NCBI RefSeq assembly: GCF_001007935.1
Contig: NZ_CP011451.1
Coordinates: forward strand, 3,906,001-3,970,000
From: Nitrosomonas communis
GTDB lineage: Bacteria; Pseudomonadota; Gammaproteobacteria; Burkholderiales; Nitrosomonadaceae
Reading direction: 5' to 3'
Length of the DNA: 64,000 nucleotides
Positions 1 through 64,000 of this stretch are shown here, in pieces. The stretch's first letter is position 1. Every line of letters starts with the position of its first letter. The translations under genes and the position numbers were made by a program. The notes below the pieces were generated by a model, which was not told the DNA's origin, did not search any database, and saw only the letters and a program-made list of their open reading frames with translations.

Positions 1-2
1 TG

Positions 3-770
3 AGAGATGGGCACATCCTGGCGAATCTCAAGAGCAATCGCATCCGGGCTGGCAAAGACGAGATTGAGAAATCGTTAGTCGGGAATTGGCGGGAAGAACA
101 CCTGTTTGCACTCAAGCAAGCGATGTCACTCTATGACGCCTACAGCGAACGACTCACCGAATGTGACCGGCAGCTTGAAACCATGCTGGCGGCACTTCAG
201 GTGCACAAGGTAGAGATCTGCCAGAAGAAGCGCCGCTCCAATGTCAAGAACGCTCCCAAATTTGATTTGCGTGCCCATCTGATTGGCATGTGTGGGGTTG
301 ATTTGACGCGAATTGACGGCATCGAAGTGACGATTGCGATGAAAGTCCTGAGTGAAGTGGGCGCTGACATGAGCAGGTTCAAGAGTGCGAAGCAGTTTGC
401 CTCGTGGCTTGGGTTGTGTCCTGGAACAAAGATATCGGGCGGAAAAGTGCTATCGGGGGCAAGCAAGCGCACAGCGAACCGTGCGGCTCAGGCACTGCGC
501 ATGGCGGCAGTTTCATTGAAATCCAGCCAGTCTGCACTGGGTGCCTATTACAGAAGATTATGTGGCAGACTCGACAAGGCAAAGGCAATCACAGCGACAG
601 CACACAAACTGGCGCGCTTGATCTACACGATGCTAACGAAAGGAACCGAGTACGTCGATAAAGGGCAGGAGTACTATGAGGAGCGATATCGTCAACGCGT
701 GTTGCATCATCTGACTGTTCGCGCTCGGAAGCTGGGGTTTAATCTTACCCCTGTTCCTGAGGCTACTTAA
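3..770 (+). CDS. IS110-family transposase, C-terminal part (5' end outside window)
   Basis: The reading frame is open from the window edge, so the start codon lies upstream; 255 residues are visible. The C-terminal half has the Transposase_20 signature of IS110/IS1111 elements: a run near RIDGI, then LSEVGADMSRFKSAKQF, WLGLCPG, KISGGK, NRAAQALRMAA, and KAITATAHKLARLIY. These enzymes are DEDD-type recombinases that insert without typical terminal inverted repeats, so I cannot mark the element end. It ends with TAA and is followed by about 200 bases without a gene. Whether the element is complete cannot be judged from here. Confidence 0.9.
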   Translation, partial: RDGHILANLKSNRIRAGKDEIEKSLVGNWREEHLFALKQAMSLYDAYSERLTECDRQLETMLAALQVHKVEICQKKRRSNVKNAPKFDLRAHLIGMCGVDLTRIDGIEVTIAMKVLSEVGADMSRFKSAKQFASWLGLCPGTKISGGKVLSGASKRTANRAAQALRMAAVSLKSSQSALGAYYRRLCGRLDKAKAITATAHKLARLIYTMLTKGTEYVDKGQEYYEERYRQRVLHHLTVRARKLGFNLTPVPEAT

Positions 771-976
771 TATTTGCTGTAAAACCATTGTGTTACATTT
801 GTTTCTTGAAAGAGGTGTCCATTAATATTTATAAATTGTTTATCAGTTTGCTTCAGTTACTATTAGCTCTCTCAGGTAAAAGAGATGAATTAGTTACTGT
901 ATCTCCATAAACTAAAAAGGGTAGCCAAAAATAGCCATTCTTCTTGTTTAATAGTGCATCGGTCAAATCTGGTTTT

Positions 977-1861
977 TTAATTAAAAACGCTGGTAGATAA
1001 ATAGCGATCGCCGCGGTCGCATACAATAAAAACAATCACTGCATTATCTAGCTCTGCAGAAACTTTAAGCGCTGCAGCTAGTGCCCCACCTGATGAAACC
1101 CCCGCAAAGATGCCCTCTTCGCGTGCCAAACGCCGAGTCATAGTCTCAGCTTCATGCTGAGAAACCAGTATAATGCGACTCACCCGTTTAGGGTCGTATA
1201 TTTTCGGCAAATAATTTGCTGGCCACTTACGAATACCTGGAATCTGCGATCCTTCTTCCGGTTGGACTCCAATAATTTCAATAGCTGATTTCTTTTCTGA
1301 AAAATATCGAGCGCATCCCATGATTGTGCCTGTGGTACCCATGCTACTTACAAAATGAGTTATTTTTCCATCCGTATCACGCCAGATTTCTGGAGCGGTA
1401 CCCTCATAATGAGCTAACGGATTATCGGGGCTAGCAAACTGATCAAGAATAACCCCCTTACCTTCTTCACACATTTTTTCAGCAATATCACGTGCCTTTT
1501 CCATGCCCCCTTCCTTAGGGGTTAATATAATTTCAGCGCCAAACGCACTCATTGCTTGCCGGCGTTCTATACTCAAATTTTCCGGCATAACAAGAATCAT
1601 CCGATAACCCATTATGGCCGCCGCCATCGACAAGGCAATACCAGTATTGCCACTCGTAGCTTCAATTAAAGTATCACCTGGTTGGATATCCCCTCGTTTT
1701 TGCGCATGCTTAATCATAGAAAGCGCTGGCCGATCTTTTACTGATCCAGCTGGGTTATTTCCCTCAAGCTTAGCCAGAATGGTATTACTGGTTTCTCCAG
1801 GGATCCGTTTAAGCTCTACTAAGGGGGTCCTACCAACAAAATTCTCAATTGTTTTGAACAT
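977..1861 (-). CDS. cysM: Cysteine synthase B (O-acetylserine sulfhydrylase, PLP-dependent)
   Basis: Makes cysteine from O-acetylserine and sulfide or thiosulfate in the cytoplasm. The 294-residue protein starting MFKTIENFVGRTPLVEL has the CysM pattern: NNPAGSVKDRPALSM, whose Lys forms the PLP Schiff base, the Asn loop SGNTGIALSMAAA, the phosphate-binding GTTGTIMG, and SSGGALAAAL near the C-terminus. NNPAGSVKDR is closer to CysM than to CysK. An in-frame ATG 45 bases upstream (1906) would add a tail not expected for the family, so I chose 1861. Neither start has a good Shine-Dalgarno. A 102-bp repeat element lies 74 bases upstream of this start and may carry or have displaced the promoter. 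Confidence 0.9.
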   Translation of the reverse strand: MFKTIENFVGRTPLVELKRIPGETSNTILAKLEGNNPAGSVKDRPALSMIKHAQKRGDIQPGDTLIEATSGNTGIALSMAAAIMGYRMILVMPENLSIERRQAMSAFGAEIILTPKEGGMEKARDIAEKMCEEGKGVILDQFASPDNPLAHYEGTAPEIWRDTDGKITHFVSSMGTTGTIMGCARYFSEKKSAIEIIGVQPEEGSQIPGIRKWPANYLPKIYDPKRVSRIILVSQHEAETMTRRLAREEGIFAGVSSGGALAAALKVSAELDNAVIVFIVCDRGDRYLSTSVFN

Positions 1862-1935
1862 AGACAATGCAATTTTTGCTAGAGGATTAATTATCGCATA
1901 TGTCATTAAAAATGAATGTCCAAAGAATCAGAATA

Positions 1936-2037
1936 ATTTCATTTCTAAATCAAAACTGACTTGGTCGGCTTCACCCTGCCGTAATATTTATATTGTCTGC
2001 GGCTCGGCTTCGCATCATTTTTGATTTGGAAGTGGAA
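1936..2037 (-). mobile_element. MITE copy 1 (102-bp inverted-repeat element)
   Basis: Terminal inverted repeats related to ATTCCATTTCTAAATCAAA bound an internal part that is conserved in ten places in the window. TA lies on both sides (1934-1935 and 2038-2039). Strand is relative to the copy at 26279. It sits between comEA and cysM, in the upstream region of cysM. Confidence 0.85.
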
Positions 2038-2042
2038 TAAGC

Positions 2043-2084
2043 AAAAAAAATACCCCCAGAAACTGAAATATATGTCTGGGGGTA
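2043..2084 (-). terminator. Rho-independent terminator of the comEA-like gene
   Basis: A perfect 10-bp stem, TACCCCCAGA (2051-2060) with TCTGGGGGTA (2075-2084), is followed on the minus strand by eight T residues (2043-2050). It lies 19 bases beyond the comEA-like stop codon. Confidence 0.9.
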
Positions 2085-2102
2085 TAGCATTACTTCGCTA
2101 AC

Positions 2103-2399
2103 TTATGGATTGGATTCTTTTTTCTGTTCAACTGCTATTTTTTCCTCCTTATCCACTGTCAGATCGCTGCGTATTTGCTGAAGAGTGCCCGCTCCAATAC
2201 CATTTACTTTTTCCAAATCATCAATCGAACTAAACAGTCCATGCTCATTTCGATATTCAACAATGGCTTTTGCCTTGGCTGGACCAATTCCCTTCAGCGC
2301 TTCGAGCTCGGCTTGTGAAGCAGTATTAATATCGACTGCTGCATAAACATCACTACTCAATATAAAAAAGATAATTATCAGTTGTTTCAACCTTACCAT
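2103..2399 (-). CDS. ComEA-like helix-hairpin-helix DNA-binding protein
   Basis: A 98-residue exported protein. It has an N-terminal hydrophobic signal segment (residues 1-21, ending VYAA), then two helix-hairpin-helix motifs: VDINTASQAELEALKGIGPAKAKAIVEYR (given here by ends VDINTASQ and AKAIVEYR) and IDDLEKVNGIGAGTLQQI. The acidic/lysine-rich tail is low complexity. Family members bind DNA at the cell surface for transformation or act as small envelope DNA-binding proteins. The start at 2399 is set by AGGAG eight bases or so upstream; longer in-frame extensions have no ribosome site. A clear terminator follows. A role in competence is not shown by the neighbours. Confidence 0.85.
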   Translation of the reverse strand: MVRLKQLIIIFFILSSDVYAAVDINTASQAELEALKGIGPAKAKAIVEYRNEHGLFSSIDDLEKVNGIGAGTLQQIRSDLTVDKEEKIAVEQKKESNP

Positions 2400-2532
2400 A
2401 ATCACTCCTAAAATTATAAAAAAGTGTTGTTTTGCTTTTGACAAGCCTTTATTGCTTATAAAGCAATCCATATATCGGCGTTTTCTCAATCTTATTGAGA
2501 AAATTTTAGATAGATCAAGGTAAAGCCAGCTC

Positions 2533-4191
2533 TCAAGCGCTACGGAAACGTGTTTGTTTCATCAGGATAATAGCCAGAAAAGGTAGAATAAAGCCAATAA
2601 CAGTGACTGTTATTAATAGCATACCTAGTTCACTGTAATCAGCTGGTACAGAGATATCACTGGTGACAGGATCCCTCACTTCGCGTGTAACGACAAAAAT
2701 CTGGTTAATATATTTGCTGCCCAATTGAGAAGCTGATAAAGCAAGGTTAGTAAACGATGCCATGACAGCAAAGAAAGTTGCTTTAAGTTTATCTGGCGCT
2801 GAATTAGCAATCCATGCCAGCATAGGAATCATTGCAATTTGGCCCAGTGGTGATTCTATTGCCGTATCTATTATAGCGATAAAACGTGCGTCTACTATTC
2901 CTCCTGTTTGTGCTGCTGTCCATTCGTGCAAACCAAAGTACATACCTATGATTGGGAAAGACAACAAGGTGCCGGCAATGGTAAGTGCACCTATAATATA
3001 AGCCATAGAGCGTTCTGCCATAAAACGGCGAAATATAAACATTCCCACCAACGTTAAGACCGCACCTATCAATGACAAGGTGGCAAGAAATTGCTGATCG
3101 AAACCTAGTTGATCAATCATCCACCAGGTTATGCCTGCTCCAGGGTTAGGGAGCGCACGGAATATAAATATCAGAATAGCTGTACCCACCAACTGATTGC
3201 GTGCTTCTGCATCAAGCTCACTCGAAAGACGCCAGATCAGAAAAAGAATGATGGCCATTGATAAACAAAAAACAATTTCCTCGGCAGCAGCAAACCCACC
3301 GAGTCCGATACTTAAAGATACAATCGTAAACGCTGCACCACCGCCCAATATCCACCAATTAACCGGCGGTGCTTCGGTATGGATAGTCAACAATGCCTCA
3401 GCCTCTTTACGGTTCAGTCCCTGTGACAAAAAACGTCTCATATTTTGCCGCCGCAACCAGCTCGCAAAAAATACCCCGCAAACCGAGATAAATGGAATCA
3501 CCAAGGCAAGTTTATAAACCAACAAATAGGCAGCGGTCCTACCTTCTTCTGGCATGGCACCCACATCGCGCATCAAAATAACATTCGCAATAGAGACAAG
3601 CACACTGCCGCCAATGATAGCCACTCGGCCAAGAGTTTGCATTGTGACATGCATTTGTTTGCGCTTTTCTAAAGGCAATGGTTTCCCATTCGCATCTACA
3701 CGTGGAACAGCTTCGACTGTCATTGCATCGGCCACTACATCTTGGAGAACATAACCAATCGGAGCAAGTAAGGCGGCTGCTACATACCAGCTTTCTAGTG
3801 CAGCAACACTTCGCATGGTATCGGTATACCCAAGCAATCCGATCATGATGAGCAGGCTTACCATAATCAAACTTGCTCCCAGATAGACGAGCAAGCTCTT
3901 CCAACGCCATATCAAGTCGACAAGATGGCCAATCGGCATTTTGAGCGCCCATGGCAATGCCATCCAGAATGCCAGACCTGCCAGGAACTCAGCAGAAAGC
4001 CCCAACCGCTCTTTAACATAAAATGTGCCAACGATTCCAGTCAAGCTTGAAATACCAGCAGCAACGTACACCATTAATGGAGGCAAATACGAAAGCCGCA
4101 TTTCACGGCCCAGCGCAAATATATTGATATCGAACCAACGGTATAAGGCAGCTAGTGCTTTTGAATTTGGATTTGGTGGCACCACTTTCAT
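2533..4191 (-). CDS. Major facilitator permease, BT1/folate-biopterin transporter-like
   Basis: A 552-residue polytopic inner-membrane protein with about 12-14 hydrophobic segments and a cytoplasmic loop near residues 240-275. The stretch TGIVGTFYVKERLGLSAEF followed by PWALKMPIGHLVDL resembles the BT1 group of MFS transporters (folate/pteridine carriers of cyanobacteria, plants and trypanosomatids), where a PW-x-x-K-P motif ends helix 2. AmpG-like muropeptide permeases are an alternative. The substrate cannot be told from the sequence. It is on the same strand as the DegS-like protease gene upstream but separated by about 114 bases, and no shared pathway is evident. Confidence 0.7.
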   Translation of the reverse strand: MKVVPPNPNSKALAALYRWFDINIFALGREMRLSYLPPLMVYVAAGISSLTGIVGTFYVKERLGLSAEFLAGLAFWMALPWALKMPIGHLVDLIWRWKSLLVYLGASLIMVSLLIMIGLLGYTDTMRSVAALESWYVAAALLAPIGYVLQDVVADAMTVEAVPRVDANGKPLPLEKRKQMHVTMQTLGRVAIIGGSVLVSIANVILMRDVGAMPEEGRTAAYLLVYKLALVIPFISVCGVFFASWLRRQNMRRFLSQGLNRKEAEALLTIHTEAPPVNWWILGGGAAFTIVSLSIGLGGFAAAEEIVFCLSMAIILFLIWRLSSELDAEARNQLVGTAILIFIFRALPNPGAGITWWMIDQLGFDQQFLATLSLIGAVLTLVGMFIFRRFMAERSMAYIIGALTIAGTLLSFPIIGMYFGLHEWTAAQTGGIVDARFIAIIDTAIESPLGQIAMIPMLAWIANSAPDKLKATFFAVMASFTNLALSASQLGSKYINQIFVVTREVRDPVTSDISVPADYSELGMLLITVTVIGFILPFLAIILMKQTRFRSA

Positions 4192-4305
4192 TCAGGTTAT
4201 CCTGTTTCTTTTGATCTATTTCTTCGGAAATATGGCTTCAAACATTTAAATCCACACGCAAAAAAACGTGTATGAGCTATTGATCCAAGCATGCTATCCT
4301 GCTCA

Positions 4306-5439
4306 TTAAGTAGGACGTTTACCCACTTTAACTTTAACTGACCTTTCCGAGCTATTACGTAATATCGTTAAAGTCACTGTTTTCCCCGGGCTTAAAGCTG
4401 CAACCAGGTTGAGCATTTCGGAGGAATCTGCCACTGTTTTTCCATCCATAGCAAGCAGGATATCTCCTGGTTTTATCCCGGCTTCATCAGCTGGACCATT
4501 TTTCAGCACACCGGCAATGAGTGCGCCCCCAGCTTTTTTTAACCTAAATGACTCTGCCAGCTCAGGCGTGATATCCTGCATACTCACACCTAGCCAACCA
4601 CGTATCACATTCCCGGTTTCGATAATTTGCTCCATGATTTGTTTAGCTGCATTTGCTGGAATAGCAAAGCCTATGCCGAGCGATCCACCTGTACGAGAAT
4701 AAATAGCCGTATTGATTCCAATCAAATTACCGGCCGTATCAGTCAGCGCACCGCCTGAATTACCTGGGTTAATAGCTGCATCAGTTTGAATAAAATTCTC
4801 AAAAGTATTGATGCCTACTTGGGATCGCCCTAATGCACCGATAATTCCCATGGTAACGGTCTGACCAACGCCAAAAGGATTACCGATAGCGAGCACAATG
4901 TCACCCACTCTTGCTTGCTCGGATTGACCAAAAGTGATACTGGGCAGATTATCCAGATCAATCTTTAGTACAGCTAAATCACTTTCCCGATCAGAACCAA
5001 TGATGCGCGCTTTGGCATTTCTACCATCCACCAAGGCAACCTGGATTTCACTTGCTGCCTCCACTACATGATGATTCGTCAGGATATACCCTTCTGGACT
5101 GACAATCACGCCTGAGCCAAGACTGGAAGCGCGCCTTGGTCTGGACTCAAAACGCTCGCCAAAAAAACGCTGAAACATCGGGTCATCCAGTAGCGGATGT
5201 GATGGCATCCTGACTTCCTTGCTCGTAAAAATATTAACAACCGACGGCATCGCAATTTCTGCGGCAGCATAAAAGCTACCAGGCCGGGGTGCCGTTTCAA
5301 CGGACATAGCTTCTTTGACCGTCGCCAACTTGCCACGTGGCGTCCAGGGCAATAACTCAGGCCGGAGCGTGGAAACGATAAAAAAAATCGCCAGCAGTAC
5401 CGTGACCGATTGTGCAAAAATTAACCAAAGTTTATTCAT
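4306..5439 (-). CDS. Membrane-anchored DegS/DegQ-type serine protease with one PDZ domain
   Basis: Periplasmic quality-control or regulatory protease, 377 residues. One N-terminal transmembrane anchor (about 5-24) is followed by a trypsin-like domain with the catalytic triad His124 (TNHHVV), Asp154 (SDLAVLK) and Ser228 (PGNSGGAL), then one PDZ domain (about 280-370, with AGIKPGDILLAMDGK). A single PDZ and an uncleaved anchor match DegS/AlgW, which cleave an anti-sigma factor in the envelope stress response; Do/DegQ enzymes have two PDZ domains and a signal peptide. No rseA/mucA-like gene is nearby, so the target is unknown. Confidence 0.88.
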   Translation of the reverse strand: MNKLWLIFAQSVTVLLAIFFIVSTLRPELLPWTPRGKLATVKEAMSVETAPRPGSFYAAAEIAMPSVVNIFTSKEVRMPSHPLLDDPMFQRFFGERFESRPRRASSLGSGVIVSPEGYILTNHHVVEAASEIQVALVDGRNAKARIIGSDRESDLAVLKIDLDNLPSITFGQSEQARVGDIVLAIGNPFGVGQTVTMGIIGALGRSQVGINTFENFIQTDAAINPGNSGGALTDTAGNLIGINTAIYSRTGGSLGIGFAIPANAAKQIMEQIIETGNVIRGWLGVSMQDITPELAESFRLKKAGGALIAGVLKNGPADEAGIKPGDILLAMDGKTVADSSEMLNLVAALSPGKTVTLTILRNSSERSVKVKVGKRPT

Positions 5440-5498
5440 ATCAGCGTATTAATCAGGAGTTACAATATCAATAGGTATATAGTGATCAGGAATAAAAA

Positions 5499-6245
5499 AT
5501 GCAACAGGATGAACTTGAGAATTATCTGAACCAATTACTGGATATTTCACGTTTTCAAGATTATTGCCCAAATGGACTGCAAGTGGAAGGGCGCAATCAA
5601 ATTCATACTATAGTAAGTGGCGTTACAGCATCAATGGATTTTCTGCAAGCGGCTGTAGCCATGCACGCTGACGCCGTCCTCGTGCACCATGGTTATTTTT
5701 GGCGTGGCGAAGACAGAACACTGCGCAGCATAAGGCATCGGCGCATCGCCTTATTGATGAAGCATGAAATAAGCCTTTTTGCCTATCATCTCCCCCTAGA
5801 TGCTCATCCAGAATTAGGTAACAACGCTCAATTGGGACAAAAACTCCATTTTGCGACAGTCGGTCACTTTGGAGAACAAAACATTGCCTCATACGGCGAA
5901 GTTATGCGCACACTTTCTCTCAATGAGCTGGGTGAAAAAATATCATTGGTATTGGTACGTCAACCATTGATCATTGGCGAACCAACTAAGCAAATCCGCC
6001 GCATCGCCTGGTGCACCGGTGCCGCGCAGAACTATTTCGAAGAAGCTATCCAGTTGGATATTGATGCATTCATTACAGGTGAAATTTCCGAGCAAAATGT
6101 CCATACTGCACGAGAATCAGGAGTCGCATTTATTTCGGCAGGACACCACGCAACTGAACGTTTCGGTGTGCAAGCACTTGGAGAACATATTGCCCGGCAA
6201 TTTGGCATCAAACATCACTTCATTGATCTAGATAACCCGGTATGA
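5499..6245 (+). CDS. Nif3-like dinuclear metal-centre protein (YbgI family)
   Basis: A 248-residue cytoplasmic protein of the NIF3/YbgI family, which forms hexameric toroids holding two metal ions per subunit. Visible metal ligands are the His pair in VLVHHGYFW, an Asp in HLPLDAHPELGNN, and HHATERFG near the C-terminus with its Glu. The start has AGGA eight bases upstream. It is transcribed divergently from the protease gene, with 59 bases between. The family has often been misnamed GTP cyclohydrolase I type 2; the true reaction is unsettled. Confidence 0.88.
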   Translation: MQQDELENYLNQLLDISRFQDYCPNGLQVEGRNQIHTIVSGVTASMDFLQAAVAMHADAVLVHHGYFWRGEDRTLRSIRHRRIALLMKHEISLFAYHLPLDAHPELGNNAQLGQKLHFATVGHFGEQNIASYGEVMRTLSLNELGEKISLVLVRQPLIIGEPTKQIRRIAWCTGAAQNYFEEAIQLDIDAFITGEISEQNVHTARESGVAFISAGHHATERFGVQALGEHIARQFGIKHHFIDLDNPV

Positions 6246-6312
6246 TCGATGCATTTACAGTTTATAAAAAATTTAGATGCTAAAAGCATGAGTGATTATT
6301 TTCCAAGGCCAG

Positions 6313-6417
6313 TCAATCTTCCTTCTTGCTCTTGTCTTTTTTCTTAGGCAGAGTCCACCAAATGATAAAAATAAATAATCCCAATGCCAGCGCTGCTTCT
6401 GCTGCTAATATCCACAT
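6313..6417 (-). CDS. 34-residue single-pass membrane microprotein
   Basis: A short open frame opposite to its neighbours. It encodes MWILAAEAALALGLF and on to a WWTLPKKK stop-transfer and a basic KDKSKKED tail. The first 23 residues form one clean hydrophobic helix, and the lysine-rich end gives a predicted N-out/C-in topology. A weak GAGAG lies just upstream of the ATG. The composition is that of a real small membrane protein, not of a chance frame. It lies divergently 60 bases from mltA and convergent with the Nif3-like gene. I know no function. Confidence 0.6.
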   Translation of the reverse strand: MWILAAEAALALGLFIFIIWWTLPKKKDKSKKED

Positions 6418-6477
6418 ATCTCTCAGCTTGTTGTATAGTCAGAATTTATCAAAAAATATAACTTTAATTAAAATTAA

Positions 6478-7713
6478 ATGCAAAGCCAATCAACTTTATC
6501 TATTCTCGCATTGCTATTGTTGCTGCTGGTAGCCTGCAAAACAGAGACTATTCCGCCAGCACACATACCTGCCAAACCATCTGCTTCCTCAAGCACAAGC
6601 AAATCCCCGTCTGCTCCCATTGTACCCCAAGTATCCCCCATATCCCCTAGCACCAGTCAGCTAAAAGCCACTGATTGGTCTCAATTAAAAGAATGGGAAC
6701 AAGACATGCTTTTGCCAGCGTGGACTGCTTTTTTACAAAGCTGCAATGCTTTAAATAAGCAACTATTGTGGCGGGAAACCTGCAAAAAAGCCAGCATGAT
6801 CAAGCAACCCACTGATAACACCATTAAACATTTCCTTAAGCTCCATTTTACCCCCCATCAGGTAATGAACTTGGATGGTAGTGCTGAAGGATTAATTACC
6901 GGCTACTATGAACCACTGCTTAAAGGCAGCCGCACCCCATCACAGCAGTATCGTTACCCACTTTATGCGCAACCTGATGAACTTCTTATTATCGAATTAG
7001 CTGATGTTTATCCAGAACTTAAGAATCTGCAATTGAGAGGCCGTTTAGAAGGACGCAAAGTGGTACCGTATTATACTCGAGCAGAAATTGAGAATGAATC
7101 AGCATCACTGAAAGGGCGTGAGCTTGTATGGGTCAACGATCAAGTTGAATTATTCTTTCTCCAGATTCAAGGTTCAGGCCGTATCATTCTCGAAAATGGA
7201 GAAATTCTCAGAGTGGGTTATGCCGATCAGAATGGCCATCCCTATCAATCAATCGGAAAACTCCTGGTTCAGCGTGGTGAACTTCCCTTAGAAAATGCTT
7301 CCATGCAGGGAATCAAGCAGTGGGGACAGCAAAATCCTGACAAACTCACTCAATTACTGCATCAAAATTCACGCTATATCTTTTTTCGAGAGCTCCCTAA
7401 CAACTTGTCTGGCCCAATTGGTGCATTGGGTATACCACTCACTGCGGGTAGAAGCTTGGCTGTCGATCCCCGCGCTATACCACAAGGCGCTCCTGTTTTT
7501 CTCTCCACCACCTGGCCTAACAGCAACAAACCGCTCAATCGGTTGATGGTAGCCCAGGATGCGGGTAGTGCGATAAAAGGTGGAGTACGTGCTGATTTCT
7601 TCTGGGGATTCGGCCCGGAAGCAGCAAGCCAGGCCGGAAAAATGAAGCAAAAAGGAAAAATGTGGGTACTGTTACCCAAAAACTATTCCTCACAACTTCA
7701 GGCTCAAAAATAA
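6478..7713 (+). CDS. mltA: Membrane-bound lytic murein transglycosylase A
   Basis: Outer-membrane lipoprotein that cleaves peptidoglycan between MurNAc and GlcNAc to leave 1,6-anhydro ends. 411 residues: lipoprotein signal with lipobox LLVAC (Cys20), a Pro/Ser-rich linker (about 25-65), the MltA barrel domain with ITGYYEPLLKGSR and FFLQIQGSGRI, and a C-terminal 3D domain with MVAQDAGSAIKGGVRADFFW, containing conserved aspartates including the expected catalytic one. Length is slightly above the E. coli enzyme because of the linker. The ATG at 6478 has no strong ribosome site but is the only start that gives the signal peptide. Confidence 0.93.
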   Translation: MQSQSTLSILALLLLLLVACKTETIPPAHIPAKPSASSSTSKSPSAPIVPQVSPISPSTSQLKATDWSQLKEWEQDMLLPAWTAFLQSCNALNKQLLWRETCKKASMIKQPTDNTIKHFLKLHFTPHQVMNLDGSAEGLITGYYEPLLKGSRTPSQQYRYPLYAQPDELLIIELADVYPELKNLQLRGRLEGRKVVPYYTRAEIENESASLKGRELVWVNDQVELFFLQIQGSGRIILENGEILRVGYADQNGHPYQSIGKLLVQRGELPLENASMQGIKQWGQQNPDKLTQLLHQNSRYIFFRELPNNLSGPIGALGIPLTAGRSLAVDPRAIPQGAPVFLSTTWPNSNKPLNRLMVAQDAGSAIKGGVRADFFWGFGPEAASQAGKMKQKGKMWVLLPKNYSSQLQAQK

Positions 7714-7774
7714 AAAAAGAATAAGCTGGTTACTATTTCTTGTACGAAAATAAAACTATGCATGCTCATTCGTT

Positions 7775-8488
7775 CTATTTTTTTCCCGCGTCATCGAGTC
7801 TTCTCTCAATCTCTTCTGCTGGAATCATGCCGGATACAACTGATCCATCAGCAAAGATAAGCGTGGGTGTTCCGTTTACTTTATTTTTCTGTCCTGATTG
7901 AAGCAATGTATTCAACGGCGTTTCGCAGTCTTTCCCTGTGGGCGCAATCCCTTGTAGCATAAAATCATCCCAGGCCTTTAGCCGGTCAGCCGAACACCAA
8001 ATCGCTGTTGCTGTTTGCATTGAGTTTTTTAAGATAGGATAAAGCAGTGTGTAAATGGTAGCATCGTTTACCTTAGCAAGTTCTGCTTCCAATTTTTTGC
8101 AATAAGGGCAATGTGGATCAGAATAAACGATCAGCGTGCGCTTTCCATTTCCCTTAACCGCCTTGATCGCTAGATCCAATGGTAAAGTATCCAGTGCTAT
8201 TCGTCGTGCATCTCTGAGCTCCTGCATGCGTTCGCTGGTCAAACTTACTCGCGTTTTAGTATCGACGATATGTCCCACGAAAAAATATGCTGCCTTCTCG
8301 TCTGTGTAGAGGATTTCTCCACCAACCACAACCTCATACAAACCCATATAAGGGGTTTTACGAACACTTTCGATCTCGCTACCCGGGAAATGTGTTTGGA
8401 GCATTTTTTTGAGCTGCGCTTCATCAGCGAAGGCATAATTGAAAATAAAGCTTAACAGCAGAAACATACAAAAATGATGTAAACGCAT
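7775..8488 (-). CDS. dsbC: Periplasmic disulfide isomerase DsbC
   Basis: Repairs wrong disulfides in periplasmic proteins and is kept reduced by DsbD. 237 residues: signal peptide (MRLHHFCMFLLLSFIF to YAFA), N-terminal dimerisation domain (about 22-85), and thioredoxin fold with the active site CPYC in YSDPHCPYCKKLEAEL, plus the cis-Pro loop NGTPTLIF. The start at 8488 has AGGAG ten bases upstream. The frame continues open to 8740, but that extension is hydrophilic and resembles nothing, and the signal peptide fixes the start. It follows the UbiH-like gene on the same strand after about 280 bases. Confidence 0.93.
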   Translation of the reverse strand: MRLHHFCMFLLLSFIFNYAFADEAQLKKMLQTHFPGSEIESVRKTPYMGLYEVVVGGEILYTDEKAAYFFVGHIVDTKTRVSLTSERMQELRDARRIALDTLPLDLAIKAVKGNGKRTLIVYSDPHCPYCKKLEAELAKVNDATIYTLLYPILKNSMQTATAIWCSADRLKAWDDFMLQGIAPTGKDCETPLNTLLQSGQKNKVNGTPTLIFADGSVVSGMIPAEEIERRLDDAGKK

Positions 8489-8769
8489 GATTATTTTGCT
8501 CCTGTTCAAAAAATTAGGGTTCGGTATGCTCATTTGACCTAGCCTCCTCAGCTCATCGCTGATGTTAGGTGTTAACATGATGATTATTCTTATCTTTAAA
8601 AAATTTTTGCACCCCCTGTTGGATGCAATTGCTTCGGGTAGATTACCTAATTTACGAGCACATGGCTGTGTTATAACCTCTCGAAGTAAAGCGACTATTC
8701 CGCTTTGTGGCATCTCACCCTGCCCCATAAAATAGCGCACTTCATTCCATTCAATTGATGAATCCAGGT

Positions 8770-9942
8770 TTAACTGAGTGCATGCTGCATCAGTCTGTTT
8801 TTTAATAAGGGAAAACGATTGGTAATTTCAAACCCCAGGTTTCGTAAACGAATCAATATAGGGTCTGGACTGCTAAATAATTTTTGTAGACCATCGGTTA
8901 CAAATTCCATCGCAAGAATATCTTCCTTACGTGCTCGCTCATAGCGGCGCAATAACATAAAGTCGCCACAATCTGATTGCAAGCCTCGATTCATTAGAAT
9001 GGCAGCTAATTCACGTGCATCACGCAAGCCTAGATTGACGCCTTGCCCTGCTAGCGGATGAATCCCATGTGCAGCATCACCAATTAAAACTAGCCGTGGT
9101 TTTGCTAGTGCTTTGACATGTACAAAATTCAGCGGAAAACCTACTGGCTCAGTCACCAACTGGAATTTTCCAAGTATATGGTTGGCAGCTTCCGCTACCT
9201 GGCAGCATAATGCTTCATCGGATAAGTCGCGTAACTTGCTAGCCTGAGATTCATTTGCTGACCACACCATGGATACCCGTTTATCAGGCAATGGTAATAA
9301 TGCTAACACACCATCTCGCCGGAACCACTGATATGCCGTGTTAAAATGAGAAATTTCAGCGCTAAAATTGGCTACCATACCTATTTGGTGATAGGCATGC
9401 TGTGTTACCTCAATTTTTGCTTGCTTCCTTACCCATGAATTAACACCATCGGCACCTATGACTAAAGCAGCTTGTAGCAAGCGGCCATCTGCCAGCTGTA
9501 TATCAACTCGGGACTCATGCCATACAAGCGAAATACACTGGGCGGGGCAGAAAACTGTCACACTCTCATCAGCTATACTGGTAAGTGCCTTCCAAACAGC
9601 AGTTTGTAATTGCCGATTTTCAGCGATAAACGCCAGCTCAGATAATCCACTTGCATAAGCACTAAAATCAAGCCTCGCTGCGCCGTCATCGCCGAACACC
9701 TTCATCTCGTACACCGGTGTAATGCGTGCATCTTCTACTTGTTGCCACAAGCCTAGCTTTTGCAGAAAAGCAGCACTACCTGGGCTGATAGCATAAACTC
9801 TGCTATCCCAGCTCGTATCATTTGGCAATGGAGCAGGCAAGCGCGATTCAATCAGCGCTATTTTCAAGCCGCTTCCTTTAAGTGCCACGACTAGACTTGC
9901 ACCCACCAAGCCACCACCGATCACAACAATATCGAATTTCAT
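8770..9942 (-). CDS. UbiH/UbiF/VisC-family FAD-dependent hydroxylase (ubiquinone biosynthesis)
   Basis: 390-residue flavoprotein monooxygenase. The Rossmann dinucleotide motif VVIGGGLVGASL is at the N-terminus; the second FAD contact is LIGDAAHGIHPLAGQGVNLG with the family GD. Members hydroxylate the ubiquinone ring at C5, C6 or C1, and which carbon is served here cannot be decided from sequence alone. Neighbours (dsbC, tRNA) give no hint. It is cytoplasmic and membrane-associated. Confidence 0.88.
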   Translation of the reverse strand: MKFDIVVIGGGLVGASLVVALKGSGLKIALIESRLPAPLPNDTSWDSRVYAISPGSAAFLQKLGLWQQVEDARITPVYEMKVFGDDGAARLDFSAYASGLSELAFIAENRQLQTAVWKALTSIADESVTVFCPAQCISLVWHESRVDIQLADGRLLQAALVIGADGVNSWVRKQAKIEVTQHAYHQIGMVANFSAEISHFNTAYQWFRRDGVLALLPLPDKRVSMVWSANESQASKLRDLSDEALCCQVAEAANHILGKFQLVTEPVGFPLNFVHVKALAKPRLVLIGDAAHGIHPLAGQGVNLGLRDARELAAILMNRGLQSDCGDFMLLRRYERARKEDILAMEFVTDGLQKLFSSPDPILIRLRNLGFEITNRFPLLKNRLMQHALS

Positions 9943-10059
9943 GATGAAATTATACAGATGCTTTATCTCTGGGAATACAGCAAATATGTAAAAGAAACAT
10001 CAAGTCAATCTTGACAGCATTCCCACTCCAAAGGCAAAATGCACGTTTTATGCTTATAT

Positions 10060-10135
10060 GGCGAATTAGCTCAGTGGTTAGAGCAGCGGAATCATAATCC
10101 GTTGGTCCGGGGTTCAAATCCCTGATTCGCCACCA
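10060..10135 (+). tRNA. tRNA with CAT anticodon (probably tRNA-Ile2, k2C-type, or tRNA-Met)
   Basis: Complete cloverleaf: acceptor GGCGAAT/ATTCGCC, D arm GCTCAGTGGTTAGAGC, anticodon loop ATCATAA with anticodon CAT, T arm with GGTTCAAATCC, encoded CCA. The D and anticodon region (CAGTGGTTAGAGCAG, TCATAATC.GTTGGTC) is closer to enteric ileX (tRNA-Ile2, anticodon modified by TilS) than to elongator tRNA-Met. I therefore lean to Ile2, although automatic annotation would say Met. Confidence 0.95.
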
Positions 10136-10236
10136 TCTCTTACCAATTAACAAGGGCGAAGCGGCTACTATAGATATTAGATATCGCAAATACCACAGAC
10201 GCCACTGTTTAAATTATGTCCAGCATCGCCCATCTA

Positions 10237-10337
10237 ATCCCATTTTTAAATCAAACATGACGCGAAGGCGAGCCGCAGACAGTATCATCATACGGCAAGG
10301 TGAAGCTGACAAAACCACTTTTGATTTAGAAATGGAA
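10237..10337 (+). mobile_element. MITE copy 2
   Basis: 101-bp copy of the inverted-repeat element with TA on both sides (10235-10236, 10338-10339). It is the first of three copies in the gene-poor 10.14-11.09 kb interval. Confidence 0.85.
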
Positions 10338-10454
10338 TAATTTAGTTTAGCATTCATCGTGCTAACACAGCAGAACCTCCACAAGCAGCAAAAAAAATGG
10401 CTCATCAAAATTAGAAAAGTAGAATAACTTCTATAGATCAGCTTGTTTGATGTA

Positions 10455-10556
10455 ATTCCATTTCCAATTCAAACATGACGTGAAGGCCAGCCGTAGACAG
10501 TATCAATCATACGACAAAGTGAAGCCGACAAAACCACTTCTGATTTAGCAATGGAA
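10455..10556 (+). mobile_element. MITE copy 3
   Basis: Copy of the same element in the same orientation as copy 2, only 117 bases away. The left flank is TA; the right flank is TG, probably a decayed TA. Confidence 0.85.
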
Positions 10557-10724
10557 TGAGGTATGTCAGGGTTTTATATTATGGAGATATTGATTCATTA
10601 GTTTTGGATATTTCTAAAACTTACTCTCAATTAGAATGAACGCAAATAAAAATGATATGCCATTGTCACACCAATCTCAAAACTGACAGACTGGCTGCAT
10701 GACATAACCAGAGCATTTATCAGA

Positions 10725-10802
10725 CTAAAAATACTTAACCATTAAATAGATATAACTAATGACAAAAAAAGCTGCAATAATGATGACGATTTTTTTGAGC
10801 AC
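10725..10802 (-). CDS. Possible 25-residue membrane microprotein (GTG start)
   Basis: A very short frame, GTG then LKKIVIIIAAFFVISYIYLM and VKYF. It is one hydrophobic helix flanked by lysines. GAGAGG with suitable spacing lies before the GTG. It is the only coding-like signal in the 530 bases between MITE copies 3 and 4. Such hydrophobic frames also arise by chance in AT-rich DNA, so confidence is low. Confidence 0.3.
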   Translation of the reverse strand: MLKKIVIIIAAFFVISYIYLMVKYF

Positions 10803-10955
10803 CTTCTATCACCTCTCTAGTTAATTATTAACAGAATTTTTAATATTTTAACAATAAATACCAACCATGCTTTATCTTTTAGCTATTGTGAGCAGCTAAA
10901 GGTTAAATCAGACAGAAAATTATTTTATATTCAAAAAAGCTGATCTTCTTATTTA

Positions 10956-11059
10956 ATTCCATTTCTAAAATCAAAAGTAACTTTGTCCGCTTACCTTGTC
11001 GTATGATTGATACTGTCTGTGGCTCGACTTCGCACAGCATGTTTGATTTGGAAATGAAA
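10956..11059 (-). mobile_element. MITE copy 4, immediately upstream of murJ
   Basis: 104-bp copy with TA on both sides (10954-10955, 11060-11061). Its right end is only 31 bases before the murJ start codon, so the murJ promoter must lie within or beyond the element. Confidence 0.85.
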
Positions 11060-11090
11060 TAAAGTCAATTTATTTATATCGTCCACTCAA

Positions 11091-12629
11091 TTGAATCTAC
11101 TTAGAGCACTTGCCGCAGTCAGCAGCATGACATTAATTTCACGCATCCTAGGATTCTTGCGTGACGTACTCATCGCCAGAATCTTTGGTGCTGGGATGGC
11201 AAGCGACGCTTTCTTTGTTGCATTTCGTATTCCCAATCTGTTACGTCGACTATTTGCAGAAGGCGCCTTTTCACAAGCATTTGTTCCTATTCTTGCTGAA
11301 TATAAAAACCGCCGTACGGAAAATGAAACACGCGAACTGATTGATCATGTGGCGACATTATTGGGAATTGCACTATTTATAGTAACGCTGGCCGGGGTGT
11401 TGGCTGCACCACTCATCATTTATATCAGTGCCCCAGGATTCTCAGCCGATCAGGAAAAATTCGTGTTAACCATCGAACTACTGCGCATTACTTTTCCTTA
11501 TATTTTGTTTATCTCTTTTGTCGCGCTGGCAGGAGGAATCCTTAATACCTATAGTAAATTTTCAGTGCCAGCATTTACGCCGGTTTTATTGAATTTATCG
11601 TTCATCGGCTGTGCGATTTGGCTTGCACCTCTACTTGATCCTCCCGTCCTTGCCCTTGCTTGGGCAGTATTCCTCGGTGGCATACTGCAGCTTGCATTTC
11701 AAATCCCGTTCTTGATACGCCTCAAACGAATACCCCGTTTTCATCTGAAATCAAAGGATACCGGCGCGTGGCGCGTGCTCAAACTAATGGGGCCAGCGGT
11801 TTTTGGGGTATCTATCGGACAGATCAGTATGCTGATCAACACCATTTTTGCTTCATTGCTAGTGACAGGTAGCGTTTCCTGGCTTTACTATGCTGATCGG
11901 TTAATGGAATTTCCGGCAGGCCTTCTTGGTGTCGCACTGGGAACCATCTTGTTACCCTCCTTATCGCGCCATTACGCGAGCCATGATAACGAGAGATACT
12001 CTCACCTGCTGGATTGGGGTTTACGATTGACTTTTCTGCTGACATTACCGGCAGCCGTAGCATTGGCATTGCTCGCTACGCCGCTTATTGCCACGCTTTT
12101 TTATCATGGCGCTTTTACAGCGGAAGATGTCTGGATGACCCGTCAAGCACTTATCGCCTACAGCATCGGCTTACTTGGGCTCATTCTGGTAAAAGTGCTG
12201 GCTCCCGGTTTTTATGCCCGACAAAATATCAAAACTCCTGTCAAAATTGCCGTCATCACACTCGTTGCAACTCAATTAATGAATCTTGCTTTTATCTTTC
12301 CATTGGAGCATGCTGGATTAGCGTTGGCGATCGGCCTAGGTGCTTGCCTTAATGCAGGATTACTCTACTATAAATTACGCCATCATGGCATTTATCAGCC
12401 GCAACCCGGTTGGGCAATATTCTTACTGAAAATTTTAACAGCACTAGTTGTCATGAGCGGCACTCTCTGGTTTGCGACAGGTAGCGATCTATCCTGGTTA
12501 CAAAATACTGCAATGGAGCGCGCACTACGCTTGGCCCAAGTTGTCCTCCTAGGCGCTGCTTCCTATTTCACTGCCTTATGGCTATTAGGTTTCCGCCTGC
12601 GTGATTTTGCTCGACAAGGAGAAGAATAA
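11091..12629 (+). CDS. murJ: Lipid II flippase MurJ
   Basis: Moves lipid II across the inner membrane for peptidoglycan synthesis. 512 residues with about 14 transmembrane helices. The N-terminus [20 protein letters not shown] then [14 protein letters not shown], followed by [20 protein letters not shown] and FSQAFVPIL, is diagnostic for MurJ/MviN. The start is TTG, needed to give the conserved NLL-AL-AVS N-terminus; no ATG in frame fits, and no clear ribosome site is seen. A rare start plus an adjacent MITE suggests modest translation. The convergent neighbour is folE2. Confidence 0.93.
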
Positions 12630-12651
12630 TACTGCTAGTTGATACGCAAAA

Positions 12652-13467
12652 TTAAGTATGGGGCAACTCGTTGCATTTATCCCGTTCGATCAGTGCATAA
12701 GCAGAATGATTATGAATGGACTCGAAATTCTCTGATTCCACCACATAGGCATCAATACGATCATCACTATTCAGCACTTCTGCTATATCACGTACAAGGT
12801 CTTCGACAAATTTGGGATTGTCATAGGCTCTTTCAGTGACATATTTTTCGTCTGGACGCTTGAGCAGACCGTAAAGTTCACAAGAAGCATTCTCTTCGGC
12901 TACTTTAATCATATCTTCAATCCAGACAAAACTATTGGTACGTACTGAAACGGTTACATGAGAGCGTTGATTGTGTGCGCCATACTCTGAAATTTTCTTG
13001 GAGCAGGGGCAAAGGCTAGTTACAGGAACGATCACTTTCATAGTGAATGCATAGTGATTCTGTTTGATTTCACCAATAAAAGTGACTTCATAATCCAACA
13101 AACTTTGCACACCAGAGATGGGAGCTGATTTGTTAACGAAGTAAGGAAAGGTCATTTCAATATGTCCAGAATCAGATTCTAGCCTGGTTACCATAGCCCG
13201 CAAGATTCCCTCAAATGACTCAACGGAAATCTCACGTTCGTGGCTATTCAGTATCTCGACAAATCGAGACATGTGCGTACCCTTGAAATTATGCGGTAAA
13301 TTCACATACATGTTGAATACTGCAACGGTATGCTGCACCCCACCATCTTTATCGGCTACTTTGACTGGATGACGAATGGCTTTAATACCCACTCTGTCGA
13401 TTGCAATACGCCGGGTATCCAACGAACTTTGTACATCAGCAATCGAAAAATCAGTTTGTTTGTTCAT
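12652..13467 (-). CDS. folE2: GTP cyclohydrolase FolE2 (type IB)
   Basis: First step of tetrahydrofolate (and queuosine) synthesis: GTP to 7,8-dihydroneopterin triphosphate. The 271-residue length is typical. Recognised from [30 protein letters not shown], and the metal Cys region [20 protein letters not shown], with [15 protein letters not shown] near the end. FolE2 can use metals other than zinc and in many bacteria is induced by zinc shortage. I see no convincing Zur box, but did not search with a model. AAGGA precedes the start. It is on the same strand as dxs, 219 bases downstream of it. Confidence 0.94.
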
Positions 13468-13686
13468 AGTGATTCCTTCTGGAAAGATAGAGACAACCTG
13501 CTTCGCTACTGAAAGCCTTTAAGAATGACAACGTGCGTCAAGTCTAAAAGGACTAACCAAGACCGAGTAGGCGCTTTTTGGTCAGACCTTCCTTTACAAA
13601 GTTGGTTCTAAGCATGAAAACCATTAAAAAACATCAATAGAAATCATCAGCTCACTCAAGTGGAGTCATTGCAGATACTCTACCAG

Positions 13687-15531
13687 TTATTCGGATAGCC
13701 TAGCACGGATGGAGCTAATGACACCCATTTTGTCTAAGCCGCAATCAACCAACATTTGTGTAGGATCTCCCTGATCAAGGAAAAGATCTGGCAAGCCTAA
13801 CTGAAGCAGCTTAACGACCATTCTTTTGTTTGCCAGTGATTCCATCACAGCACTACCCGCTCCACCCATAATGGTATTTTCTTCAATCGTGACCAGCAAT
13901 TCATGGGTAGCCGCTAACGCTAGCACCAAATCTTCATCCAATGGTTTGACAAACCGCATATTCGCAACGGTAGCATCCAATTCCTCCGCTGCCTCCAGAG
14001 AAGGGGCCAGCATGCTGCCAAAAGCAAGCAAAGCGATTTTGCTACCTTTCCGGCGAATCTCTCCACGACCTAGTGGTAATACCTGCATCTCTTTTTGTAT
14101 CTTTACGCCAACGCCTGTCCCACGTGGATAACGCACCGCTGTCGGTGTGTTCATCTGGTAAGCAGTGTAAAGCATTTGACGGCATTCATTTTCATCGGCA
14201 GGCGTCATTACCGTCATATTCGGAATGCAGCGCAAATAGCTTAGATCAAAGCTACCTGCATGGGTAGGTCCATCAGCTCCCACTAATCCCGCGCGATCAA
14301 TGGCAAAAACCACGGGTAAATTTTGAATGGCCACGTCGTGAATCAACTGGTCATAAGCGCGTTGTAAAAAAGTTGAATAAATAGCCACCACCGGCTTCAA
14401 CCCATCACATGCCGCACCAGCAGCAAAAGTCACCGCATGTTGCTCAGCAATTCCTACATCGAAATAGCGATTCGGATATTCCCGGGAAAATCTGACCAAA
14501 CCCGATCCTTCGCGCATCGCAGGTGTAACACCAATCAAGCGTGGATCTATGGCCGCCATATCACACAACCAGTCGCCAAAGATTTGTGTATAAGTTGGGT
14601 TACTACCGGATTTGGAAACAATGCCCTGGGTTGGCTCAAATTTCCCCACACCATGATACAAAATCGGATCCTCTTCAGCCGGCTGATAGCCAGCACCCTT
14701 ACGCGTCACAACATGTAGAAACTGGGGCCCATCCAGATGTTTGATATTGCTCAGCGTCGTAAGCAGCACATCCAGATCATGCCCATCAATTGGCCCGATA
14801 TAGTTGAAGCCAAACTCTTCGAACAATGTACCAGGAGTCATCATTCCTTTTACATGCTCTTCGGCACGCCTAGCCAACTCCAGAACGGGTGGCATTACGC
14901 CCAATACCCTCTCACCGGCACGACGAGCTGTTGCATAAAATCTACCAGACATCAGCTTGGCTAAATAATTATTGAGCGCCCCGACTGGAGGAGAAATGGA
15001 CATATCATTATCGTTCAATATCACCAGCAAATTAGCATCCATTACGCCAGCATTATTCAACGCTTCAAATGCCATACCGGCACTCATGGCCCCGTCGCCA
15101 ATCACAGCAATCGTGCGCCGTTTGATACCTCCTAGTTGTGCGGCCACTGCCATCCCTAAAGCCGCACTGATAGATGTGCTCGAATGGGCTGTACCAAAGG
15201 CATCATATACACTCTCATCCCGTCGCGGAAATCCCGCAATACCGCCGTGCATGCGCAATTTAGCCATTCCTTCACGCCGGCCAGTCAATATCTTATGAGC
15301 ATAGGTTTGATGACCTACATCCCATACCAGTCGGTCACAGGGCGTATTGAAGATATAGTGCAGCGCAATGGTTAATTCGACAGTACCAAGATTCGACGAC
15401 AAGTGCCCGCCAGTTTTTGCCACGGATTCAACCAGAAATTGACGTAGCTCATCAGCAAATTGTGGTAGTTGTTTACGCTCCAGCTTTCTTAAGTCGGTAG
15501 GAGTGTTAACACGGTCAAGTAATGGGTACAT
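13687..15531 (-). CDS. dxs: 1-deoxy-D-xylulose-5-phosphate synthase
   Basis: Thiamine-diphosphate enzyme that condenses pyruvate and glyceraldehyde 3-phosphate, the entry to the MEP isoprenoid pathway. 614 residues, normal length. Visible: [36 protein letters not shown], the TPP motif [18 protein letters not shown] to NDNDMSIS, and the transketolase pyrimidine domain with [13 protein letters not shown]. It lies 50 bases after ispA, so it is probably co-transcribed with xseB-ispA, a common proteobacterial order. Confidence 0.96.
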
Positions 15532-15581
15532 GCAAACTTAAATAGAAATGTTAGCTGATTGTAAAAAGAAAAGAATCAGGA

Positions 15582-16475
15582 TTAGAACTCACGCTGAACA
15601 ATGAAATCTGTTACTTGCAATAATCGATGAGTAGATTTCCCCAGATGTTCAAGTGCCTGATAGGCATCATGCTGCAGCGCTTTAGCCAGTTCACGAGCCT
15701 GCTTCACTCCTAAAATACTGACATAGGTTGGCTTGTTTTGCTCGGCATCCTTACCTGCAGTTTTGCCCAATGCTGCAGTCGTTGCTTCGGCATCAAGCAC
15801 ATCGTCTACTACCTGAAACGCAAGACCGATACATTTAGCGAAATGATCCAAACGATCCAGTTGTTCTTCGCTTAATTTATCGCCACAATACGCCCCCAGC
15901 ATGACTGCTGCACGTATAAGAGCCCCAGTCTTATGGATATGCATAAATTCAAGCTCTGGCAAAGTCAGCATCTTGCCTACACTTTCGAGATCAATCGCCT
16001 GCCCACCGGCCATTCCCCGTGATCCAGCTGCTTGGGCAAGTTGCTTGATCATTTCCAGCTGCTTTTTTGGGTTCTCTGCCAAACTGAATTCAGCCATTAA
16101 CTGAAAAGCCAAACTTTGCAGACTATCTCCTACTAATAATGCAGTTGGTTCGTCATATTTCATATGGCAAGTAGGTTTACCGCGCCGCAACGTATCATCA
16201 TCCATACAAGGCAGATCATCGTGAACTAACGAGTAGACATGGATCAATTCTACCGCTGCAGCTACAACGATGGCGCGCGTTTCATCTGCTCCGTTCAATT
16301 CTCCAGCGGCAAAAGAAAGCAATGGACGAATTCTCTTCCCTCCACCAAGTACCGCATAGCGCATCGCCTCGTGCAAGCGCTTCGGCGCATGATTTTCCGC
16401 GGGAAGGTGATTTTGTAGGTAAGACTCTATTTGTAACTGATGGCTTTTAACCCAGCCCTGGAAATCAGCGTTCAT
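15582..16475 (-). CDS. ispA: Farnesyl diphosphate synthase (polyprenyl synthetase)
   Basis: Makes farnesyl diphosphate from IPP and DMAPP. The 297-residue protein has the first Asp-rich motif HDDLPCMDDDTLRRGKPT and the second VVDDVLD, plus GGGKRIRPLL and GAYCGDKL. Gene order xseB-ispA-dxs is typical. The start overlaps the end of xseB by 11 bases, so translation is probably coupled. The chain length of the product (C15 or C20) is not certain from sequence. Confidence 0.94.
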   Translation of the reverse strand: MNADFQGWVKSHQLQIESYLQNHLPAENHAPKRLHEAMRYAVLGGGKRIRPLLSFAAGELNGADETRAIVVAAAVELIHVYSLVHDDLPCMDDDTLRRGKPTCHMKYDEPTALLVGDSLQSLAFQLMAEFSLAENPKKQLEMIKQLAQAAGSRGMAGGQAIDLESVGKMLTLPELEFMHIHKTGALIRAAVMLGAYCGDKLSEEQLDRLDHFAKCIGLAFQVVDDVLDAEATTAALGKTAGKDAEQNKPTYVSILGVKQARELAKALQHDAYQALEHLGKSTHRLLQVTDFIVQREF

Positions 16476-16731
16476 CGATACCTGATGTAGAAAAATCTTT
16501 CAGCATGTCTGCCTCAAGAACACGTATTTGTTGCTGCGCATTTTGCAACGTAGTCTGACAGTAATGCAATAGCTCCACTCCCCGCTTATAAGCTGAAAGC
16601 GAAGCTTCCAATGTCATTTTCCCTGCTTCCATTGCGACGACAATGGCTTCTAGCTCGGTTGATGCTGCTTCAAAACTATCTGGCTGTGGTGGGGATGCTG
16701 TCATAACTGCTTTGTTGGATTTATTTTTCAT
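16465..16731 (-). CDS. xseB: Exodeoxyribonuclease VII small subunit
   Basis: 88 residues with SFEAASTELEAIVVAMEAG, MTLEASLSAYKRGVELL and CQTTLQNAQQQIRVLE, the family signature. It forms ExoVII with XseA, which degrades single-stranded DNA. It is first in the xseB-ispA-dxs operon. The second in-frame ATG (residue 10) could also be used; AAGAAG precedes the first. Confidence 0.92.
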   Translation of the reverse strand: MKNKSNKAVMTASPPQPDSFEAASTELEAIVVAMEAGKMTLEASLSAYKRGVELLHYCQTTLQNAQQQIRVLEADMLKDFSTSGIDER

Positions 16732-17121
16732 GCTTTCTTCTTTTACTTTTTCAGGAGGGCGAAGGAAAACAGTTTGTTAGGTTTATTTTGCTTAAACACA
16801 GACAAAATATCGCAATCAGTATAACTCGGTCAATCCTATTTTAACCTTTCCTGCCGTTCTCATCATAAGGATTTAATAAATATCCGATTAATCAAACCCT
16901 ATCAATCTTTCGGAAACTTATTCCCTCCAGCTTTTTTGTATACTATATCTTTGTAAACTTGATTCCAACAGCAATTGTCGAGGCATATCATATTGATCCG
17001 TGCGCTATCCTATGGCAATATCGATTACAATTGATTGAGCAAATCATTTAATTTTCAAAGAATTTAATATTTTGTATTTATATTTTCTAATTTAACCAAT
17101 ACGTTAAAAGTCGAGGAAATT
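16732..17121. other. Divergent intergenic region, no gene seen
   Basis: About 390 AT-rich bases between xseB and the membrane protein gene. It should hold promoters for both directions. I see no frame with a ribosome site, no repeat element and no RNA fold I can name. Confidence 0.5.
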
Positions 17122-17586
17122 TTGGATAAATATCTAGATCAAATTACCAATTATTTCATTATGGTCCCGTTGTGGCCATTTACATTACTTGGCTTCATCA
17201 TCGCTATTGCCATTTTCGTCGAAATTATTAATCGTCGACGACGAGCAGATGCCGTAGAGTATTATGACACCACTTTCAGAACAGAACTTGCTGGCTTATA
17301 TCCAGTTCCTACGCACTGGCCGGAAGATCTCTCGGCTCATTTACGCACAAGATTACCCGTCATGCGCGAAGCGTTTGAAATTCTGAAAATTTTTATTCCC
17401 CAAAAACAGCTGCGTGATTACAACCTCGCTTGGAATAAATTTTATGATTTTTGTCGCATGAATGGTGCAATTGATGAAAAGCAAGCTGATACAACGACAC
17501 CATCTGAAGCAGAGCACGATGCAAAACAAGCCTTTCATCAGCTTGTAACCGATCTGTTGGCCTATACTGATCAATTTAAACGGTAA
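17122..17586 (+). CDS. Hypothetical single-pass membrane protein
   Basis: 154 residues; not recognised. One transmembrane segment (about 15-37, PLWPFTLLGFIIAIAIFV) is followed by a basic RRRR stop-transfer, then a soluble cytoplasmic domain rich in Tyr, Trp and Phe (RDYNLAWNKFYDFCR) and an acidic linker. The start is TTG with GAGGAAAT in front. The layout suggests a small membrane-anchored adaptor, but no function can be assigned. Confidence 0.65.
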   Translation: MDKYLDQITNYFIMVPLWPFTLLGFIIAIAIFVEIINRRRRADAVEYYDTTFRTELAGLYPVPTHWPEDLSAHLRTRLPVMREAFEILKIFIPQKQLRDYNLAWNKFYDFCRMNGAIDEKQADTTTPSEAEHDAKQAFHQLVTDLLAYTDQFKR

Positions 17587-17781
17587 AAGCAGAAAAGTTT
17601 TCCATAAACTTGACTTGAATTAGGCAAACCATTGAACACTAACAAGCTTTAATGGCAAGCTTGCCGATATTTTTGCTCCGGTTTTGCTTATTCCATTCAA
17701 CCTCACCTGACATGATGAGAAATTGCCAATGTGCTCATGGTTTTTGCAATATTACATGAGCCTGCCGATCCGCTTTATATC

Positions 17782-18936
17782 ATGAGTGAACAAATAGATC
17801 AGCAGAAAAATACCCCTATTTACGTGCATCCTGTCATCTCTTACCGTGAGATGGGTACATTTATTGACATTCCCTGGCAAATTTATGCAAATGATCCTAT
17901 GTGGGTGCCTCCTCTTCGCTTGGAGCGACGCTTGCATTTTTCCAGATTTAACCCTTTTTTAGAGCATGCAAAATGGCAAGCCTGGATTGCTTATAAAGGT
18001 AAACAACCCGTAGGTAGAATTAGTGCACAAGTGGACACTCTTCACAGACAACGTTATGGCGCAGATACGGGGCATTTTGGCTCGCTGGAATGTATCAACG
18101 ATAGCGAGGTCTTTGCCAAGCTCATGCATACTGCCGAAACTTGGCTTGCTGAACGGGGCACACGTCAGGTAACTGGACCTTTTAATTTATCCATCAATCA
18201 GGAGTGCGGTATTTTAATAGAGGGCTTTGAAACACCACCGGTTGTCATGATGCCGCATTCACCTAAATGGTATGGTCCATTACTGGAACAATGCGGCTAC
18301 CAGCCTGCTAAAGATCTCCTGGCCTATTGGATTGCGGTTGATTTTGAACCACCAAGAATCATGCGTACGGTGATTCAGAAATTTTCAAAGCAAATTAAGC
18401 TGAGAACGCTACGCCGCGATAAATTTAGTGAAGAAATGGAAATATTGCGTGATATTTTCAACGATGCCTGGTCAGAAAACTGGGGATTTGTCCCTTTTAC
18501 CCAATCTGAATTTGCTGAGCTTGGCAACAGTCTGCGCTGGCTAGTCCCAAGTGAATATATCCAGATTGCGGAAGTAGAGGGAGTTCCTGTTGCATTCATG
18601 GCAGCCCTTCCCAACCTTAATGAAATTTTTGCCCAACTCAATGGTAATTTGTTTCCGACAGGCTGGCTTCGTTTAATTAAGCAACTAAAATCCAACACGG
18701 TTCAGACTGCCCGTATTCCGCTAATGGGTGTGCGCAAGCAATTCCACAATACGCCGCTTGGCATGGCACTGGCTTTTACGGTGATCAATGCGCCGAGAGA
18801 AATCGGGCTTGTGAGAGGAATCAAAAAAGTCGAACTGTCCTGGATCCTTGAAGATAACAAGCCTATGCGCAGTATACTCGAAACTATTGGCTGCCAAGAA
18901 TATAAGCGATACCGGCTTTATAAAAAAACGCTCTAG
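17782..18936 (+). CDS. GNAT-like N-acetyltransferase superfamily protein
   Basis: 384 residues from the ATG at 17782 (a GTG at 17731 would add 17). Resembles large proteobacterial GNAT-like proteins, sometimes labelled dATP pyrophosphohydrolase, with the opening FIDIPWQIYANDPMWVPPL, WQAWIAYKGKQPVGRISAQ, and GPFNLSINQECGIL. The C-terminal part (about 215-380) has a second acyltransferase-like fold ending ELSWILEDNKPMRSILETIG. Substrate unknown. It stands alone, with about 200 and 300 bases of flanking noncoding DNA. Confidence 0.7.
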   Translation: MSEQIDQQKNTPIYVHPVISYREMGTFIDIPWQIYANDPMWVPPLRLERRLHFSRFNPFLEHAKWQAWIAYKGKQPVGRISAQVDTLHRQRYGADTGHFGSLECINDSEVFAKLMHTAETWLAERGTRQVTGPFNLSINQECGILIEGFETPPVVMMPHSPKWYGPLLEQCGYQPAKDLLAYWIAVDFEPPRIMRTVIQKFSKQIKLRTLRRDKFSEEMEILRDIFNDAWSENWGFVPFTQSEFAELGNSLRWLVPSEYIQIAEVEGVPVAFMAALPNLNEIFAQLNGNLFPTGWLRLIKQLKSNTVQTARIPLMGVRKQFHNTPLGMALAFTVINAPREIGLVRGIKKVELSWILEDNKPMRSILETIGCQEYKRYRLYKKTL

Positions 18937-19232
18937 TTGATCAACGCAAGTATTCTTGACCTTTAATTACAAGATCTTTGGCTGATAGGTAGCACCGAGA
19001 ATTATCCGCTTTATTAACACTAACACAGTGCAAATTGTTTCAGTGAATTGGCTTGTATGTTGAACCAATTTCTTTACCCTTTGCTCGGGCAGGAATTAAT
19101 GCTGATAAGCTTTATGATGGATGGTGGATAAAATCTTATTTAGAGAATGGTTAGATAACTACCGTGGTTGAATGCTTGGTGATGCGGCCCTCCATTCAAG
19201 CTAGATTAATATTTACAAAATAATCCGATTTA

Positions 19233-20306
19233 ATGAAAATCATCGAGAAATACATCACACGAGAACTGCTCTTCCCTTTTCTTACTGTACTCAGCATTCT
19301 TGTGGGGCTTTTCGTTAGCTTCAGTATTGCTCGATTTTTGGCTGGCGCGGTCACTGAAACACTCGGCATGGTCGCCATGCTTCAACTAGTAATGCTCAAA
19401 ACGATCATTGCTTTGGAGGTGTTGATCCCCATCTCATTCTATGTTTCTGTCATTTATGGATTAAGTAGAATGAGCAGGGATCAAGAAATGAACATATTAC
19501 GTTCTGTCGGATTCAGCGATTACCGTGTGCTCTATACAGTATTATTAGTTGCGGCCCCTGTAGGCATCATGAGTGGTGTGCTCTCACTTTATGCACGTCC
19601 CTGGGCTTATGCTGAAACTTACATTCTCAACGCGCAAGCTGAAGCCGAACTCAATGCCAATCGTTTCCAGGCAGGGCGTTTTTACGGCAGTGAAAAGAGC
19701 GGGCGCGTGGTTTTTGTACAAGCCAAGGATGATTCTGGCATGCGCTTGGAAGAAGTATTTCACTTTATCAAGAAAGAGGGTATCAGTGAGATTGTCATAG
19801 CAAAGGAAGCCATTCAACGGCAACAGATATCACTGGAACAGCGGCCGCATATCGAATTGTTTGACGGCTATATTTATCGTATTGCCTACCCAAAAGATAG
19901 CGACAGTGTGATTCAATATGAAAAAATGACCTATTTTACTGAAAACGAGCAATCAAAATGGCATCGGCGCAAAGCTGCACCGACACGTATGTTATGGGGA
20001 TCGGAAAGAACGCATGATATTGCAGAGCTTCAATGGCGGCTTTCCCGTCCAGTTGCAACTATTCTGCTGGCTTTGATCGCTGTCTCGTTTACGCGCCTTT
20101 CTCCCCGTCAAAACAAAAGCGACAAAACTTTTCTAATTGCCGCCACCGTGTTTGCTATTTACTATAATCTCAGCGGATTGGCTCAAACATGGGTAGAACA
20201 AGGCGTCGTCGCCGCCATACCGGGTATATGGTGGTTATATCTACTGCTTTTTGTTATCGCTGGACTGCTTTTGCCAGGCACAAGACAAAAATTATTTAGA
20301 AGATAA
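19233..20306 (+). CDS. lptF: LPS export permease LptF
   Basis: One of two inner-membrane permeases of the LptB2FG transporter that extracts LPS toward LptC. 357 residues, six membrane segments: three N-terminal (KYITRELLFPFLTVLSILVG; LSRMSRDQEMNILRSVGFS loop contacting LptB) and three C-terminal, with a periplasmic jellyroll between. Its stop overlaps the lptG start (TAATG), so the two are translationally coupled. Confidence 0.94.
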   Translation: MKIIEKYITRELLFPFLTVLSILVGLFVSFSIARFLAGAVTETLGMVAMLQLVMLKTIIALEVLIPISFYVSVIYGLSRMSRDQEMNILRSVGFSDYRVLYTVLLVAAPVGIMSGVLSLYARPWAYAETYILNAQAEAELNANRFQAGRFYGSEKSGRVVFVQAKDDSGMRLEEVFHFIKKEGISEIVIAKEAIQRQQISLEQRPHIELFDGYIYRIAYPKDSDSVIQYEKMTYFTENEQSKWHRRKAAPTRMLWGSERTHDIAELQWRLSRPVATILLALIAVSFTRLSPRQNKSDKTFLIAATVFAIYYNLSGLAQTWVEQGVVAAIPGIWWLYLLLFVIAGLLLPGTRQKLFRR

Positions 20307-21370
20307 TGAAAACTGCCTCCCGTTATATCGCCAAACAAATAGTAATGGCTATGGCTCTCGCTACGCTAGTGCTATTACCGTTATTCAGTTTCTTCGATTT
20401 ATTAGAACAACTCGATGATGTCGGCAAAGGCACTTATCAGACGAGAGATGCCTTTCTATATGTTGCCATGCTAATTCCACGCCGGTTTATTCAAATTGTG
20501 CCCTTTATCGCGCTGCTGGGCACAGTTGGTGCGCTAGGCAAATTAGCCATTAATCTCGAGTTAGTGGCCCTACGTGTCGCCGGATTGTCACCCGCCCGGC
20601 TTAGTATCGTCCCTGTTGGCATTGGGATGGCATTAATTCTGATCATCGCTGTGATGGAACAATTCATCGCTCCACAGCTTCAGCAAAGAGCTGTTGCACT
20701 TCGGGCGACTGCAATGGATAAAACCGCTGAGCTAGGAAAAGGGCTTGGGATCTGGACACGCAATGAGCATAATATTCTACGTATCGGTGAAATCCTGCCT
20801 GGAAACATCGCAATTGATGTTGAAATCATGCATTTTAATGAACAGAACTTGCTTGCTACGCATACACATGCAAAGTTTGCGGATAACCTCAATGATGAAT
20901 TATGGCGATTAAATAATGTGACTGTCAGAACATTCACAGAGAAAAATATCGCACTAACCACTGCCAGCACCGTAGAGTGGCAATCTTTTCTTAAAGCAGA
21001 AGATATTTCTACATTGACCAAGCCTCCCGAAAGCCTTTCCCCGGTGGAGCTAATACGACATACAGAATTTCTGCAAGAGACTGGCCAGAAAGTCGATGCA
21101 TATCTCATGGCTATCTGGCGTAAGATAGGGAACGCATTTATGATCATCGCCATGATATTGCTGGGCATTCCCTTTATTTTTGGTTCGGTCCGTGAGGGAT
21201 TGGGAGGTAAACTGACTCTGGCTACCGTCATCGGAGTCGGGGTTTATCTGCTCGACCAGATCATTGCTAATGCTGGCTTGCTGCTGCAATTGAATCTGGT
21301 ATTAACATCCATTCTTCCCAGTTTAATCCTTATTACCTTGACCATTCTGTGGTTGCGGCGGATTTATTAA
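20306..21370 (+). CDS. lptG: LPS export permease LptG
   Basis: Partner of LptF. 354 residues with the same six-segment plan: TASRYIAKQIVMAMALATLV, FFDLLEQLDDVG, the coupling loop LELVALRVAGLSPARL, and the C-terminal LGIPFIFGSVREGLGGK. It directly follows lptF. The next gene starts only 27 bases later, so the phospholipid genes downstream may be in the same transcript. Confidence 0.94.
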   Translation: MKTASRYIAKQIVMAMALATLVLLPLFSFFDLLEQLDDVGKGTYQTRDAFLYVAMLIPRRFIQIVPFIALLGTVGALGKLAINLELVALRVAGLSPARLSIVPVGIGMALILIIAVMEQFIAPQLQQRAVALRATAMDKTAELGKGLGIWTRNEHNILRIGEILPGNIAIDVEIMHFNEQNLLATHTHAKFADNLNDELWRLNNVTVRTFTEKNIALTTASTVEWQSFLKAEDISTLTKPPESLSPVELIRHTEFLQETGQKVDAYLMAIWRKIGNAFMIIAMILLGIPFIFGSVREGLGGKLTLATVIGVGVYLLDQIIANAGLLLQLNLVLTSILPSLILITLTILWLRRIY

Positions 21371-21397
21371 TTTTTCACCCCATTTCAATTTTAGTTC

Positions 21398-22621
21398 ATG
21401 TCGACAACTTATATTTATATCCTCGGTGAAAGCGAAACCAGCCTCTGGGGATTGAGTGGCCGCGAACGGCTGCTACGTACGGTAGCATCTCTCAAACAAA
21501 CCCATCTGATTGATAACCCAGCAGACATTCCGGGCGATGCGCCTGCGCTGCTGCTGCGCGCCGATCATCTGTATGATGCCAGGGTGATTGCTGCTTTGAT
21601 CAACTTGCAAGAAGACATCGTACTATATCATCAAGGCGACATGGCCGTTGCCGTACGTACTATCGGAAAAAATATCCCTACCCTGCTTCAAGCCTTGAGC
21701 AGTGCAAATATGCAAGCATTCTCCTTTATGAAGAAATACGCTCTGAAAGATTTACAGCTAGGTATCCAGCAGAATCTGAAGAAAAAAGAGCCGCCCTATA
21801 TCCTCTCGATCAGTGCAGCTAATCGGGAGGCACTTGAATGGGAATTGTTCGCAGGCTCTTATAAAGGCGTAACCGACCTCGTCACCAAATGGCTATGGCC
21901 TATACCTGCATTTTGGGCAACTCATCTCTGTGTGCGCTGGAAAATAACGCCCAATCAGGTGACGTTGTTCAGCCTGCTATTAGCAATTTTCGCAGGAGTG
22001 GCCTTCTGGTACGGTTACTACGCAAGTGGTCTGGTCATGGGATGGTTAATGACTTTCCTCGATACAGTGGATGGTAAACTGGCACGCGTCACGCTTAGTT
22101 CAAGCCGGCTGGGCGATGTACTGGATCATGGCCTGGATATTATTCATCCACCGTTATGGTATGCTGCCTGGGGTGTCGGTTTAACGACCACCGCATTCCC
22201 ACTAGCGAATCTGGAATTATGGTTCTGGCTGATATTTGTCGGTTACATTGGTGGACGTATCTGTGAAGGGTTATTCGAATTCTGGCTTGCACCTTTTGTC
22301 ATGTTTATGTGGCAACGCATTGATTCGTTCAATCGCCTCATCACTGCGCGGCGTAATCCCAATCTGATTCTAATGACAGCAAGTTGGCTTGCTGACCGAC
22401 CCGATATCGGATTCTTAATGGTTGTGGGCTGGCATGGCTTATCAACACTTTTTCTCGCCTGGCGAGTGCTCGTTGCCTGGCAAGTCCGACGCCTAGAAGG
22501 ATCACTCACCTCGTGGATGGAAGCAATTGACCCAATACGAGACAGACAACAACTAGCGGTCAAAGTATTTACCCGCGTTCCTCTTGCTGAGAAAAATGGT
22601 AGCGCCATTACGCATCCATAG
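21398..22621 (+). CDS. CDP-alcohol phosphatidyltransferase with N-terminal nucleotidyltransferase-like domain
   Basis: 407 residues. The C-terminal membrane half holds the complete CDP-alcohol phosphotransferase signature at about residues 220-245: DTVDGKLAR, eight residues, then G-x3-D-x3-D (GDVLDHGLD). This family swaps CMP of a CDP-alcohol for another alcohol to make phospholipids. The N-terminal ~150 soluble residues (ILGESETSLWGLSGRERLLR) look like a sugar-nucleotidyltransferase-type fold, reminiscent of the bifunctional IPCT/DIPPS enzymes. That is inference; a catalytic K/D set is not clear. It leads the phospholipid gene set and overlaps the next gene. Confidence 0.8.
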   Translation: MSTTYIYILGESETSLWGLSGRERLLRTVASLKQTHLIDNPADIPGDAPALLLRADHLYDARVIAALINLQEDIVLYHQGDMAVAVRTIGKNIPTLLQALSSANMQAFSFMKKYALKDLQLGIQQNLKKKEPPYILSISAANREALEWELFAGSYKGVTDLVTKWLWPIPAFWATHLCVRWKITPNQVTLFSLLLAIFAGVAFWYGYYASGLVMGWLMTFLDTVDGKLARVTLSSSRLGDVLDHGLDIIHPPLWYAAWGVGLTTTAFPLANLELWFWLIFVGYIGGRICEGLFEFWLAPFVMFMWQRIDSFNRLITARRNPNLILMTASWLADRPDIGFLMVVGWHGLSTLFLAWRVLVAWQVRRLEGSLTSWMEAIDPIRDRQQLAVKVFTRVPLAEKNGSAITHP

Positions 22622-23597
22622 CCTGGAAACAGGAACAGCCCGTGTCGGATTGATCCTCAATCCATTGGGCGGAAAGGCACGGAAACGTCATAGCCTGATC
22701 AAGCAGTTACTGGCTGAGATACCCGGTATCCACCAGTGGATTGTCACTACTGCCGCAGATTTCGATGCTTCAGTAAAAGCACTCATTCAGGCAAAGATTG
22801 ACTGGCTAATTATCCTTGGAGGGGATGGTACCTTTCAAGGGATACTCAATCGCCTCTATGCTTGGTTACCGTCTGAACAATGGCCGGTTCTGACGATCAT
22901 TCCTGGCGGAACGACCAATATGACTGCACTTGATCTGGGCATGCGCGGCACACCGGATCATATCCTGCGCCGCTTAAAACACTATCTGCAGCAACCTGCT
23001 CCACGTCCAGCTCCCGTACTTGTTGAACGACCGGTATTGTGTATTGAACAAACAGGACGGGAAAAAATCTATGGCATGTTTTTGGGGCTGGGGCTGATTG
23101 CGCGCGGAGTCAAATTCTCGCGCAGCTCAATCAAACAAATAGGCATTACCGGAGATATTTTTACCACACTCATCGTATTACGCTCTTTATTAGGCACCTT
23201 TCTGGGGCGGCCGCAGCCTGAATGGGCACCGGTACAAATCACTATCGAAAACGAAACGGGATCAAGACGCGAGGAACGCTATTTACTAGTTCTGGTCAGT
23301 GCGTTGGAACAGCTATTGATGGGCATTCGACCTTATTGGGGAAATGAATCAGCACCTCTGCATGTTACTTTTGTTCGACAGTATAGCAAAAAATTCTGGT
23401 GCTCGATTTTGCCGTTAATCACGGGTCGTGGACATAACCTCAAGAAAGAAGACGGCTATGTCAGTTACAATACCCAGGTGCTGGAATTATCGCTGGATGA
23501 TGAATATATCGTAGATGGCGAGCTGTTTCATGCCTCGCGCCAACATGGACCTCTACGCATCTCGGCTAGCGGACCCATCACCTTCCTCGTACTGTAA
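22596..23597 (+). CDS. Diacylglycerol/lipid kinase family protein
   Basis: 333 residues from the ATG at 22596, which lies inside the end of the upstream gene (26-base overlap). The DAGK catalytic domain is seen in VGLILNPLGGKARKR, the nucleotide loop IILGGDGTFQGILN, and IPGGTTNMTALDLG. The C-terminal beta-rich half ends YIVDGELFHASRQHGPL, as in YegS/DgkB-type kinases. It phosphorylates diacylglycerol or a related lipid to phosphatidic acid. Its position between two genes of CDP-linked lipid chemistry supports a lipid substrate. Confidence 0.88.
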   Translation: MVAPLRIHSLETGTARVGLILNPLGGKARKRHSLIKQLLAEIPGIHQWIVTTAADFDASVKALIQAKIDWLIILGGDGTFQGILNRLYAWLPSEQWPVLTIIPGGTTNMTALDLGMRGTPDHILRRLKHYLQQPAPRPAPVLVERPVLCIEQTGREKIYGMFLGLGLIARGVKFSRSSIKQIGITGDIFTTLIVLRSLLGTFLGRPQPEWAPVQITIENETGSRREERYLLVLVSALEQLLMGIRPYWGNESAPLHVTFVRQYSKKFWCSILPLITGRGHNLKKEDGYVSYNTQVLELSLDDEYIVDGELFHASRQHGPLRISASGPITFLVL

Positions 23598-23609
23598 CTT
23601 GAGTTAACG

Positions 23610-24581
23610 ATGAAAAAGAACAAATCACTCCACACTGAGCAACCACCCGCACCGCTGGTAGAAATTATCGCTTCACAGAATGCCCAAACAGTTTCCCCTG
23701 ATTTCGGGTATCTGACTGAGGCACTCAAACAGCGCTTTGCTGACTCGCTGGATGCCATCGTCCTGTATGGCTCCTGTCTACACACCAGCAATCTGTCTGA
23801 AGGCATCGCCGATTTCCACGTACTGGTCAATGATTACCGTAATGCCTACGCTAAGCGCTATCTCGCTCACCTGAATGCCTGGCTTCCTCCCAATGTATTC
23901 TATTTGGAAGTCAACCAGCAGGAAAAAATCTTCCGTGCCAAGTATGCAGTCTTTTCAACCGCCGATTTCGAATACGGCAACCGTTACTGGTTTCATCCCT
24001 ATCTCTGGGCACGCTTTGCTCAACCGGCGCGATTACTCTATGCGCGTGATGATTTCATCCGTCAACGCGTTAATGTGGCTATGGCGCAAGCAGTCGTTAA
24101 ATTCCTGAAATCGAGTCTGTTAGCATTGGAAGCACACGCATTAAATACTGAAGAAATCTGGACTCAGGGCCTGATGTTGACTTACGCCGCAGAACTACGC
24201 GCCGAACGGGCCACGCGAGCACGTCACCTCGCTCAGCTTAGTCTCAATCATTATGAACGTTTGACGGCTGCCGCTCTGCCCGCTTTAAACGGCTTGCTGA
24301 CTGTTCAAACCGATGGGCCTTATTACTGTCAGGCTACGCCATCAGATAACCGACGAGCCCGCTTGTACTGGCGTCTCAGGCGCTGGCAGGGAAGAATCCT
24401 CTCGATATTACGCTTGAGTAAAGCTACACTGACATTTCATGACTACCTTAACTATGCTGCGTGGAAAATAGAACGCCATAGCGGTGTCCGGGTTGAAGTT
24501 ACACCCATGCTGCGACGCTACCCGATCCTGTGGGGATTCAAGGTCATGTGGCTAATGCTGCGGCGGGGGATCCTCCGTTAA
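23610..24581 (+). CDS. Nucleotidyltransferase-fold protein, possibly Tam41-like CDP-DAG synthase
   Basis: 323 residues. LDAIVLYGSCLHTSNLSEG followed by IADFHVLV is a pol-beta-type nucleotidyltransferase motif (GS, then D-x-D-like aspartates). The downstream WLPPNVFYLEV and the helical C-terminal half with YAAWKIERHSGV recall the plan of Tam41, the peripheral phosphatidate cytidylyltransferase of mitochondria and some bacteria. If right, it converts phosphatidic acid from the upstream kinase to CDP-diacylglycerol for the CDP-alcohol transferase. The motif is seen; the Tam41 link is inference from recall and context. It is 12 bases behind the kinase gene. Confidence 0.62.
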   Translation: MKKNKSLHTEQPPAPLVEIIASQNAQTVSPDFGYLTEALKQRFADSLDAIVLYGSCLHTSNLSEGIADFHVLVNDYRNAYAKRYLAHLNAWLPPNVFYLEVNQQEKIFRAKYAVFSTADFEYGNRYWFHPYLWARFAQPARLLYARDDFIRQRVNVAMAQAVVKFLKSSLLALEAHALNTEEIWTQGLMLTYAAELRAERATRARHLAQLSLNHYERLTAAALPALNGLLTVQTDGPYYCQATPSDNRRARLYWRLRRWQGRILSILRLSKATLTFHDYLNYAAWKIERHSGVRVEVTPMLRRYPILWGFKVMWLMLRRGILR

Positions 24582-24615
24582 TTTTTCATTGACTGATTCT
24601 TTTGAGGAAAACATC

Positions 24616-25263
24616 ATGATGAGCTTATCTCGCTTCTTCGCTTGCCTGCTATTATTTTCTTTATCTGCTTGCTCCACCCTCTATTACAGTGGACTGGAAA
24701 AAATCGGAATTCCCAAGCGCGATGTGCTAGTGCATCGAGTGGAAAATGCGCGTGATACCCAAGAAGAAACCAAAGAGCAGTTCAAATCAGCTCTGGAGCA
24801 GTTCACCGCCGTGACCAACTTCAAAGGTGGTGACCTGGAAGCAGTCTACAAGAAATTGAACAGCGAATATGAAGCCAGCGTCGCTAAGGCGAACGAAGTC
24901 AGCGATCGCATTGCTGCCATCGAAGATGTCTCCCAGGCATTGTTTGACGAATGGGAACAGGAAATCGCCCAATATTCCAACGCATCACTTAAACGCAGCA
25001 GCCAGCAGAAGCTAGTAGCCACCCAAGCACACTACCAGCAATTGATCACCACCATGAAAAATGCCGAAAGCAAGCTTCAACCGGTGCTAACGGTATTCAA
25101 TGATCAAGTCATGTACCTCAAACATAACCTGAACGCACAAGCAATTGCTTCATTGAAGGGAGAACTCGGCACACTCCAGTCTGATGTATCCTCACTCATT
25201 AGTTCGATGGAAAAATCTATCAATGAAGCTAATGCGTTTATTAAAACTATGGAGAAGAAGTGA
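24616..25263 (+). CDS. DUF2959-type lipoprotein
   Basis: 215 residues. The start is set by GAGGAAAA before ATGATG (an upstream TTG would ruin the signal). Lipobox LSAC with the Cys near residue 18, then a long helical, largely coiled-coil body (RVENARDTQEETKEQFKSAL through to the C-terminal helix ending FIKTMEKK). This matches the DUF2959 family as I remember it. It is last in the run behind the phospholipid genes, 34 bases after the nucleotidyltransferase. Function unknown. Confidence 0.75.
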   Translation: MMSLSRFFACLLLFSLSACSTLYYSGLEKIGIPKRDVLVHRVENARDTQEETKEQFKSALEQFTAVTNFKGGDLEAVYKKLNSEYEASVAKANEVSDRIAAIEDVSQALFDEWEQEIAQYSNASLKRSSQQKLVATQAHYQQLITTMKNAESKLQPVLTVFNDQVMYLKHNLNAQAIASLKGELGTLQSDVSSLISSMEKSINEANAFIKTMEKK

Positions 25264-25404
25264 GTATGTAGTTTGAAAGCCAACTCATTCATCTGTTAAG
25301 AAACAAAAGCAGCACGGTGAGAATCACGATAGTCGATACCATTTTTACGTAATAGTAATATGACTTCTGAGGTTGATACTAGTTAGCTGCCATAGGCCAA
25401 AAAT

Positions 25405-26136
25405 ATGCAGTTCAACAAATTTGTCTTCAACCATAACATGCGGCATTCTAACTTATCGAAGCACCCATTAAACTTTTCTATGAACTGCGACTCATACAAC
25501 AGGATTGCCAGTCAGTGGGATGAATCCCGTAAAGAATTCTATGGGCGCGAGCAAGATTATCTTTATTTACTGTTGTCCGATTTACCGCATCATGCTTTAG
25601 TGTTAGATCTTGGCTGTGGTACCGGTCGTCCCATGGCAGAGTACGTGATTTCCAAAGGCCATGGAGTACTTGGCATTGAACAGGCCGAAGAATTAATCAA
25701 GCTTGCCAAGAAACGTTTTCCAGATGAGCAGTGGGTTCTGTCCCCTATTGAACAGTATGACTTCAATAACAATTTCCATGCTGCTATCATCTGGGATTCT
25801 CTATTTCATATTGATCGCTCGCGGCACGCCATTATCTTGCGCAACGTTGTCGAGAAACTGCCAGGAGGGGGAAAAATCATGCTTACAGTCGGCGGTTCTG
25901 CACACCCAGCATTTACTGACACTATGTTTGGGCAAGAATTTTTTTACGATTCTAATACGCCAGAGGATACTAACCATATTCTTCGTAGTCTAGGTTGTCA
26001 AATATTAGTAGGAGAATTCATGAACCTCCCCACCAAGGGTCGAGATAAAGGACGCTATGCTATCGTCGCGCAGAAAGTTGATAGACAGCAAACCGAAAAT
26101 AAATTTAATACAGTGCAAAAGCAAGAATTTATCTAA
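25405..26136 (+). CDS. Class I SAM-dependent methyltransferase
   Basis: 243 residues from the first ATG; the family-like N-terminus (MNCDSYNRIASQWDESRKEF) begins at residue 26 (25480), which may be the true start. No start has a good ribosome site. Motif I is VLDLGCGTGRPMAEYV, the acidic end of strand 2 is GIEQAEELIKLA, and motif II/III regions follow with IIWDSLFHID. Substrate unknown. The C-terminal tail is Gln/Lys-rich and probably disordered. Confidence 0.8.
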   Translation: MQFNKFVFNHNMRHSNLSKHPLNFSMNCDSYNRIASQWDESRKEFYGREQDYLYLLLSDLPHHALVLDLGCGTGRPMAEYVISKGHGVLGIEQAEELIKLAKKRFPDEQWVLSPIEQYDFNNNFHAAIIWDSLFHIDRSRHAIILRNVVEKLPGGGKIMLTVGGSAHPAFTDTMFGQEFFYDSNTPEDTNHILRSLGCQILVGEFMNLPTKGRDKGRYAIVAQKVDRQQTENKFNTVQKQEFI

Positions 26137-26278
26137 AACAACAAGAAAAAGAAGATTAATGATAGCTATATATGCCGATCCTCATCATATCCCTTCTAAT
26201 GAAGAGTATAAAAATCCAGCGCATATCGGCTTCTCATTTTTTTGTTGCCCTCCTTAACTACCTTAAGTAGTTTGGATA

Positions 26279-26385
26279 ATTCCATTTCTAAATCAAAAAT
26301 GACGCAAAAACGAGCCACAGACAGTATCAATACAATAATACGGCAAGGTGAAGCCGACAAAATCTGTTCTGATTTAAAAATGGAA
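26279..26385 (+). mobile_element. MITE copy 5 (reference orientation)
   Basis: 107-bp copy with TA on both sides (26277-26278, 26386-26387). It fills about a third of the 350-base gap between the methyltransferase and the VOC protein; the remainder shows no gene. Confidence 0.88.
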
Positions 26386-26488
26386 TAAGGTACTCGGTAA
26401 CCGACGGCATCAGTAGTTCATAAAAAGTTAAGGATCCTGAACTCATTCTTGTGTTAACACATGATTTGCATTTTTAGGAGATATTCAA

Positions 26489-26869
26489 GTGAGCAATAAC
26501 CCAGTGGGATGGTTTGAAGTCTACGTGCAAGATCTCGAGCGGGCTAGGCGTTTTTATGAAGCTGTTTTTGAGGTTAAGCTGGAACAGCTTAACTCTCCTT
26601 CGGAAATGAAAATAGAATTATGGGCTTTTCCGATGGAAAAGGATGGAAGAGGAATAACTGGCGCATTGGTCAAGAAGGAAGGCGTCTCATCCGGTGGAAA
26701 CAGCGTATTGGTTTACTTTATATGCACTGACTGCGCATTTGCGGCTGCTCGTGCGGCCGCTTCTGGAGGAAAAATAGTGCAAGAAAAGAAATCCATTGGT
26801 CAATACGGCTTTATTTCTTTGGTGGTGGATACCGAAGGCAATATGATTGGTCTACATTCGATGGAATAG
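26489..26869 (+). CDS. VOC/glyoxalase-superfamily protein
   Basis: 126 residues with paired beta-alpha-beta-beta-beta modules: VGWFEVYVQDLERARRFYEA at the start and FISLVVDTEGNMIGLHSME at the end. Small stand-alone proteins of this type include glyoxalase I relatives and predicted enzymes annotated as PhnB/bleomycin-resistance-like. The start is GTG with GGAGAT upstream. Metal ligands are incomplete by eye, so catalysis is uncertain. Confidence 0.82.
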   Translation: MSNNPVGWFEVYVQDLERARRFYEAVFEVKLEQLNSPSEMKIELWAFPMEKDGRGITGALVKKEGVSSGGNSVLVYFICTDCAFAAARAAASGGKIVQEKKSIGQYGFISLVVDTEGNMIGLHSME

Positions 26870-27063
26870 CGTTACTTTGAGAGATAACTCAGAAATATCT
26901 CAGGGTCGGCAAACGCATTGAAATGTCTCTGAATAAATCACTGGGCTCGTAACAGAGGGTAATTGGCTTATTGATTTATGATTCAGCTTGCGCGAAAACA
27001 CTCAATTGGGATGATTCAAATCCTCCCGCGCCGAACCTGACCAGCTGCTAACGAGTTGTCCGG

Positions 27064-27858
27064 TTAGTTACAGGATCGAGCTTGTTCCAAGTCCTGGGCA
27101 ATTTCAACTATAACGGGAGTATGATCAGAAGGCCGTTCCAATTTTCTGGGCTCCTTATCGATCATGCAGCTTTTACAGATACTGGCCAGCTCGCTGCTGA
27201 GCATGATGTGGTCAATACGCAATCCCCTGTTGCGGCGGAAAGCGAGCATACGGTAATCCCACCACGTGTATGATTTATCTGGCTGATCAAACAAACGAAA
27301 ACTGTCAGCGAAACCGAGTTTTAATAATTCCTGGAAGGCATTTCTTTCGGACTCACTGCAAAGTACCTGACCTCTCCACAAATCGGGAGCATGCACATCT
27401 CGATCTTCCGGTGCAATATTAAAATCTCCGAGCAAAGCTAAGCGCGGATATTGCTCCAGCTCCTTACTGAGCCATCGGTTCAGTGCGTCTAACCACATTA
27501 ACTTATATTGATACTTATCCGATACAATACTTTCCCCATTGGGCACATACACACAGACGACGCGTACATCTTCATAAGTCGCCGCGATGATTCGTTTCTG
27601 GCTATCATCCAAATTGGGAATTGCCGTAACTACATCAGCTCCATTTTGCTTACTTAATAGCGCAACGCCATTAAACATTTTCTGTCCAGTATAAACGGAG
27701 TGATAGCCAAGCGCTGCAATCTCAGTGGCTGGAAAAAACTCGTCCTGCAGTTTAGTTTCCTGTAAACATAATATATCTGGTTGATGGGCCACTAACCAGT
27801 TAATGACCTGCGGCAGGCGAACTTTAAGTGAATTAACATTCCAAGTAACGATTTTCAT
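27064..27858 (-). CDS. xthA: Exodeoxyribonuclease III (AP endonuclease)
   Basis: Base-excision repair enzyme that nicks at abasic sites and trims 3' ends. 264 residues: TWNVNSLKVRLPQV, LCLQETKLQDEFFP with the metal Glu, GLGDFN-like LLGDFNIAPEDRDVH, WWDYR, RIDHIMLSSELA and the catalytic His in RPSDHTPVIVEI. All expected catalytic positions of the ExoIII/APE1 family are present. Confidence 0.94.
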   Translation of the reverse strand: MKIVTWNVNSLKVRLPQVINWLVAHQPDILCLQETKLQDEFFPATEIAALGYHSVYTGQKMFNGVALLSKQNGADVVTAIPNLDDSQKRIIAATYEDVRVVCVYVPNGESIVSDKYQYKLMWLDALNRWLSKELEQYPRLALLGDFNIAPEDRDVHAPDLWRGQVLCSESERNAFQELLKLGFADSFRLFDQPDKSYTWWDYRMLAFRRNRGLRIDHIMLSSELASICKSCMIDKEPRKLERPSDHTPVIVEIAQDLEQARSCN

Positions 27859-28194
27859 AGTATTCAGTATTTATTTTTATTATTCATCTGTTTCTGCAGA
27901 ACACATGATATCCTCTGCATGCAACCCGTCGCAATGCCCAGCATAATATTCGTTAATTCAGTGAGTTATTAAAATGAGTACAGGATATGTTTTAATAAGC
28001 TTGAGTCAATGCAATAACCTTCTATATTAAAAATAACCATGCGTTCTGCTTTTGAAACATTAAATTAATCCATTTTTACAGCATTATTCCGACTCTCTCT
28101 TTGAGAAGACCGCCGACAGAGTAGTAGAGCTCCCTCAATTTCTGATAAAATTCAGCATTCTGAATCTTATAAGTACCACGCAAGGAATTCCATC
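27859..28194. other. Intergenic region between xthA and fdxA
   Basis: About 335 bases, divergent between xthA and fdxA. Apart from the AGGA ribosome site of fdxA near its right end I see no gene, repeat or RNA I can name. Confidence 0.5.
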
Positions 28195-28518
28195 ATGACT
28201 TATGTAGTAACTGAAAGCTGTATCAAATGTAAATATACTGATTGTGTCGATGTATGCCCGGTGGATTGCTTCCGCGAAGGTCCCAATTTTCTAGTAATTG
28301 ACCCTGATGAATGTATTGACTGCACGTTATGTGTAGCTGAGTGCCCTGTGGAAGCGATTTATGCTGAAGATGATGTTCCTGACAATCAACGTGGTTTCAT
28401 TGCCCTTAATGAGGAATTATCCAAAATCTGGAAACCTATCATCGAGAAAAAAGATGCGCCGCAGGATGCTGATGAATGGGCCACTGTTAAGGACAAACTG
28501 GATAAACTAGAGCGCTAA
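28195..28518 (+). CDS. fdxA: 7Fe ferredoxin FdxA
   Basis: 107-residue electron carrier of the Azotobacter FdI type. The N-terminus [20 protein letters not shown] and following PVDCF give the [3Fe-4S] set, and [12 protein letters not shown] gives the [4Fe-4S] set. The C-terminal extension with [12 protein letters not shown] is typical. AAGGA lies upstream of the ATG. Confidence 0.95.
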
Positions 28519-28616
28519 CTCGTATTTAAATATACTCTCATGCCGTCTTGCTCATTATTATCTGTTCAACGGTATCAGCAGAAACCAATATTCAAGATCA
28601 TAAGCACTGATTGACA

Positions 28617-28652
28617 CTCATTGCCCTGATGAGTCTTTATAAGGGCAATGAG
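28617..28652 (+). terminator. Hairpin after fdxA, probable terminator
   Basis: 11-bp perfect stem CTCATTGCCCT (28617-28627) with AGGGCAATGAG (28642-28652), followed by only a short T-rich tail (TTTATCT). It lies between the convergent fdxA and transglutaminase genes and could serve both. Confidence 0.5.
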
Positions 28653-28710
28653 TTTATCTAACACAAACCCACTTCCTCATTATCCTGTGCACGAGATTTT
28701 TTCTGATTAT

Positions 28711-29808
28711 CTAAAGTTTTGCTCCTGTACCAATCAATGCTGCTGACACAATTTTATATGAAAATGTTTGCGGATCAAGGTTATCCAATTGCTTTCCATC
28801 TATTTCAGCATGTGGATACAGGAAGAAGGGTACTTTTCCTGCTTTGCTATTCTGACCCAAGGTAATATTTTCTCCATGGTTAAAAGCCACCCAATTCATT
28901 TCCCAAGTGCCGAACAATTTTTCTCTCAATGCGGTAGTTTGCTCATGATTGCGCGGCAAGTTATCTAATGCGATGACTTCACACACACCAGCCGGATCAA
29001 CGGGCACCCAGCCAGGACCGGCAAGGTAAAACTCCGCATGGCAATGCTGCGCTGTACTGATATCGCCAAACTTACCTAAATTTTTGTTCAACGCTGATTC
29101 GTCCATCCGGATACCAAATTGCTGCCGTGCAGGAATGCCTGAGGCGCGCGCCAAGCCAACGAATAAGCCATTAATGTCCGCACACTTTCCTTTCAAGTTG
29201 CCATTTGCCAGCATTTGCTTAATATCGCCCTTTCCTCTACCACGCACGCTCTGATCATGAGCAGCATTATCAATTACCCAATTGTAAATAAGCCTGGCTT
29301 TCTGCAAAGGAGAACTGTTTTTACTTTCTTTGGTAATGGCAGAAGCGGTTTGGTGCACAATCCCATCTAATGGTATTTGTTGCGTAGATTGCAGGAAACG
29401 TTTGATATTGTCAGGAATAATTGCTTTGGCTGGTGCATTATAATGTTGTAGATCAATTTGCCGTTGTGCAGTCTTGACGATGCTGCTCACTGTGACAAGG
29501 CGCTCTCCATCCCCGCTCCATTCAGCATAAAATGCAGGAAAATCCGTTTGAGGAAGGGTATAAAACTTTGCTGATTTGGCGTTACCATTCCAAACACTCC
29601 CTTGAGTAAACTGATAAGGCGTGTCGTTGGTATCCGGCAATGGTAACCAAAGACGTGCATGCTTACCCGTTGAAGGTAACGTCACTTGATATGACAACCG
29701 ATAACTGCGCCATTTACTAGAACTCGCGGTTTGCGCAAAAGTTGATGGAGTGATAGGAAGCAAGGTAATACTTGCACCGATCAATTTGATAAAATCCCTG
29801 CGTTTCAT
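28711..29808 (-). CDS. Tat-exported transglutaminase-like cysteine protease family protein
   Basis: 365 residues. The N-terminus KRRDFIKLIGASITLLP is a twin-arginine signal (RR-x-F-x-K) ending near TFAQ, so the protein is exported folded. The transglutaminase core has the catalytic Cys in GKCADINGLFVGLARASGIPAR, the His in TAQHCHAEFYLAGPGWVPVDPA and the Asp in that same stretch. AGGAG is seven bases before the ATG at 29808; the frame extends upstream but without a ribosome site. Its substrate is unknown; such proteins can be periplasmic peptidases. Confidence 0.85.
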   Translation of the reverse strand: MKRRDFIKLIGASITLLPITPSTFAQTASSSKWRSYRLSYQVTLPSTGKHARLWLPLPDTNDTPYQFTQGSVWNGNAKSAKFYTLPQTDFPAFYAEWSGDGERLVTVSSIVKTAQRQIDLQHYNAPAKAIIPDNIKRFLQSTQQIPLDGIVHQTASAITKESKNSSPLQKARLIYNWVIDNAAHDQSVRGRGKGDIKQMLANGNLKGKCADINGLFVGLARASGIPARQQFGIRMDESALNKNLGKFGDISTAQHCHAEFYLAGPGWVPVDPAGVCEVIALDNLPRNHEQTTALREKLFGTWEMNWVAFNHGENITLGQNSKAGKVPFFLYPHAEIDGKQLDNLDPQTFSYKIVSAALIGTGAKL

Positions 29809-29880
29809 GCACATCTCCTGTAACCTGTATAGCTTTTGAAAAACAAATTTTATTATTAATCGAATCAATCAGTCTCTATC

Positions 29881-30561
29881 ATGCCCACCCCTTTATCACA
29901 GCAACTTCCAGCAATTGAGCTAGAAACAGGCGCACAACCAACTCATTCAATTTTGTGGATGCATGGGCTTGGCGCTGACGGTAATGATTTCGTGCCTATT
30001 ATACATGAGCTCAAGCTACCACCTGACACCGCAATACGTTTTATTTTTCCTCACGCACCAAAACAACCGGTAAGCATTAATCAAGGCTTTATTATGCGTG
30101 CATGGTATGACATTAAGCCTCCAAATTTAAATCATTATGAAGATGAAGCAGGTATTCGTCGCTCCCAATATGCAATCACGGCACTGATTGAGCGAGAAAA
30201 TCAACGTGGCATTTCTTCTAACCATATTGTATTAGCTGGATTTTCTCAAGGAGGCGTCATGGCTTTACAAGTTGGCCTGCGCCACCCAGACAAATTAGGA
30301 GGCATTATGGCGCTATCAAGTTATCTACCGTTAGCGCATACCCTTGCCAAGGAAACACATCATGCTAATACCTCCACCTCCATTTTTATGGCGCATGGCA
30401 GCCATGATCCTATTGTACCAATCCACCTGGCGAAAACTTCCCGGCAACAGCTAGTGGAAGCCGGCTATCAAGTTGAATGGCATGAGTATCCAATGGAGCA
30501 TTCTGTCTGTTCTGAGGAGCTGGCCGATATAAGCAGATGGTTACAGCAAGTGTTGCGATGA
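29881..30561 (+). CDS. Carboxylesterase / phospholipase-type alpha/beta hydrolase
   Basis: 226 residues, cytoplasmic. WMHGLGADGNDF gives the oxyanion-hole region, GFSQGGVMALQ the nucleophile Ser elbow (G-x-S-x-G), HGSHDPIVP the acid Asp and MEHSVC the His (EH-S). This is the Abhydrolase_2 family of esterases with broad activity on short acyl esters and lysophospholipids. Divergent from the transglutaminase gene by 72 bases. Confidence 0.88.
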   Translation: MPTPLSQQLPAIELETGAQPTHSILWMHGLGADGNDFVPIIHELKLPPDTAIRFIFPHAPKQPVSINQGFIMRAWYDIKPPNLNHYEDEAGIRRSQYAITALIERENQRGISSNHIVLAGFSQGGVMALQVGLRHPDKLGGIMALSSYLPLAHTLAKETHHANTSTSIFMAHGSHDPIVPIHLAKTSRQQLVEAGYQVEWHEYPMEHSVCSEELADISRWLQQVLR

Positions 30562-30689
30562 TAGATTGAATCGTAAAATAACGATTTAAGGAAGACTGGA
30601 TCCATGCGTTTCTTGACAAAATAAACAGCACCTTTATAATCCTCTCTTTATTTCTGAATTGTGTTGTTGAGTACGTAGAACTCAGAATT

Positions 30690-30764
30690 GCGGGAATAGC
30701 TCAGTGGTAGAGCACAACCTTGCCAAGGTTGGGGTCGCGAGTTCGAGCCTCGTTTCCCGCTCCA
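30690..30764 (+). tRNA. tRNA-Gly (GCC)
   Basis: Acceptor GCGGGAA/TTCCCGC, D arm GCTCAGTGGTAGAGC, anticodon loop TTGCCAA, T loop GTTCGAG, CCA encoded. It is the first of a three-tRNA cluster. Confidence 0.96.
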
Positions 30765-30871
30765 ATATCGAGATAAATTGGATTTTTTTAGCAAATAGAT
30801 AAAAAATCCATATCATATTATTCCTCGTGGTGTTACGATACAGACCACATTCTGATCTTAAAAAAATAATT

Positions 30872-30945
30872 GGCGGGGTGGCAGAGTGGTTATGCAGCGG
30901 CCTGCAAAGCCGTCTACGCCGGTTCGATTCCGACCCCCGCCTCCA
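30872..30945 (+). tRNA. tRNA-Cys (GCA)
   Basis: Acceptor GGCGGGG/CCCCGCC, D arm with GAGTGGTTATGC, anticodon loop CTGCAAA, T loop GTTCGATTCC, CCA encoded. Confidence 0.96.
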
Positions 30946-30964
30946 AAATCAGCCTGTTTCGATT

Positions 30965-31054
30965 GCCCGGATGGTGAAATTGGTAGACACAAGGGACTTA
31001 AAATCCCTCGGACCTTATACGTCCATGCCGGTTCGATTCCGGCTCCGGGCACCA
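30965..31054 (+). tRNA. tRNA-Leu (TAA), integration site of a P4-type element
   Basis: 90-base tRNA with a long variable arm: acceptor GCCCGGA/TCCGGGC, anticodon loop CTTAAAA, CCA encoded. A decayed tyrosine integrase begins 165 bases after its 3' end, which is the usual layout for tRNA-targeted islands. I found no second copy of the 3' end in the window. Confidence 0.96.
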
Positions 31055-31129
31055 AAAGAACGTTTCCTGAAGTATCCCTCCGTATCAAACACATTGAATT
31101 TACTAGCATTTAGATAAATTATTAGTCTC

Positions 31130-31218
31130 CTATAGTATAACAATGTATCTGGACATACCGTCAAAATGACGATATTTTTGACGGTACTTTTACCTACCGT
31201 CATATGAGATACCGTCAA
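31130..31218 (+). promoter_or_regulatory. Repeated TACCGTCA motifs upstream of the integrase remnant
   Basis: ACCGTCA occurs directly three times (near 31157, 31195, 31211), and an inverted pair forms a stem TACCGTCAAAA...TTTTTGACGGTA. They lie directly before the integrase start and may be excisionase/integrase arm sites or an operator. A degenerate version is seen near 42870. Confidence 0.35.
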
Positions 31219-32211
31219 ATGCTCACAGATATCGCAATACATAACGCTAAACCGAAAGACAAGCCCTATAAAATAGGCCGATAGTGGCGGCTTATATTTG
31301 CTGGTGCAATCCACGGGGAAGTATTGGCGCATGGATTACCGCTATGCAAATAAGCGTAAAACGCTGGCTATCGTTGTTTATCCAACCGTTACCCTTACTG
31401 CTGCACGTAAGAAAAGAGATGAGGCAAGAGATTTGCTAGCTAAGGGTGTTGACCCAAGCCTAGCTAAAGCCATTAACAAGCAAGTCAAGAAACATGCTCA
31501 CGAAAACACATTTGAAGCTATAGCACTTGAATGGCATATTAAACAATCAACTACTTAGGCAGAGTCAATTAGCGCCAACATAAAACGATGCCTGGAAGCG
31601 GATATATTCTCCTGGCTAGGCAATCGACCCATCAAGGATATTAATGCACCAGAATTACTGGCAGTACTACGCAGGATTGAAAGCCGTGGGGCACATGAGA
31701 AAGCTCAACGGACACGGGAATATGTAGGCCGGGTTAGATATGCCATACAAACCGGACGCGCTGAACGTGACCCTAGTGGCGATTTAAGAGGGGCATTAAC
31801 GCCAGTTAAAGCAAAGCACATGCCTGTATTACCGATCCTAAAGCTATTGGGGGATTACTATGCTCAATTAATGGCTTTGTAGGTTCATACACCACCAAAT
31901 GCGCGTTACAGCTTGCCCCACTGGTTATTCGTTCGACCGGGTGAACTACGCCATGCAGAATGGGTAGAAATTGATTTTGACAAAAAAGAATGGCGCATAC
32001 CCGGCCATAAAATGAAAATGAAAGAACAGCACATCGTTCCTTTATCACGTCAAGCAATTGAGATTTTTAGAAGCCATTCAGCCATTAACAGGGAATGGGA
32101 AATATATCTTCCCAAGTATAAAAAGTACCGTCAGACCAATGTCAGAAAATACCGTCAACTCAGCGCTAAGGCGCATGGGCTATGAAAAAGACGAGATGAC
32201 CGGGCATGAGG
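31219..32211 (+). pseudogene. P4-type tyrosine integrase, decayed
   Basis: The reading starts MLTDIAIHNAKPKDKPYK and then needs a frameshift to continue as DSGGLYLLVQSTGKYWRMDYR, the DUF4102 arm-binding domain. An in-frame TAG at 31556-31558 replaces an expected Trp. After it come the core region (FSWLGNRPIKDINAPELLAV) and, after frameshifts near 31836 and 31925, RPGELRHAEWVEIDFDKKEW and IPGHKMKMKEQHIVPLS, which hold the first catalytic Arg. It stops at MTGHE, before the final His/Tyr box. So it has lost its C-terminus and has four or more disabling changes. It adjoins tRNA-Leu. Confidence 0.85.
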
Positions 32212-32238
32212 TGTGCTGTCAAAAGTGGAGTCCATTGG

Positions 32239-32480
32239 TTTAAGCAGCGAGCAGATTTGCATAATATCGCTGCTTAAATTGTGCTAGTGGAATAGCCCTG
32301 CTAAACAGGGCTCATGCAGGGCTGAAACGCGCCAGGATTGCGTTAGAGCTATTATTTTATGGCGAGGATGTTTCTTTCTATATATGCCCTACTCTTTTTT
32401 TATCCTAAAGTTTCATAAATAAGAGCCGTTAAAAGTGTTTCATGATATAGCATTTGTCATGAACTTCTCGAATGTGAAAT
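32239..32480. other. Gene-free stretch with two hairpins
   Basis: A perfect 12-bp inverted repeat, TTTAAGCAGCGA (32239-32250) and TCGCTGCTTAAA (32267-32278), and a 7-bp hairpin AGCCCTG/CAGGGCT (32294-32312). The stretch follows the point where the integrase is cut. The preceding bases 32211-32236 resemble the outer end of the IS3 element near 40150, so it may be IS debris. Confidence 0.4.
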
Positions 32481-32521
32481 AAAACCCTCACTAGGTATCG
32501 TCCTACTTGGTGAGGGTTTTC
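32481..32521 (+). terminator. Probable bidirectional terminator
   Basis: 11-bp stem AAAACCCTCAC / GTGAGGGTTTT with a T-rich tail on the plus strand and A-run symmetry on the other. Confidence 0.6.
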
Positions 32522-32727
32522 TTATGCTTTGCTTGAAGATAGCAAAAGATTACAGAGAACTAATAGCAAAAAATACCCGCTAGACCTTTAACGATCAATC
32601 AAGGGAGTGCAATCAGATTACACCAGCTCTAGTTTTAGGAATAAATCATCATACGCCAGAAGATGTGCGGTCCTTAGTGACGACCGCACCTAGAGCAACG
32701 ACATGGATCCGTCAGACTTTTAACGAT

Positions 32728-32841
32728 CTAGCGGGTTTGTTTAATTAACGTGAGTTCGGCATAAGGAAAAGTGAGCTTCCTCGAACGTTCGGCGCGGATG
32801 AAGTCGTCGGCGAAAGCAAGGTGGCGGGTTTTGTTGGTCAT
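32728..32841 (-). CDS. Truncated start of an unknown gene behind hisN
   Basis: A 37-residue frame beginning MTNKTRHLAFADDFIRAERS, 17 bases after the hisN stop. Its first two thirds share the high GC of hisN and then the base composition drops sharply, so the frame looks like the beginning of the next gene of the donor operon, cut by the right-hand junction of the transferred piece. The protein is not recognised. Confidence 0.4.
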   Translation of the reverse strand: MTNKTRHLAFADDFIRAERSRKLTFPYAELTLIKQTR

Positions 32842-32858
32842 GGAAACTTGCTGAATGC

Positions 32859-33647
32859 TCAAGCGCAGCCGTTAAGCAGGCGCAGCGCCTCGTAGTGCAG
32901 AGTCGGCGTTGCCGAAACGAGGACTGAACCACCCTCCTCGGCCCGTTCACCATCCAGCCGTGTCACGACGCCTCCGGCTTTCTCGATAATGGGGATCAGC
33001 GCTACGATGTCGTAGGGTTGAAGCGAGGGTTCAACGGCGAGGTCAATGCGACCTGCCGCCAGCATAGCAAGCGCATAGCATTCGCCGCCATAGCGGGTCA
33101 TTCGCACCGACGCGGCGAGGCGGTCGAATCCTTGCTTGAGATCGCCGTGATAATCCTCGGGCGAGGTCGTGTGCAGGATCGCCTCCGACAGTGCGCCGAC
33201 ATTGCGGGTGGAGAGAGGCTGGCGCTTGCCAGCGCGCTCGTACCACGCACCCTCGATGTCCGCCCAGAAGCGTTCGCCGATAAAGGGCTGGCTCATCATC
33301 CCCATCTCGGCCCGGCCGTCGACGGTAAGGCCGATCAGCGTCCCCCATACGGGAAGACCGCAGATGAAGGGACGGGTTCCGTCTACCGGATCCAGCACCC
33401 AGCGAAAATAGCCGTTACCAGTCTGACCCAGTTCCTCGCCTAGGATCGCGTGATCAGGATATTCGGCTTCGATTGCGGCGCGAATCGCGATCTCAGCCTC
33501 TCGATCCGCCTCCGTAACAGGATCGAAGGTGTCGCCCTCGTTGAACTTGGTGTCGACTGCAAGCTCGGTCCGATAGCGTGGCATCGTCTCGGCGTCGGCG
33601 ATGTCCGCCAGGCGGTGAAGGAAATCGGCGTTAGGTAGTTTGGACAT
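32859..33647 (-). CDS. hisN: Histidinol-phosphatase, inositol-monophosphatase type
   Basis: Dephosphorylates histidinol phosphate in histidine synthesis. 262 residues from the ATG with GGAG upstream. Metal sites: ILGEELG, DPVDGTRPFICG (D-P-x-D-G-T), and QPYDIVALIPIIEKAGG, where Tyr-Asp replaces the usual Trp-Asp of inositol phosphatases, a feature I associate with alphaproteobacterial HisN. GC content is visibly far above all neighbours and codon use is GC-ending, so recent transfer, perhaps from an alphaproteobacterium, is likely. It lies within the debris beyond the tRNA-Leu integrase. Confidence 0.85.
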   Translation of the reverse strand: MSKLPNADFLHRLADIADAETMPRYRTELAVDTKFNEGDTFDPVTEADREAEIAIRAAIEAEYPDHAILGEELGQTGNGYFRWVLDPVDGTRPFICGLPVWGTLIGLTVDGRAEMGMMSQPFIGERFWADIEGAWYERAGKRQPLSTRNVGALSEAILHTTSPEDYHGDLKQGFDRLAASVRMTRYGGECYALAMLAAGRIDLAVEPSLQPYDIVALIPIIEKAGGVVTRLDGERAEEGGSVLVSATPTLHYEALRLLNGCA

Positions 33648-33944
33648 GATCAAGCTCCATTTGTGCATGTTGGGCGCGCGAACAATCACCCACGCTAATA
33701 TTAGTAAGAAAAATTGTATGCTGATGCATTATTGTCTGCCTACTGGTTATTCCTTAGCATCATTAAGTAAAAATTTGGATTGGTTTGATCCATTACTTAT
33801 GTTTTTTCGTTCAAGCGCTACTCGACCAAAATAATAGCGCCACCCCATAACTGATTAATAATCTGAAGTCTCCAACCATCCTTATGTTTCAAGAGGCGAG
33901 GATTGAATCTGCAAAAACTCATTTGTGATATAGGGAGGTTCAAC

Positions 33945-35675
33945 ATGAAAATTTATTATTCTATTCTGTCTTTACTGCTATTGATATTCATTTCTACCAA
34001 ATGGTCAGAGACTAATGCTAACCCAGCGACATCGCGTGAACCTTTGACTTCAGCATCAGAACAACGCCTTGATGATCCAATTCTAACGCCAATTCAAAGA
34101 GGATCAATCCGATTGAGATTGAAACAGATAGCGAGCGGGTTAACTGCGCCAAATTGGGCAACGCCTGCTCCAAATGACCCAGATCATTTATATGTTAGTG
34201 ATCAGGACGGGAAATTATGGCGCATCAACCTTACCACTAACGATAAAGAAATTTTTCTGGATTTTTCCGATCTGTTGGTACCTTTAGGAGTGTCGGGAAG
34301 CAATTCATTTGATGAGCGCGGTTTTCTCGGTTTTGCCTTTCATCCCCAGTTCGTTGGAAATGGCTTGTTGTATACCTATACTTCAGAGCCCGCAGGCGAA
34401 AAAAGCGATTTTTCTACCATTCCTCCTGGCGCCAGCCCCAATCACCGCTCGGTAATCAGGGAATGGCGGCTAGATCCTAATAATTTTAATCAGGCCCAGG
34501 CTAATGTAAAAGAGATGCGAGTGTTGATGACTGTGGATCAACCCCAATTCAATCACAATGCAGGCGCACTTAATTTTGGCTCAGATGGCATGCTATATAT
34601 TGCTTTCGGGGATGGTGGCGGTGCTGATGATCGTGATGGTCAGGATATTGGTGGCAGTCAAATGATAGGGCATGGTCCCAATGGCAATGGTCAGAATACC
34701 GGCAATCCTCTTGGTAAATTATTGCGGATTGACCCAGTTGGAAATAATTCGAATAATGGGCAATATGGTATCCCAAACGATAATCCTTTTGTCGGTTCAG
34801 ACACTGCGCTTAAAGAGATTTATGCTTACGGTTTTCGTAATCCATTCCGCTTTTCATTTGATCCGGAAACAAATTTCCTTGTGCTTGCCGATGTAGGGCA
34901 AAACGATATTGAAGAGATTAATCTGGTTCAAGCTGGCAGGAATTATGGCTGGGGGTTAAAAGAAGGAAGCTTCCGTTTTGAGCCCAACGATAATGAACCA
35001 GGGTTTGTTACCGATGCTCAGATTGCAGGCAATTTCATCGATCCTGTCATTCAGTATGATCACAGCGAAGGTACCGCTGTCATTGGTGGTTTTATTTATC
35101 GTGGCAAGGCTATCCCTGCTTTAGAAGGTGTATATCTGTTTGGAGATGTAGCCAGGACTGGGAATGGCGATGGCAGGATATTTTATTCTAATGGTAGCAG
35201 CATCCTGGAAATGGATCTGACCGAGCATGCACAACCTGGCTTTTGGGTGCTTGGTTTCGGGCAGGATATCGATAAAGAGCTTTATGTACTCGGTAATATG
35301 ACCGGTATTCCGTTCGAAACTACTGGTGCAGTGTATAAACTGGTGCCCAATGCCAGTTTTGATTCTGACGTTCTTGAGATACCCGCAGTTGATGTCAATT
35401 TTGATAACAATCATAGCGGTACTTTCCGTGCTCGTTTGCAGCTTGTCCAGGATACCCAACCACCACGCTTCGAGCTAACTCAAACTGAACAACTGGCTGA
35501 TCGTTTTCGGGGAGACAACGCTAGCTTTAATCAAACCACTGGTGAGCTATCCATTCCGTTTGTCAATATCCGTGACACTAGTGATAATATATCCACTTTT
35601 GCTGCCCAGCTGCAATTAATCCCTGGCCTGCCAGTACTAACTTTTGAGTTAAAACAGTTTGTGCCTGTACGGTAA
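33945..35675 (+). CDS. PQQ-dependent sugar dehydrogenase-like protein (GSDH family), exported
   Basis: 576 residues from the ATG with GGGAGG upstream. Signal peptide (about 1-25). Then a six-bladed GSDH propeller: RGFLGFAFHPQF, NHNAGALNFGSDGMLYIAFG (catalytic-His region), GKLLRIDP, YAYGFRNPFRFSFDP, DVGQNDIEEINLVQAGRNYG and VIGGFIYRG. The final ~100 residues are a separate beta-rich domain. Soluble glucose or aldose dehydrogenases of this family use PQQ and calcium. No pqq genes are in the window, so whether it is active with PQQ here is unknown. Confidence 0.82.
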   Translation: MKIYYSILSLLLLIFISTKWSETNANPATSREPLTSASEQRLDDPILTPIQRGSIRLRLKQIASGLTAPNWATPAPNDPDHLYVSDQDGKLWRINLTTNDKEIFLDFSDLLVPLGVSGSNSFDERGFLGFAFHPQFVGNGLLYTYTSEPAGEKSDFSTIPPGASPNHRSVIREWRLDPNNFNQAQANVKEMRVLMTVDQPQFNHNAGALNFGSDGMLYIAFGDGGGADDRDGQDIGGSQMIGHGPNGNGQNTGNPLGKLLRIDPVGNNSNNGQYGIPNDNPFVGSDTALKEIYAYGFRNPFRFSFDPETNFLVLADVGQNDIEEINLVQAGRNYGWGLKEGSFRFEPNDNEPGFVTDAQIAGNFIDPVIQYDHSEGTAVIGGFIYRGKAIPALEGVYLFGDVARTGNGDGRIFYSNGSSILEMDLTEHAQPGFWVLGFGQDIDKELYVLGNMTGIPFETTGAVYKLVPNASFDSDVLEIPAVDVNFDNNHSGTFRARLQLVQDTQPPRFELTQTEQLADRFRGDNASFNQTTGELSIPFVNIRDTSDNISTFAAQLQLIPGLPVLTFELKQFVPVR

Positions 35676-35718
35676 ACGAATAGGAATAAATCTGTTCACT
35701 GATGCCCATTGATGTCTA

Positions 35719-35821
35719 GTTCCATTTCTAAATCTAAACTGACTTTGTCGGCTTCACCTTGCCGTATTATTGATACTGTCTGCGGCTCGCCTTCGTGTCA
35801 TTTCTAATTTGGAAATAGAAT
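35719..35821 (-). mobile_element. MITE copy 6
   Basis: 103-bp copy, reverse orientation, with TA on both sides (35717-35718, 35822-35823). It sits 43 bases behind the sugar dehydrogenase gene. Confidence 0.85.
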
Positions 35822-36363
35822 TAGACGGGGATGTCTGCTTTCCGATTTTCGTCTCAGTCGACCCATACATAGTTATTCAATCTATGTTTAAGCGAATGCC
35901 GTTGTGGCAAGCTAAATTATTTGATAGCCAAGCGAATCGCAAACCCTTTCAGACTCACTTGATATTGGAAGAGATTGAATCATGCTATTTCAGATGCATA
36001 TCGATATAATTCTTTTCCGCAAGGGTAAGTTGCGCATAAGCCATAAGGTCTCTCGTCAGCGGTATGCCGGAATACCTTTTACCATACCTTGCTCTTGGCT
36101 GCTTCGGTTAGCAATGATCCCAGCTTGATAGACGAGTTATGCACTTATGATAGGAATTCATCAAGCACAATTTCTTCTTATGCATAGAAAAACATAAATT
36201 GATTACACCAGACTAATACATGGAATCCATGAGAAAGCGAAGTTAATACGATTGAAAAATTTCTTCTATTTTCAACTCCATGCCATCTTGACACGGCAAA
36301 TAGAATTATTAGTCACAGGACTGTAAGACACTTCAATAATTTAATTTATAAATTCTAAGAAAT
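35822..36363. other. Gene-free interval before ktrA
   Basis: About 540 bases. No frame has both a ribosome site and a protein-like composition. I see no further repeat, tRNA or terminator. The ktrA promoter should be in its right part. Confidence 0.45.
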
Positions 36364-37026
36364 ATGAAAAATCAACTCAGACAATTCGCAGTAATAGGTT
36401 TGGGCAGGTTTGGTTCTGCAGCTGCACTAGAACTGATGCGATTTGGTCATTCAATTATTGGAATTGACATTGATGCAAAAATTGTAAACAAGCTGGCAGA
36501 TCAATTGACTCTCGCTGCAATAGCAGATGCTACTGATGAGAATGCTCTTAAAGATTTAAATATCTCCAATTGTGATGCAACTATCGTAGCAATTGGCGAA
36601 AGTCTGGAAGCCAGTATACTTTGTGTGCTGTTGCTAAAAAATATGGGAATGAGTGAGATATGGGCCAAAGCTTCTTCCAAACCGCACCATACTATACTCT
36701 CAAGAATTGGAATTTCTCGCATTGTGCATCCCGAAGAAGAAATGGGTATGAAAGTAGCACAATCACTTAATTATCCAATGGTTAATCATTACATGCCCAT
36801 TGGCTACAACTTATATGTAGTTGAAATAAAAATAGCAGAGAAATGTCACGGTATTTCTATCCAAGACTTATTAAAAGATGTTCGTGATTCTATCGACCCA
36901 TTATTAGTACGAAGAAAAAGAGAAACTATAAAACCCATTGAACCAGATTTTATTTTGGAATTGAATGATTCTCTGGTGCTATCCGGTTCATTGGATATTC
37001 TCGCCTCAATTGCTCCGAGGTTATAG
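36364..37026 (+). CDS. ktrA: K+ uptake regulatory subunit KtrA (RCK/TrkA-N)
   Basis: Cytoplasmic nucleotide-binding gating ring of the Ktr potassium transporter. 220 residues: Rossmann motif VIGLGRFGSAAALELM with the acidic strand-end GIDIDAK, then the RCK-C domain (about 135-220). It precedes ktrB with four bases between, so the two form an operon. Confidence 0.92.
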   Translation: MKNQLRQFAVIGLGRFGSAAALELMRFGHSIIGIDIDAKIVNKLADQLTLAAIADATDENALKDLNISNCDATIVAIGESLEASILCVLLLKNMGMSEIWAKASSKPHHTILSRIGISRIVHPEEEMGMKVAQSLNYPMVNHYMPIGYNLYVVEIKIAEKCHGISIQDLLKDVRDSIDPLLVRRKRETIKPIEPDFILELNDSLVLSGSLDILASIAPRL

Positions 37027-37030
37027 AATA

Positions 37031-38398
37031 GTGAAGCCGTGGGACCCTCATGTACTACCTTACAAACATATCATCGCAGCAAAAAAGAATTTACTCAACC
37101 TCAGCCCACCGGCAGTTTTATTTCTAGGTTTTGCATTGCTGATTGCTATTGGTACTGTTTTACTGAAACTTCCTATCGCTTCGCATAGTGAAACCAGTTT
37201 GTTGCAGTCAATTTTTACAGCAACCTCCGCTGTAACAGTCACAGGATTAATTTTACTCGACACCGGCACCCATTTCACCTTGTTTGGGCAGATTGTCATT
37301 GCGCTGCTGATTCAAGCAGGAGGCTTGGGGTTTATGACTTTTGCTATTGTTGCGGCAGTAAGCCTAGGCGCAAAATTAGGGATTGGTCAGCAGGTAGTTG
37401 TACAAGAAGCATTTAACCAAACCAATCTGGAAAAGGTTATTTATATTGCAAAATATGTGCTGATTTATTCCCTGTTTATAGAGCTTACTGGCTTCATATT
37501 GCTTGTTTTAACCTGGTTTAATGAGCTGGGGTTAAGCACAGCCATCCATCATGCTTTTTTTTACACAATTTCCGCATTCAATAATGCTGGTTTTGCTTTA
37601 AGCAGCAATAGCCTAACTCCTTACTTTAATAACTTATCAATTAATTTAGTGATCACTGCACTTGTTATTATTGGAGGCATAGGTTTCTTAGTCTTAATTG
37701 ATATAAAAACACAGAAAAGTTGGCATAGGCTCAATGTTAATACCAAAACTGTATTATTGAGCACGTTCATAATCAATATATGCGCATTCACGCTCATATG
37801 GGTTCTTGAAGTCAAAAATCCTGCCACCCTTGGTCAGTTATCTATCCTTGATCAAGCATTAACAGCCTGGTTTCAAGCGGTATCCCCTAGAACTGCAGGT
37901 TTTAATACTGTGCCGATAGAAGAATTAACTCAAGCCACAACGACTCTCATGATTTTATTGATGTATATTGGTGGAGGATCGTTAAGTACAGCCAGTGGAC
38001 TAAAAATTGGCACTTTTGTTGTTCTCATAATGGCAACTTATGCTTTTTTACGACGAAGAGACGATGTTGTAATTCTTCAGCGTACCGTACCGCCAACACA
38101 GGTTATGAGAGCACTTGCATTGGCCATCGTATCAATTATTATGATATTTATAGGTATATTTATCCTGACACTTACTGAAAATGCGCAATTTATTGATATC
38201 GTTTTTGAAGTTGTATCGGCTTTAAGCACTGTTGGATTGTCTAGGGGCTTAACTACCCAATTAAGTATAACAGGTGAAATCGTGATAATTTTTTTTATGA
38301 TTATTGGGCGTGTAGGACCACTAACATTTGCCTATTTCTTTGCTTCTCCAAAGAAAAAATATATCAAGTATGCAAATGCTGATATTCAGGTTGGTTAA
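37031..38398 (+). CDS. ktrB: K+ channel subunit KtrB (TrkH family)
   Basis: Ion-conducting subunit of the Na+-dependent Ktr system. 455 residues, with four pore repeats visible by their filters: TSAVTVTGL, FNNAGFAL, SPRTAGFNT and STVGLSRG. I place the start at the GTG 37031, four bases after the ktrA stop and with GAGG upstream; an in-frame ATG at 36965 would overlap ktrA by 62 bases and add a tail foreign to the family. Confidence 0.92.
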   Translation: MKPWDPHVLPYKHIIAAKKNLLNLSPPAVLFLGFALLIAIGTVLLKLPIASHSETSLLQSIFTATSAVTVTGLILLDTGTHFTLFGQIVIALLIQAGGLGFMTFAIVAAVSLGAKLGIGQQVVVQEAFNQTNLEKVIYIAKYVLIYSLFIELTGFILLVLTWFNELGLSTAIHHAFFYTISAFNNAGFALSSNSLTPYFNNLSINLVITALVIIGGIGFLVLIDIKTQKSWHRLNVNTKTVLLSTFIINICAFTLIWVLEVKNPATLGQLSILDQALTAWFQAVSPRTAGFNTVPIEELTQATTTLMILLMYIGGGSLSTASGLKIGTFVVLIMATYAFLRRRDDVVILQRTVPPTQVMRALALAIVSIIMIFIGIFILTLTENAQFIDIVFEVVSALSTVGLSRGLTTQLSITGEIVIIFFMIIGRVGPLTFAYFFASPKKKYIKYANADIQVG

Positions 38399-38454
38399 CT
38401 TTATTATCATTTTACTAATAGGAATTAATAAAGAACCACAAAAGCAAATATGGA

Positions 38455-38858
38455 TCAAGTATGTTTGATCCGCTCCCGCTGCTCCTCCCACAGCACCGGC
38501 AGATCCACCGCCAAATCAAACAGCGTGATATGATTTTGCAAAGTATCATCCAGAATGGAAGCGATGATGTCAGGCGCAAGCGTAGTCAGGTTCACCATGC
38601 GACTGACGTAACTGCTGTCGACTCCTTCACGAGTAGCAATCTGTTTCAGCGATTTGACTTTCCCCGACTCGAGCATAGCAAGCCAACGGTGACCTCTTGC
38701 CAAGGCTAATTGCAACGATGTTGCCACCGTGTCCCAAGGTCGAGTCTTGGCAATTTCGCTGTTGGGTAACGTGACTAACTTACGCCCACTACGGCACTTC
38801 ATCTGAATTGGTACGGACAAGGTCAGTCTGCCATCACTTGCTTGGTGGTTCGGCCTGT
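38455..38858 (-). pseudogene. 3' fragment of a large serine recombinase-type gene
   Basis: About 134 codons, RPNHQASDGRLTLSVPIQMK through ALARGHRWLAMLESGKV, an HTH-like KQIATREGVDSSYVSRMVNL, and LDDTLQNHITLFDL. I recall this sequence as the C-terminal or companion part of recombinases in mobile cassettes. The upstream part is missing: it runs straight into the truncated IS630 copy, so the Met at 38868 belongs to IS DNA. The fragment should be inactive. Confidence 0.6.
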
Positions 38859-39387
38859 TGCATGCCAATCTTTTACGCCATGGACGCGCTCACCCACTGG
38901 CGCATAGCCATGCGTGCGTAGTATATCGTGCGCAAAGCCGCTTTCATCAAAGTAAATGATGACGCGGCCTCGCGCTCATAGCCTTCAATTTTTTGCTGGA
39001 AGATACGCCGCCCTTCTTCGCTGGCTTTGGGGTGACGCAGGCTTTTTTTATAAGTCACACTCAGACGCTTCAAAGCGTGATTAATGCCTTGCTTGCTGAC
39101 TCCCAGCCGCCTGGTACGCTCGAACACGCTCGTACTGATACGCGTCTGGATAATTCTTGACGTCCTGCGCCAACCTCTCCATGTTGATCTTGGTGGCAGG
39201 CTTGTTACGGGTTGTCTTGGGATCGGGAGTCTTGATCCAACGCGTCACACTGGCCACACCTACGCAAAAACGCTTGGCCACTTGCGCAATTGGGAGGTTC
39301 TCCTTCTCCGAACGGATAATATTTTACGGCGAAATGATATCGGATAGGTCATCTGTAAATTACAATCAATTTATAGGGGATATGCTA
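38859..39387 (-). mobile_element. IS630-family element, copy A, truncated
   Basis: Homologous to copy B at 51465-52358. It starts at 39387 with TAGCATATCCCC (TA flank 39388-39389) and runs to about 38859, where it is cut within the GVKDWHA coding stretch. It holds the first transposase frame (to GSQQARH) and an overlapping second frame from MFERTRRLGVS, which later loses one base near YERE. It was inserted at a TA in the IS3 orfB and is inactive. Confidence 0.82.
39081..39330 (-). pseudogene. IS630 transposase (copy A), N-terminal frame
   Basis: HTH domain VAKRFCVGVASVTRWIKTPD and NKPATKINMERLAQDVKNYP, ending GSQQARH and a stop. The same stop and the same split at YERVRAYQA occur in copy B, so the break is older than the copies' separation. 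Continuation 38873-39127 carries RRLGVSKQGINHALKRLSVT. Confidence 0.75.
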
Positions 39388-39819
39388 TATCGCTGACCCA
39401 CGCTTTCTCAAGTGCGCTAACAACACAAGCTCTCTTTTCAGAATATTGGGTGCAAACGGCAAATGATGTTTAGAATAGGTCGTGACCTTGAATTTACGCT
39501 TTTGCTTACAACGCAAATTCAGCTTCTTGCGGAGCACTCGGACACGGTATGCTGTAATCTGTACCCCCTGACCTACCAATTCGCTATGCAAGCGTTTCAC
39601 ACTGTAGGTCTCTCGGGTGCGTTGTTGTGCTGCCAGTATTTCTATTACCAGCCGTGCATTTTTCTGTTCACGTTCACAAGGTGGGCGAATATTCCACGCA
39701 TGAAATCCGCTCTCTGAAACATCGAGTACACGGCACATAAGTGCAACGGGGTATTGCTGTCGCAGCGTATCAATCATGCCGTATCTCACCGCGACTCCCT
39801 CGCGAAATAGGCCGCACAC
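39388..39819 (-). pseudogene. IS3-family OrfB (DDE transposase), truncated
   Basis: Begins MCGLFREGVAVRYGMIDTLR, then MCRVLDVSESGFHAW, RETYSVKRLHSEL and LRCKQKRKFKVTT. A frameshift near KREL and the IS630 insertion at the codon for the expected WVSDI-TY motif remove the catalytic D-D-E domain. The stop used here (TAG) comes from the IS630 end. Confidence 0.8.
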
Positions 39820-40088
39820 TTTTTTATGAAATCTCGCTCCATCTTGACTTCTGCCAATTCACGTTTAATCCTGGATAACTCTAATTCAAGCTCAGTCAGT
39901 GAACTCTGCTTTTTACCTACAGTTGTGAGTTCGCCTTGCCAGTCAGCATAAACCCAGTTCTTTAACGTTCCCTTAGGTAAAGATAGTCCTTTTGCTGCTT
40001 CAACCAGCGTCAATCCACTTTCTTTAAAAAACTTAACCGATTGCTCACGAAACTCTTGGCTATATCGTGTGCGGGGTAATTGTTCCAT
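39786..40088 (-). CDS. IS3-family OrfA
   Basis: 100 residues: RYSQEFREQSVKFFKESGL HTH and the leucine-zipper-like LTELELELSRIKRELAEV, ending ERDFIKKCAAYFARESR. The A AAA AAG heptamer at the Lys-Lys codons is a classic -1 frameshift site that would join OrfA to OrfB. Without an intact OrfB the element cannot move by itself. Confidence 0.85.
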   Translation of the reverse strand: MEQLPRTRYSQEFREQSVKFFKESGLTLVEAAKGLSLPKGTLKNWVYADWQGELTTVGKKQSSLTELELELSRIKRELAEVKMERDFIKKCAAYFARESR

Positions 40089-40393
40089 CTATATCTCCAT
40101 TTCATGTCTATATTTTATGAAATTTGGACTCCATAAAACTCAGCATACCTCACGAGCCAGAATGCTCTAAAACATGGCATGCATATTAACCATGAAGAAA
40201 TAAGAAGTGGCAATGCAAAAGCATAGAAAAATACTGGAACAGCTATTATGAAGCCCTGCAATTATTTCCAATAATTTTCTTATTGAATAATGCTGTGCTC
40301 CCAGACAGGATGGCTGTTATACTTTATTTTTATGCATTTCTCATGATCTCTATGGTTATTGGAAGTCCTAATTAGACAGGACTGACTGTTAGA

Positions 40394-40783
40394 ATGAAAA
40401 AAATAATTGCGTTATTTCTACTTTTTTCTCTGTCGGGCACGTTATATGCAGCCGGACCGTATGATGGCATTTACTCAGTAATCGTTAGTGGCGTTACTTC
40501 AGGCTATGCCACAGTACATGAAGTAAATAATAAAATGGTTGTGATTATAGTTGACCCCATGCCTAATACTCCATGGGAGCCAATGATTGGTACCCGAAGA
40601 GGTAACAGCGTTTCTCTAACAAATGTTGTCGGCGTAAGTTCTTCTGATATTCAGCTAAAAGTAACTGTTAATTTCAATGACAATGGTCCCTCAACAGCCA
40701 CTATAGCTTCGTGCGTCAATGGCATTTCTCATGTGTGTCTATTTCCGACTGGCTCAAAATTTAACTTAGAAAAATTATTTTAA
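40394..40783 (+). CDS. Secreted hypothetical protein
   Basis: 129 residues, not recognised. Signal peptide MKKIIALFLLFSLSGTLYAA, then a small beta-rich domain (DGIYSVIVSG, MVVIIVDPMP, DIQLKVTVNF) with two Cys near the end (CVNGISHVC) that could form a disulfide. It lies upstream of the His-rich unit 1 on the same strand, with 190 bases between. Confidence 0.65.
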   Translation: MKKIIALFLLFSLSGTLYAAGPYDGIYSVIVSGVTSGYATVHEVNNKMVVIIVDPMPNTPWEPMIGTRRGNSVSLTNVVGVSSSDIQLKVTVNFNDNGPSTATIASCVNGISHVCLFPTGSKFNLEKLF

Positions 40784-40972
40784 GGGCGATCTTATTCTTT
40801 TTAGCTCTTAATTGAAGTATCCTACCCTATAACTTTTCTCACACTTATGCAAATAAGATATAAGCATTCGCAATTCTATTTTTCAGATTATTCAGCTTGT
40901 ATTCATGATATTCACTGTAAAGTTATTACTAACAGAAGTCATTCTAATAAATAACGATTAAAGAGGTGCAAC

Positions 40973-41287
40973 ATGAAAACAAGAACTAATATAAATATGC
41001 GAGTAAAATTTTTATCTGTTATGTTATTAAGCGTTGCTTTAGCAGCGCCCATGGCAGCTGAGGCCAAAAAAGGCCATCGTCATCATCACCGCCATCATAC
41101 CCATCATCATCACCATCATGGCCATCAGAGCCATCATCACCGTCATACCTACTCTAATCATTACAACACGCAGAATATTTATTACAACCAACCCTATCCG
41201 CCCGCGCCCGCATATGGCATAGCAGCGGGCAGGTATTTTTTAGGTGTTAATACGGGCAATGTCGGTTTTGTGTTATCAGGCTATTAA
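40973..41287 (+). CDS. Histidine-rich secreted protein, unit 1 (intact)
   Basis: 104 residues. Signal peptide to about residue 31 (AAPMAAEA), then a domain with about 24 His in 35 residues in runs such as HRHHHRHHTHHHHHH, then YNTQNIYYNQPYP and a conserved tail GRYFLGVNTGNVGFVLSGY. Most likely a periplasmic or outer metal binder (Ni, Zn, Cu or Co); this is inference from composition. AAAGAGG precedes the ATG. A paralogue at 43805 shares the leader, His block, tail and about 60 bases of upstream DNA. Confidence 0.8.
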   Translation: MKTRTNINMRVKFLSVMLLSVALAAPMAAEAKKGHRHHHRHHTHHHHHHGHQSHHHRHTYSNHYNTQNIYYNQPYPPAPAYGIAAGRYFLGVNTGNVGFVLSGY

Positions 41288-41532
41288 CTTGGATATCTCT
41301 CTAGGCTGGTATTAAATCGAGATCACGAATAGAGAGCGTCTTTACAAATATTTTTAAGGTTTTGATTGAAACGCAATGCTGGCTGGTATTTTTGGTTTCT
41401 ATTCTATAGTGTGAAGCTTTATAAAATACAGTTTGTGCCTGGATATCAAGCGAGTAAAATTAGTTCATAAACCACTCATAAATAATGTATATGTTATAGC
41501 TATTAATCAGGCGGTAATAAGGCTTTAGATTT

Positions 41533-41640
41533 ATGAAAGCCTTATTAACAAACATATCGAGTCCATTAACAAGCTTGTCATTTATATAAACACCCTATTG
41601 GGGTTGATGAATGAGACAATTGTGATAAATGGAATAGTTG
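41533..41640 (+). pseudogene. Degenerate copy of the Cys/Asp/Trp-rich micropeptide, unit 1
   Basis: Nucleotide homology to 44352-44474 is clear (TTTATGA start, TTAACAAACA, CAAGCTT, then GTTGATGA and GATAAATGGAATAGTTGCTG), but the frame hits TAA at 41587 after 18 codons and more stops follow. The acidic Cys-rich end is lost. A strong hairpin terminator follows at 41651. Confidence 0.6.
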
Positions 41641-41650
41641 CTGAGCAGAG

Positions 41651-41683
41651 CCCGCCAGATAATTCATAATCTGGCGGGTTTTT
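41651..41683 (+). terminator. Rho-independent terminator of unit 1
   Basis: 10-bp stem CCCGCCAGAT (41651-41660) with ATCTGGCGGG (41669-41678), then TTTTT. Confidence 0.88.
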
Positions 41684-41689
41684 ATTAAA

Positions 41690-42097
41690 TTATACTATCA
41701 CCACCACTTTCTGAAAAAGCGGATTAATAATTACTGATAAAAAAGCATCCCGGTCTTTTTTGGTGTCAAATTCATAAATATGCCCTTGATGTTCGGGAGA
41801 CTCATCACATAATGAGCGATCAGGACAAGATAAAATTGCATAATGCTTTTTTACTTCTTCGGTTTTATGCTCCTCCAATTTTCGTAATAATTGAGATAAT
41901 GAGCAGTTTATTTTATCGTAAAGGTCTCTGCCATTCTCCGTCAGCACACCTATCTCATCATCGTTAGTTAGCCGAACTAGATCGGATAATATCGCAGTAA
42001 ACCGTTCTAACTTGGCGATGTCGGTTTCAAGCTGCTTTGCTATACTTTTGGTTGAGATATTGACCGGCTCTGTTGTCGTAATATTTTGCATAGTCAT
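41690..42097 (-). CDS. Hypothetical cytoplasmic protein
   Basis: 135 residues, not recognised. The N-terminal half is helical and charged (IAKQLETDIAKLERFTAILS, LSQLLRKLEEHKTEEVKKHY); the C-terminal half has two Cys (SCPDRSLC), HIYEFDTKKDRDAFLSVI and ends in a hydrophobic VVVIV. AAGAAGAT precedes the ATG. It lies between the two His-rich units, antisense to them, with the unit 1 terminator just past its stop. Confidence 0.55.
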   Translation of the reverse strand: MTMQNITTTEPVNISTKSIAKQLETDIAKLERFTAILSDLVRLTNDDEIGVLTENGRDLYDKINCSLSQLLRKLEEHKTEEVKKHYAILSCPDRSLCDESPEHQGHIYEFDTKKDRDAFLSVIINPLFQKVVVIV

Positions 42098-42232
42098 TTT
42101 TACATCTTCTTAGTTACACCAGAGGATAATCTACAGCATGTAGCATCATAGCTACTTGATTAATGTCAAAGAATATGATGTAAAAGTGATAAATAGATAA
42201 GTAAAGCGTTGCCCGGTTGCGTGCACGGATTA

Positions 42233-42334
42233 TTCCATTTCTAAATCAAAAATGACGCGGAGGCGAACCGCAGACAGTATCAATCATACTGCAAGGTGAA
42301 GACGACAAAGTCAGTTTTGATTTAGAAATGGAAT
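42233..42334 (+). mobile_element. MITE copy 7
   Basis: 102-bp copy with TA on both sides (42231-42232, 42335-42336). It lies between the two His-rich units. Confidence 0.87.
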
Positions 42335-42647
42335 TAAACCCCTGAATCGAGGCGCCTTCCTTAGCTGTGAATGATTTACTTCTTGGTAGTGTTGTGTGCA
42401 AGTGTATCTGTGATGCTTTTCATTTTGTATTTTCCAATCAATAATGATAAAAAATATATACTTAATACCTAACAAAAGAATTTAATATTATTTTCTGCGG
42501 CTTTTTTAAAATTTATAAGAATATTTTTATGTATGCATAATAAGATGATACTTTGCGGTTACAGCTCCATACCAAATAATCATTTCAGTAAATTTCTAAA
42601 TGTGTACTAGCTCTACAATATCAATTCGCTGTATTACCCAGATTTAA

Positions 42648-42828
42648 GGGCATCTTTAAAAATTCAGAGTTCTCAACAAGACAAGGCAAGAGCAAAAAAT
42701 GTTGAATCCGCCTATCACTGATAGGTAAGGAAACATTCTTTGTAAAGAATGAAATACTGTGACGAGACAAGGTAAGCAGGCAACCAGCGAAGCGGATGCT
42801 CGCAGATATCAATTTTTAGAGGTGCACT
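42648..42828. repeat. Possible second MITE or IS remnant (~180 bp)
   Basis: Imperfect terminal inverted repeats: GGGCATCTTTAAAAATT at the left and, inverted, AGTGCACCTCTAAAAATT at the right. The inside holds no frame. Only one copy is visible here, so this is weak. Confidence 0.4.
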
Positions 42829-42839
42829 TAATAAGGATT

Positions 42840-42960
42840 GTTTGTTCTTTATAGTATAGCAACGTATCTGAATTACCGTTATGTCAGATACTGTCAAATG
42901 CCATAGATATCGTCGTACTACCATACACCATAACGCTCAATCAAAAGATAAGCCATGATC
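42840..42960 (+). pseudogene. Remnant of a second integrase 5' region
   Basis: Closely follows the sequence upstream of and into the integrase at 31130-31260: TATAGTATAGCAACGTATCTG, TACCGT, GATACTGTCAAATGC, then CATAACGCTCAATCAAAAGA where the other has codons for HNAKPKDKP. It is too degraded to code. It suggests that a second element or a duplication of the tRNA-Leu island edge once lay here. Confidence 0.55.
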
Positions 42961-43680
42961 AATCACCCTTCAGCCTTTGTTGCGCCATTTATAAATAATA
43001 AAATGCAGGGCAATCAAATCATGACCAGCAAGAATAACTTATTTAGGTCAATTCATTAGGTCCTTTTAGATGCTGCTCGGCAATATGGTTTAAGCAGAAA
43101 TCAAACTAAACGCCTTCTCAATAATATGAAGCGTCCAGGCAATCACAAGTTTTATCAAGATAAGTTAAGGTATTGCCATAATGATTTTGTTTCCCCATAT
43201 ATTATGACAACGTCGATATACAGTATTTACCAAACTTAATCGCTTAAAAACAAAGCCAGCAATGCCAAGCAAAAAGATATGTTTAAGCACCTACTATGAA
43301 TTTATAAAATGCTCATGGAATAATTTTTCAAAACAATACTAAAGTTCCACCAATTACTACCGTTAAGATAATTGTCGCTTAGTAACGACAATTATAACTC
43401 TTTGATAAGTAAAACAATGAAATTCCCACGGGATACCCCCTTATTCAGTGGGAATTTCTTATTTGTATTAAATTAGATTACCAATAAGGAACCAATCCAT
43501 TCTCTGAAATTTTCATGCTAATACCACGCCTTACCGTAATTTTGCACAAGCAATCTAGAAAAACAGTTTTTTATGCTTAATTTACATACTATGCGATTGA
43601 AATAGACGATTTAATCCTCTATAACTCTCACTCAGAATAACGATCTTCTAATTTTCTTGATAATTATGAAAGCTAGGATA
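42961..43680. other. Gene-free AT-rich interval with two hairpins
   Basis: No credible coding frame. Two hairpins stand out: ATAATTGTCG / CGACAATTAT at about 43368-43395, and an 11-bp stem GAAATTCCCAC (43419-43429) with GTGGGAATTTC (43448-43458). The second may be a terminator of a lost gene. Confidence 0.45.
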
Positions 43681-43804
43681 TGAGCATTTTCAATCTTATG
43701 TTTTTATTCTATTCAGACTGTTCAGCTTCTATTCATGATATCCAGGATAAAGTTAGCACTAACAGAAGAAATTGTGATCAACAGAAAAATCAGGGAGATA
43801 TAGC

Positions 43805-44122
43805 ATGAGAGCAAGAACAAAAATGAACACGCCAGTAGGATTACTATCTGTAATATCATTGAGTGCTGCGTTAGTAGCGCCCACGATGGTTGAAGCCAGA
43901 CGAGGCTATCATCACCATCATACCCAGCATCATCACCATCACCATAACCATAACCATAAACATCATCACCATAACCATAAACATCAGCATCATTACAACA
44001 CACAAAATATTTATTACAGTTAACCTTACTACCCAACCGTGCCTGTATATGGCGTAACACCAGGCAGGTATTTTCTGGGTGTAAATACGGGTAATGTTGG
44101 CTTTGTGTTGTCGGGCTATTAA
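43805..44122 (+). pseudogene. Histidine-rich secreted protein, unit 2, interrupted by TAA
   Basis: Paralogue of 40973. Signal peptide to about VEA, then a His block with His-Asn-His-Lys repeats (HHNHNHKHHHHNHKHQHH) and YNTQNIYYS. Here TAA (44021-44023) stands where unit 1 has CAA (Gln). After it the frame runs on with PYYPTVPVYG and the same tail GRYFLGVNTGNVGFVLSGY to a TAA at 44120. So a single nonsense change removes the conserved tail. The truncated 72-residue form would still be exported and still have the His block, so it may keep metal binding. Confidence 0.78.
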
Positions 44123-44351
44123 GACGAATATTTCTCCAGGCTGGCGTCTACATGAAGAATACATGAATCATTAGCGGTACTTTTCTAGGTTTCAAAGGCT
44201 AGTTTCTACTTTAATATGGGAAGCTTTATAAATTAAAAGTTTTTCAAGATATATAAAGATATAAAAGAGTGTGAAATTTTGCTTATCTATCATCAACTAG
44301 GCAGCATGAATTCTATAATCATTAACAAAAATAAGCTGGAGCATAATTTTT

Positions 44352-44474
44352 ATGACAATTTTAACAAACAATATCTTGGTGACATTATCAAGCTTATTAT
44401 TTGCAAAAAAACCTCAATGGGTTGACGATTGGGAGGATTGCGATGAGTGGGATGAGTGCTGCCCAGGCTGTTGA
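44352..44474 (+). CDS. 40-residue Cys/Asp/Trp-rich micropeptide, unit 2 (intact)
   Basis: MTILTNNILVTLSSLLFAKK, then PQWVDDWEDCDEWDECCPGC. The first half is hydrophobic and could be a short signal or membrane segment. The second half has four Cys, seven Asp/Glu and three Trp in 20 residues, very unlike a chance frame in this AT-rich DNA. A homologous but broken copy follows the His-rich gene of unit 1 in the same relative place. Possible roles: metal-binding partner of the His-rich protein, or a processed peptide. No ribosome site is strong. All roles are inference. Confidence 0.5.
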   Translation: MTILTNNILVTLSSLLFAKKPQWVDDWEDCDEWDECCPGC

Positions 44475-45051
44475 AAATAAATCAAGTAAAATCAAGTATT
44501 CTGGCACCAGCAGGCTTGCCTTGCTTTCTGGAGAACCAGGGTTGTTCTCTTTGAAAAATTAAACGGATAGGTACAGGACAATGTTTTCTTTAAAGAAATT
44601 CTAAAAATTTAATCGACGCTCCCCTGCCCTATTTTCCTAAATCTCCTCAGAAAAGGAATAAAATACTTATTTACTTATTGATACCTAGCAAGAAAAATTG
44701 ACGACCCATTTAAAGCCCGAAAAATAAAAATCATTATGTTAGAATGTTTTTGTGATATTTTGCGGTTATGATTCCGACATCAGCTTAACATTCAAAAAGA
44801 TTAGAAATATTCCATAATTCCTTAATACTCAAGGATTGATTGGTTATTTTATATCCATGATAATACATAAGCTAATAATATCAGCCTGCAAATGGTTGGT
44901 ATATTTATCAGTATTTGCTAATATCAAAATTCAGATATCAATAAATTACTAAGTGCCAGTAATATTTGGTACTTTTTTATTTTAAACCAGTGGATATTTA
45001 CTAACTTGCGTCTAATTTGAGAACGCTATTTTAATGAGAAGAGCATTTACC
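44475..45051. other. Gene-free AT-rich interval
   Basis: About 575 bases between unit 2 and the next gene. No credible frame, repeat or clear terminator seen. Confidence 0.45.
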
Positions 45052-45468
45052 ATGAAAAAATTACTTTTTGCCATTTTAGTTTCTATGATATTTGCAAATA
45101 ATCTTTATGCGAAAAAAAGCAAGGGGAGCGTATCAAAAGGATCATTTAGTTCCAAGCAAAGTAGTTCTCAACCTGCTACCACCCAACAAAAGAGCGCTAC
45201 TACATCAAATCCCTCGACATCAACCCAAGCACAAACACCTAATACGCCAGCTCAGAATCCATCATCAGCGACCAGCTCAAGTGCATCCACAGCTGCACCA
45301 GCACCTAGCGCACCAGCTCAAAATCCATCAATGCTTCAATCAGTCATGCCAGCTTTAGTGGGTGGCGCAGTAGGAAGTTATGTCGGCAGCAAATTAGCCG
45401 ATGGCGGGGATAATGAAAACTTAGAAGAAAAAGAAGCAAAGAAAGAAAACGAACTTTTAAACCCATAA
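45052..45468 (+). CDS. Secreted Ser/Thr/Pro/Gln-rich protein with glycine-zipper-like segment
   Basis: 138 residues from the ATG with AGAAGAG upstream. Signal peptide MKKLLFAILVSMIFANNLYA, a long low-complexity stretch (about 25-95: Lys/Ser, then Ser/Gln/Thr, then Ala/Pro repeats with PAQNPS twice), a short hydrophobic Gly-rich segment VGGAVGSYVGSKLADGG, and a charged Glu/Lys tail. It resembles surface or envelope linker proteins; no family recognised. Confidence 0.65.
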   Translation: MKKLLFAILVSMIFANNLYAKKSKGSVSKGSFSSKQSSSQPATTQQKSATTSNPSTSTQAQTPNTPAQNPSSATSSSASTAAPAPSAPAQNPSMLQSVMPALVGGAVGSYVGSKLADGGDNENLEEKEAKKENELLNP

Positions 45469-45499
45469 GCATATCATTCCATCCCTTATTTAAATCCGA

Positions 45500-45537
45500 A
45501 GAAACCACCAGGAGGATAGGTTTTCTCAGTGGTTTCT
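45500..45537 (+). terminator. Hairpin behind the Ser/Thr-rich gene
   Basis: 9-bp stem AGAAACCAC (45500-45508) with GTGGTTTCT (45529-45537). No T-run follows, so terminator function is only possible. Confidence 0.4.
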
Positions 45538-45665
45538 AATGTGAATTCATAACACCTAGCACTCGACATCTTTTCAACTGTTACCTTTACTCACGCAAAT
45601 AACTGCTGAAGTAATGGATTTGCTTGCAAAAATGTTGATTAAAAGCAAGCCAAGCGACATCCTCA

Positions 45666-45767
45666 TTCCAATTCTAAATCAAAAATGACGCGAAGGTGAG
45701 CCGCAGACAGTATCAATAATACGGCAAGGTGAAGCCGACAAAGACAGTTTTGATTGAGAAATGGAAC
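45666..45767 (+). mobile_element. MITE copy 8
   Basis: 102-bp copy. The right flank is TA; the left is CA, probably a mutated TA. It ends 20 bases from the end of the aroQ-pheC gene. Confidence 0.85.
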
Positions 45768-45787
45768 TACGGACAACATCAATCTGC

Positions 45788-47169
45788 TCAACGTTTAATA
45801 GCCGATGAGTTTTCGGAAGAAAAAGCATCCTTAAGTCGCTGGCTGACTTTCCCGCTTTCCCGTTCTGCGCTCAGCCAGGCATCCACCTTTGTGATCAACT
45901 TTGGATCGCATGCTATTAAAAGCGCCTTATCGTACTGGGTAAAGACCTCAGCGGTCGCCCGGCATAGCCTGGAATCGCGCTGCGTCTGCAAATCTACCTC
46001 CACATCGTTGGTCACCATCAATCTGCACGGCCGGTAGCGATTTCTTCAAATATCGTCCGATTATCGGTGTATAGAATGGGCTGCACATTGTGTAAGTGTT
46101 CTCGAACAAAGCGCTCGTTTGTCCCACCGGGATTCACGATCACACGCACACCCGCTTGGTTGATCTCATTTAGTGAACCAAACCGTGACTCAGTTCCACA
46201 TCGTACAATTGGCGTCTTGCCACCTCTATAATACGGAATGGAGAACGATCCAATTGGAGCCCGTTCAGTGGTAATGCTAATCCCGCCAATCGCCAGATCG
46301 AAGCGGTTGCCCTGATAGTCAGTCATTAACGTAGCCCAGGTCGTTCGAACGAACTGAGGCTCGGCATCAAGAAAGGCCGCAAGCGAGATGGCCGCAGCGA
46401 TATCAGCGCCGGTGAGCATGCCCCTCGACTCCAGTGTAAAAGGCGCATAGTCACCTGTCGTGCCAATTCGCAGTATTCTGCTTGCTGTAATTCGCTGCAG
46501 TGCCGGAACTGGCATCAGCCGCAGCCGCGCGAGCGCATCGAAAAGTGCGTTGATATCCCGTTCTTCCACCCTCCGCTGTGCAATGCTATGCGCTGATCCA
46601 GCGTAATAGCTATGGAAATCCTGGCGCTGAAACTCGGGCATCGCAAGATAAATGGTCTGCATCAGTTGAACGCCGAGTTTATCCAATTGCGGACGCAGCT
46701 CTGCGCTCAGATCGAGTGGCGCTGCTGGCACAACCCCCGCAGCGGTCCATTGGTCGATGAATCGCTGTTGCATTTCGCGCGCTAGTCGCATCTGCAACGT
46801 AAACAGCTCACGTACTGGTTCGGCAGAAATGCCGAATGTCTGTGCTTGAGCCACCGTCGCCTCGAGCACAGAGCTTTCCCTAACGTCATCAAGAACTGGG
46901 CGCTGATGTACATACTTCCATGCAGCAACTGCTTGCATCAATTCAAGACGTTTATCGATCAGAGCAAAAATTTGCCGAACCTGATCTTCCTGATCGAGAA
47001 AGCTGAATTGGGCAACCGCGGTATTTGCAAACAGCACAAGCAAGGCACATAGGATGCAGGAGAGTTTTCTAACAGCAATGCACCAGCTGGCAAGGGCATC
47101 ATGATACGTGCCTCTGAGTATAGGTGATAGGAATCCCTTTTCCATCCAGCGGTATGTATTAAAAGTCAT
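45788..47169 (-). pseudogene. Periplasmic chorismate mutase (AroQ-gamma) fused to cyclohexadienyl dehydratase (PheC-like), frameshifted
   Basis: Signal peptide (CILCALLVLFANTAVA), AroQ domain (about 55-190; QIFALIDKRLELMQAVAAWK), then a periplasmic binding-protein-like dehydratase domain (RILRIGTTGDYAPFTLESRG, DLAIGGISITTERA, NPGGTNERFV). Together they would turn chorismate to prephenate and then to phenylpyruvate outside the cytoplasm. At about 46020 one base is missing: GRAD meets a stop, while the next frame goes on as VMVTNDVEVDLQTQRDSRLC to a natural end. Without the last ~75 residues the dehydratase should be inactive. It could also be a sequencing error. The exact start is uncertain. 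Confidence 0.8.
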
Positions 47170-47286
47170 CTATATTGTCTTTAGAGTCAAGCAACCACGT
47201 CGCAGCAGGAGATTTAATTTCAGATCGGGAATATCCACCAGCGCTTACTCGTCCAGCACAGGCTATGCCACAAGCCATTTTCAAAC

Positions 47287-48063
47287 TCACCTCGGCAACT
47301 TCTGCTGATGTTCAATGACGGCGGTTTTCTCGTCGGTACGGGCAAATGCATCGATAACCGCCAAGGTTTTCTCAGTCAGGTTAGTGACAGCCATGGCAAA
47401 GTTCTTTTGAAACTCGCTCGGTGCGTCGGGGTGAGTGTCGATCAAATCAGTGATCGACTTGATGGCAAACATCGGCGTGCCGGTGATATAACCTACCCAG
47501 GCGACAGCAGTAGCTTCCATTTCCTTCACAACCGCGCCATGAGACACGATCGCAGCCAGATCCTGTTCAGTAAAATCAAGCGAGTTGTCGCTGGAAATAT
47601 TGCCGAGTGGCAGGCTAAGCTCACGTGCCAAATGGCTAACATCCAGTGACGGATAAGCGCCTTTCCCGAACTTGTCCCAGCCGGGAAGCGGGATACGATG
47701 ATCATGAAAGTAAAAAGTTGAATCGCTTAAATAAACCCTTCCAATGGAGGCGCCATGTTTAGCAAAACTACCGGCAGTGCCCGCACTCACTAATACAGTG
47801 GGATGAAATTCTGTCACGGTTGCAAATGCAGCAACCGCTGCCGGCTCCGTGCCGATGCTATCCACCTCATAGCGAGGATCCTTTCCTGGGATAGTAATAG
47901 TCAGCTCAAGAGGATCTGTCGGATGATCTCGATAGCTGCCTCGATAAAACTTCAGCGGCAGACGTTCATAAAACGGACGAGGGACAAAGGGTCTCAATGC
48001 CAGGGCATCGATCAAACCCTGTGCCTCGGATTCCATCGCCATAATAAAGGAAAGCTTAGGCAT
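47287..48063 (-). CDS. MTA/SAH nucleosidase-like purine nucleoside hydrolase
   Basis: 258 residues of the nucleoside phosphorylase-I superfamily: SFIMAMESEAQGLIDAL, VLVSAGTAGSFAKHG, VVKEMEATAVAWVGYITGTP (ribose-binding Met-Glu region) and AIKSITDLID with the catalytic Asp. The closest type in my memory is the plant-like MTA nucleosidase group. It would cleave methylthioadenosine or S-adenosylhomocysteine to adenine. It lies 117 bases upstream of the aroQ-pheC gene on the same strand. Confidence 0.82.
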   Translation of the reverse strand: MPKLSFIMAMESEAQGLIDALALRPFVPRPFYERLPLKFYRGSYRDHPTDPLELTITIPGKDPRYEVDSIGTEPAAVAAFATVTEFHPTVLVSAGTAGSFAKHGASIGRVYLSDSTFYFHDHRIPLPGWDKFGKGAYPSLDVSHLARELSLPLGNISSDNSLDFTEQDLAAIVSHGAVVKEMEATAVAWVGYITGTPMFAIKSITDLIDTHPDAPSEFQKNFAMAVTNLTEKTLAVIDAFARTDEKTAVIEHQQKLPR

Positions 48064-48376
48064 ACACGCGATTAATATTTGAAATTTGATATAGAGAAAG
48101 GAGAAAAATGTGGACGACGCGAGTGATCAAGCTTCTGAATGAAGGGTAAAAATTATTAATTTTTTTACGCAAAAATATACGCAAAGGCTGATGTTTAGTC
48201 AAACTCACTACCAAATGAAAAGACATCAATTATTTGGTAGAGACTATGGTATTTCCCAGTCTTCCACATCGCCAGCAACGCTATAAAACAAGGGATGAAG
48301 TTCAATTTCTGTGGTGTTCTTAAATTTTTGTATAAATTTTGATCTTTATTTTTTATTTTTATCCTAAATTCCTCTT
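48064..48376. other. Short gene-free interval
   Basis: About 310 bases. It holds a tiny frame of 13 codons (MWTTRVIKLLNEG, 48108-48149) with an excellent AAGGAG ribosome site, which may be the severed start of a lost gene, and a 9-bp hairpin CTACCAAAT/ATTTGGTAG at 48208-48240. The left end of the IS1380 element should be near 48340-48370. Confidence 0.4.
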
Positions 48377-50008
48377 TTAACCCGAATTAGAAGCCAAATG
48401 AAAGGTTGGCAAATCGAGAACTGGTAGATTTTTTGGTCCGGCTGCAAAGATTTTGTCGATAATGTAGCGTACCAAGGTAGGCCAACGTTCCACTTTTGGC
48501 AACTGAGGCGCATTTGCTAGAATGAAATCAAAACCCTTAGGGATACTGCTGATCATTGTTTTGATTTGATCACCCGCCTCATGAGTTAATGTAAGCAATA
48601 GTCGAGATTGACCTGCATGTCGAGTCAGACGAGCAACCCCATTTAGTAGTAAAGGGCGACTGGTAATTGCTTCCAGATGTGTTTTGGGGTGTGCCAGGCG
48701 AACATACCCGCTCCACCAGTTATAAATGAGCGCGACTGCTCGTGCTGAGAGGTTACAGCGCTCCAGGTCATGAGTGGTATAGCCACCCCAACCCCATTGG
48801 TTTTTCAACTCATCAAAGCCATTCTCGCAATCTGCCCGATCCCGATACCATTGACCGAAGGCTTCCAATGAATAATCAGCATTGGTCACTAAAACAGCCT
48901 ATTCCCATACTTTGATCTTATCTAGATGGTCAACGAAGTGCAGGGTTCCCTGTTGAGTATCAGCATTCATTTCGACTGCCAGATTGTTTTTGACTTGACG
49001 CCGCAGCACCACTATCCGCCGCGCGCGACTCCAGCCTGCCAATTGGATTTGATCCTCTACTGCGTCAAAGCCTTGCCCCACAGGCTGCCACTGGTTTTGC
49101 TGCCATTTCCGCTCGATCAAACGTTTAATTCCAGCAGTCTGGCGCAGTTTGAACAGATAACGCTGATTAATCTGTTCCATTCCAGCCATCACGCCTTCAT
49201 TGCCAAAAGCACTGTCGCCACGCACCAACGCAGGACGCTTTTCAAGAGCCAAGTCTTCGATTAACTGCCGCAGACGGGGTAGGCTATGTTTGGCAGCATG
49301 AGATTTACCGCTTTGCACTTCAACATCAAGCACCAGACGAACATTGCTAATCCAATACGTATGCAAGGTGTGGCTTGGCCGTCCCGGCTTGCTAGGATTG
49401 TAGCCGATCTCAGCACCTGTTTGACGGCCATATAACAGCTTGACGCTGCTATCAGCGTCAAGAATCCAGGCAGTATTCAAGGCCTCACGAGTACTCTCGC
49501 TGAGCGCTGTATCCATCCAGCTTGTACTCTTCATCAGCTGAGCCAGGCAGACAGCACGTTGCGATTCATCGCAACGTTTGGGTAAACCTGGCGCAAGCGC
49601 ACTCAGCGCGCGACGCAAGCTCTCATCGCTGACAATCTTGCCCATGCCAAGTATCTCAGGAGCCACTTCGTCTCCTGGTAGCCCGGCGATGTGGGCATAG
49701 CGTCGCTGCCCATCAAGAATGGAGAGCAACCAGGTACCCAGTAAATCAACCACAGCAGGCGCATTAGGACTCGTGTAAGAAAGCGGGCATCCTTCTACCC
49801 AACGGGCAAATAAGCCGGTAACTTCCAGGAATTCAGAAAAAAATGCCAACTGACCCATGGCTGTGGCACTTCCGTTTTCATCCCAGCGCACGTGAAATCG
49901 ACCACCAGGAGTCGACAAACACATCTCCTCTGCAGATTGCTCCATCTCCTGCACGGCGTTACTTACCGCCTTTGCCGCTCCTTTTTCCTCAAAATCCTTT
50001 TCACCCAT
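48377..50008 (-). pseudogene. IS1380-family transposase, split by one TAG codon
   Basis: Reads as one 544-codon frame: AWILDADSSVKLLYGRQTG, IGYNPSKPGRPSHTLHTYW, SGKSHAAKHSLPRLRQL, VRGDSAFGNEG, then KVWE-stop-AVLVTNADYS and WYRDRADCENGFDELKNQWG with the Y-REN-like catalytic Glu region. The only defect is TAG at 48899-48901, where Tyr (TAT or TAC) is expected. It is a fresh inactivation: the rest of the frame is intact. Element ends could not be fixed by eye. Confidence 0.85.
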
Positions 50009-50073
50009 TGGGTGACTCCTTTATTCAGCCATAAAGCCTTGACAGTACTACGTTTTCGGTTGTTTTTATAGGT

Positions 50074-50403
50074 TCAACTGAGGAAAATAGGTTTATGCAG
50101 TAAATGCTTGAACTTGTATTGGATCTGCCTGTTCGTAATAAGAATATACTCTTTAAAGCCCAAGTCAACGATCTTAGTTTTTTGAGATGATAATTTCTTC
50201 GATCAGCCTCTTCGGCGTCTTTTTTAAATAACAAGCAATTGCCGCAGATGAATTATGCGTAATTTTAAACTGCATCAACTGCGGTTGATTTTCATAGCCT
50301 TTGGTCTTACCAAGCAAAGCATTTTGAGCTTGCAGACCTTCTCTCCAAAACACTAGCAGACCTTTTGCATAGAAATATTTGGATAGATTGACCAAAGCCG
50401 CAT
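50074..50403 (-). pseudogene. Pyrimidine-dimer DNA glycosylase (DUF-type), three frameshifts
   Basis: Starting from ATG at 50403 the pieces read MRLWSIYP, then KYFYAKGLLVFWREGLQAQN and LLGKTKGYENQPQLMQFK, then DAEEADRRNYH, then TKIVDLGFKEYILITNRQIQ and HLLHKP. Each join needs one extra base, always at or beside an A run (CCAAAT, A6, A6). Together they match the small pyrimidine-dimer glycosylase family that starts MRLWSLHPKYLD as I remember it. Either a repair gene decaying through homopolymer slippage, or sequencing errors in A runs. Confidence 0.65.
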
Positions 50404-50415
50404 ACAAAAACGCCC

Positions 50416-50937
50416 TTACTTTGCTAAATTTTGCTCAGTAAATATGAGCGCATTGGTATCAAAGCCGAGTTCTTTTGATTTTTTGACAAATCGTTCTTTC
50501 ACGTCCTCACTGACTGTTGGCGTTCTTGATAGAAGCCACAGATAAGACGTGTTATAGCCTGATACAAAGGCGTATTGATAATTTTCCTGATCCAGATCAA
50601 ATATAATGTAAGACCCATAAAACGGACCAAAAAATGAAACTTTTAAACGCCCCTCATCACGGCTTCCAACAAAATAGGCTTTTCCTTCCGCCACTTTCCA
50701 CTTGTTTTCTTCAGCTAAAAATCCGCGGTTGATAACGTTGATACCATCGTCACTGCGTAATTCATATTCAGCTGTTACGTTACTCAAACCCCGTTCAAAG
50801 GAATGATCCAGCCGGGCAATTTCATACCACTTGCCAAGATATCTGCTTATATTTAGATTTTTAACAGGCACAACACCTTCCGGCATGCCTGTGCAGCTGA
50901 TTAGCAAGAAAAAGAAAAGAACTAATAATATACGCAT
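50416..50937 (-). CDS. blc: Bacterial lipocalin Blc, outer-membrane lipoprotein
   Basis: 173 residues from the ATG that gives the signal RILLVLFFFLLISC (lipobox Cys16). The lipocalin motifs are seen: YLGKWYEIARLDHSFERGL (the G-x-W motif), YAFVSGYNTSYLWLLSRTP (T-D-Y-like) and the C-terminal helix. Blc binds lysophospholipids or fatty acids and is often induced in stationary phase or stress. It overlaps nothing and is 12 bases ahead of the glycosylase remnant on the same strand. Confidence 0.9.
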   Translation of the reverse strand: MRILLVLFFFLLISCTGMPEGVVPVKNLNISRYLGKWYEIARLDHSFERGLSNVTAEYELRSDDGINVINRGFLAEENKWKVAEGKAYFVGSRDEGRLKVSFFGPFYGSYIIFDLDQENYQYAFVSGYNTSYLWLLSRTPTVSEDVKERFVKKSKELGFDTNALIFTEQNLAK

Positions 50938-51021
50938 GCGTTTCACTTCATCAGAATTGATAATTGTAATACCCAACGATTCGAAGTATATGCCTTGTGG
51001 TACTAAATACTGAATGACCAT

Positions 51022-51462
51022 TGCTGGTCATCAGTCAGAAAAAAAATGTTTTGAGTCAGTAAAAGGTATCAGTCATTGTATCTTGCAAAATGAACGAATT
51101 GGCCGACTAACAGTACCGTAATGAACATTAAGATACGCGGCAATTTTAAGCATTGTGTAATGTCACGTTTTGTCTATTGCATTCATTGCCTCTCCTCTAT
51201 CAGTCATGCCGGCAACAATTTCATCCTTTGGTTTCTTGGGTGATTTCTTCGAGCACTTGTTAATATGAATACACCTATGGCTACGTATCATAAATGTACT
51301 TCATTCACTTCTTGCACTATACAACGACTGACACTGAGGCATTCTGAAATTTCCATAAGCATTGTGTTACAAATGCTATAGATTGAAAATGCTTAAAAAC
51401 CCTTTACTAGCTCAAGGCGAATGATCTCGTTCATGGGCAGGATATCCGTGACAAGTCAGGCG
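51022..51462. other. Gene-free interval upstream of IS630 copy B
   Basis: About 440 bases between blc and the IS630 element. No credible frame, repeat or RNA seen. Confidence 0.45.
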
Positions 51463-51464
51463 TA

Positions 51465-52358
51465 TAGCATGTCCCCTATAAATTGATTATAATTTACAGA
51501 TGACCTATCCGATATTATTTCGCCATAAAGTATTATCCGTTCGTGAGAAGGAGAACCTCTCAATCGCGCAAGTGGCCAAGCGTTTTGGTGTAGGTGTGGC
51601 CAGCGTGATGCGTTGGATCAAAACTCCCGATCCCAGGACCACCCGCAACAAACCTGCCACCAGGATCAACATGGAAATGCTGGCGCAGGACATCAAGAAT
51701 TATCCGGACGCGCATCAGTACGAGCGCGTTCGAGCGTACCAGGCGTCTGGGAGTCAGCAAGCAAGGCATTAATCATGCTTTAAAGCGTCTGAGTGTGACT
51801 TATAAAAAAAAACCTGTGTCACCCCAAAGCCAGCGAAGAAGAGCGGCGTATCTTCCAGAAAAAAATTGAAGACTATGAGCGAGCAGGCCGCGTTATCGTC
51901 TACCTTGATAAAAGCGGCTTTGCTCACGACATGCCACGCACGCATGGCTATGCGCCAGTGGGTGAGCGCGTCCATGGCGTAAAAGACTGGCATGCACGAG
52001 GTCGAACCAATGTGATTGGCGCTCTCATCGGAAAGACGCTCCTGACCATAAGTCTGTTCATCGCCAATATCACCGCTGACATTTTCTATGGGTGGATAAC
52101 GCAGGACCTGTTGCCTAAACTTCTGCCCGCTTGCGTGATTGTCATGGACAACGCAACCTTTCATAAACGGCAGGATATCCAAACCGCCATTGCCAATGCC
52201 GGGCATACACTTGAATACCTACCGCCTTATTCCCCTGACTTAAATGACATTGAACCCAAATGGGCTCAGGCCAAAGCCATCAGAAAAAGGGAAGGTTGTT
52301 CCATCGAGCAGCTCTTTGCCGTTTATGAAATTTAAATCATTTTATATGAGATCTGCTA
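51465..52358 (+). mobile_element. IS630-family element, copy B, full length
   Basis: 894 bp. Left end TAGCATGTCCCCTATAAATT and right end, inverted, TAGCAGATCTCATATAAAAT are imperfect terminal repeats. TA stands outside each end (51463-51464, 52359-52360), as IS630 duplicates a TA target. The right end abuts an attC site of the integron array. Confidence 0.85.
51500..52335 (+). pseudogene. IS630 transposase (copy B), two frame breaks
   Basis: N-terminal HTH frame 51500-51772 (VAKRFGVGVASVMRWIKTPD, to GSQQARH). The reading must then shift to RRLGVSKQGINHALKRLSVT, and again at an A9 run (51804-51812) to KASEEERRIFQKK, after which it runs to the end: VYLDKSGFAHDMPRTHGYAP (first Asp), VIVMDNATFHKR (second Asp), LPPYSPDLNDIEPKWAQAK (Glu). 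All three catalytic acids are present. The first break is shared with copy A. Whether the A9 run is a slippage site that restores the frame is open. Confidence 0.78.
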
Positions 52359-52361
52359 TAT

Positions 52362-52418
52362 ACCTAACTTAATTGCAGTGGACGCACCAATGCGTTTCCC
52401 TGATTTTCATCGTTATGC
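52362..52418 (+). repeat. Integron attC site 1 (57 bp)
   Basis: Begins with ACCTAAC (fits RYYYAAC) and ends with GTTATGC (GTTRRRY with one mismatch). Between them an imperfect palindrome, AATTGCAGTGGACGC against the inverse of GCGTTTCCCTGATTTT. It belongs to the cassette formerly to the left, now replaced by IS630 copy B. Confidence 0.6.
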
Positions 52419-52439
52419 GAAGAATACAAGGACAAGTCT

Positions 52440-52637
52440 ATGCCGCCAAAAATTAGGGATTTAATAACAGAGCTGGAGAAGGCGGGATTCGTGAATTGTG
52501 GTGGAAAAGGAAGCCATCGAAATTTTGCCCACCCGAGAGCACAGAAACCTATAACAATTTCGGGTAAACTTGGGGATGATGCAAAACATTATCAGGTCCG
52601 AGCAGTGCGCTTGGCCCTAGAGGAGTTGAAAAAATGA
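52440..52637 (+). CDS. hicA: HicA-type mRNA interferase toxin
   Basis: 65 residues: PPKIRDLITELEKAGFVNCG, the catalytic GKGSHRNF with its His, and ITISGKLGDDAKHYQVR ending in a helix. HicA cleaves mRNA and is held in check by HicB. AAGGAC lies upstream. Its stop overlaps the hicB start by four bases. It is the first gene of an integron cassette that starts at about 52413. Confidence 0.9.
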   Translation: MPPKIRDLITELEKAGFVNCGGKGSHRNFAHPRAQKPITISGKLGDDAKHYQVRAVRLALEELKK

Positions 52638-52873
52638 AAGACAGCGCGAAATACGCAAAGATTGTCGAGTGGTCGGAAGAAGATCAGTGCTATGTAGGGA
52701 GTGCGCCCGGGTTGATTCTCGGCGGTTGCCACGGTAACGATGAAAAACAAGTCTTTGATGAACTGTGCCAAATCGTCGAAGAAGCTATAGAACTTTATCA
52801 TAAGGATAACAAGCCATTGCCACCAGCTACTTCCGGTCATGACCTTGCCAACAGCTTACAAAACATCGCATAA
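52634..52873 (+). CDS. hicB: HicB-type antitoxin
   Basis: 79 residues: the partial RNase-H-like HicB fold with KIVEWSEEDQCYVGSAPGLI and VFDELCQIVEEAIELYHKDN. It has no C-terminal HTH or ribbon-helix-helix domain, so it probably does not bind DNA by itself. The stop TAA lies inside the left core of attC site 2, as is typical for cassettes. Confidence 0.88.
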   Translation: MKDSAKYAKIVEWSEEDQCYVGSAPGLILGGCHGNDEKQVFDELCQIVEEAIELYHKDNKPLPPATSGHDLANSLQNIA

Positions 52874-52926
52874 CCATCCCATCCAGCAGCTGCCAAAAAG
52901 CGGCGCACTGATGGGCAGCGTTAGGC
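52868..52926 (+). repeat. Integron attC site 2 (59 bp), end of the hicAB cassette
   Basis: Left core GCATAAC and right core GTTAGGC, exactly 59 bases. The inside is an imperfect palindrome: TCCCATC-CAG on the left against GATGGGCAG on the right. The left core GCATAAC is the reverse complement of GTTATGC, the core at the start of the hicAB cassette (52412-52418). That is what circularisation of one cassette requires. Confidence 0.78.
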
Positions 52927-52929
52927 CTC

Positions 52930-53040
52930 ATGAAGCAAAACGCCGACCTTGCTACAAAGTTCTACTCGGAGCCTAAAGTGTTATCGTCATGTTCCTTGGG
53001 CTTATGTTTGTCTTATTCCATTTCGCGTTATAAGATGTAA
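52930..53040 (+). pseudogene. Truncated ORF of the next cassette
   Basis: MKQNADLATKFYSEPKVLSS starts four bases after attC site 2, the usual place for a cassette gene. From 53016 on it is the left end of the second IS630 element, so the cassette was cut by that insertion. The protein is not recognised. Confidence 0.4.
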
Positions 53041-54145
53041 TAATAAGTCATCCAGGCTCACGTAAATGGACGACAATTATGGCAAGACCAGCAAGTGGTG
53101 AAGAACATCTTGAATTGGCCCGAAATGCGGTACGGATCGCTAAAACAGCCGATGAACTGCGTAGCGCACAGGCTTTACTGCTGCCACTCGAATTGGGTCT
53201 GAGTCTGGAGCAGACGGCCATTGCTATTGGTCGATCAAAAGGCAAGACCTGCACATTGCGTACAAATTACTGCAAGCGAGCCACTGGAAGAATGGCTGCG
53301 CCCGTTGCCAAGCGTAATCTGCGTAATCGGGCAAACCGATCGCTTGAAGAAGAGAAGGTGCTGTTGCAGGAGGTATTTGACGGTGCCGGCGTTGGTGGAG
53401 TATTGGTGGTTCCGCCGTTTGCCGATAAGTTGCGCCAGAAGATGGGTGTCCCGCTTTCGCTTTCGGCCATATACCGAATGCTTGCGCGCCATGGTTGGCG
53501 TAAGATTGTGCCTGATACCACCCACCCAAAAGGAGATTCCTTAGTCCGGGAAGACTGGAAAAAAAACTCCCCGGGGTGCTGGGTCAAGCGATAGCAGAGT
53601 TTGCTGTGCCTCGCCCCATGCGGCTGATGTTTCAAGACGAGGCACGATTTGGCCGCATCAGCGATTGCCGACGCGCATGGGCGCCTCGTCCAATGCGTCC
53701 GCTAGTCAAGGCTATGCTTACCTACGAGTACACCTACGCTTATGCAGTCTGTCCGCTGGACGGAAAGTTTGACAGCTTGGTATTACCTAATGTCAACACT
53801 GAGTGCATGCAAATCTTTCTTGATGAAATCGCCAGGCGCTACCCCAATGAGAATATCGTTATGGTGATGGACGGTGCTGGCTGGCATCGCAGCCATTCGC
53901 TGACGTTAGCTGAGAATCTTCGCTTGCTGCTATTGCCGCCTTATTCACCTGAACTTAATCCAGTCGAGCACCTGTGGGATGAGTTGCGCGAAAAGAGCTT
54001 TCATAACCGTGTATTTGACAGCATCGGCGCGCTCGAATCTCATCTGGTTGATGCACTTCGACATATGGAGGAAACTACGGATGCAGTGAAATCAATTGCC
54101 GGATGGGATTGGATAATTAATTCACTTTGTAACGCCAATTAGAAT
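53016..54145 (+). mobile_element. IS630-family element, second type
   Basis: About 1130 bp. Left end TTCCATTTCGCGTTATAAGA; right end, inverted, ATTCTAATTGGCGTTACAAA. TA stands outside both (53014-53015, 54146-54147). The left end starts with the same bases as the MITE family (TTCCATTTC), and one extra A on one side is also shared. Confidence 0.78.
53079..54142 (+). CDS. IS630-family transposase in two frames joined at an A8 run
   Basis: Frame 1 (53079-53594) has the HTH (LGLSLEQTAIAIGRSKGKT) and VPLSLSAIYRMLARHGWRK, ending soon after DWKKN. Frame 2 goes on as LPGVLGQAIAEFAVPRPMRL, with FQDEARFGRISD (first Asp), VMVMDGAGWHRS (second) and PPYSPELNPVEHLWDELREK (Glu). A -1 shift at A8 (53557-53564) joins them into a protein of about 353 residues with all catalytic residues. 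Slippage at such runs is known in several IS families, so the element may still be active; alternatively a base has been lost. Confidence 0.8.
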
Positions 54146-54329
54146 TAGGTGCCATCATTATGGGCTCCACTATCTTCAGTCAAATAAGTTAAGATTAGCC
54201 AAAAAATTACAGGGTTGAGCTATTTATCGCTCCTTTCTGGGTAGTAACTAGATGGAAATGCCTTTCTTTGATAAAACCTATTTGTCTTACGGCACTGGCA
54301 AATAGATTAAATAATTTTTTTCTAAAGAA

Positions 54330-54406
54330 TGGCGCGCCCGGCAGGATTCGAACCCACGACCACTTGGTTCGAAGCCAAGTACTCTATCCAACTGAGCTAC
54401 GGGCGC
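54330..54406 (-). tRNA. tRNA-Arg (TCG)
   Basis: Acceptor GCGCCCG/CGGGCGC, D arm GCTCAGTTGGATAGAGT, anticodon loop CTTCGAA, T loop GTTCGAATCC, CCA encoded. Confidence 0.95.
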
Positions 54407-54517
54407 TATGTTTTTCCTTATTTTTATGTGGGTATTATAGCAAGTATCTTGCCTGGCAAAAATTAAAGTTTTTCTAAGACTGAAAGATTATCGAGCGGCA
54501 ATTATCTAGCATCAATA

Positions 54518-54618
54518 CTTCCATTTCTAAATCAAGACTGACTTTATCAGCTTTACCTTGCCGTATGATTGATACTGTCTGCGGTTCGCCTTCGCGCCAT
54601 GTTTGATGTGAAATGGAA
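54518..54618 (-). mobile_element. MITE copy 9
   Basis: 101-bp copy, reverse orientation, TA on both sides (54516-54517, 54619-54620). It lies between tRNA-Arg and the isochorismatase-like gene. Confidence 0.85.
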
Positions 54619-54831
54619 TAGCTGGCGGCATAGGCTGCATTCCAGATGCTGTACTGCTGTACTGCCGTCCCTGCCTTGAACGTGGCGGCTGATTGCACTC
54701 ATCTTGAGCAGCTGGACGATTCATAAACATTCAGCGTGACAAAGAGCATCCTTTAACACTGAATTTCCAGGAAAATAACTTTTGTGGCTAAGCCTGCGCT
54801 CAGCCATGATCCAAAAGTGTGCTCAATTCAT

Positions 54832-55458
54832 TCATTGACTCGCTTTAATTGCATTATAAGCCGTGAAAAGATTACGGTAATCGGGAATATGATTGGAAAA
54901 CAACATTCCAAGACCTTCCACATCATTGCGCCAGTCACGATGCAGTTCACACGCCACCGCAAACCAACTCATCAGTTGTGCGCCCGCTGCGGCCATGCGG
55001 CTCCACGCCGCCTCGCGTGTCACTTTATTAAAAGTACCTGAGGCATCCGTCACCACAAATACCTCAAACCCCTCTTCCAAAGCAGAAAGAACAGGAAATG
55101 CCACACAGACCTCGGTAACAACGCCTGCGATAATCAACTGTTTTCTACCGGTTTGCTTGACCGCTTTAACAAAATCTTCGTTATCCCATGCATTAATTTG
55201 TCCTGGGCGTGCGATATAGGGTGCATCAGGAAAAGTTTGTTTTAATTCCGGCACCAGCGGACCATTCGGGCCCTCCTCAAAACTGGTGGTTAAAATAGTC
55301 GGTAATTTAAAATACTTGGCTAAATCAGCTAAAGCCAGCACATTATTCTTGAACGTATCCGGTTCAAAATCACGTACCAGCGACAGCAGGCCGGCCTGAT
55401 GATCCACCAAAGTGACGAGCGCATTGTTTTTATCGAGGCGATAATCAGTTTTACTCAT
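54832..55458 (-). CDS. Isochorismatase-family hydrolase (YcaC-like)
   Basis: 208 residues from the ATG with AAGGAGGAGT upstream. The cysteine-hydrolase triad is visible: Asp in LVTLVDHQAGLLSLV, Lys in the KQTGRKQLIIAG region, Cys in GVVTEVCVAFPVLSALEEGF. YcaC-like proteins form rings of eight; substrate unknown. Probably co-transcribed behind the pirin gene. Confidence 0.87.
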   Translation of the reverse strand: MSKTDYRLDKNNALVTLVDHQAGLLSLVRDFEPDTFKNNVLALADLAKYFKLPTILTTSFEEGPNGPLVPELKQTFPDAPYIARPGQINAWDNEDFVKAVKQTGRKQLIIAGVVTEVCVAFPVLSALEEGFEVFVVTDASGTFNKVTREAAWSRMAAAGAQLMSWFAVACELHRDWRNDVEGLGMLFSNHIPDYRNLFTAYNAIKASQ

Positions 55459-55580
55459 TTGACTCCTCCTTATCTGAATAAAAGAAGACCGTATCAACAC
55501 TAAGAATCCGTTAATTTATCCAGTTACCAAAGACAACGGTTACCATAAAACACTCTGATTCATCATTAACCGAGAGTAAC

Positions 55581-56447
55581 CTAATGTGGTAATTGTCCAA
55601 AATGTCCGCTATTAAAATCGGCAATTGCCTGATCGATTTCAGCCTGGCTATTCATGACGAAAGGGCCTTGCCCAACAACCGGTTCATCAATCGGTTCGCC
55701 ACTCAGCAGAAGCGCCACCACATTCTCCTGGGCGTTGATCGACAGCGTTTCACCACTGCGATCGAGCGATACCATTTGTGCTGCTTTCACTAGTGTTTCT
55801 CCGTTGACTACTACGGCTCCATGCAAAACGATAAGGGTTGCATTCCAGCCTTCAGGTAATGATAACTCGGCTGATTTTCCGTGGTGCAAGCGCAAATCCC
55901 AAACATTCATGGGTGTAAACGTGCGCGCAGGTCCTGCATGACCTTGGTAGTTGCCGGCAATCACGCGCACAATACCCGCTTCCTCAGGTAGCATGACCAC
56001 TGGGATGTCTGTTTTGAGGAGCGTCTGATAGTGCGGTGCAGTCATTTTCTCCCTGGCTGGCAGATTGACCCAGAGCTGTACCATCTCCAGCCGACCACCC
56101 TCACGCGTAAATGATTCGGAGTGAAATTCTTCGTGCAAGATACCCGAGCCCGCAGTCATCCATTGCACGTCGCCGGGACCAATCGTCCCACCCTGACCGG
56201 TTGAGTCGCGATGCGCTACTTCACCATGGTAAACAATAGTAACTGTTTCAAAACCACGGTGTGGGTGTTGCCCTACCCCACGTGGCCGCTCAGCTGGTGC
56301 AAAATCGATTGGACCGGCATAATCCAGCAGCAGAAACGGACTCAACAATTTTCCATGGTTACGATAAGAAAACAGCGATCGCACTGGGAAACCGTCGCCT
56401 ACCCAATGGAGAGGCGGCGCATCATAAATACCTGAAATCGTTTTCAT
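55581..56447 (-). CDS. Pirin-family protein
   Basis: 288 residues. TAAGGAG stands before three ATG codons; the third gives proper spacing. Two cupin domains; the metal-binding N-cupin has HPHRGFETVTIVYHG, GDVQWMTAGSGILHEE with His and Glu ligands. The C-cupin ends in the pirin C box GEPIDEPVVGQGPFVMNS. Some pirins have quercetinase activity, others act as redox-dependent regulators. It lies 123 bases upstream of the isochorismatase-like gene. Confidence 0.92.
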   Translation of the reverse strand: MKTISGIYDAPPLHWVGDGFPVRSLFSYRNHGKLLSPFLLLDYAGPIDFAPAERPRGVGQHPHRGFETVTIVYHGEVAHRDSTGQGGTIGPGDVQWMTAGSGILHEEFHSESFTREGGRLEMVQLWVNLPAREKMTAPHYQTLLKTDIPVVMLPEEAGIVRVIAGNYQGHAGPARTFTPMNVWDLRLHHGKSAELSLPEGWNATLIVLHGAVVVNGETLVKAAQMVSLDRSGETLSINAQENVVALLLSGEPIDEPVVGQGPFVMNSQAEIDQAIADFNSGHFGQLPH

Positions 56448-56613
56448 CATCATCTCCTTACATGATTTATCCGATATTTGGATAAGACCCAGTGTACAGC
56501 CAGTATAGTCATCTGAATAGCCCGCATTATCAGCTATCATTGTTCTGCATCGTTCTATTTAGAGAAAATAAGCTATTAATGCTTAGTCCCATCAGGTAAC
56601 TACATTCCTTTCA

Positions 56614-58230
56614 TCAATCATGATGGGTTTTAGGAATAGCTTGCAAATGATTGCCTACAGGTGGCGTAACCGCGTGCGTCACGCGCGGTGGCGTAGCGCC
56701 ACGATGCAAGGCAACAATTTTGTCTTGCAGAATTTTGTCTGCGGCGGATACACGGGCATGCTGGCGTAGATGCGCCAGCCAGGATTCGACTATGAATATC
56801 TCGATAAACCGTCCATGATCCTCGACATCCTCAAAAAATCCCCACTGAATAGCCCCGTCGCGGCGGCGAATGACTCCCAGCTCCTGCATCAGCGAATAGA
56901 ACGCATCGCAATCCGCATCGGCAATACGATACTCCAGTGTCACAAGAACGGGTCCATGATCATGTGAAACAAACATACTCACAGCGGGTTCACCCCAATG
57001 GCCAGATGGGGTATAGTCGTGATGTTCACCCAGATTAAGTTTAAAGCGCACTGTAACAGGAATCAGCAAAAGTGCCAGCAATCCTGACGCCGCTAACGCC
57101 AGCGGCAAGCCGATAACCCCAGCCAGTTGCCCCCACCCAAGCGATCCCACCGTCATCGCGCCAAAAAGCACCATCTGAAAAATGGCGAGACCGCGGGCGC
57201 GCACCCAGTCCGGTAACGCTACCTGTGTGGAAAAATTGAGCGATGCTACCGCGCTAAGCCATGATATACCACCGATCAATCCGGCAGCGATACCCATGCC
57301 GGTGTGTTCACCATAGGCAAACATCAGCGAGCACAGTGCGGCTCCTGCCGTTGCCAGCATCAGGATCTTGTCCGCACTCATATGTTGTTTTATCACCGGC
57401 AGCAGAAGCGCTCCTACTACTGCACCGACCCCCAGCGCAGTCAGCAAAATACCATAAAGGCTGGGATCACCCTGTAATATTTCCTTGGCCACCAAGGGTA
57501 GCAATGCCCAGTAAGCAGCAGCACAGATGAAAAAGGCAAATGCACGAAATAGGGTATGACGCAATGGTGTGCTATGCAGCGCAAAGCGAACCCCTGCGCG
57601 CATAGCACCGGACAGGCGCTCTCGCGGCAGCGTATCAGCTTGCGTCGTGGCAGTACGCCACCATACCAACGCAGCTACTACGGCGAGATAAGAAATGGCA
57701 TCAAGCAGCACTGTCGCTACTGCCCCTGCTACTGCCAGAATAAGACCACCCAATGCAGGGCCGATAGCACGGGCGATATTGACGCTCACCCCGTTCAAAA
57801 TGATGGCAAATCCCAGTATATTGCGTGGCACGAGACGCGGAATAATTGCCTGCCACGCGGGCGCAGCAAAAGCCGTTCCCATACCGGTCAGAAAAGTGAA
57901 GAGCAGTAAAATCCAGGCATTTACCCCGTCTCGCGATAGTAGCCCAGCAAACAGAAAAAGCACCGCCGCCAACAGCATCTGTGTCCATAACAATAGCCTG
58001 CGGCGGTCAAACAGATCCCCTAGCGCCCCTGCGGGAAGCGCAAACAGGAAGATCGGCAACGCTGTCGCCGCCTGCACCATCGACACCATCAAAGGCGATG
58101 GTGATAGTTCTGTCATTACCCAACCGGAAGTGACATTGAACATCCAGGTGCCGATATTCGAGATCAGCGTCGCTGTCCACAGCACCGTAAAAACACGATG
58201 TTTAAATGGAGAAAAAGCCGACCCACTCAT
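56614..58230 (-). CDS. MFS exporter (MFS_3/EntS-like) with C-terminal monooxygenase-like domain
   Basis: 538 residues. About 12 membrane helices (residues 1-390), with LPAGALGDLFDRRRLLLW as the loop 2-3 motif. A soluble C-terminal domain (about 410-510; VLVTLEYRIADADCDAF, WGFFEDVEDHGRFIEIF) looks like a ferredoxin-like ABM fold. This fusion is typical of the PF05977 family. The start MSGSAFSPFKHRVF avoids overlap with the gene in front; 16 more codons are open. Substrate unknown. Confidence 0.85.
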   Translation of the reverse strand: MSGSAFSPFKHRVFTVLWTATLISNIGTWMFNVTSGWVMTELSPSPLMVSMVQAATALPIFLFALPAGALGDLFDRRRLLLWTQMLLAAVLFLFAGLLSRDGVNAWILLLFTFLTGMGTAFAAPAWQAIIPRLVPRNILGFAIILNGVSVNIARAIGPALGGLILAVAGAVATVLLDAISYLAVVAALVWWRTATTQADTLPRERLSGAMRAGVRFALHSTPLRHTLFRAFAFFICAAAYWALLPLVAKEILQGDPSLYGILLTALGVGAVVGALLLPVIKQHMSADKILMLATAGAALCSLMFAYGEHTGMGIAAGLIGGISWLSAVASLNFSTQVALPDWVRARGLAIFQMVLFGAMTVGSLGWGQLAGVIGLPLALAASGLLALLLIPVTVRFKLNLGEHHDYTPSGHWGEPAVSMFVSHDHGPVLVTLEYRIADADCDAFYSLMQELGVIRRRDGAIQWGFFEDVEDHGRFIEIFIVESWLAHLRQHARVSAADKILQDKIVALHRGATPPRVTHAVTPPVGNHLQAIPKTHHD

Positions 58231-58244
58231 TCCACCTGGCATGC

Positions 58245-60257
58245 TCAATAAGCAAAGCAGCCACAACCAAGAGCCCACGGATGATTAAAGCTGGGTCTCT
58301 CCTGTTGCCCCTGCTGCCCGCTAAGACCCAGCCAGCAGGATAACTTGCCGTCATGTCCCTGCACATGATTATGATGACATGCTACCGCCATGGAGGCACT
58401 GGTGACGGGAAGAGCAGAGCCAACAGCATCAGCCTGCTGATAACCACCAAAACGACGCACTGGTGACCAGTCTGGACTGACTGGAGGTAAAGGTCTGTCA
58501 TGCGATTTGAATTCCGCATCGGCATAAACGATTTTGCCGCCCACCACAGTCATGACAGCGGTGATGTCCTTGATCACTTCCTCCGGTACCGTCATAAAGT
58601 CATGTGACAGCACTGCGAGATCGGCGTATCTGCCAGGCATCAAAGCACCCTTGACCTTCTCCTCATTGGATTTATAGGCACTGCCCAGCGTCCAAAGACG
58701 CAGTGCTTCTTCGCGTTCCAATCGGTTGGCATCGCCATAAAGCGGCAGACCACCAACCGTCTTGCCGGCCACCAGCCAGTAAAGGGATATCCAGGGGTTA
58801 TAGCTGGCCACACGCGTCGCATCGGTGCCGCCACCGACCGGGATACCCATCGCGAGCATTTTGCGGATGGGTGGGCTGTGCTCTGCGGCATGCTTGCCGT
58901 AACGGTCCACAAAATATTCACCCTGAAACGCCATGCGGTGCTGTACAGCAACCCCGCCATTCAAACGTTGAATACGTTCCAGATTTTTTTCACTAACAGT
59001 TTCGGCATGATCGAAGAACCAGCGTACATCACCAATGGGGGTATCACGGTTGATCGTTTCGAAAACATCCAGAGCGCGGCCGATGGTTTCGTCATAGGTC
59101 GCATGCAGACGGAACGGCCAGCGATTTTCCACCAGGAAACGCACGACCTCGCCCAGTTCTTTTTCCATATTCGCTGCCATCTCAGGGCGCGGTTGTAAGA
59201 AATCTTCAAAATCGGCAGCTGAAAACACCAGCATTTCACCTGCGCCATTATGGCGCAGATACTCATCGCCGCTGTAGGGCTTGACTATGCCTACCCATTT
59301 TTTGAAGTCTGCCAGTTCACCGCCCTTATTCTGTGTGAATAAATTATAGGCAATCCGAACCGTCATCTGCCCATCTTCATGCAGTTTCTCAATGACTTCG
59401 TAATCGTGCGGGTAGTTCTGATAGCCACCACCCGCATCAATGCAGCTCGTCACCCCCAGGCGGTTCAATTCACGCATGAAATGGCGTGTTGAATTGACTT
59501 GGTCGCTCATTGACAGCCTGGGCCCTTTGGCCAGGGTCGCATACAGAATTAGTGCATTCGGCTCGGCGATTAACATGCCAGTCGGATTGCCTTTCGCGTC
59601 GCGCTCGATCCGACCGCCGGCAAAGTCCGGCGTATCCTTCGTGATCCCTGCTGCTCGTAGCGCCGCCCTGTTGAGTAGCGCACGATCATACAGATGCAGG
59701 ATAAAAACGGGTGTATCTGGTGCAACCGCATTAATTTCTGCCAGTGTCGGCATACGGCGCTCTTTGAACTGGAATTCGCTCCATCCACCGACTACACGCA
59801 CCCACTGCGGCGCGGGTGTACGATCAGCCTGGATTTTCAGCATGGCCAGGGCATCCGCCAGGCTGCGTACCCCATCCCAGCGCAGCTCCATATTGTAATT
59901 CAGCCCGCCGCGGATCAGGTGCAGGTGGGAATCATTAAGACCGGGAATTACGCGCTTGCGTCCCAGGTTGATCATTTTCGTATCTGGCTTTGCCAGCGTA
60001 CGGATCTCCTTATCCGAGCCAATAGCGGTCACAAATCCGCCTGTCAGCGCAATAGCCGCCACCTCGGGATTACGCTCATCCAGCGTGGTAATTTTACCGT
60101 TGTAGAAAATCACATCAGGTACATTATTTACCATGGCATGACCCTCCTTTGGAAACAGATTGAGATAGCGTTCGGCTAACAACCCTGTACCCAGCAGCAC
60201 ACTGCGCTGTATGAAAGTTCGGCGTTTCAGGTTCTCGATAACAGAATTTCTTTTCAT
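58245..60257 (-). CDS. Tat-exported amidohydrolase (YtcJ/Amidohydrolase_3 family)
   Basis: 670 residues. Twin-arginine signal NLKRRTFIQRSVLLGTG. Metal-dependent hydrolase domain: VIPGLNDSHLHLIRGGLNYN (H-x-H), FRLHATYDETIGRALDVF, WFFDHAETVSEKNLER, GIPVGGGTDATRVASYNPW (catalytic Asp), and the composite beta-domain with MPGRYADLAVLSHDF. Members act on N-substituted formamides or similar amides. The last ~80 residues are extra, with HHNHVQGHDGK. It lies 14 bases before the exporter gene, so the two are likely an operon. Confidence 0.87.
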   Translation of the reverse strand: MKRNSVIENLKRRTFIQRSVLLGTGLLAERYLNLFPKEGHAMVNNVPDVIFYNGKITTLDERNPEVAAIALTGGFVTAIGSDKEIRTLAKPDTKMINLGRKRVIPGLNDSHLHLIRGGLNYNMELRWDGVRSLADALAMLKIQADRTPAPQWVRVVGGWSEFQFKERRMPTLAEINAVAPDTPVFILHLYDRALLNRAALRAAGITKDTPDFAGGRIERDAKGNPTGMLIAEPNALILYATLAKGPRLSMSDQVNSTRHFMRELNRLGVTSCIDAGGGYQNYPHDYEVIEKLHEDGQMTVRIAYNLFTQNKGGELADFKKWVGIVKPYSGDEYLRHNGAGEMLVFSAADFEDFLQPRPEMAANMEKELGEVVRFLVENRWPFRLHATYDETIGRALDVFETINRDTPIGDVRWFFDHAETVSEKNLERIQRLNGGVAVQHRMAFQGEYFVDRYGKHAAEHSPPIRKMLAMGIPVGGGTDATRVASYNPWISLYWLVAGKTVGGLPLYGDANRLEREEALRLWTLGSAYKSNEEKVKGALMPGRYADLAVLSHDFMTVPEEVIKDITAVMTVVGGKIVYADAEFKSHDRPLPPVSPDWSPVRRFGGYQQADAVGSALPVTSASMAVACHHNHVQGHDGKLSCWLGLSGQQGQQERPSFNHPWALGCGCFAY

Positions 60258-60351
60258 AAGCTATTCCTCTTAAAACCAAGAGACAGATGCAGATAAATGA
60301 TATCAGTGATGGTCTAGACGCCAGGATAATTTAATCAGACTATCCCCGAAC

Positions 60352-61842
60352 TTACAGCTCGTTGCGCCAGGTTTGATCGTCGTTATCAAACAAGCGGTTG
60401 GCTTCTGTCGGGCCCCAGCTTCCGGCCGAATAGGTTGGAATAAATTCGCGTTCGACCAGCCAATGTTTTAAAATGGGATCGACAACCCGCCACGCCCATT
60501 CCACCTCGTCAAAGCGGATAAATAGTGAGCGATCGCCCTCGATCACGTCGAGCAAGAGTGTTTCATAAGCATCGAGTGCCTGTTCGTCAGTTTTGAGGAA
60601 ACTCGCGTTCATCTGCATCACACGTGTGTCCATGTCAAGGCCAGGCTGCTTGACGTGAATTTCCAAATGCATCGATTGCTCGGGCTGGATCGACAGCAAT
60701 ACCCAGTTCGGCTCGATGAATTCCAGTGGCGTCTCGCGGAAAAGCTGTTGCGGTGGATGCTTGAAGCGGATTGCGATCAGTGAAGTCTGCTTCGTCAGTC
60801 GTTTGCCGGTACGCAGATAGAACGGCACGCCACGCCAACGCCAGTTATCGATATAAAACTTTGCAGCAACAAAAGTCTCAGTGAGGGAGTTGATCTCGAC
60901 ATTTTCCTCCTGCTGGTAACCTGCCACTGCCTGTCCATCGATGTTGCCAAATGTATATTGTGCACGCACGGCGTGCGCATGGACTGCGCGCTTGGCAATC
61001 GGTCGGATCGAGCGCAATACCTTGACCTTTTCGTCGCGCAGTGCATCTGCCTCAAGCGCGACCGGGGGCTCCATCGCTACCACAGTCATCAGTTGCATGA
61101 GATGATTCTGCAGCATATCGCGCAAAGCACCGGCACGATCGTAGTAGCCGGCGCGCTTTTCGATGCCGATCGACTCCGCTACCGTGATCTGCACATGATC
61201 GATGAAATTACGATTCCACAGTGGTTCAATCAGTGTGTTGGCAAAGCGAAACACAAGCAGGTTCTGCACTGTTTCCTTGCCGAGAAAATGGTCGATGCGA
61301 TAGACCTGCTCCTCATCTAAATACTGATGCAATAGACGATTCAGCACCTGCGCTGATTCGAGATCTTCGCCGAAGGGTTTCTCGATCACCACCCGGTTCA
61401 TACCACGCGGCTGGTTGAGCCCAACTGCTTCAAGATTCTTGATTACCACCGCGAAATCAGCAGGTTTGATTGCGAGGTAAAACACGGTACGCGAACAAGC
61501 GGGTTCCGGCGGCAAGTTGGCTGCTAGCGCGCGATATGATTCCACATCATTGATATCGCCCCGGTGGTAGCGAAAGCGGGCGAGGAAGCGCTCAAATACT
61601 GGACCTTCCAGCTTGGCTTTGACTTTATTAGCCAGTACGCTTCTCAGGTATTCACGCCAGCTGTCAAGTGTCCAGTCGCGACGGGAAAAAGCAACAATAG
61701 TGAGCCCTTCCCCCAGCCGTGAAGCTACTTCCAAATGAAACAGTGCAGGCAAAAGCTTATTTGATGCGAGATCACCTGTTGCACCGAAAATCACGAATGA
61801 ACACGGCAAATTCTCTGATTGACGCACCTTTGAGCTATTCAT
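60352..61842 (-). CDS. zwf: Glucose-6-phosphate 1-dehydrogenase
   Basis: Oxidises glucose 6-phosphate to 6-phosphogluconolactone, making NADPH. 496 residues. FVIFGATGDLASNKLLPALF is the nucleotide site, VIEKPFGEDLESA and VYRIDHFLGKETVQNLL the substrate/catalytic region. AAGGAG gives correct spacing for the second of two nearby ATGs, so I start at 61842. No pgl or edd/eda genes adjoin. Confidence 0.95.
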   Translation of the reverse strand: MNSSKVRQSENLPCSFVIFGATGDLASNKLLPALFHLEVASRLGEGLTIVAFSRRDWTLDSWREYLRSVLANKVKAKLEGPVFERFLARFRYHRGDINDVESYRALAANLPPEPACSRTVFYLAIKPADFAVVIKNLEAVGLNQPRGMNRVVIEKPFGEDLESAQVLNRLLHQYLDEEQVYRIDHFLGKETVQNLLVFRFANTLIEPLWNRNFIDHVQITVAESIGIEKRAGYYDRAGALRDMLQNHLMQLMTVVAMEPPVALEADALRDEKVKVLRSIRPIAKRAVHAHAVRAQYTFGNIDGQAVAGYQQEENVEINSLTETFVAAKFYIDNWRWRGVPFYLRTGKRLTKQTSLIAIRFKHPPQQLFRETPLEFIEPNWVLLSIQPEQSMHLEIHVKQPGLDMDTRVMQMNASFLKTDEQALDAYETLLLDVIEGDRSLFIRFDEVEWAWRVVDPILKHWLVEREFIPTYSAGSWGPTEANRLFDNDDQTWRNEL

Positions 61843-61919
61843 CTCCATTCTCCTTGATCATATGACCGCCGAAGCCATGCCGCATTTTAGCGAGCAGCGT
61901 TATAGTGTAGTCGTTCTTA

Positions 61920-62021
61920 TCCCATTTCCAAATCAAACATGACGCGAAGGCGAGCCGCAGACAGTAAGAAGAATACGGCAAGGTGAAGCCGACAAAGCTA
62001 GTTTTGATTTAAAAATGGAAT
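61920..62021 (+). mobile_element. MITE copy 10
   Basis: 102-bp copy with TA on both sides (61918-61919, 62022-62023). It lies upstream of zwf and behind the ribonucleotide reductase gene. Confidence 0.86.
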
Positions 62022-62111
62022 TACCTTGCGTAGCGAAACGGATCGCAAAGCTTACTAATAACTCCATTTTATATCCCAGCACTACAGAAACATCCAGCAC
62101 TTATTCTTAGC

Positions 62112-63929
62112 TTAATCTGCTTCACGCTCTAAATTACAACAATGCGGTGCTGTTTGTTCTTGTTCTATCTTGCTGAGAATAGTGCCCGTCACCGGATTAG
62201 GACGAAAAGCCGTGCAGCCTTTCAGACCAAGCTCATAAGCCTGTTGATAGAGATTACGAAATGCTACAAAATCATAATCTGTCGGCACATTGATCGTTTT
62301 GGAAATGGCCTGGTCCACATAGGGCTGAATAGCTGCCTGCATTTGCAAGTGATCAGTGGGTGAAAGCTGGTAGGCATTGATAAATGCCGGAGGTAAGGAT
62401 TTACTTACTTCCCTGCTGCGCCAAAAAGCCACGGCATAATCGACTACCTGATATTCTGAATAATTCCCATCCAGCCCCAATACGCGTCGCGTGTAGTCAC
62501 TATCAAAAACAGGCTCCAGACCACTTGAAATATTATTGGCAAGAAGACTGATCGTGCCGGCCGGCGCAATCGCTGTCAGATGGCTGTTTCGTATACCATA
62601 TCGCGCAATATCCTGCCGAACAGAGCAGGGTAAGGAGCGCACAAAAGTACCGGCAAGATATTTTTCCTGATCGAAGGAGGGAAACGGTCCTTTCTCCCGA
62701 GCGATATCAATCGAAGCTTGGTAGGCAGTATGACAAATTGTCTGCATGACTGATTGCGCCATCTGCAGGGACGCTTTGCTGCCATAAGGTATATTCAGCA
62801 TTATGAGCACATCGGCCAGACCAGTAATCCCTAACCCGATCCGTCGCGAAGAATGCACTTGCATAGCCTGACTGGGTAATGGGAAATTCGAAACATCTAT
62901 GACATTATCCAGCAAGCGCACTGCAATTCTTGTCGCTGCGCTAATCCCTTTCATATCCAGATGCGCTTGCTCTGAAAAGGGCGCACAAATGAATTGCGTG
63001 AGATTAATAGAACCAAGATTGCACGCACCACACGGAGGCAACGGGACCTCACCGCAAGGGTTGGTTGCATGAATCCTCTCACAATAATAGAGATTATTAA
63101 GTTGGTTGATACGATCAATAAACAATACCCCTGGTTCAGCATAATCAAAGGTAGCACGCATGATTTTTTCCCATAGCTCACGTGCACGAACACGCTTGTA
63201 TACCTTGCACGGAACAGGTTGTCCGCAACTTGACCAATCTCGCATCAGCACTTCACCATCCATTACCTGTTCACCCACTGGAAAAACCAGCAACCAGTTT
63301 TCATCCTTATTGACTGCGGTCATAAGATCATCGCTAACCAATACCGAAATATTGAAGTGCCGTAACTGAGTTCGATCCTGTTTAGCGGCTATGAATTCCT
63401 CAATATCAGGATGGTCGCAGCGTAATGCCCCCATCATGGCACCGCGCCGTGCCCCGGTTGAAAGAACAGTGGCACACATACTGTCCCAGACATGCATGAA
63501 AGAAACGGGGCCAGATGCAATGGAACCAACCCCATACGCCTGCGTGCCCCGCGGGCGTAGTGTGGAAAAATCATAACCGACGCCGCCCCCTTGCTGCATC
63601 GTTAACGCACCCTCCTTAAGCGCATCGAAGATTCCTTCCATCGCATCGGGAATGGTACCCATCACAAAACAGTTAAAGAGTGTGACCTTGTGTGCAGTCC
63701 CTACACCCGCCTGGATACGACCTCCTGGTAAGAATTTAAAATTGTGTAGAATGTCGTAAAAGCGTGCTTGCCAATCCTCCCGATTACTTTCTCCCGCAGC
63801 CAAAGTAGAGGCAATGCGCCGCCAGCTATCGCTAATCGTGGCATCATAAACTACACTATCTTTACGATAGCGGTATTTAGTTTCCCAAACATGCCGGGCA
63901 ATCGGTGTGGTGAAATAGAGATCGTTCAT
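62112..63929 (-). CDS. nrdJ: Class II (adenosylcobalamin-dependent) ribonucleotide reductase
   Basis: Makes deoxyribonucleotides with or without oxygen using coenzyme B12. 605 residues. Visible: FLPGGRIQAGVG, NCFVMGTIPDAMEGIFDAL, QQGGGVGYDFSTLRPRG, SGPVSFMHVWDSMC, ATNPCGEVPLPPCGACNLGS (N-x-C-x-E active-site region) and RRIGLGITGLADVL. The N-terminal ATP-cone found in class I enzymes is absent, and there is no nrdB beside it. The C-terminus ends with paired Cys (HCCNLE), the likely redox tail. No ribosome site is clear at the ATG. Confidence 0.88.
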   Translation of the reverse strand: MNDLYFTTPIARHVWETKYRYRKDSVVYDATISDSWRRIASTLAAGESNREDWQARFYDILHNFKFLPGGRIQAGVGTAHKVTLFNCFVMGTIPDAMEGIFDALKEGALTMQQGGGVGYDFSTLRPRGTQAYGVGSIASGPVSFMHVWDSMCATVLSTGARRGAMMGALRCDHPDIEEFIAAKQDRTQLRHFNISVLVSDDLMTAVNKDENWLLVFPVGEQVMDGEVLMRDWSSCGQPVPCKVYKRVRARELWEKIMRATFDYAEPGVLFIDRINQLNNLYYCERIHATNPCGEVPLPPCGACNLGSINLTQFICAPFSEQAHLDMKGISAATRIAVRLLDNVIDVSNFPLPSQAMQVHSSRRIGLGITGLADVLIMLNIPYGSKASLQMAQSVMQTICHTAYQASIDIAREKGPFPSFDQEKYLAGTFVRSLPCSVRQDIARYGIRNSHLTAIAPAGTISLLANNISSGLEPVFDSDYTRRVLGLDGNYSEYQVVDYAVAFWRSREVSKSLPPAFINAYQLSPTDHLQMQAAIQPYVDQAISKTINVPTDYDFVAFRNLYQQAYELGLKGCTAFRPNPVTGTILSKIEQEQTAPHCCNLEREAD

Positions 63930-64000
63930 GGTTTTGAGTTAACATCTATTTGGTTTATCAGATAGGTAAAGAGATGAACAGCACGATCAAAATCAATGCG

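Follow-up and report, generated by a model that had tools for sequence, protein, structure and literature searches.

We propose, with moderate confidence, that two tandem two-gene units of Nitrosomonas communis, U1 and U2, are part of a two-component regulon that spans the genus and probably responds to metal; its putative history and working are set out below. Read from the DNA itself, this proposal builds on a common promoter box, a conserved operon, the adjacency of the two genes of a unit, the homology of the second gene and the constraint on a peptide core that it encodes.

Two tandem units in the window

The window, by which we mean the whole 64,000-nucleotide stretch of DNA that was analyzed, lies in a 4.07-Mb Nitrosomonas chromosome (genome G000), and the genus comparison set comprised 85 Nitrosomonas genomes. 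U1 and U2 are alike in composition, each consisting of a promoter, a gene for a His-rich, putatively exported protein and a tiny gene downstream (Table 1). An earlier note, made from the sequence alone, had described both units, and they do sit at the positions it gave; the upstream region of at least 60 bases that it took them to share amounts to 70 nt at 80% identity (starting at 40882 and 43712), and a tail block of 116 nt and a second block of 34 nt are also common to the units, both at 79% identity. The gene states it reported for G000 likewise hold, with an intact His-rich gene and a broken tiny gene in U1, and a His-rich gene with one TAA and an open tiny gene in U2. Two further genomes have orthologues of both units, which share a contig in G002 and lie on separate contigs in G072.

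A terminator consensus scan gave 3 sites, compared with 2.7 in shuffles, and none between the genes of either unit, a silence that carries little weight because the strong U1 stem-loop was missed as well. A hairpin that follows U2 does not stand out from shuffles (z=-0.28), and a search of the plasmid collection with 43690-44600 found no match.

Table 1 Features of the two units, in window coordinates
Feature	Position	Strand	Basis or remark
U1 promoter box (TTCAG-N6-TTCAT and -10-like stretch)	40890..40923	+	Pattern match, 2 mismatches; reversed-pattern control 0 genome-wide
U1 His-rich protein, predicted exported, 104 aa, intact	40973..41287	+	Orthologues in G002 and G072
U1 tiny-gene remnant, frameshift and several stops	about 41533..41645	+	Homology to U2 tiny gene (z=9.5, 1000 dinucleotide shuffles) and to the G069 tiny-gene copy (z=19.8); no constraint
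U1 likely terminator, stem-loop then T run	41647..41684	+	Fold z=-5.7; folds also in G072 and G002
U2 promoter box	43720..43753	+	Pattern match, 1 mismatch
U2 His-rich gene, one in-frame TAA	43805..44122	+	Open part 43805-44023, 72 aa; intact in G072, G002 and G069
U2 tiny gene, 40 aa	44352..44474	+	Hydrophobic N-terminus, acidic Trp/Cys core; signal peptide judged by eye
Tiny-gene conserved core, codons 21-34	44412..44453	+	Four-genome nucleotide conservation

A genus-wide operon and its promoter box

The first genes of U1 and U2 belong to a His-rich family recognized by a box promoter, a signal peptide (by eye), a His-rich middle and a C-terminal TGN tail. A member of this family also heads a genus-wide operon, in which it is followed by genes for a PepSY protein, a PhoP-like response regulator and a PhoQ-like sensor kinase; the PepSY gene is present in 80 of the 85 genomes and the kinase gene in 83, and the operon of G000 lies at 3321 kb. 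Among 30 operon loci the TGN tail was found by motif in 29 and by eye in the thirtieth (L073), and several of the operon first genes are only moderately His-rich. The PepSY protein scores 35.7 bits against a cut-off of 24 and adjoins the Response_reg/Trans_reg_C and HATPase_c proteins; an abundant PepSY protein of N. europaea, Q82VY9, which appears in the available text of PMC5960693, may or may not be the same protein. We write "PhoP-like" and "PhoQ-like" because the scores of these two proteins do not reach the curated NCBIfam equivalog cut-offs for PhoP (208 vs 336 bits) and PhoQ (205 vs 497), and both proteins also lie under the curated cut-offs of metal-response models. The model of the kinase sensor domain is closest to PhoQ, a PhoQ-type sensor fold being at best tentative, and a sequence-profile search of this domain against the PDB found no relative, its one match (E=1.2) being taken as chance.

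The box TTCAG-N6-TTCA precedes the operon's family gene in all 30 fetched loci, exactly in 27 and with one mismatch in 3, while in the 29 loci with a located regulator neither the reversed pattern nor a downstream window gave an exact match. It is placed just upstream of a -10-like stretch, and its second pentamer reads TTCA(T/G). The promoter alignment drew on 20 of 22 loci, the U1 boxes of G000 and G072 having been found by pattern search. G000 holds seven box sites, against none for the reversed pattern, and the number per genome is 4-7 (long pattern, at most 3 mismatches). From its position, the box would be recognized by the operon's own regulator.

A variant promoter pattern, in which the -10 stretch is shifted by one base, matches no His-rich promoter and has one exact match, upstream of the CzcC-like gene of G000, whose efflux operon lies at 3059 kb.

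A probable link to metal efflux

The earlier note had suggested metal binding or storage. A metal role is separately supported because the box of the His-rich promoters also precedes a CzcC-like efflux gene, whereas binding or storage as such is presumptive. Of 85 CzcC-like matches, 30 loci were fetched, and in 17 of these the box precedes the gene; all four genomes with the peptide are among them. By comparison, 6 out of 119 other windows contain the box, and the reversed pattern occurs in 0 of the 30 loci (P=7e-10). The site of L123, one of the 17, lies far upstream and may be due to chance, and 13 of the 30 lack an exact box. The efflux operon was read through in G069, where the pump protein scores 1099 bits against a curated NCBIfam CusA/CzcA cut-off of 701; for the other genomes the first gene was matched.

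Probable turnover of His-rich copies

Where the duplicated unit had implied only two His-rich copies, G000 has five loci, three of them intact (U1 and two more). The five derive from six matches, two of which fall in one gene. The U2 nonsense codon was seen in G000 alone, the three available U2 orthologues being free of it, and a second His-rich paralogue has a nonsense codon at the Gln position affected in U2. The operon copy is itself broken, by a nonsense codon in G000 and a frameshift in G072, so that single copies come and go. These observations bear on the earlier suggestion that the duplication was partitioned by reciprocal loss, so that the His-rich protein would come from U1 and the peptide from U2. 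G000 does have exactly one intact gene per unit, but the tiny gene stands beside an intact U2 His-rich gene in G072, G002 and G069, and G000 keeps two intact His-rich genes besides U1. Given the intact neighbors in three genomes and the three intact paralogues in G000, the losses look like copy turnover rather than partition, which is contradicted as a shared state, tenable only as a very recent change in strains near G000, and in our judgment very improbable.

Probable origin and conservation of the tiny gene

Behind the G000 His-rich paralogue at 978 kb lies a gene for a 119-aa putatively exported protein with NPYG repeats, which has 476 relatives and falls in no Pfam or NCBIfam family. Over its leader and roughly its first 28 codons, the tiny gene is homologous to this gene (z=26). 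The two are alike in their place behind a His-rich gene, their leader and their signal-peptide region, whereas the tiny gene lacks the NPYG-rich part that follows the signal peptide and has a new acidic/Trp/Cys core instead. We infer that the tiny gene is descended from a gene of the 119-aa type, without filing it as a member of that family. The best reading of the unit is that the second gene of a metal regulon shrank to a conserved acidic/Trp/Cys peptide with a conjectured role.

Only 4 of the 85 genomes have an open tiny gene, which is therefore not needed for the system; all four U2 copies keep the frame open, while every U1 copy, in three genomes, is dead. In keeping with the adjacency that the earlier note proposed to check in related genomes, it adjoins the His-rich gene in all four, although these cases are not independent because they are the same ancestral locus. 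A protein search with the tiny peptide found one relative, of 36 aa, and a scan of genome contigs found three loci, in Nitrosomonas sp. Nm34, in N. communis Nm44 and in a Bacteroidetes, the last a match of 12 residues that we take as chance. In a family-wide profile search of 125 genomes, 8 had a match at E<=0.05, the four known ones among them; the single partial matches in G034, G042, G086 and G111 (E 0.0015-0.03) were put down to chance after inspection of the frames. Selenocysteine or other recoding was rejected for the TGA codons, which lie in dead U1 copies with other stops or a frameshift, or end 36-aa forms.

The product measures 36-40 aa across forms. Its CCPGC end, put forward earlier as a hallmark, is not conserved, the other forms in a five-form alignment ending in WDEY (two), WDDC and WDDCCPNY. 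One Cys and the Trp are invariant in the presumed periplasmic part, and the second Cys position is Tyr in two of the five forms. Clear conservation is found at codons 21-34 (PQWVDDWEDCDEWD), where 37 of 42 nucleotides are the same in all four genomes, compared with 198 of 358 flanking nucleotides (P=5e-6), and the variable columns number 1, 0 and 4 at codon positions 1, 2 and 3. The U1 remnant shows no such constraint in its three genomes, and the part of the tiny gene that encodes the putative signal peptide changes as non-coding DNA does. Pairwise dN/dS of the whole gene ranges from 0.24 to 1.18, its last 20 codons being too short to decide.

The tiny gene could instead be a relic, a truncated longer gene with no meaningful product, conserved through some other constraint on the DNA or by chance. 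Its homologous start, the dead sister copy in U1, the variable length and end, the occurrence in only four genomes and the putative nature of its translation would all suit such a relic. The concentration of conservation in the core, where nearly all changes are at third positions, and the lack of any counterpart in U1 argue against it, as do the frame kept open in every U2 copy, the folding of 44400-44480, which is no better than that of shuffles (z=0.16), and an Rfam search of 38000-48000 that returned nothing at the gathering threshold. We regard a relic as unlikely.

A membrane-held feedback modulator of the regulon's PhoQ-like kinase, produced under control of the regulator and with its N-terminus in the inner membrane and its acidic Trp/Cys part touching the sensor domain, is a further alternative. 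Its model is MgrB, which the available text of PMC8404706 describes as a 47-aa membrane protein of the PhoQ/PhoP regulon with functional Cys and Trp residues in its periplasmic part and a transmembrane part that matters. The tiny protein resembles this small PhoQ inhibitor in its very short length, hydrophobic N-terminus, Cys and Trp, and apparent place in a PhoP-like regulon, behind a promoter with the regulon box and alongside a kinase whose sensor model is, tentatively, closest to PhoQ. It differs in having one invariant Cys rather than two conserved periplasmic cysteines, a strongly acidic core and, where the transmembrane part of MgrB is important, a variable N-terminal part. A search with five members of the tiny-protein group against NCBIfam and Pfam listed no MgrB model at E<=1, under speed filters that drop weak matches of very short proteins. 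Moreover, the operon lacks the tiny gene in nearly all of the genus, and the modulator role may already belong to the PepSY protein, going by the accessible portion of PMC12714742. We consider such a modulator quite improbable.

Proposed history and working of the regulon

On the regulon reading that we favor, the ancestral operon would have comprised the His-rich exported protein, the PepSY protein, the PhoP-like regulator and the PhoQ-like kinase. Copies of the His-rich gene and its promoter would have arisen at several sites in the lineage of N. communis, some of them followed by a second gene for a small exported protein, as in the 119-aa form at 978 kb. In the lineage of U1 and U2 this second gene would have shrunk to 36-40 codons and, after the tandem duplication, the U2 tiny copy was presumably kept while the U1 copy died. 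Once activated, the kinase would bring the regulator onto the box. The His-rich proteins then made and exported would bind or buffer metal, whether in the periplasm or at the outer membrane, as the pump removes it from the cell. Presumably translated from a shared transcript and likewise exported, the peptide may contribute an acidic/Trp/Cys piece that binds metal or a partner.

More tentatively, and as something we think possible rather than probable, the peptide may be a regulon-encoded exported micropeptide of a new kind, derived by truncation of a longer gene and keeping its core for metal handling with the His-rich partner or for tuning the kinase, in a regulon that grows by copying its promoter and His-rich gene and reshaping the gene behind.

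Copper and iron enzymes are essential to ammonia oxidizers, and the regulon, if correctly read, is relevant to how these organisms manage metal outside the cytoplasm. What had been a lone curiosity becomes a system that can be tested, made up of one box, one kinase/regulator pair that occurs across Nitrosomonas, related His-rich exported proteins and an efflux pump. It would also offer a concrete case of a micropeptide that arose by shrinkage of a longer exported-protein gene and was then kept, with the dead sister copy as an internal control. Among open-licence PMC literature, the titles and abstract beginnings yielded nothing on these Nitrosomonas His-rich genes, the box or the tiny gene.

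Comparison with known systems

Like CzcCBA and CusCBA, the boxed operon of G069 has a pump of the CusA/CzcA family; unlike those operons, U1 and U2 encode no pump, and their tie to one is the box alone. The box itself resembles the BqsR operator, given in the available text of PMC4682146 as TTAAG-N6-TTAAG overlapping the -35 region, in having two pentamers and a 6-base spacer, but differs in pentamer sequence and in its few sites per genome, and is a candidate site predicted from sequence.

A close parallel is with DbfQRS-like modules, defined in the accessible portion of PMC12714742 by a gene for a small PepSY protein no more than four genes away from that of a kinase or response regulator and exemplified there by V. 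cholerae DbfQRS and by P. aeruginosa PA2658 with BqsRS. The ancestral operon has this gene neighborhood, with the PepSY protein, response regulator and kinase encoded together, here as a core locus of the genus. In contrast to those modules, the Nitrosomonas operon, known from its genes, begins with a His-rich, putatively exported protein whose gene has been copied elsewhere together with its promoter.

Two copies of a two-gene unit

The earlier note proposed that the window carries a duplicated pair of genes, one for a His-rich exported protein and a tiny one for a micropeptide, and both units, U1 and U2, are indeed real: U1 has an intact His-rich gene and a broken tiny gene, and U2 the reverse. 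Upstream they share 80% identity over 70 nt, with more matching blocks through the tail of the His-rich protein. The U1 tiny-gene remnant is interrupted by a frameshift and several stops, and its counterparts in two other Nitrosomonas genomes (G072 and G002) are broken as well. Against 1000 shuffles each, it shows homology to the U2 tiny gene (z=9.5) and to the copy in a third genome, G069 (z=19.8). A stem-loop just 3' of the remnant folds strongly (z=-5.7), and it folds in all three U1 genomes; the hairpin 3' of U2 does not reach significance (z=-0.28). A scan that also missed the strong U1 stem-loop listed no terminator-like site separating the genes within U1 or within U2, and one transcript for both genes would be the simplest reading. 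Searches of open-licence PMC literature returned no paper on this unit.

Several neighboring features accompany the units. A protein adjoining U1 is kept there in G002 and G072 and has no family match above cut-off. Two copies of a 105-nt element, 90% identical and with 25-nt inverted ends, look like a small non-autonomous transposon, and a similar element lies within the His-rich gene on G002:C97, close to its start. Upstream of a Ser/Thr-rich exported gene lies a non-coding stretch that is strongly conserved, up to 90% invariant across four genomes.

Coordinates of the features discussed (window positions unless a genome is named; first row, chromosomal positions)
Feature	Position	Remark
Window	bases 3906001-3970000	single 4,067,838-base chromosome, G000
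U1 His-rich ORF	40973-41287	104 aa, intact
Gene adjoining U1	41690-42097 (-)	135 aa
105-nt element, two copies	42232-42336; 45665-45769	
U2 His-rich frame	43805-44122	one nonsense codon
U2 nonsense codon	44021-44023	TAA
U2 tiny gene	44352-44474	open, 40 aa
Conserved non-coding stretch	about 44690-44780	
Ser/Thr-rich exported gene	45034-45468	
3321-kb His-rich gene	G000:C1:3321232-3321540 (-)	nonsense codon TAG
Box 5' of exported-protein gene	G000:C1:3109941-3109974 (-); G002:C97:26063; G072:C58:2573	~262 aa
Orphan box	G000:C1:582583-582616 (-); G072:C40:27687-27720 (-)	
PII-like gene	G069 L118 7828-8151	107 aa

Conservation and origin of the tiny gene

The tiny gene occurs in 4 of the 85 Nitrosomonas genomes searched (E<=0.05), starting 218-242 nt past the stop of a U2 His-rich gene. 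Its five forms share 20 invariant positions in 40 columns, among them P21, W23, V24, D26, W27, D29, C30, D31, E32, W33 and D34. The Cys-rich end singled out in the earlier note is not conserved, since the forms end variously in WDEY (twice), WDDC, WDDCCPNY and WDECCPGC. Across four genomes, 37 of the 42 nucleotides of codons 21-34 are invariant, versus 198/358 in flanking non-coding DNA (P=5e-6), and the variable columns fall 1, 0 and 4 by codon position. The signal part, assigned by eye, varies at 22/60 columns (8, 7 and 7 by codon position), like the flanks (P=0.13), and whole-gene pairwise dN/dS ranges from 0.24 to 1.18. Three genomes have both units; in these, 40/42 positions are unchanged in the U2 core and 29/44 in the homologous U1 stretch (P=8e-4), the latter figure lying below that of U1's own flank (234/277). 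Given this conserved core, drifting signal part and unconserved U1 stretch, the core is probably translated and under selection, and the U1 copy is dead.

A gene for a 119-aa exported protein, or a close relative, lies behind the 978-kb His-rich paralogue of the genome holding the window (G000) and at G002:C81. Its leader and opening codons agree with the G069 tiny gene at 83/120 nt (z=26) and with the G000 tiny gene at z=12, so that, judged by sequence, the tiny gene appears to be a shorter relative that holds the equivalent place in the unit and has a new core. At E<=0.001 the 119-aa protein has 476 relatives in a search that admits only proteins of at least 65 aa and thus excludes the tiny protein from view, and most of the 120 listed are of 90-130 aa. 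This wide spread suggests that the long form came first.

Turnover of His-rich copies

A 42-residue tail query finds 22 places in 9 of the 85 genomes (E<=0.001), and the operon loci described below show that this query misses part of the His-rich family. Orthologues of U1 and U2 lie on one contig in G002 and on two in G072; G069 has one U2-like unit, and U1 is absent from its three tail-query matches. In a tree of nine His-rich sequences the three U1 copies group together (support 0.997) and the U2 copies of G000, G072 and G002 are set apart from the rest (0.999), with weak placement of G069 (0.633). The duplication therefore predates the split of G000, G072 and G002.

The five His-rich loci of G000 are U1, U2 and copies at 3321, 3145 and 978 kb. 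Nonsense codons interrupt the U2 and 3321-kb genes at the same position, occupied by Gln in the other copies examined, and the other three genes are intact. In both cut forms the signal peptide (assigned by eye) and His block are retained and the tail is missing; they may be decaying genes or a shorter form that still works. The earlier note read U1 and U2 as partitioned by reciprocal loss. This does not hold up: in G072, G002 and G069 the His-rich gene adjoining the tiny gene is intact, and the U2 nonsense codon is seen in G000 only. The operon copy is likewise broken, in G000 by the nonsense codon at 3321 kb and in G072 (C95, locus L029) by a frameshift near the start, with the G002 counterpart intact. 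Copies come and go.

A shared promoter box in a regulatory operon and before efflux genes

The His-rich genes share a box, GTTCAGnnTGnrTTCAT, with a -10-like ATAAAGT (20 of 22 loci aligned). Allowing up to 3 mismatches, the pattern has 7 sites in G000, versus 0 for a reversed control; five precede the His-rich genes, as expected of a pattern drawn from that family, and the others lie at 3110 kb and 583 kb. G002, G072 and G069 have 6, 6 and 4 sites, with 0 for each reversed control. The 3110-kb box stands 5' of an exported-protein gene in three genomes. No ORF was found behind the 583-kb box, which is also kept in G072 and may mark an RNA gene or what remains of a lost copy.

At the 3321-kb locus the His-rich gene is followed by genes for a PepSY protein, a PhoP-like response regulator and a PhoQ-like sensor kinase. 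PepSY is found in 80/85 genomes (70/70 good ones) and the kinase in 83/85. Among the 30 best-scoring of 82 PepSY places, all have TTCAG-N6-TTCA upstream, exactly in 27 and with one mismatch in 3. Two controls, the reversed pattern and a window within the regulator, had 0 exact matches in the 29 of these whose regulator start was located. A motif finds the family tail in the first operon gene of 29/30, the tail at L073 differing by one residue, as seen by eye; His content runs from 5% up, so not all are strongly His-rich. By its position, the box would be tied to the operon's own regulator.

An operon of G069 encodes a TolC-type outer-membrane factor, a CzcB-type adaptor, a CusA/CzcA-family pump (1099 bits against a cut-off of 701) and a PII-like protein, and the box upstream of it agrees with the His-rich box at every base across 17 bases; the operon was read past its first gene in this genome only, other loci being matched at the outer-membrane gene. 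The PII-like gene lies directly 3' of the pump gene. The outer-membrane gene has 85 matches in 83/85 genomes, and exact TTCAG-N6-TTCA lies within 600 nt upstream in 17 of 30 loci fetched versus 6/119 other windows of the same loci (P=7e-10; reversed pattern, 0/30). The 17 include all four genomes that carry the peptide gene; one box, that of L123 at -579, may have arisen by chance. The other 13 loci lack an exact box. The metal role guessed at in the earlier note draws its main separate support from this same box before the outer-membrane efflux gene.

The BqsR operator is given as TTAAG-N6-TTAAG (PMC4682146), the same layout as the Nitrosomonas box. Overall, the unit is real and coherent, and the view that it is a copied branch of a metal-linked two-component regulon seems to account for it better than partition of a pair does.
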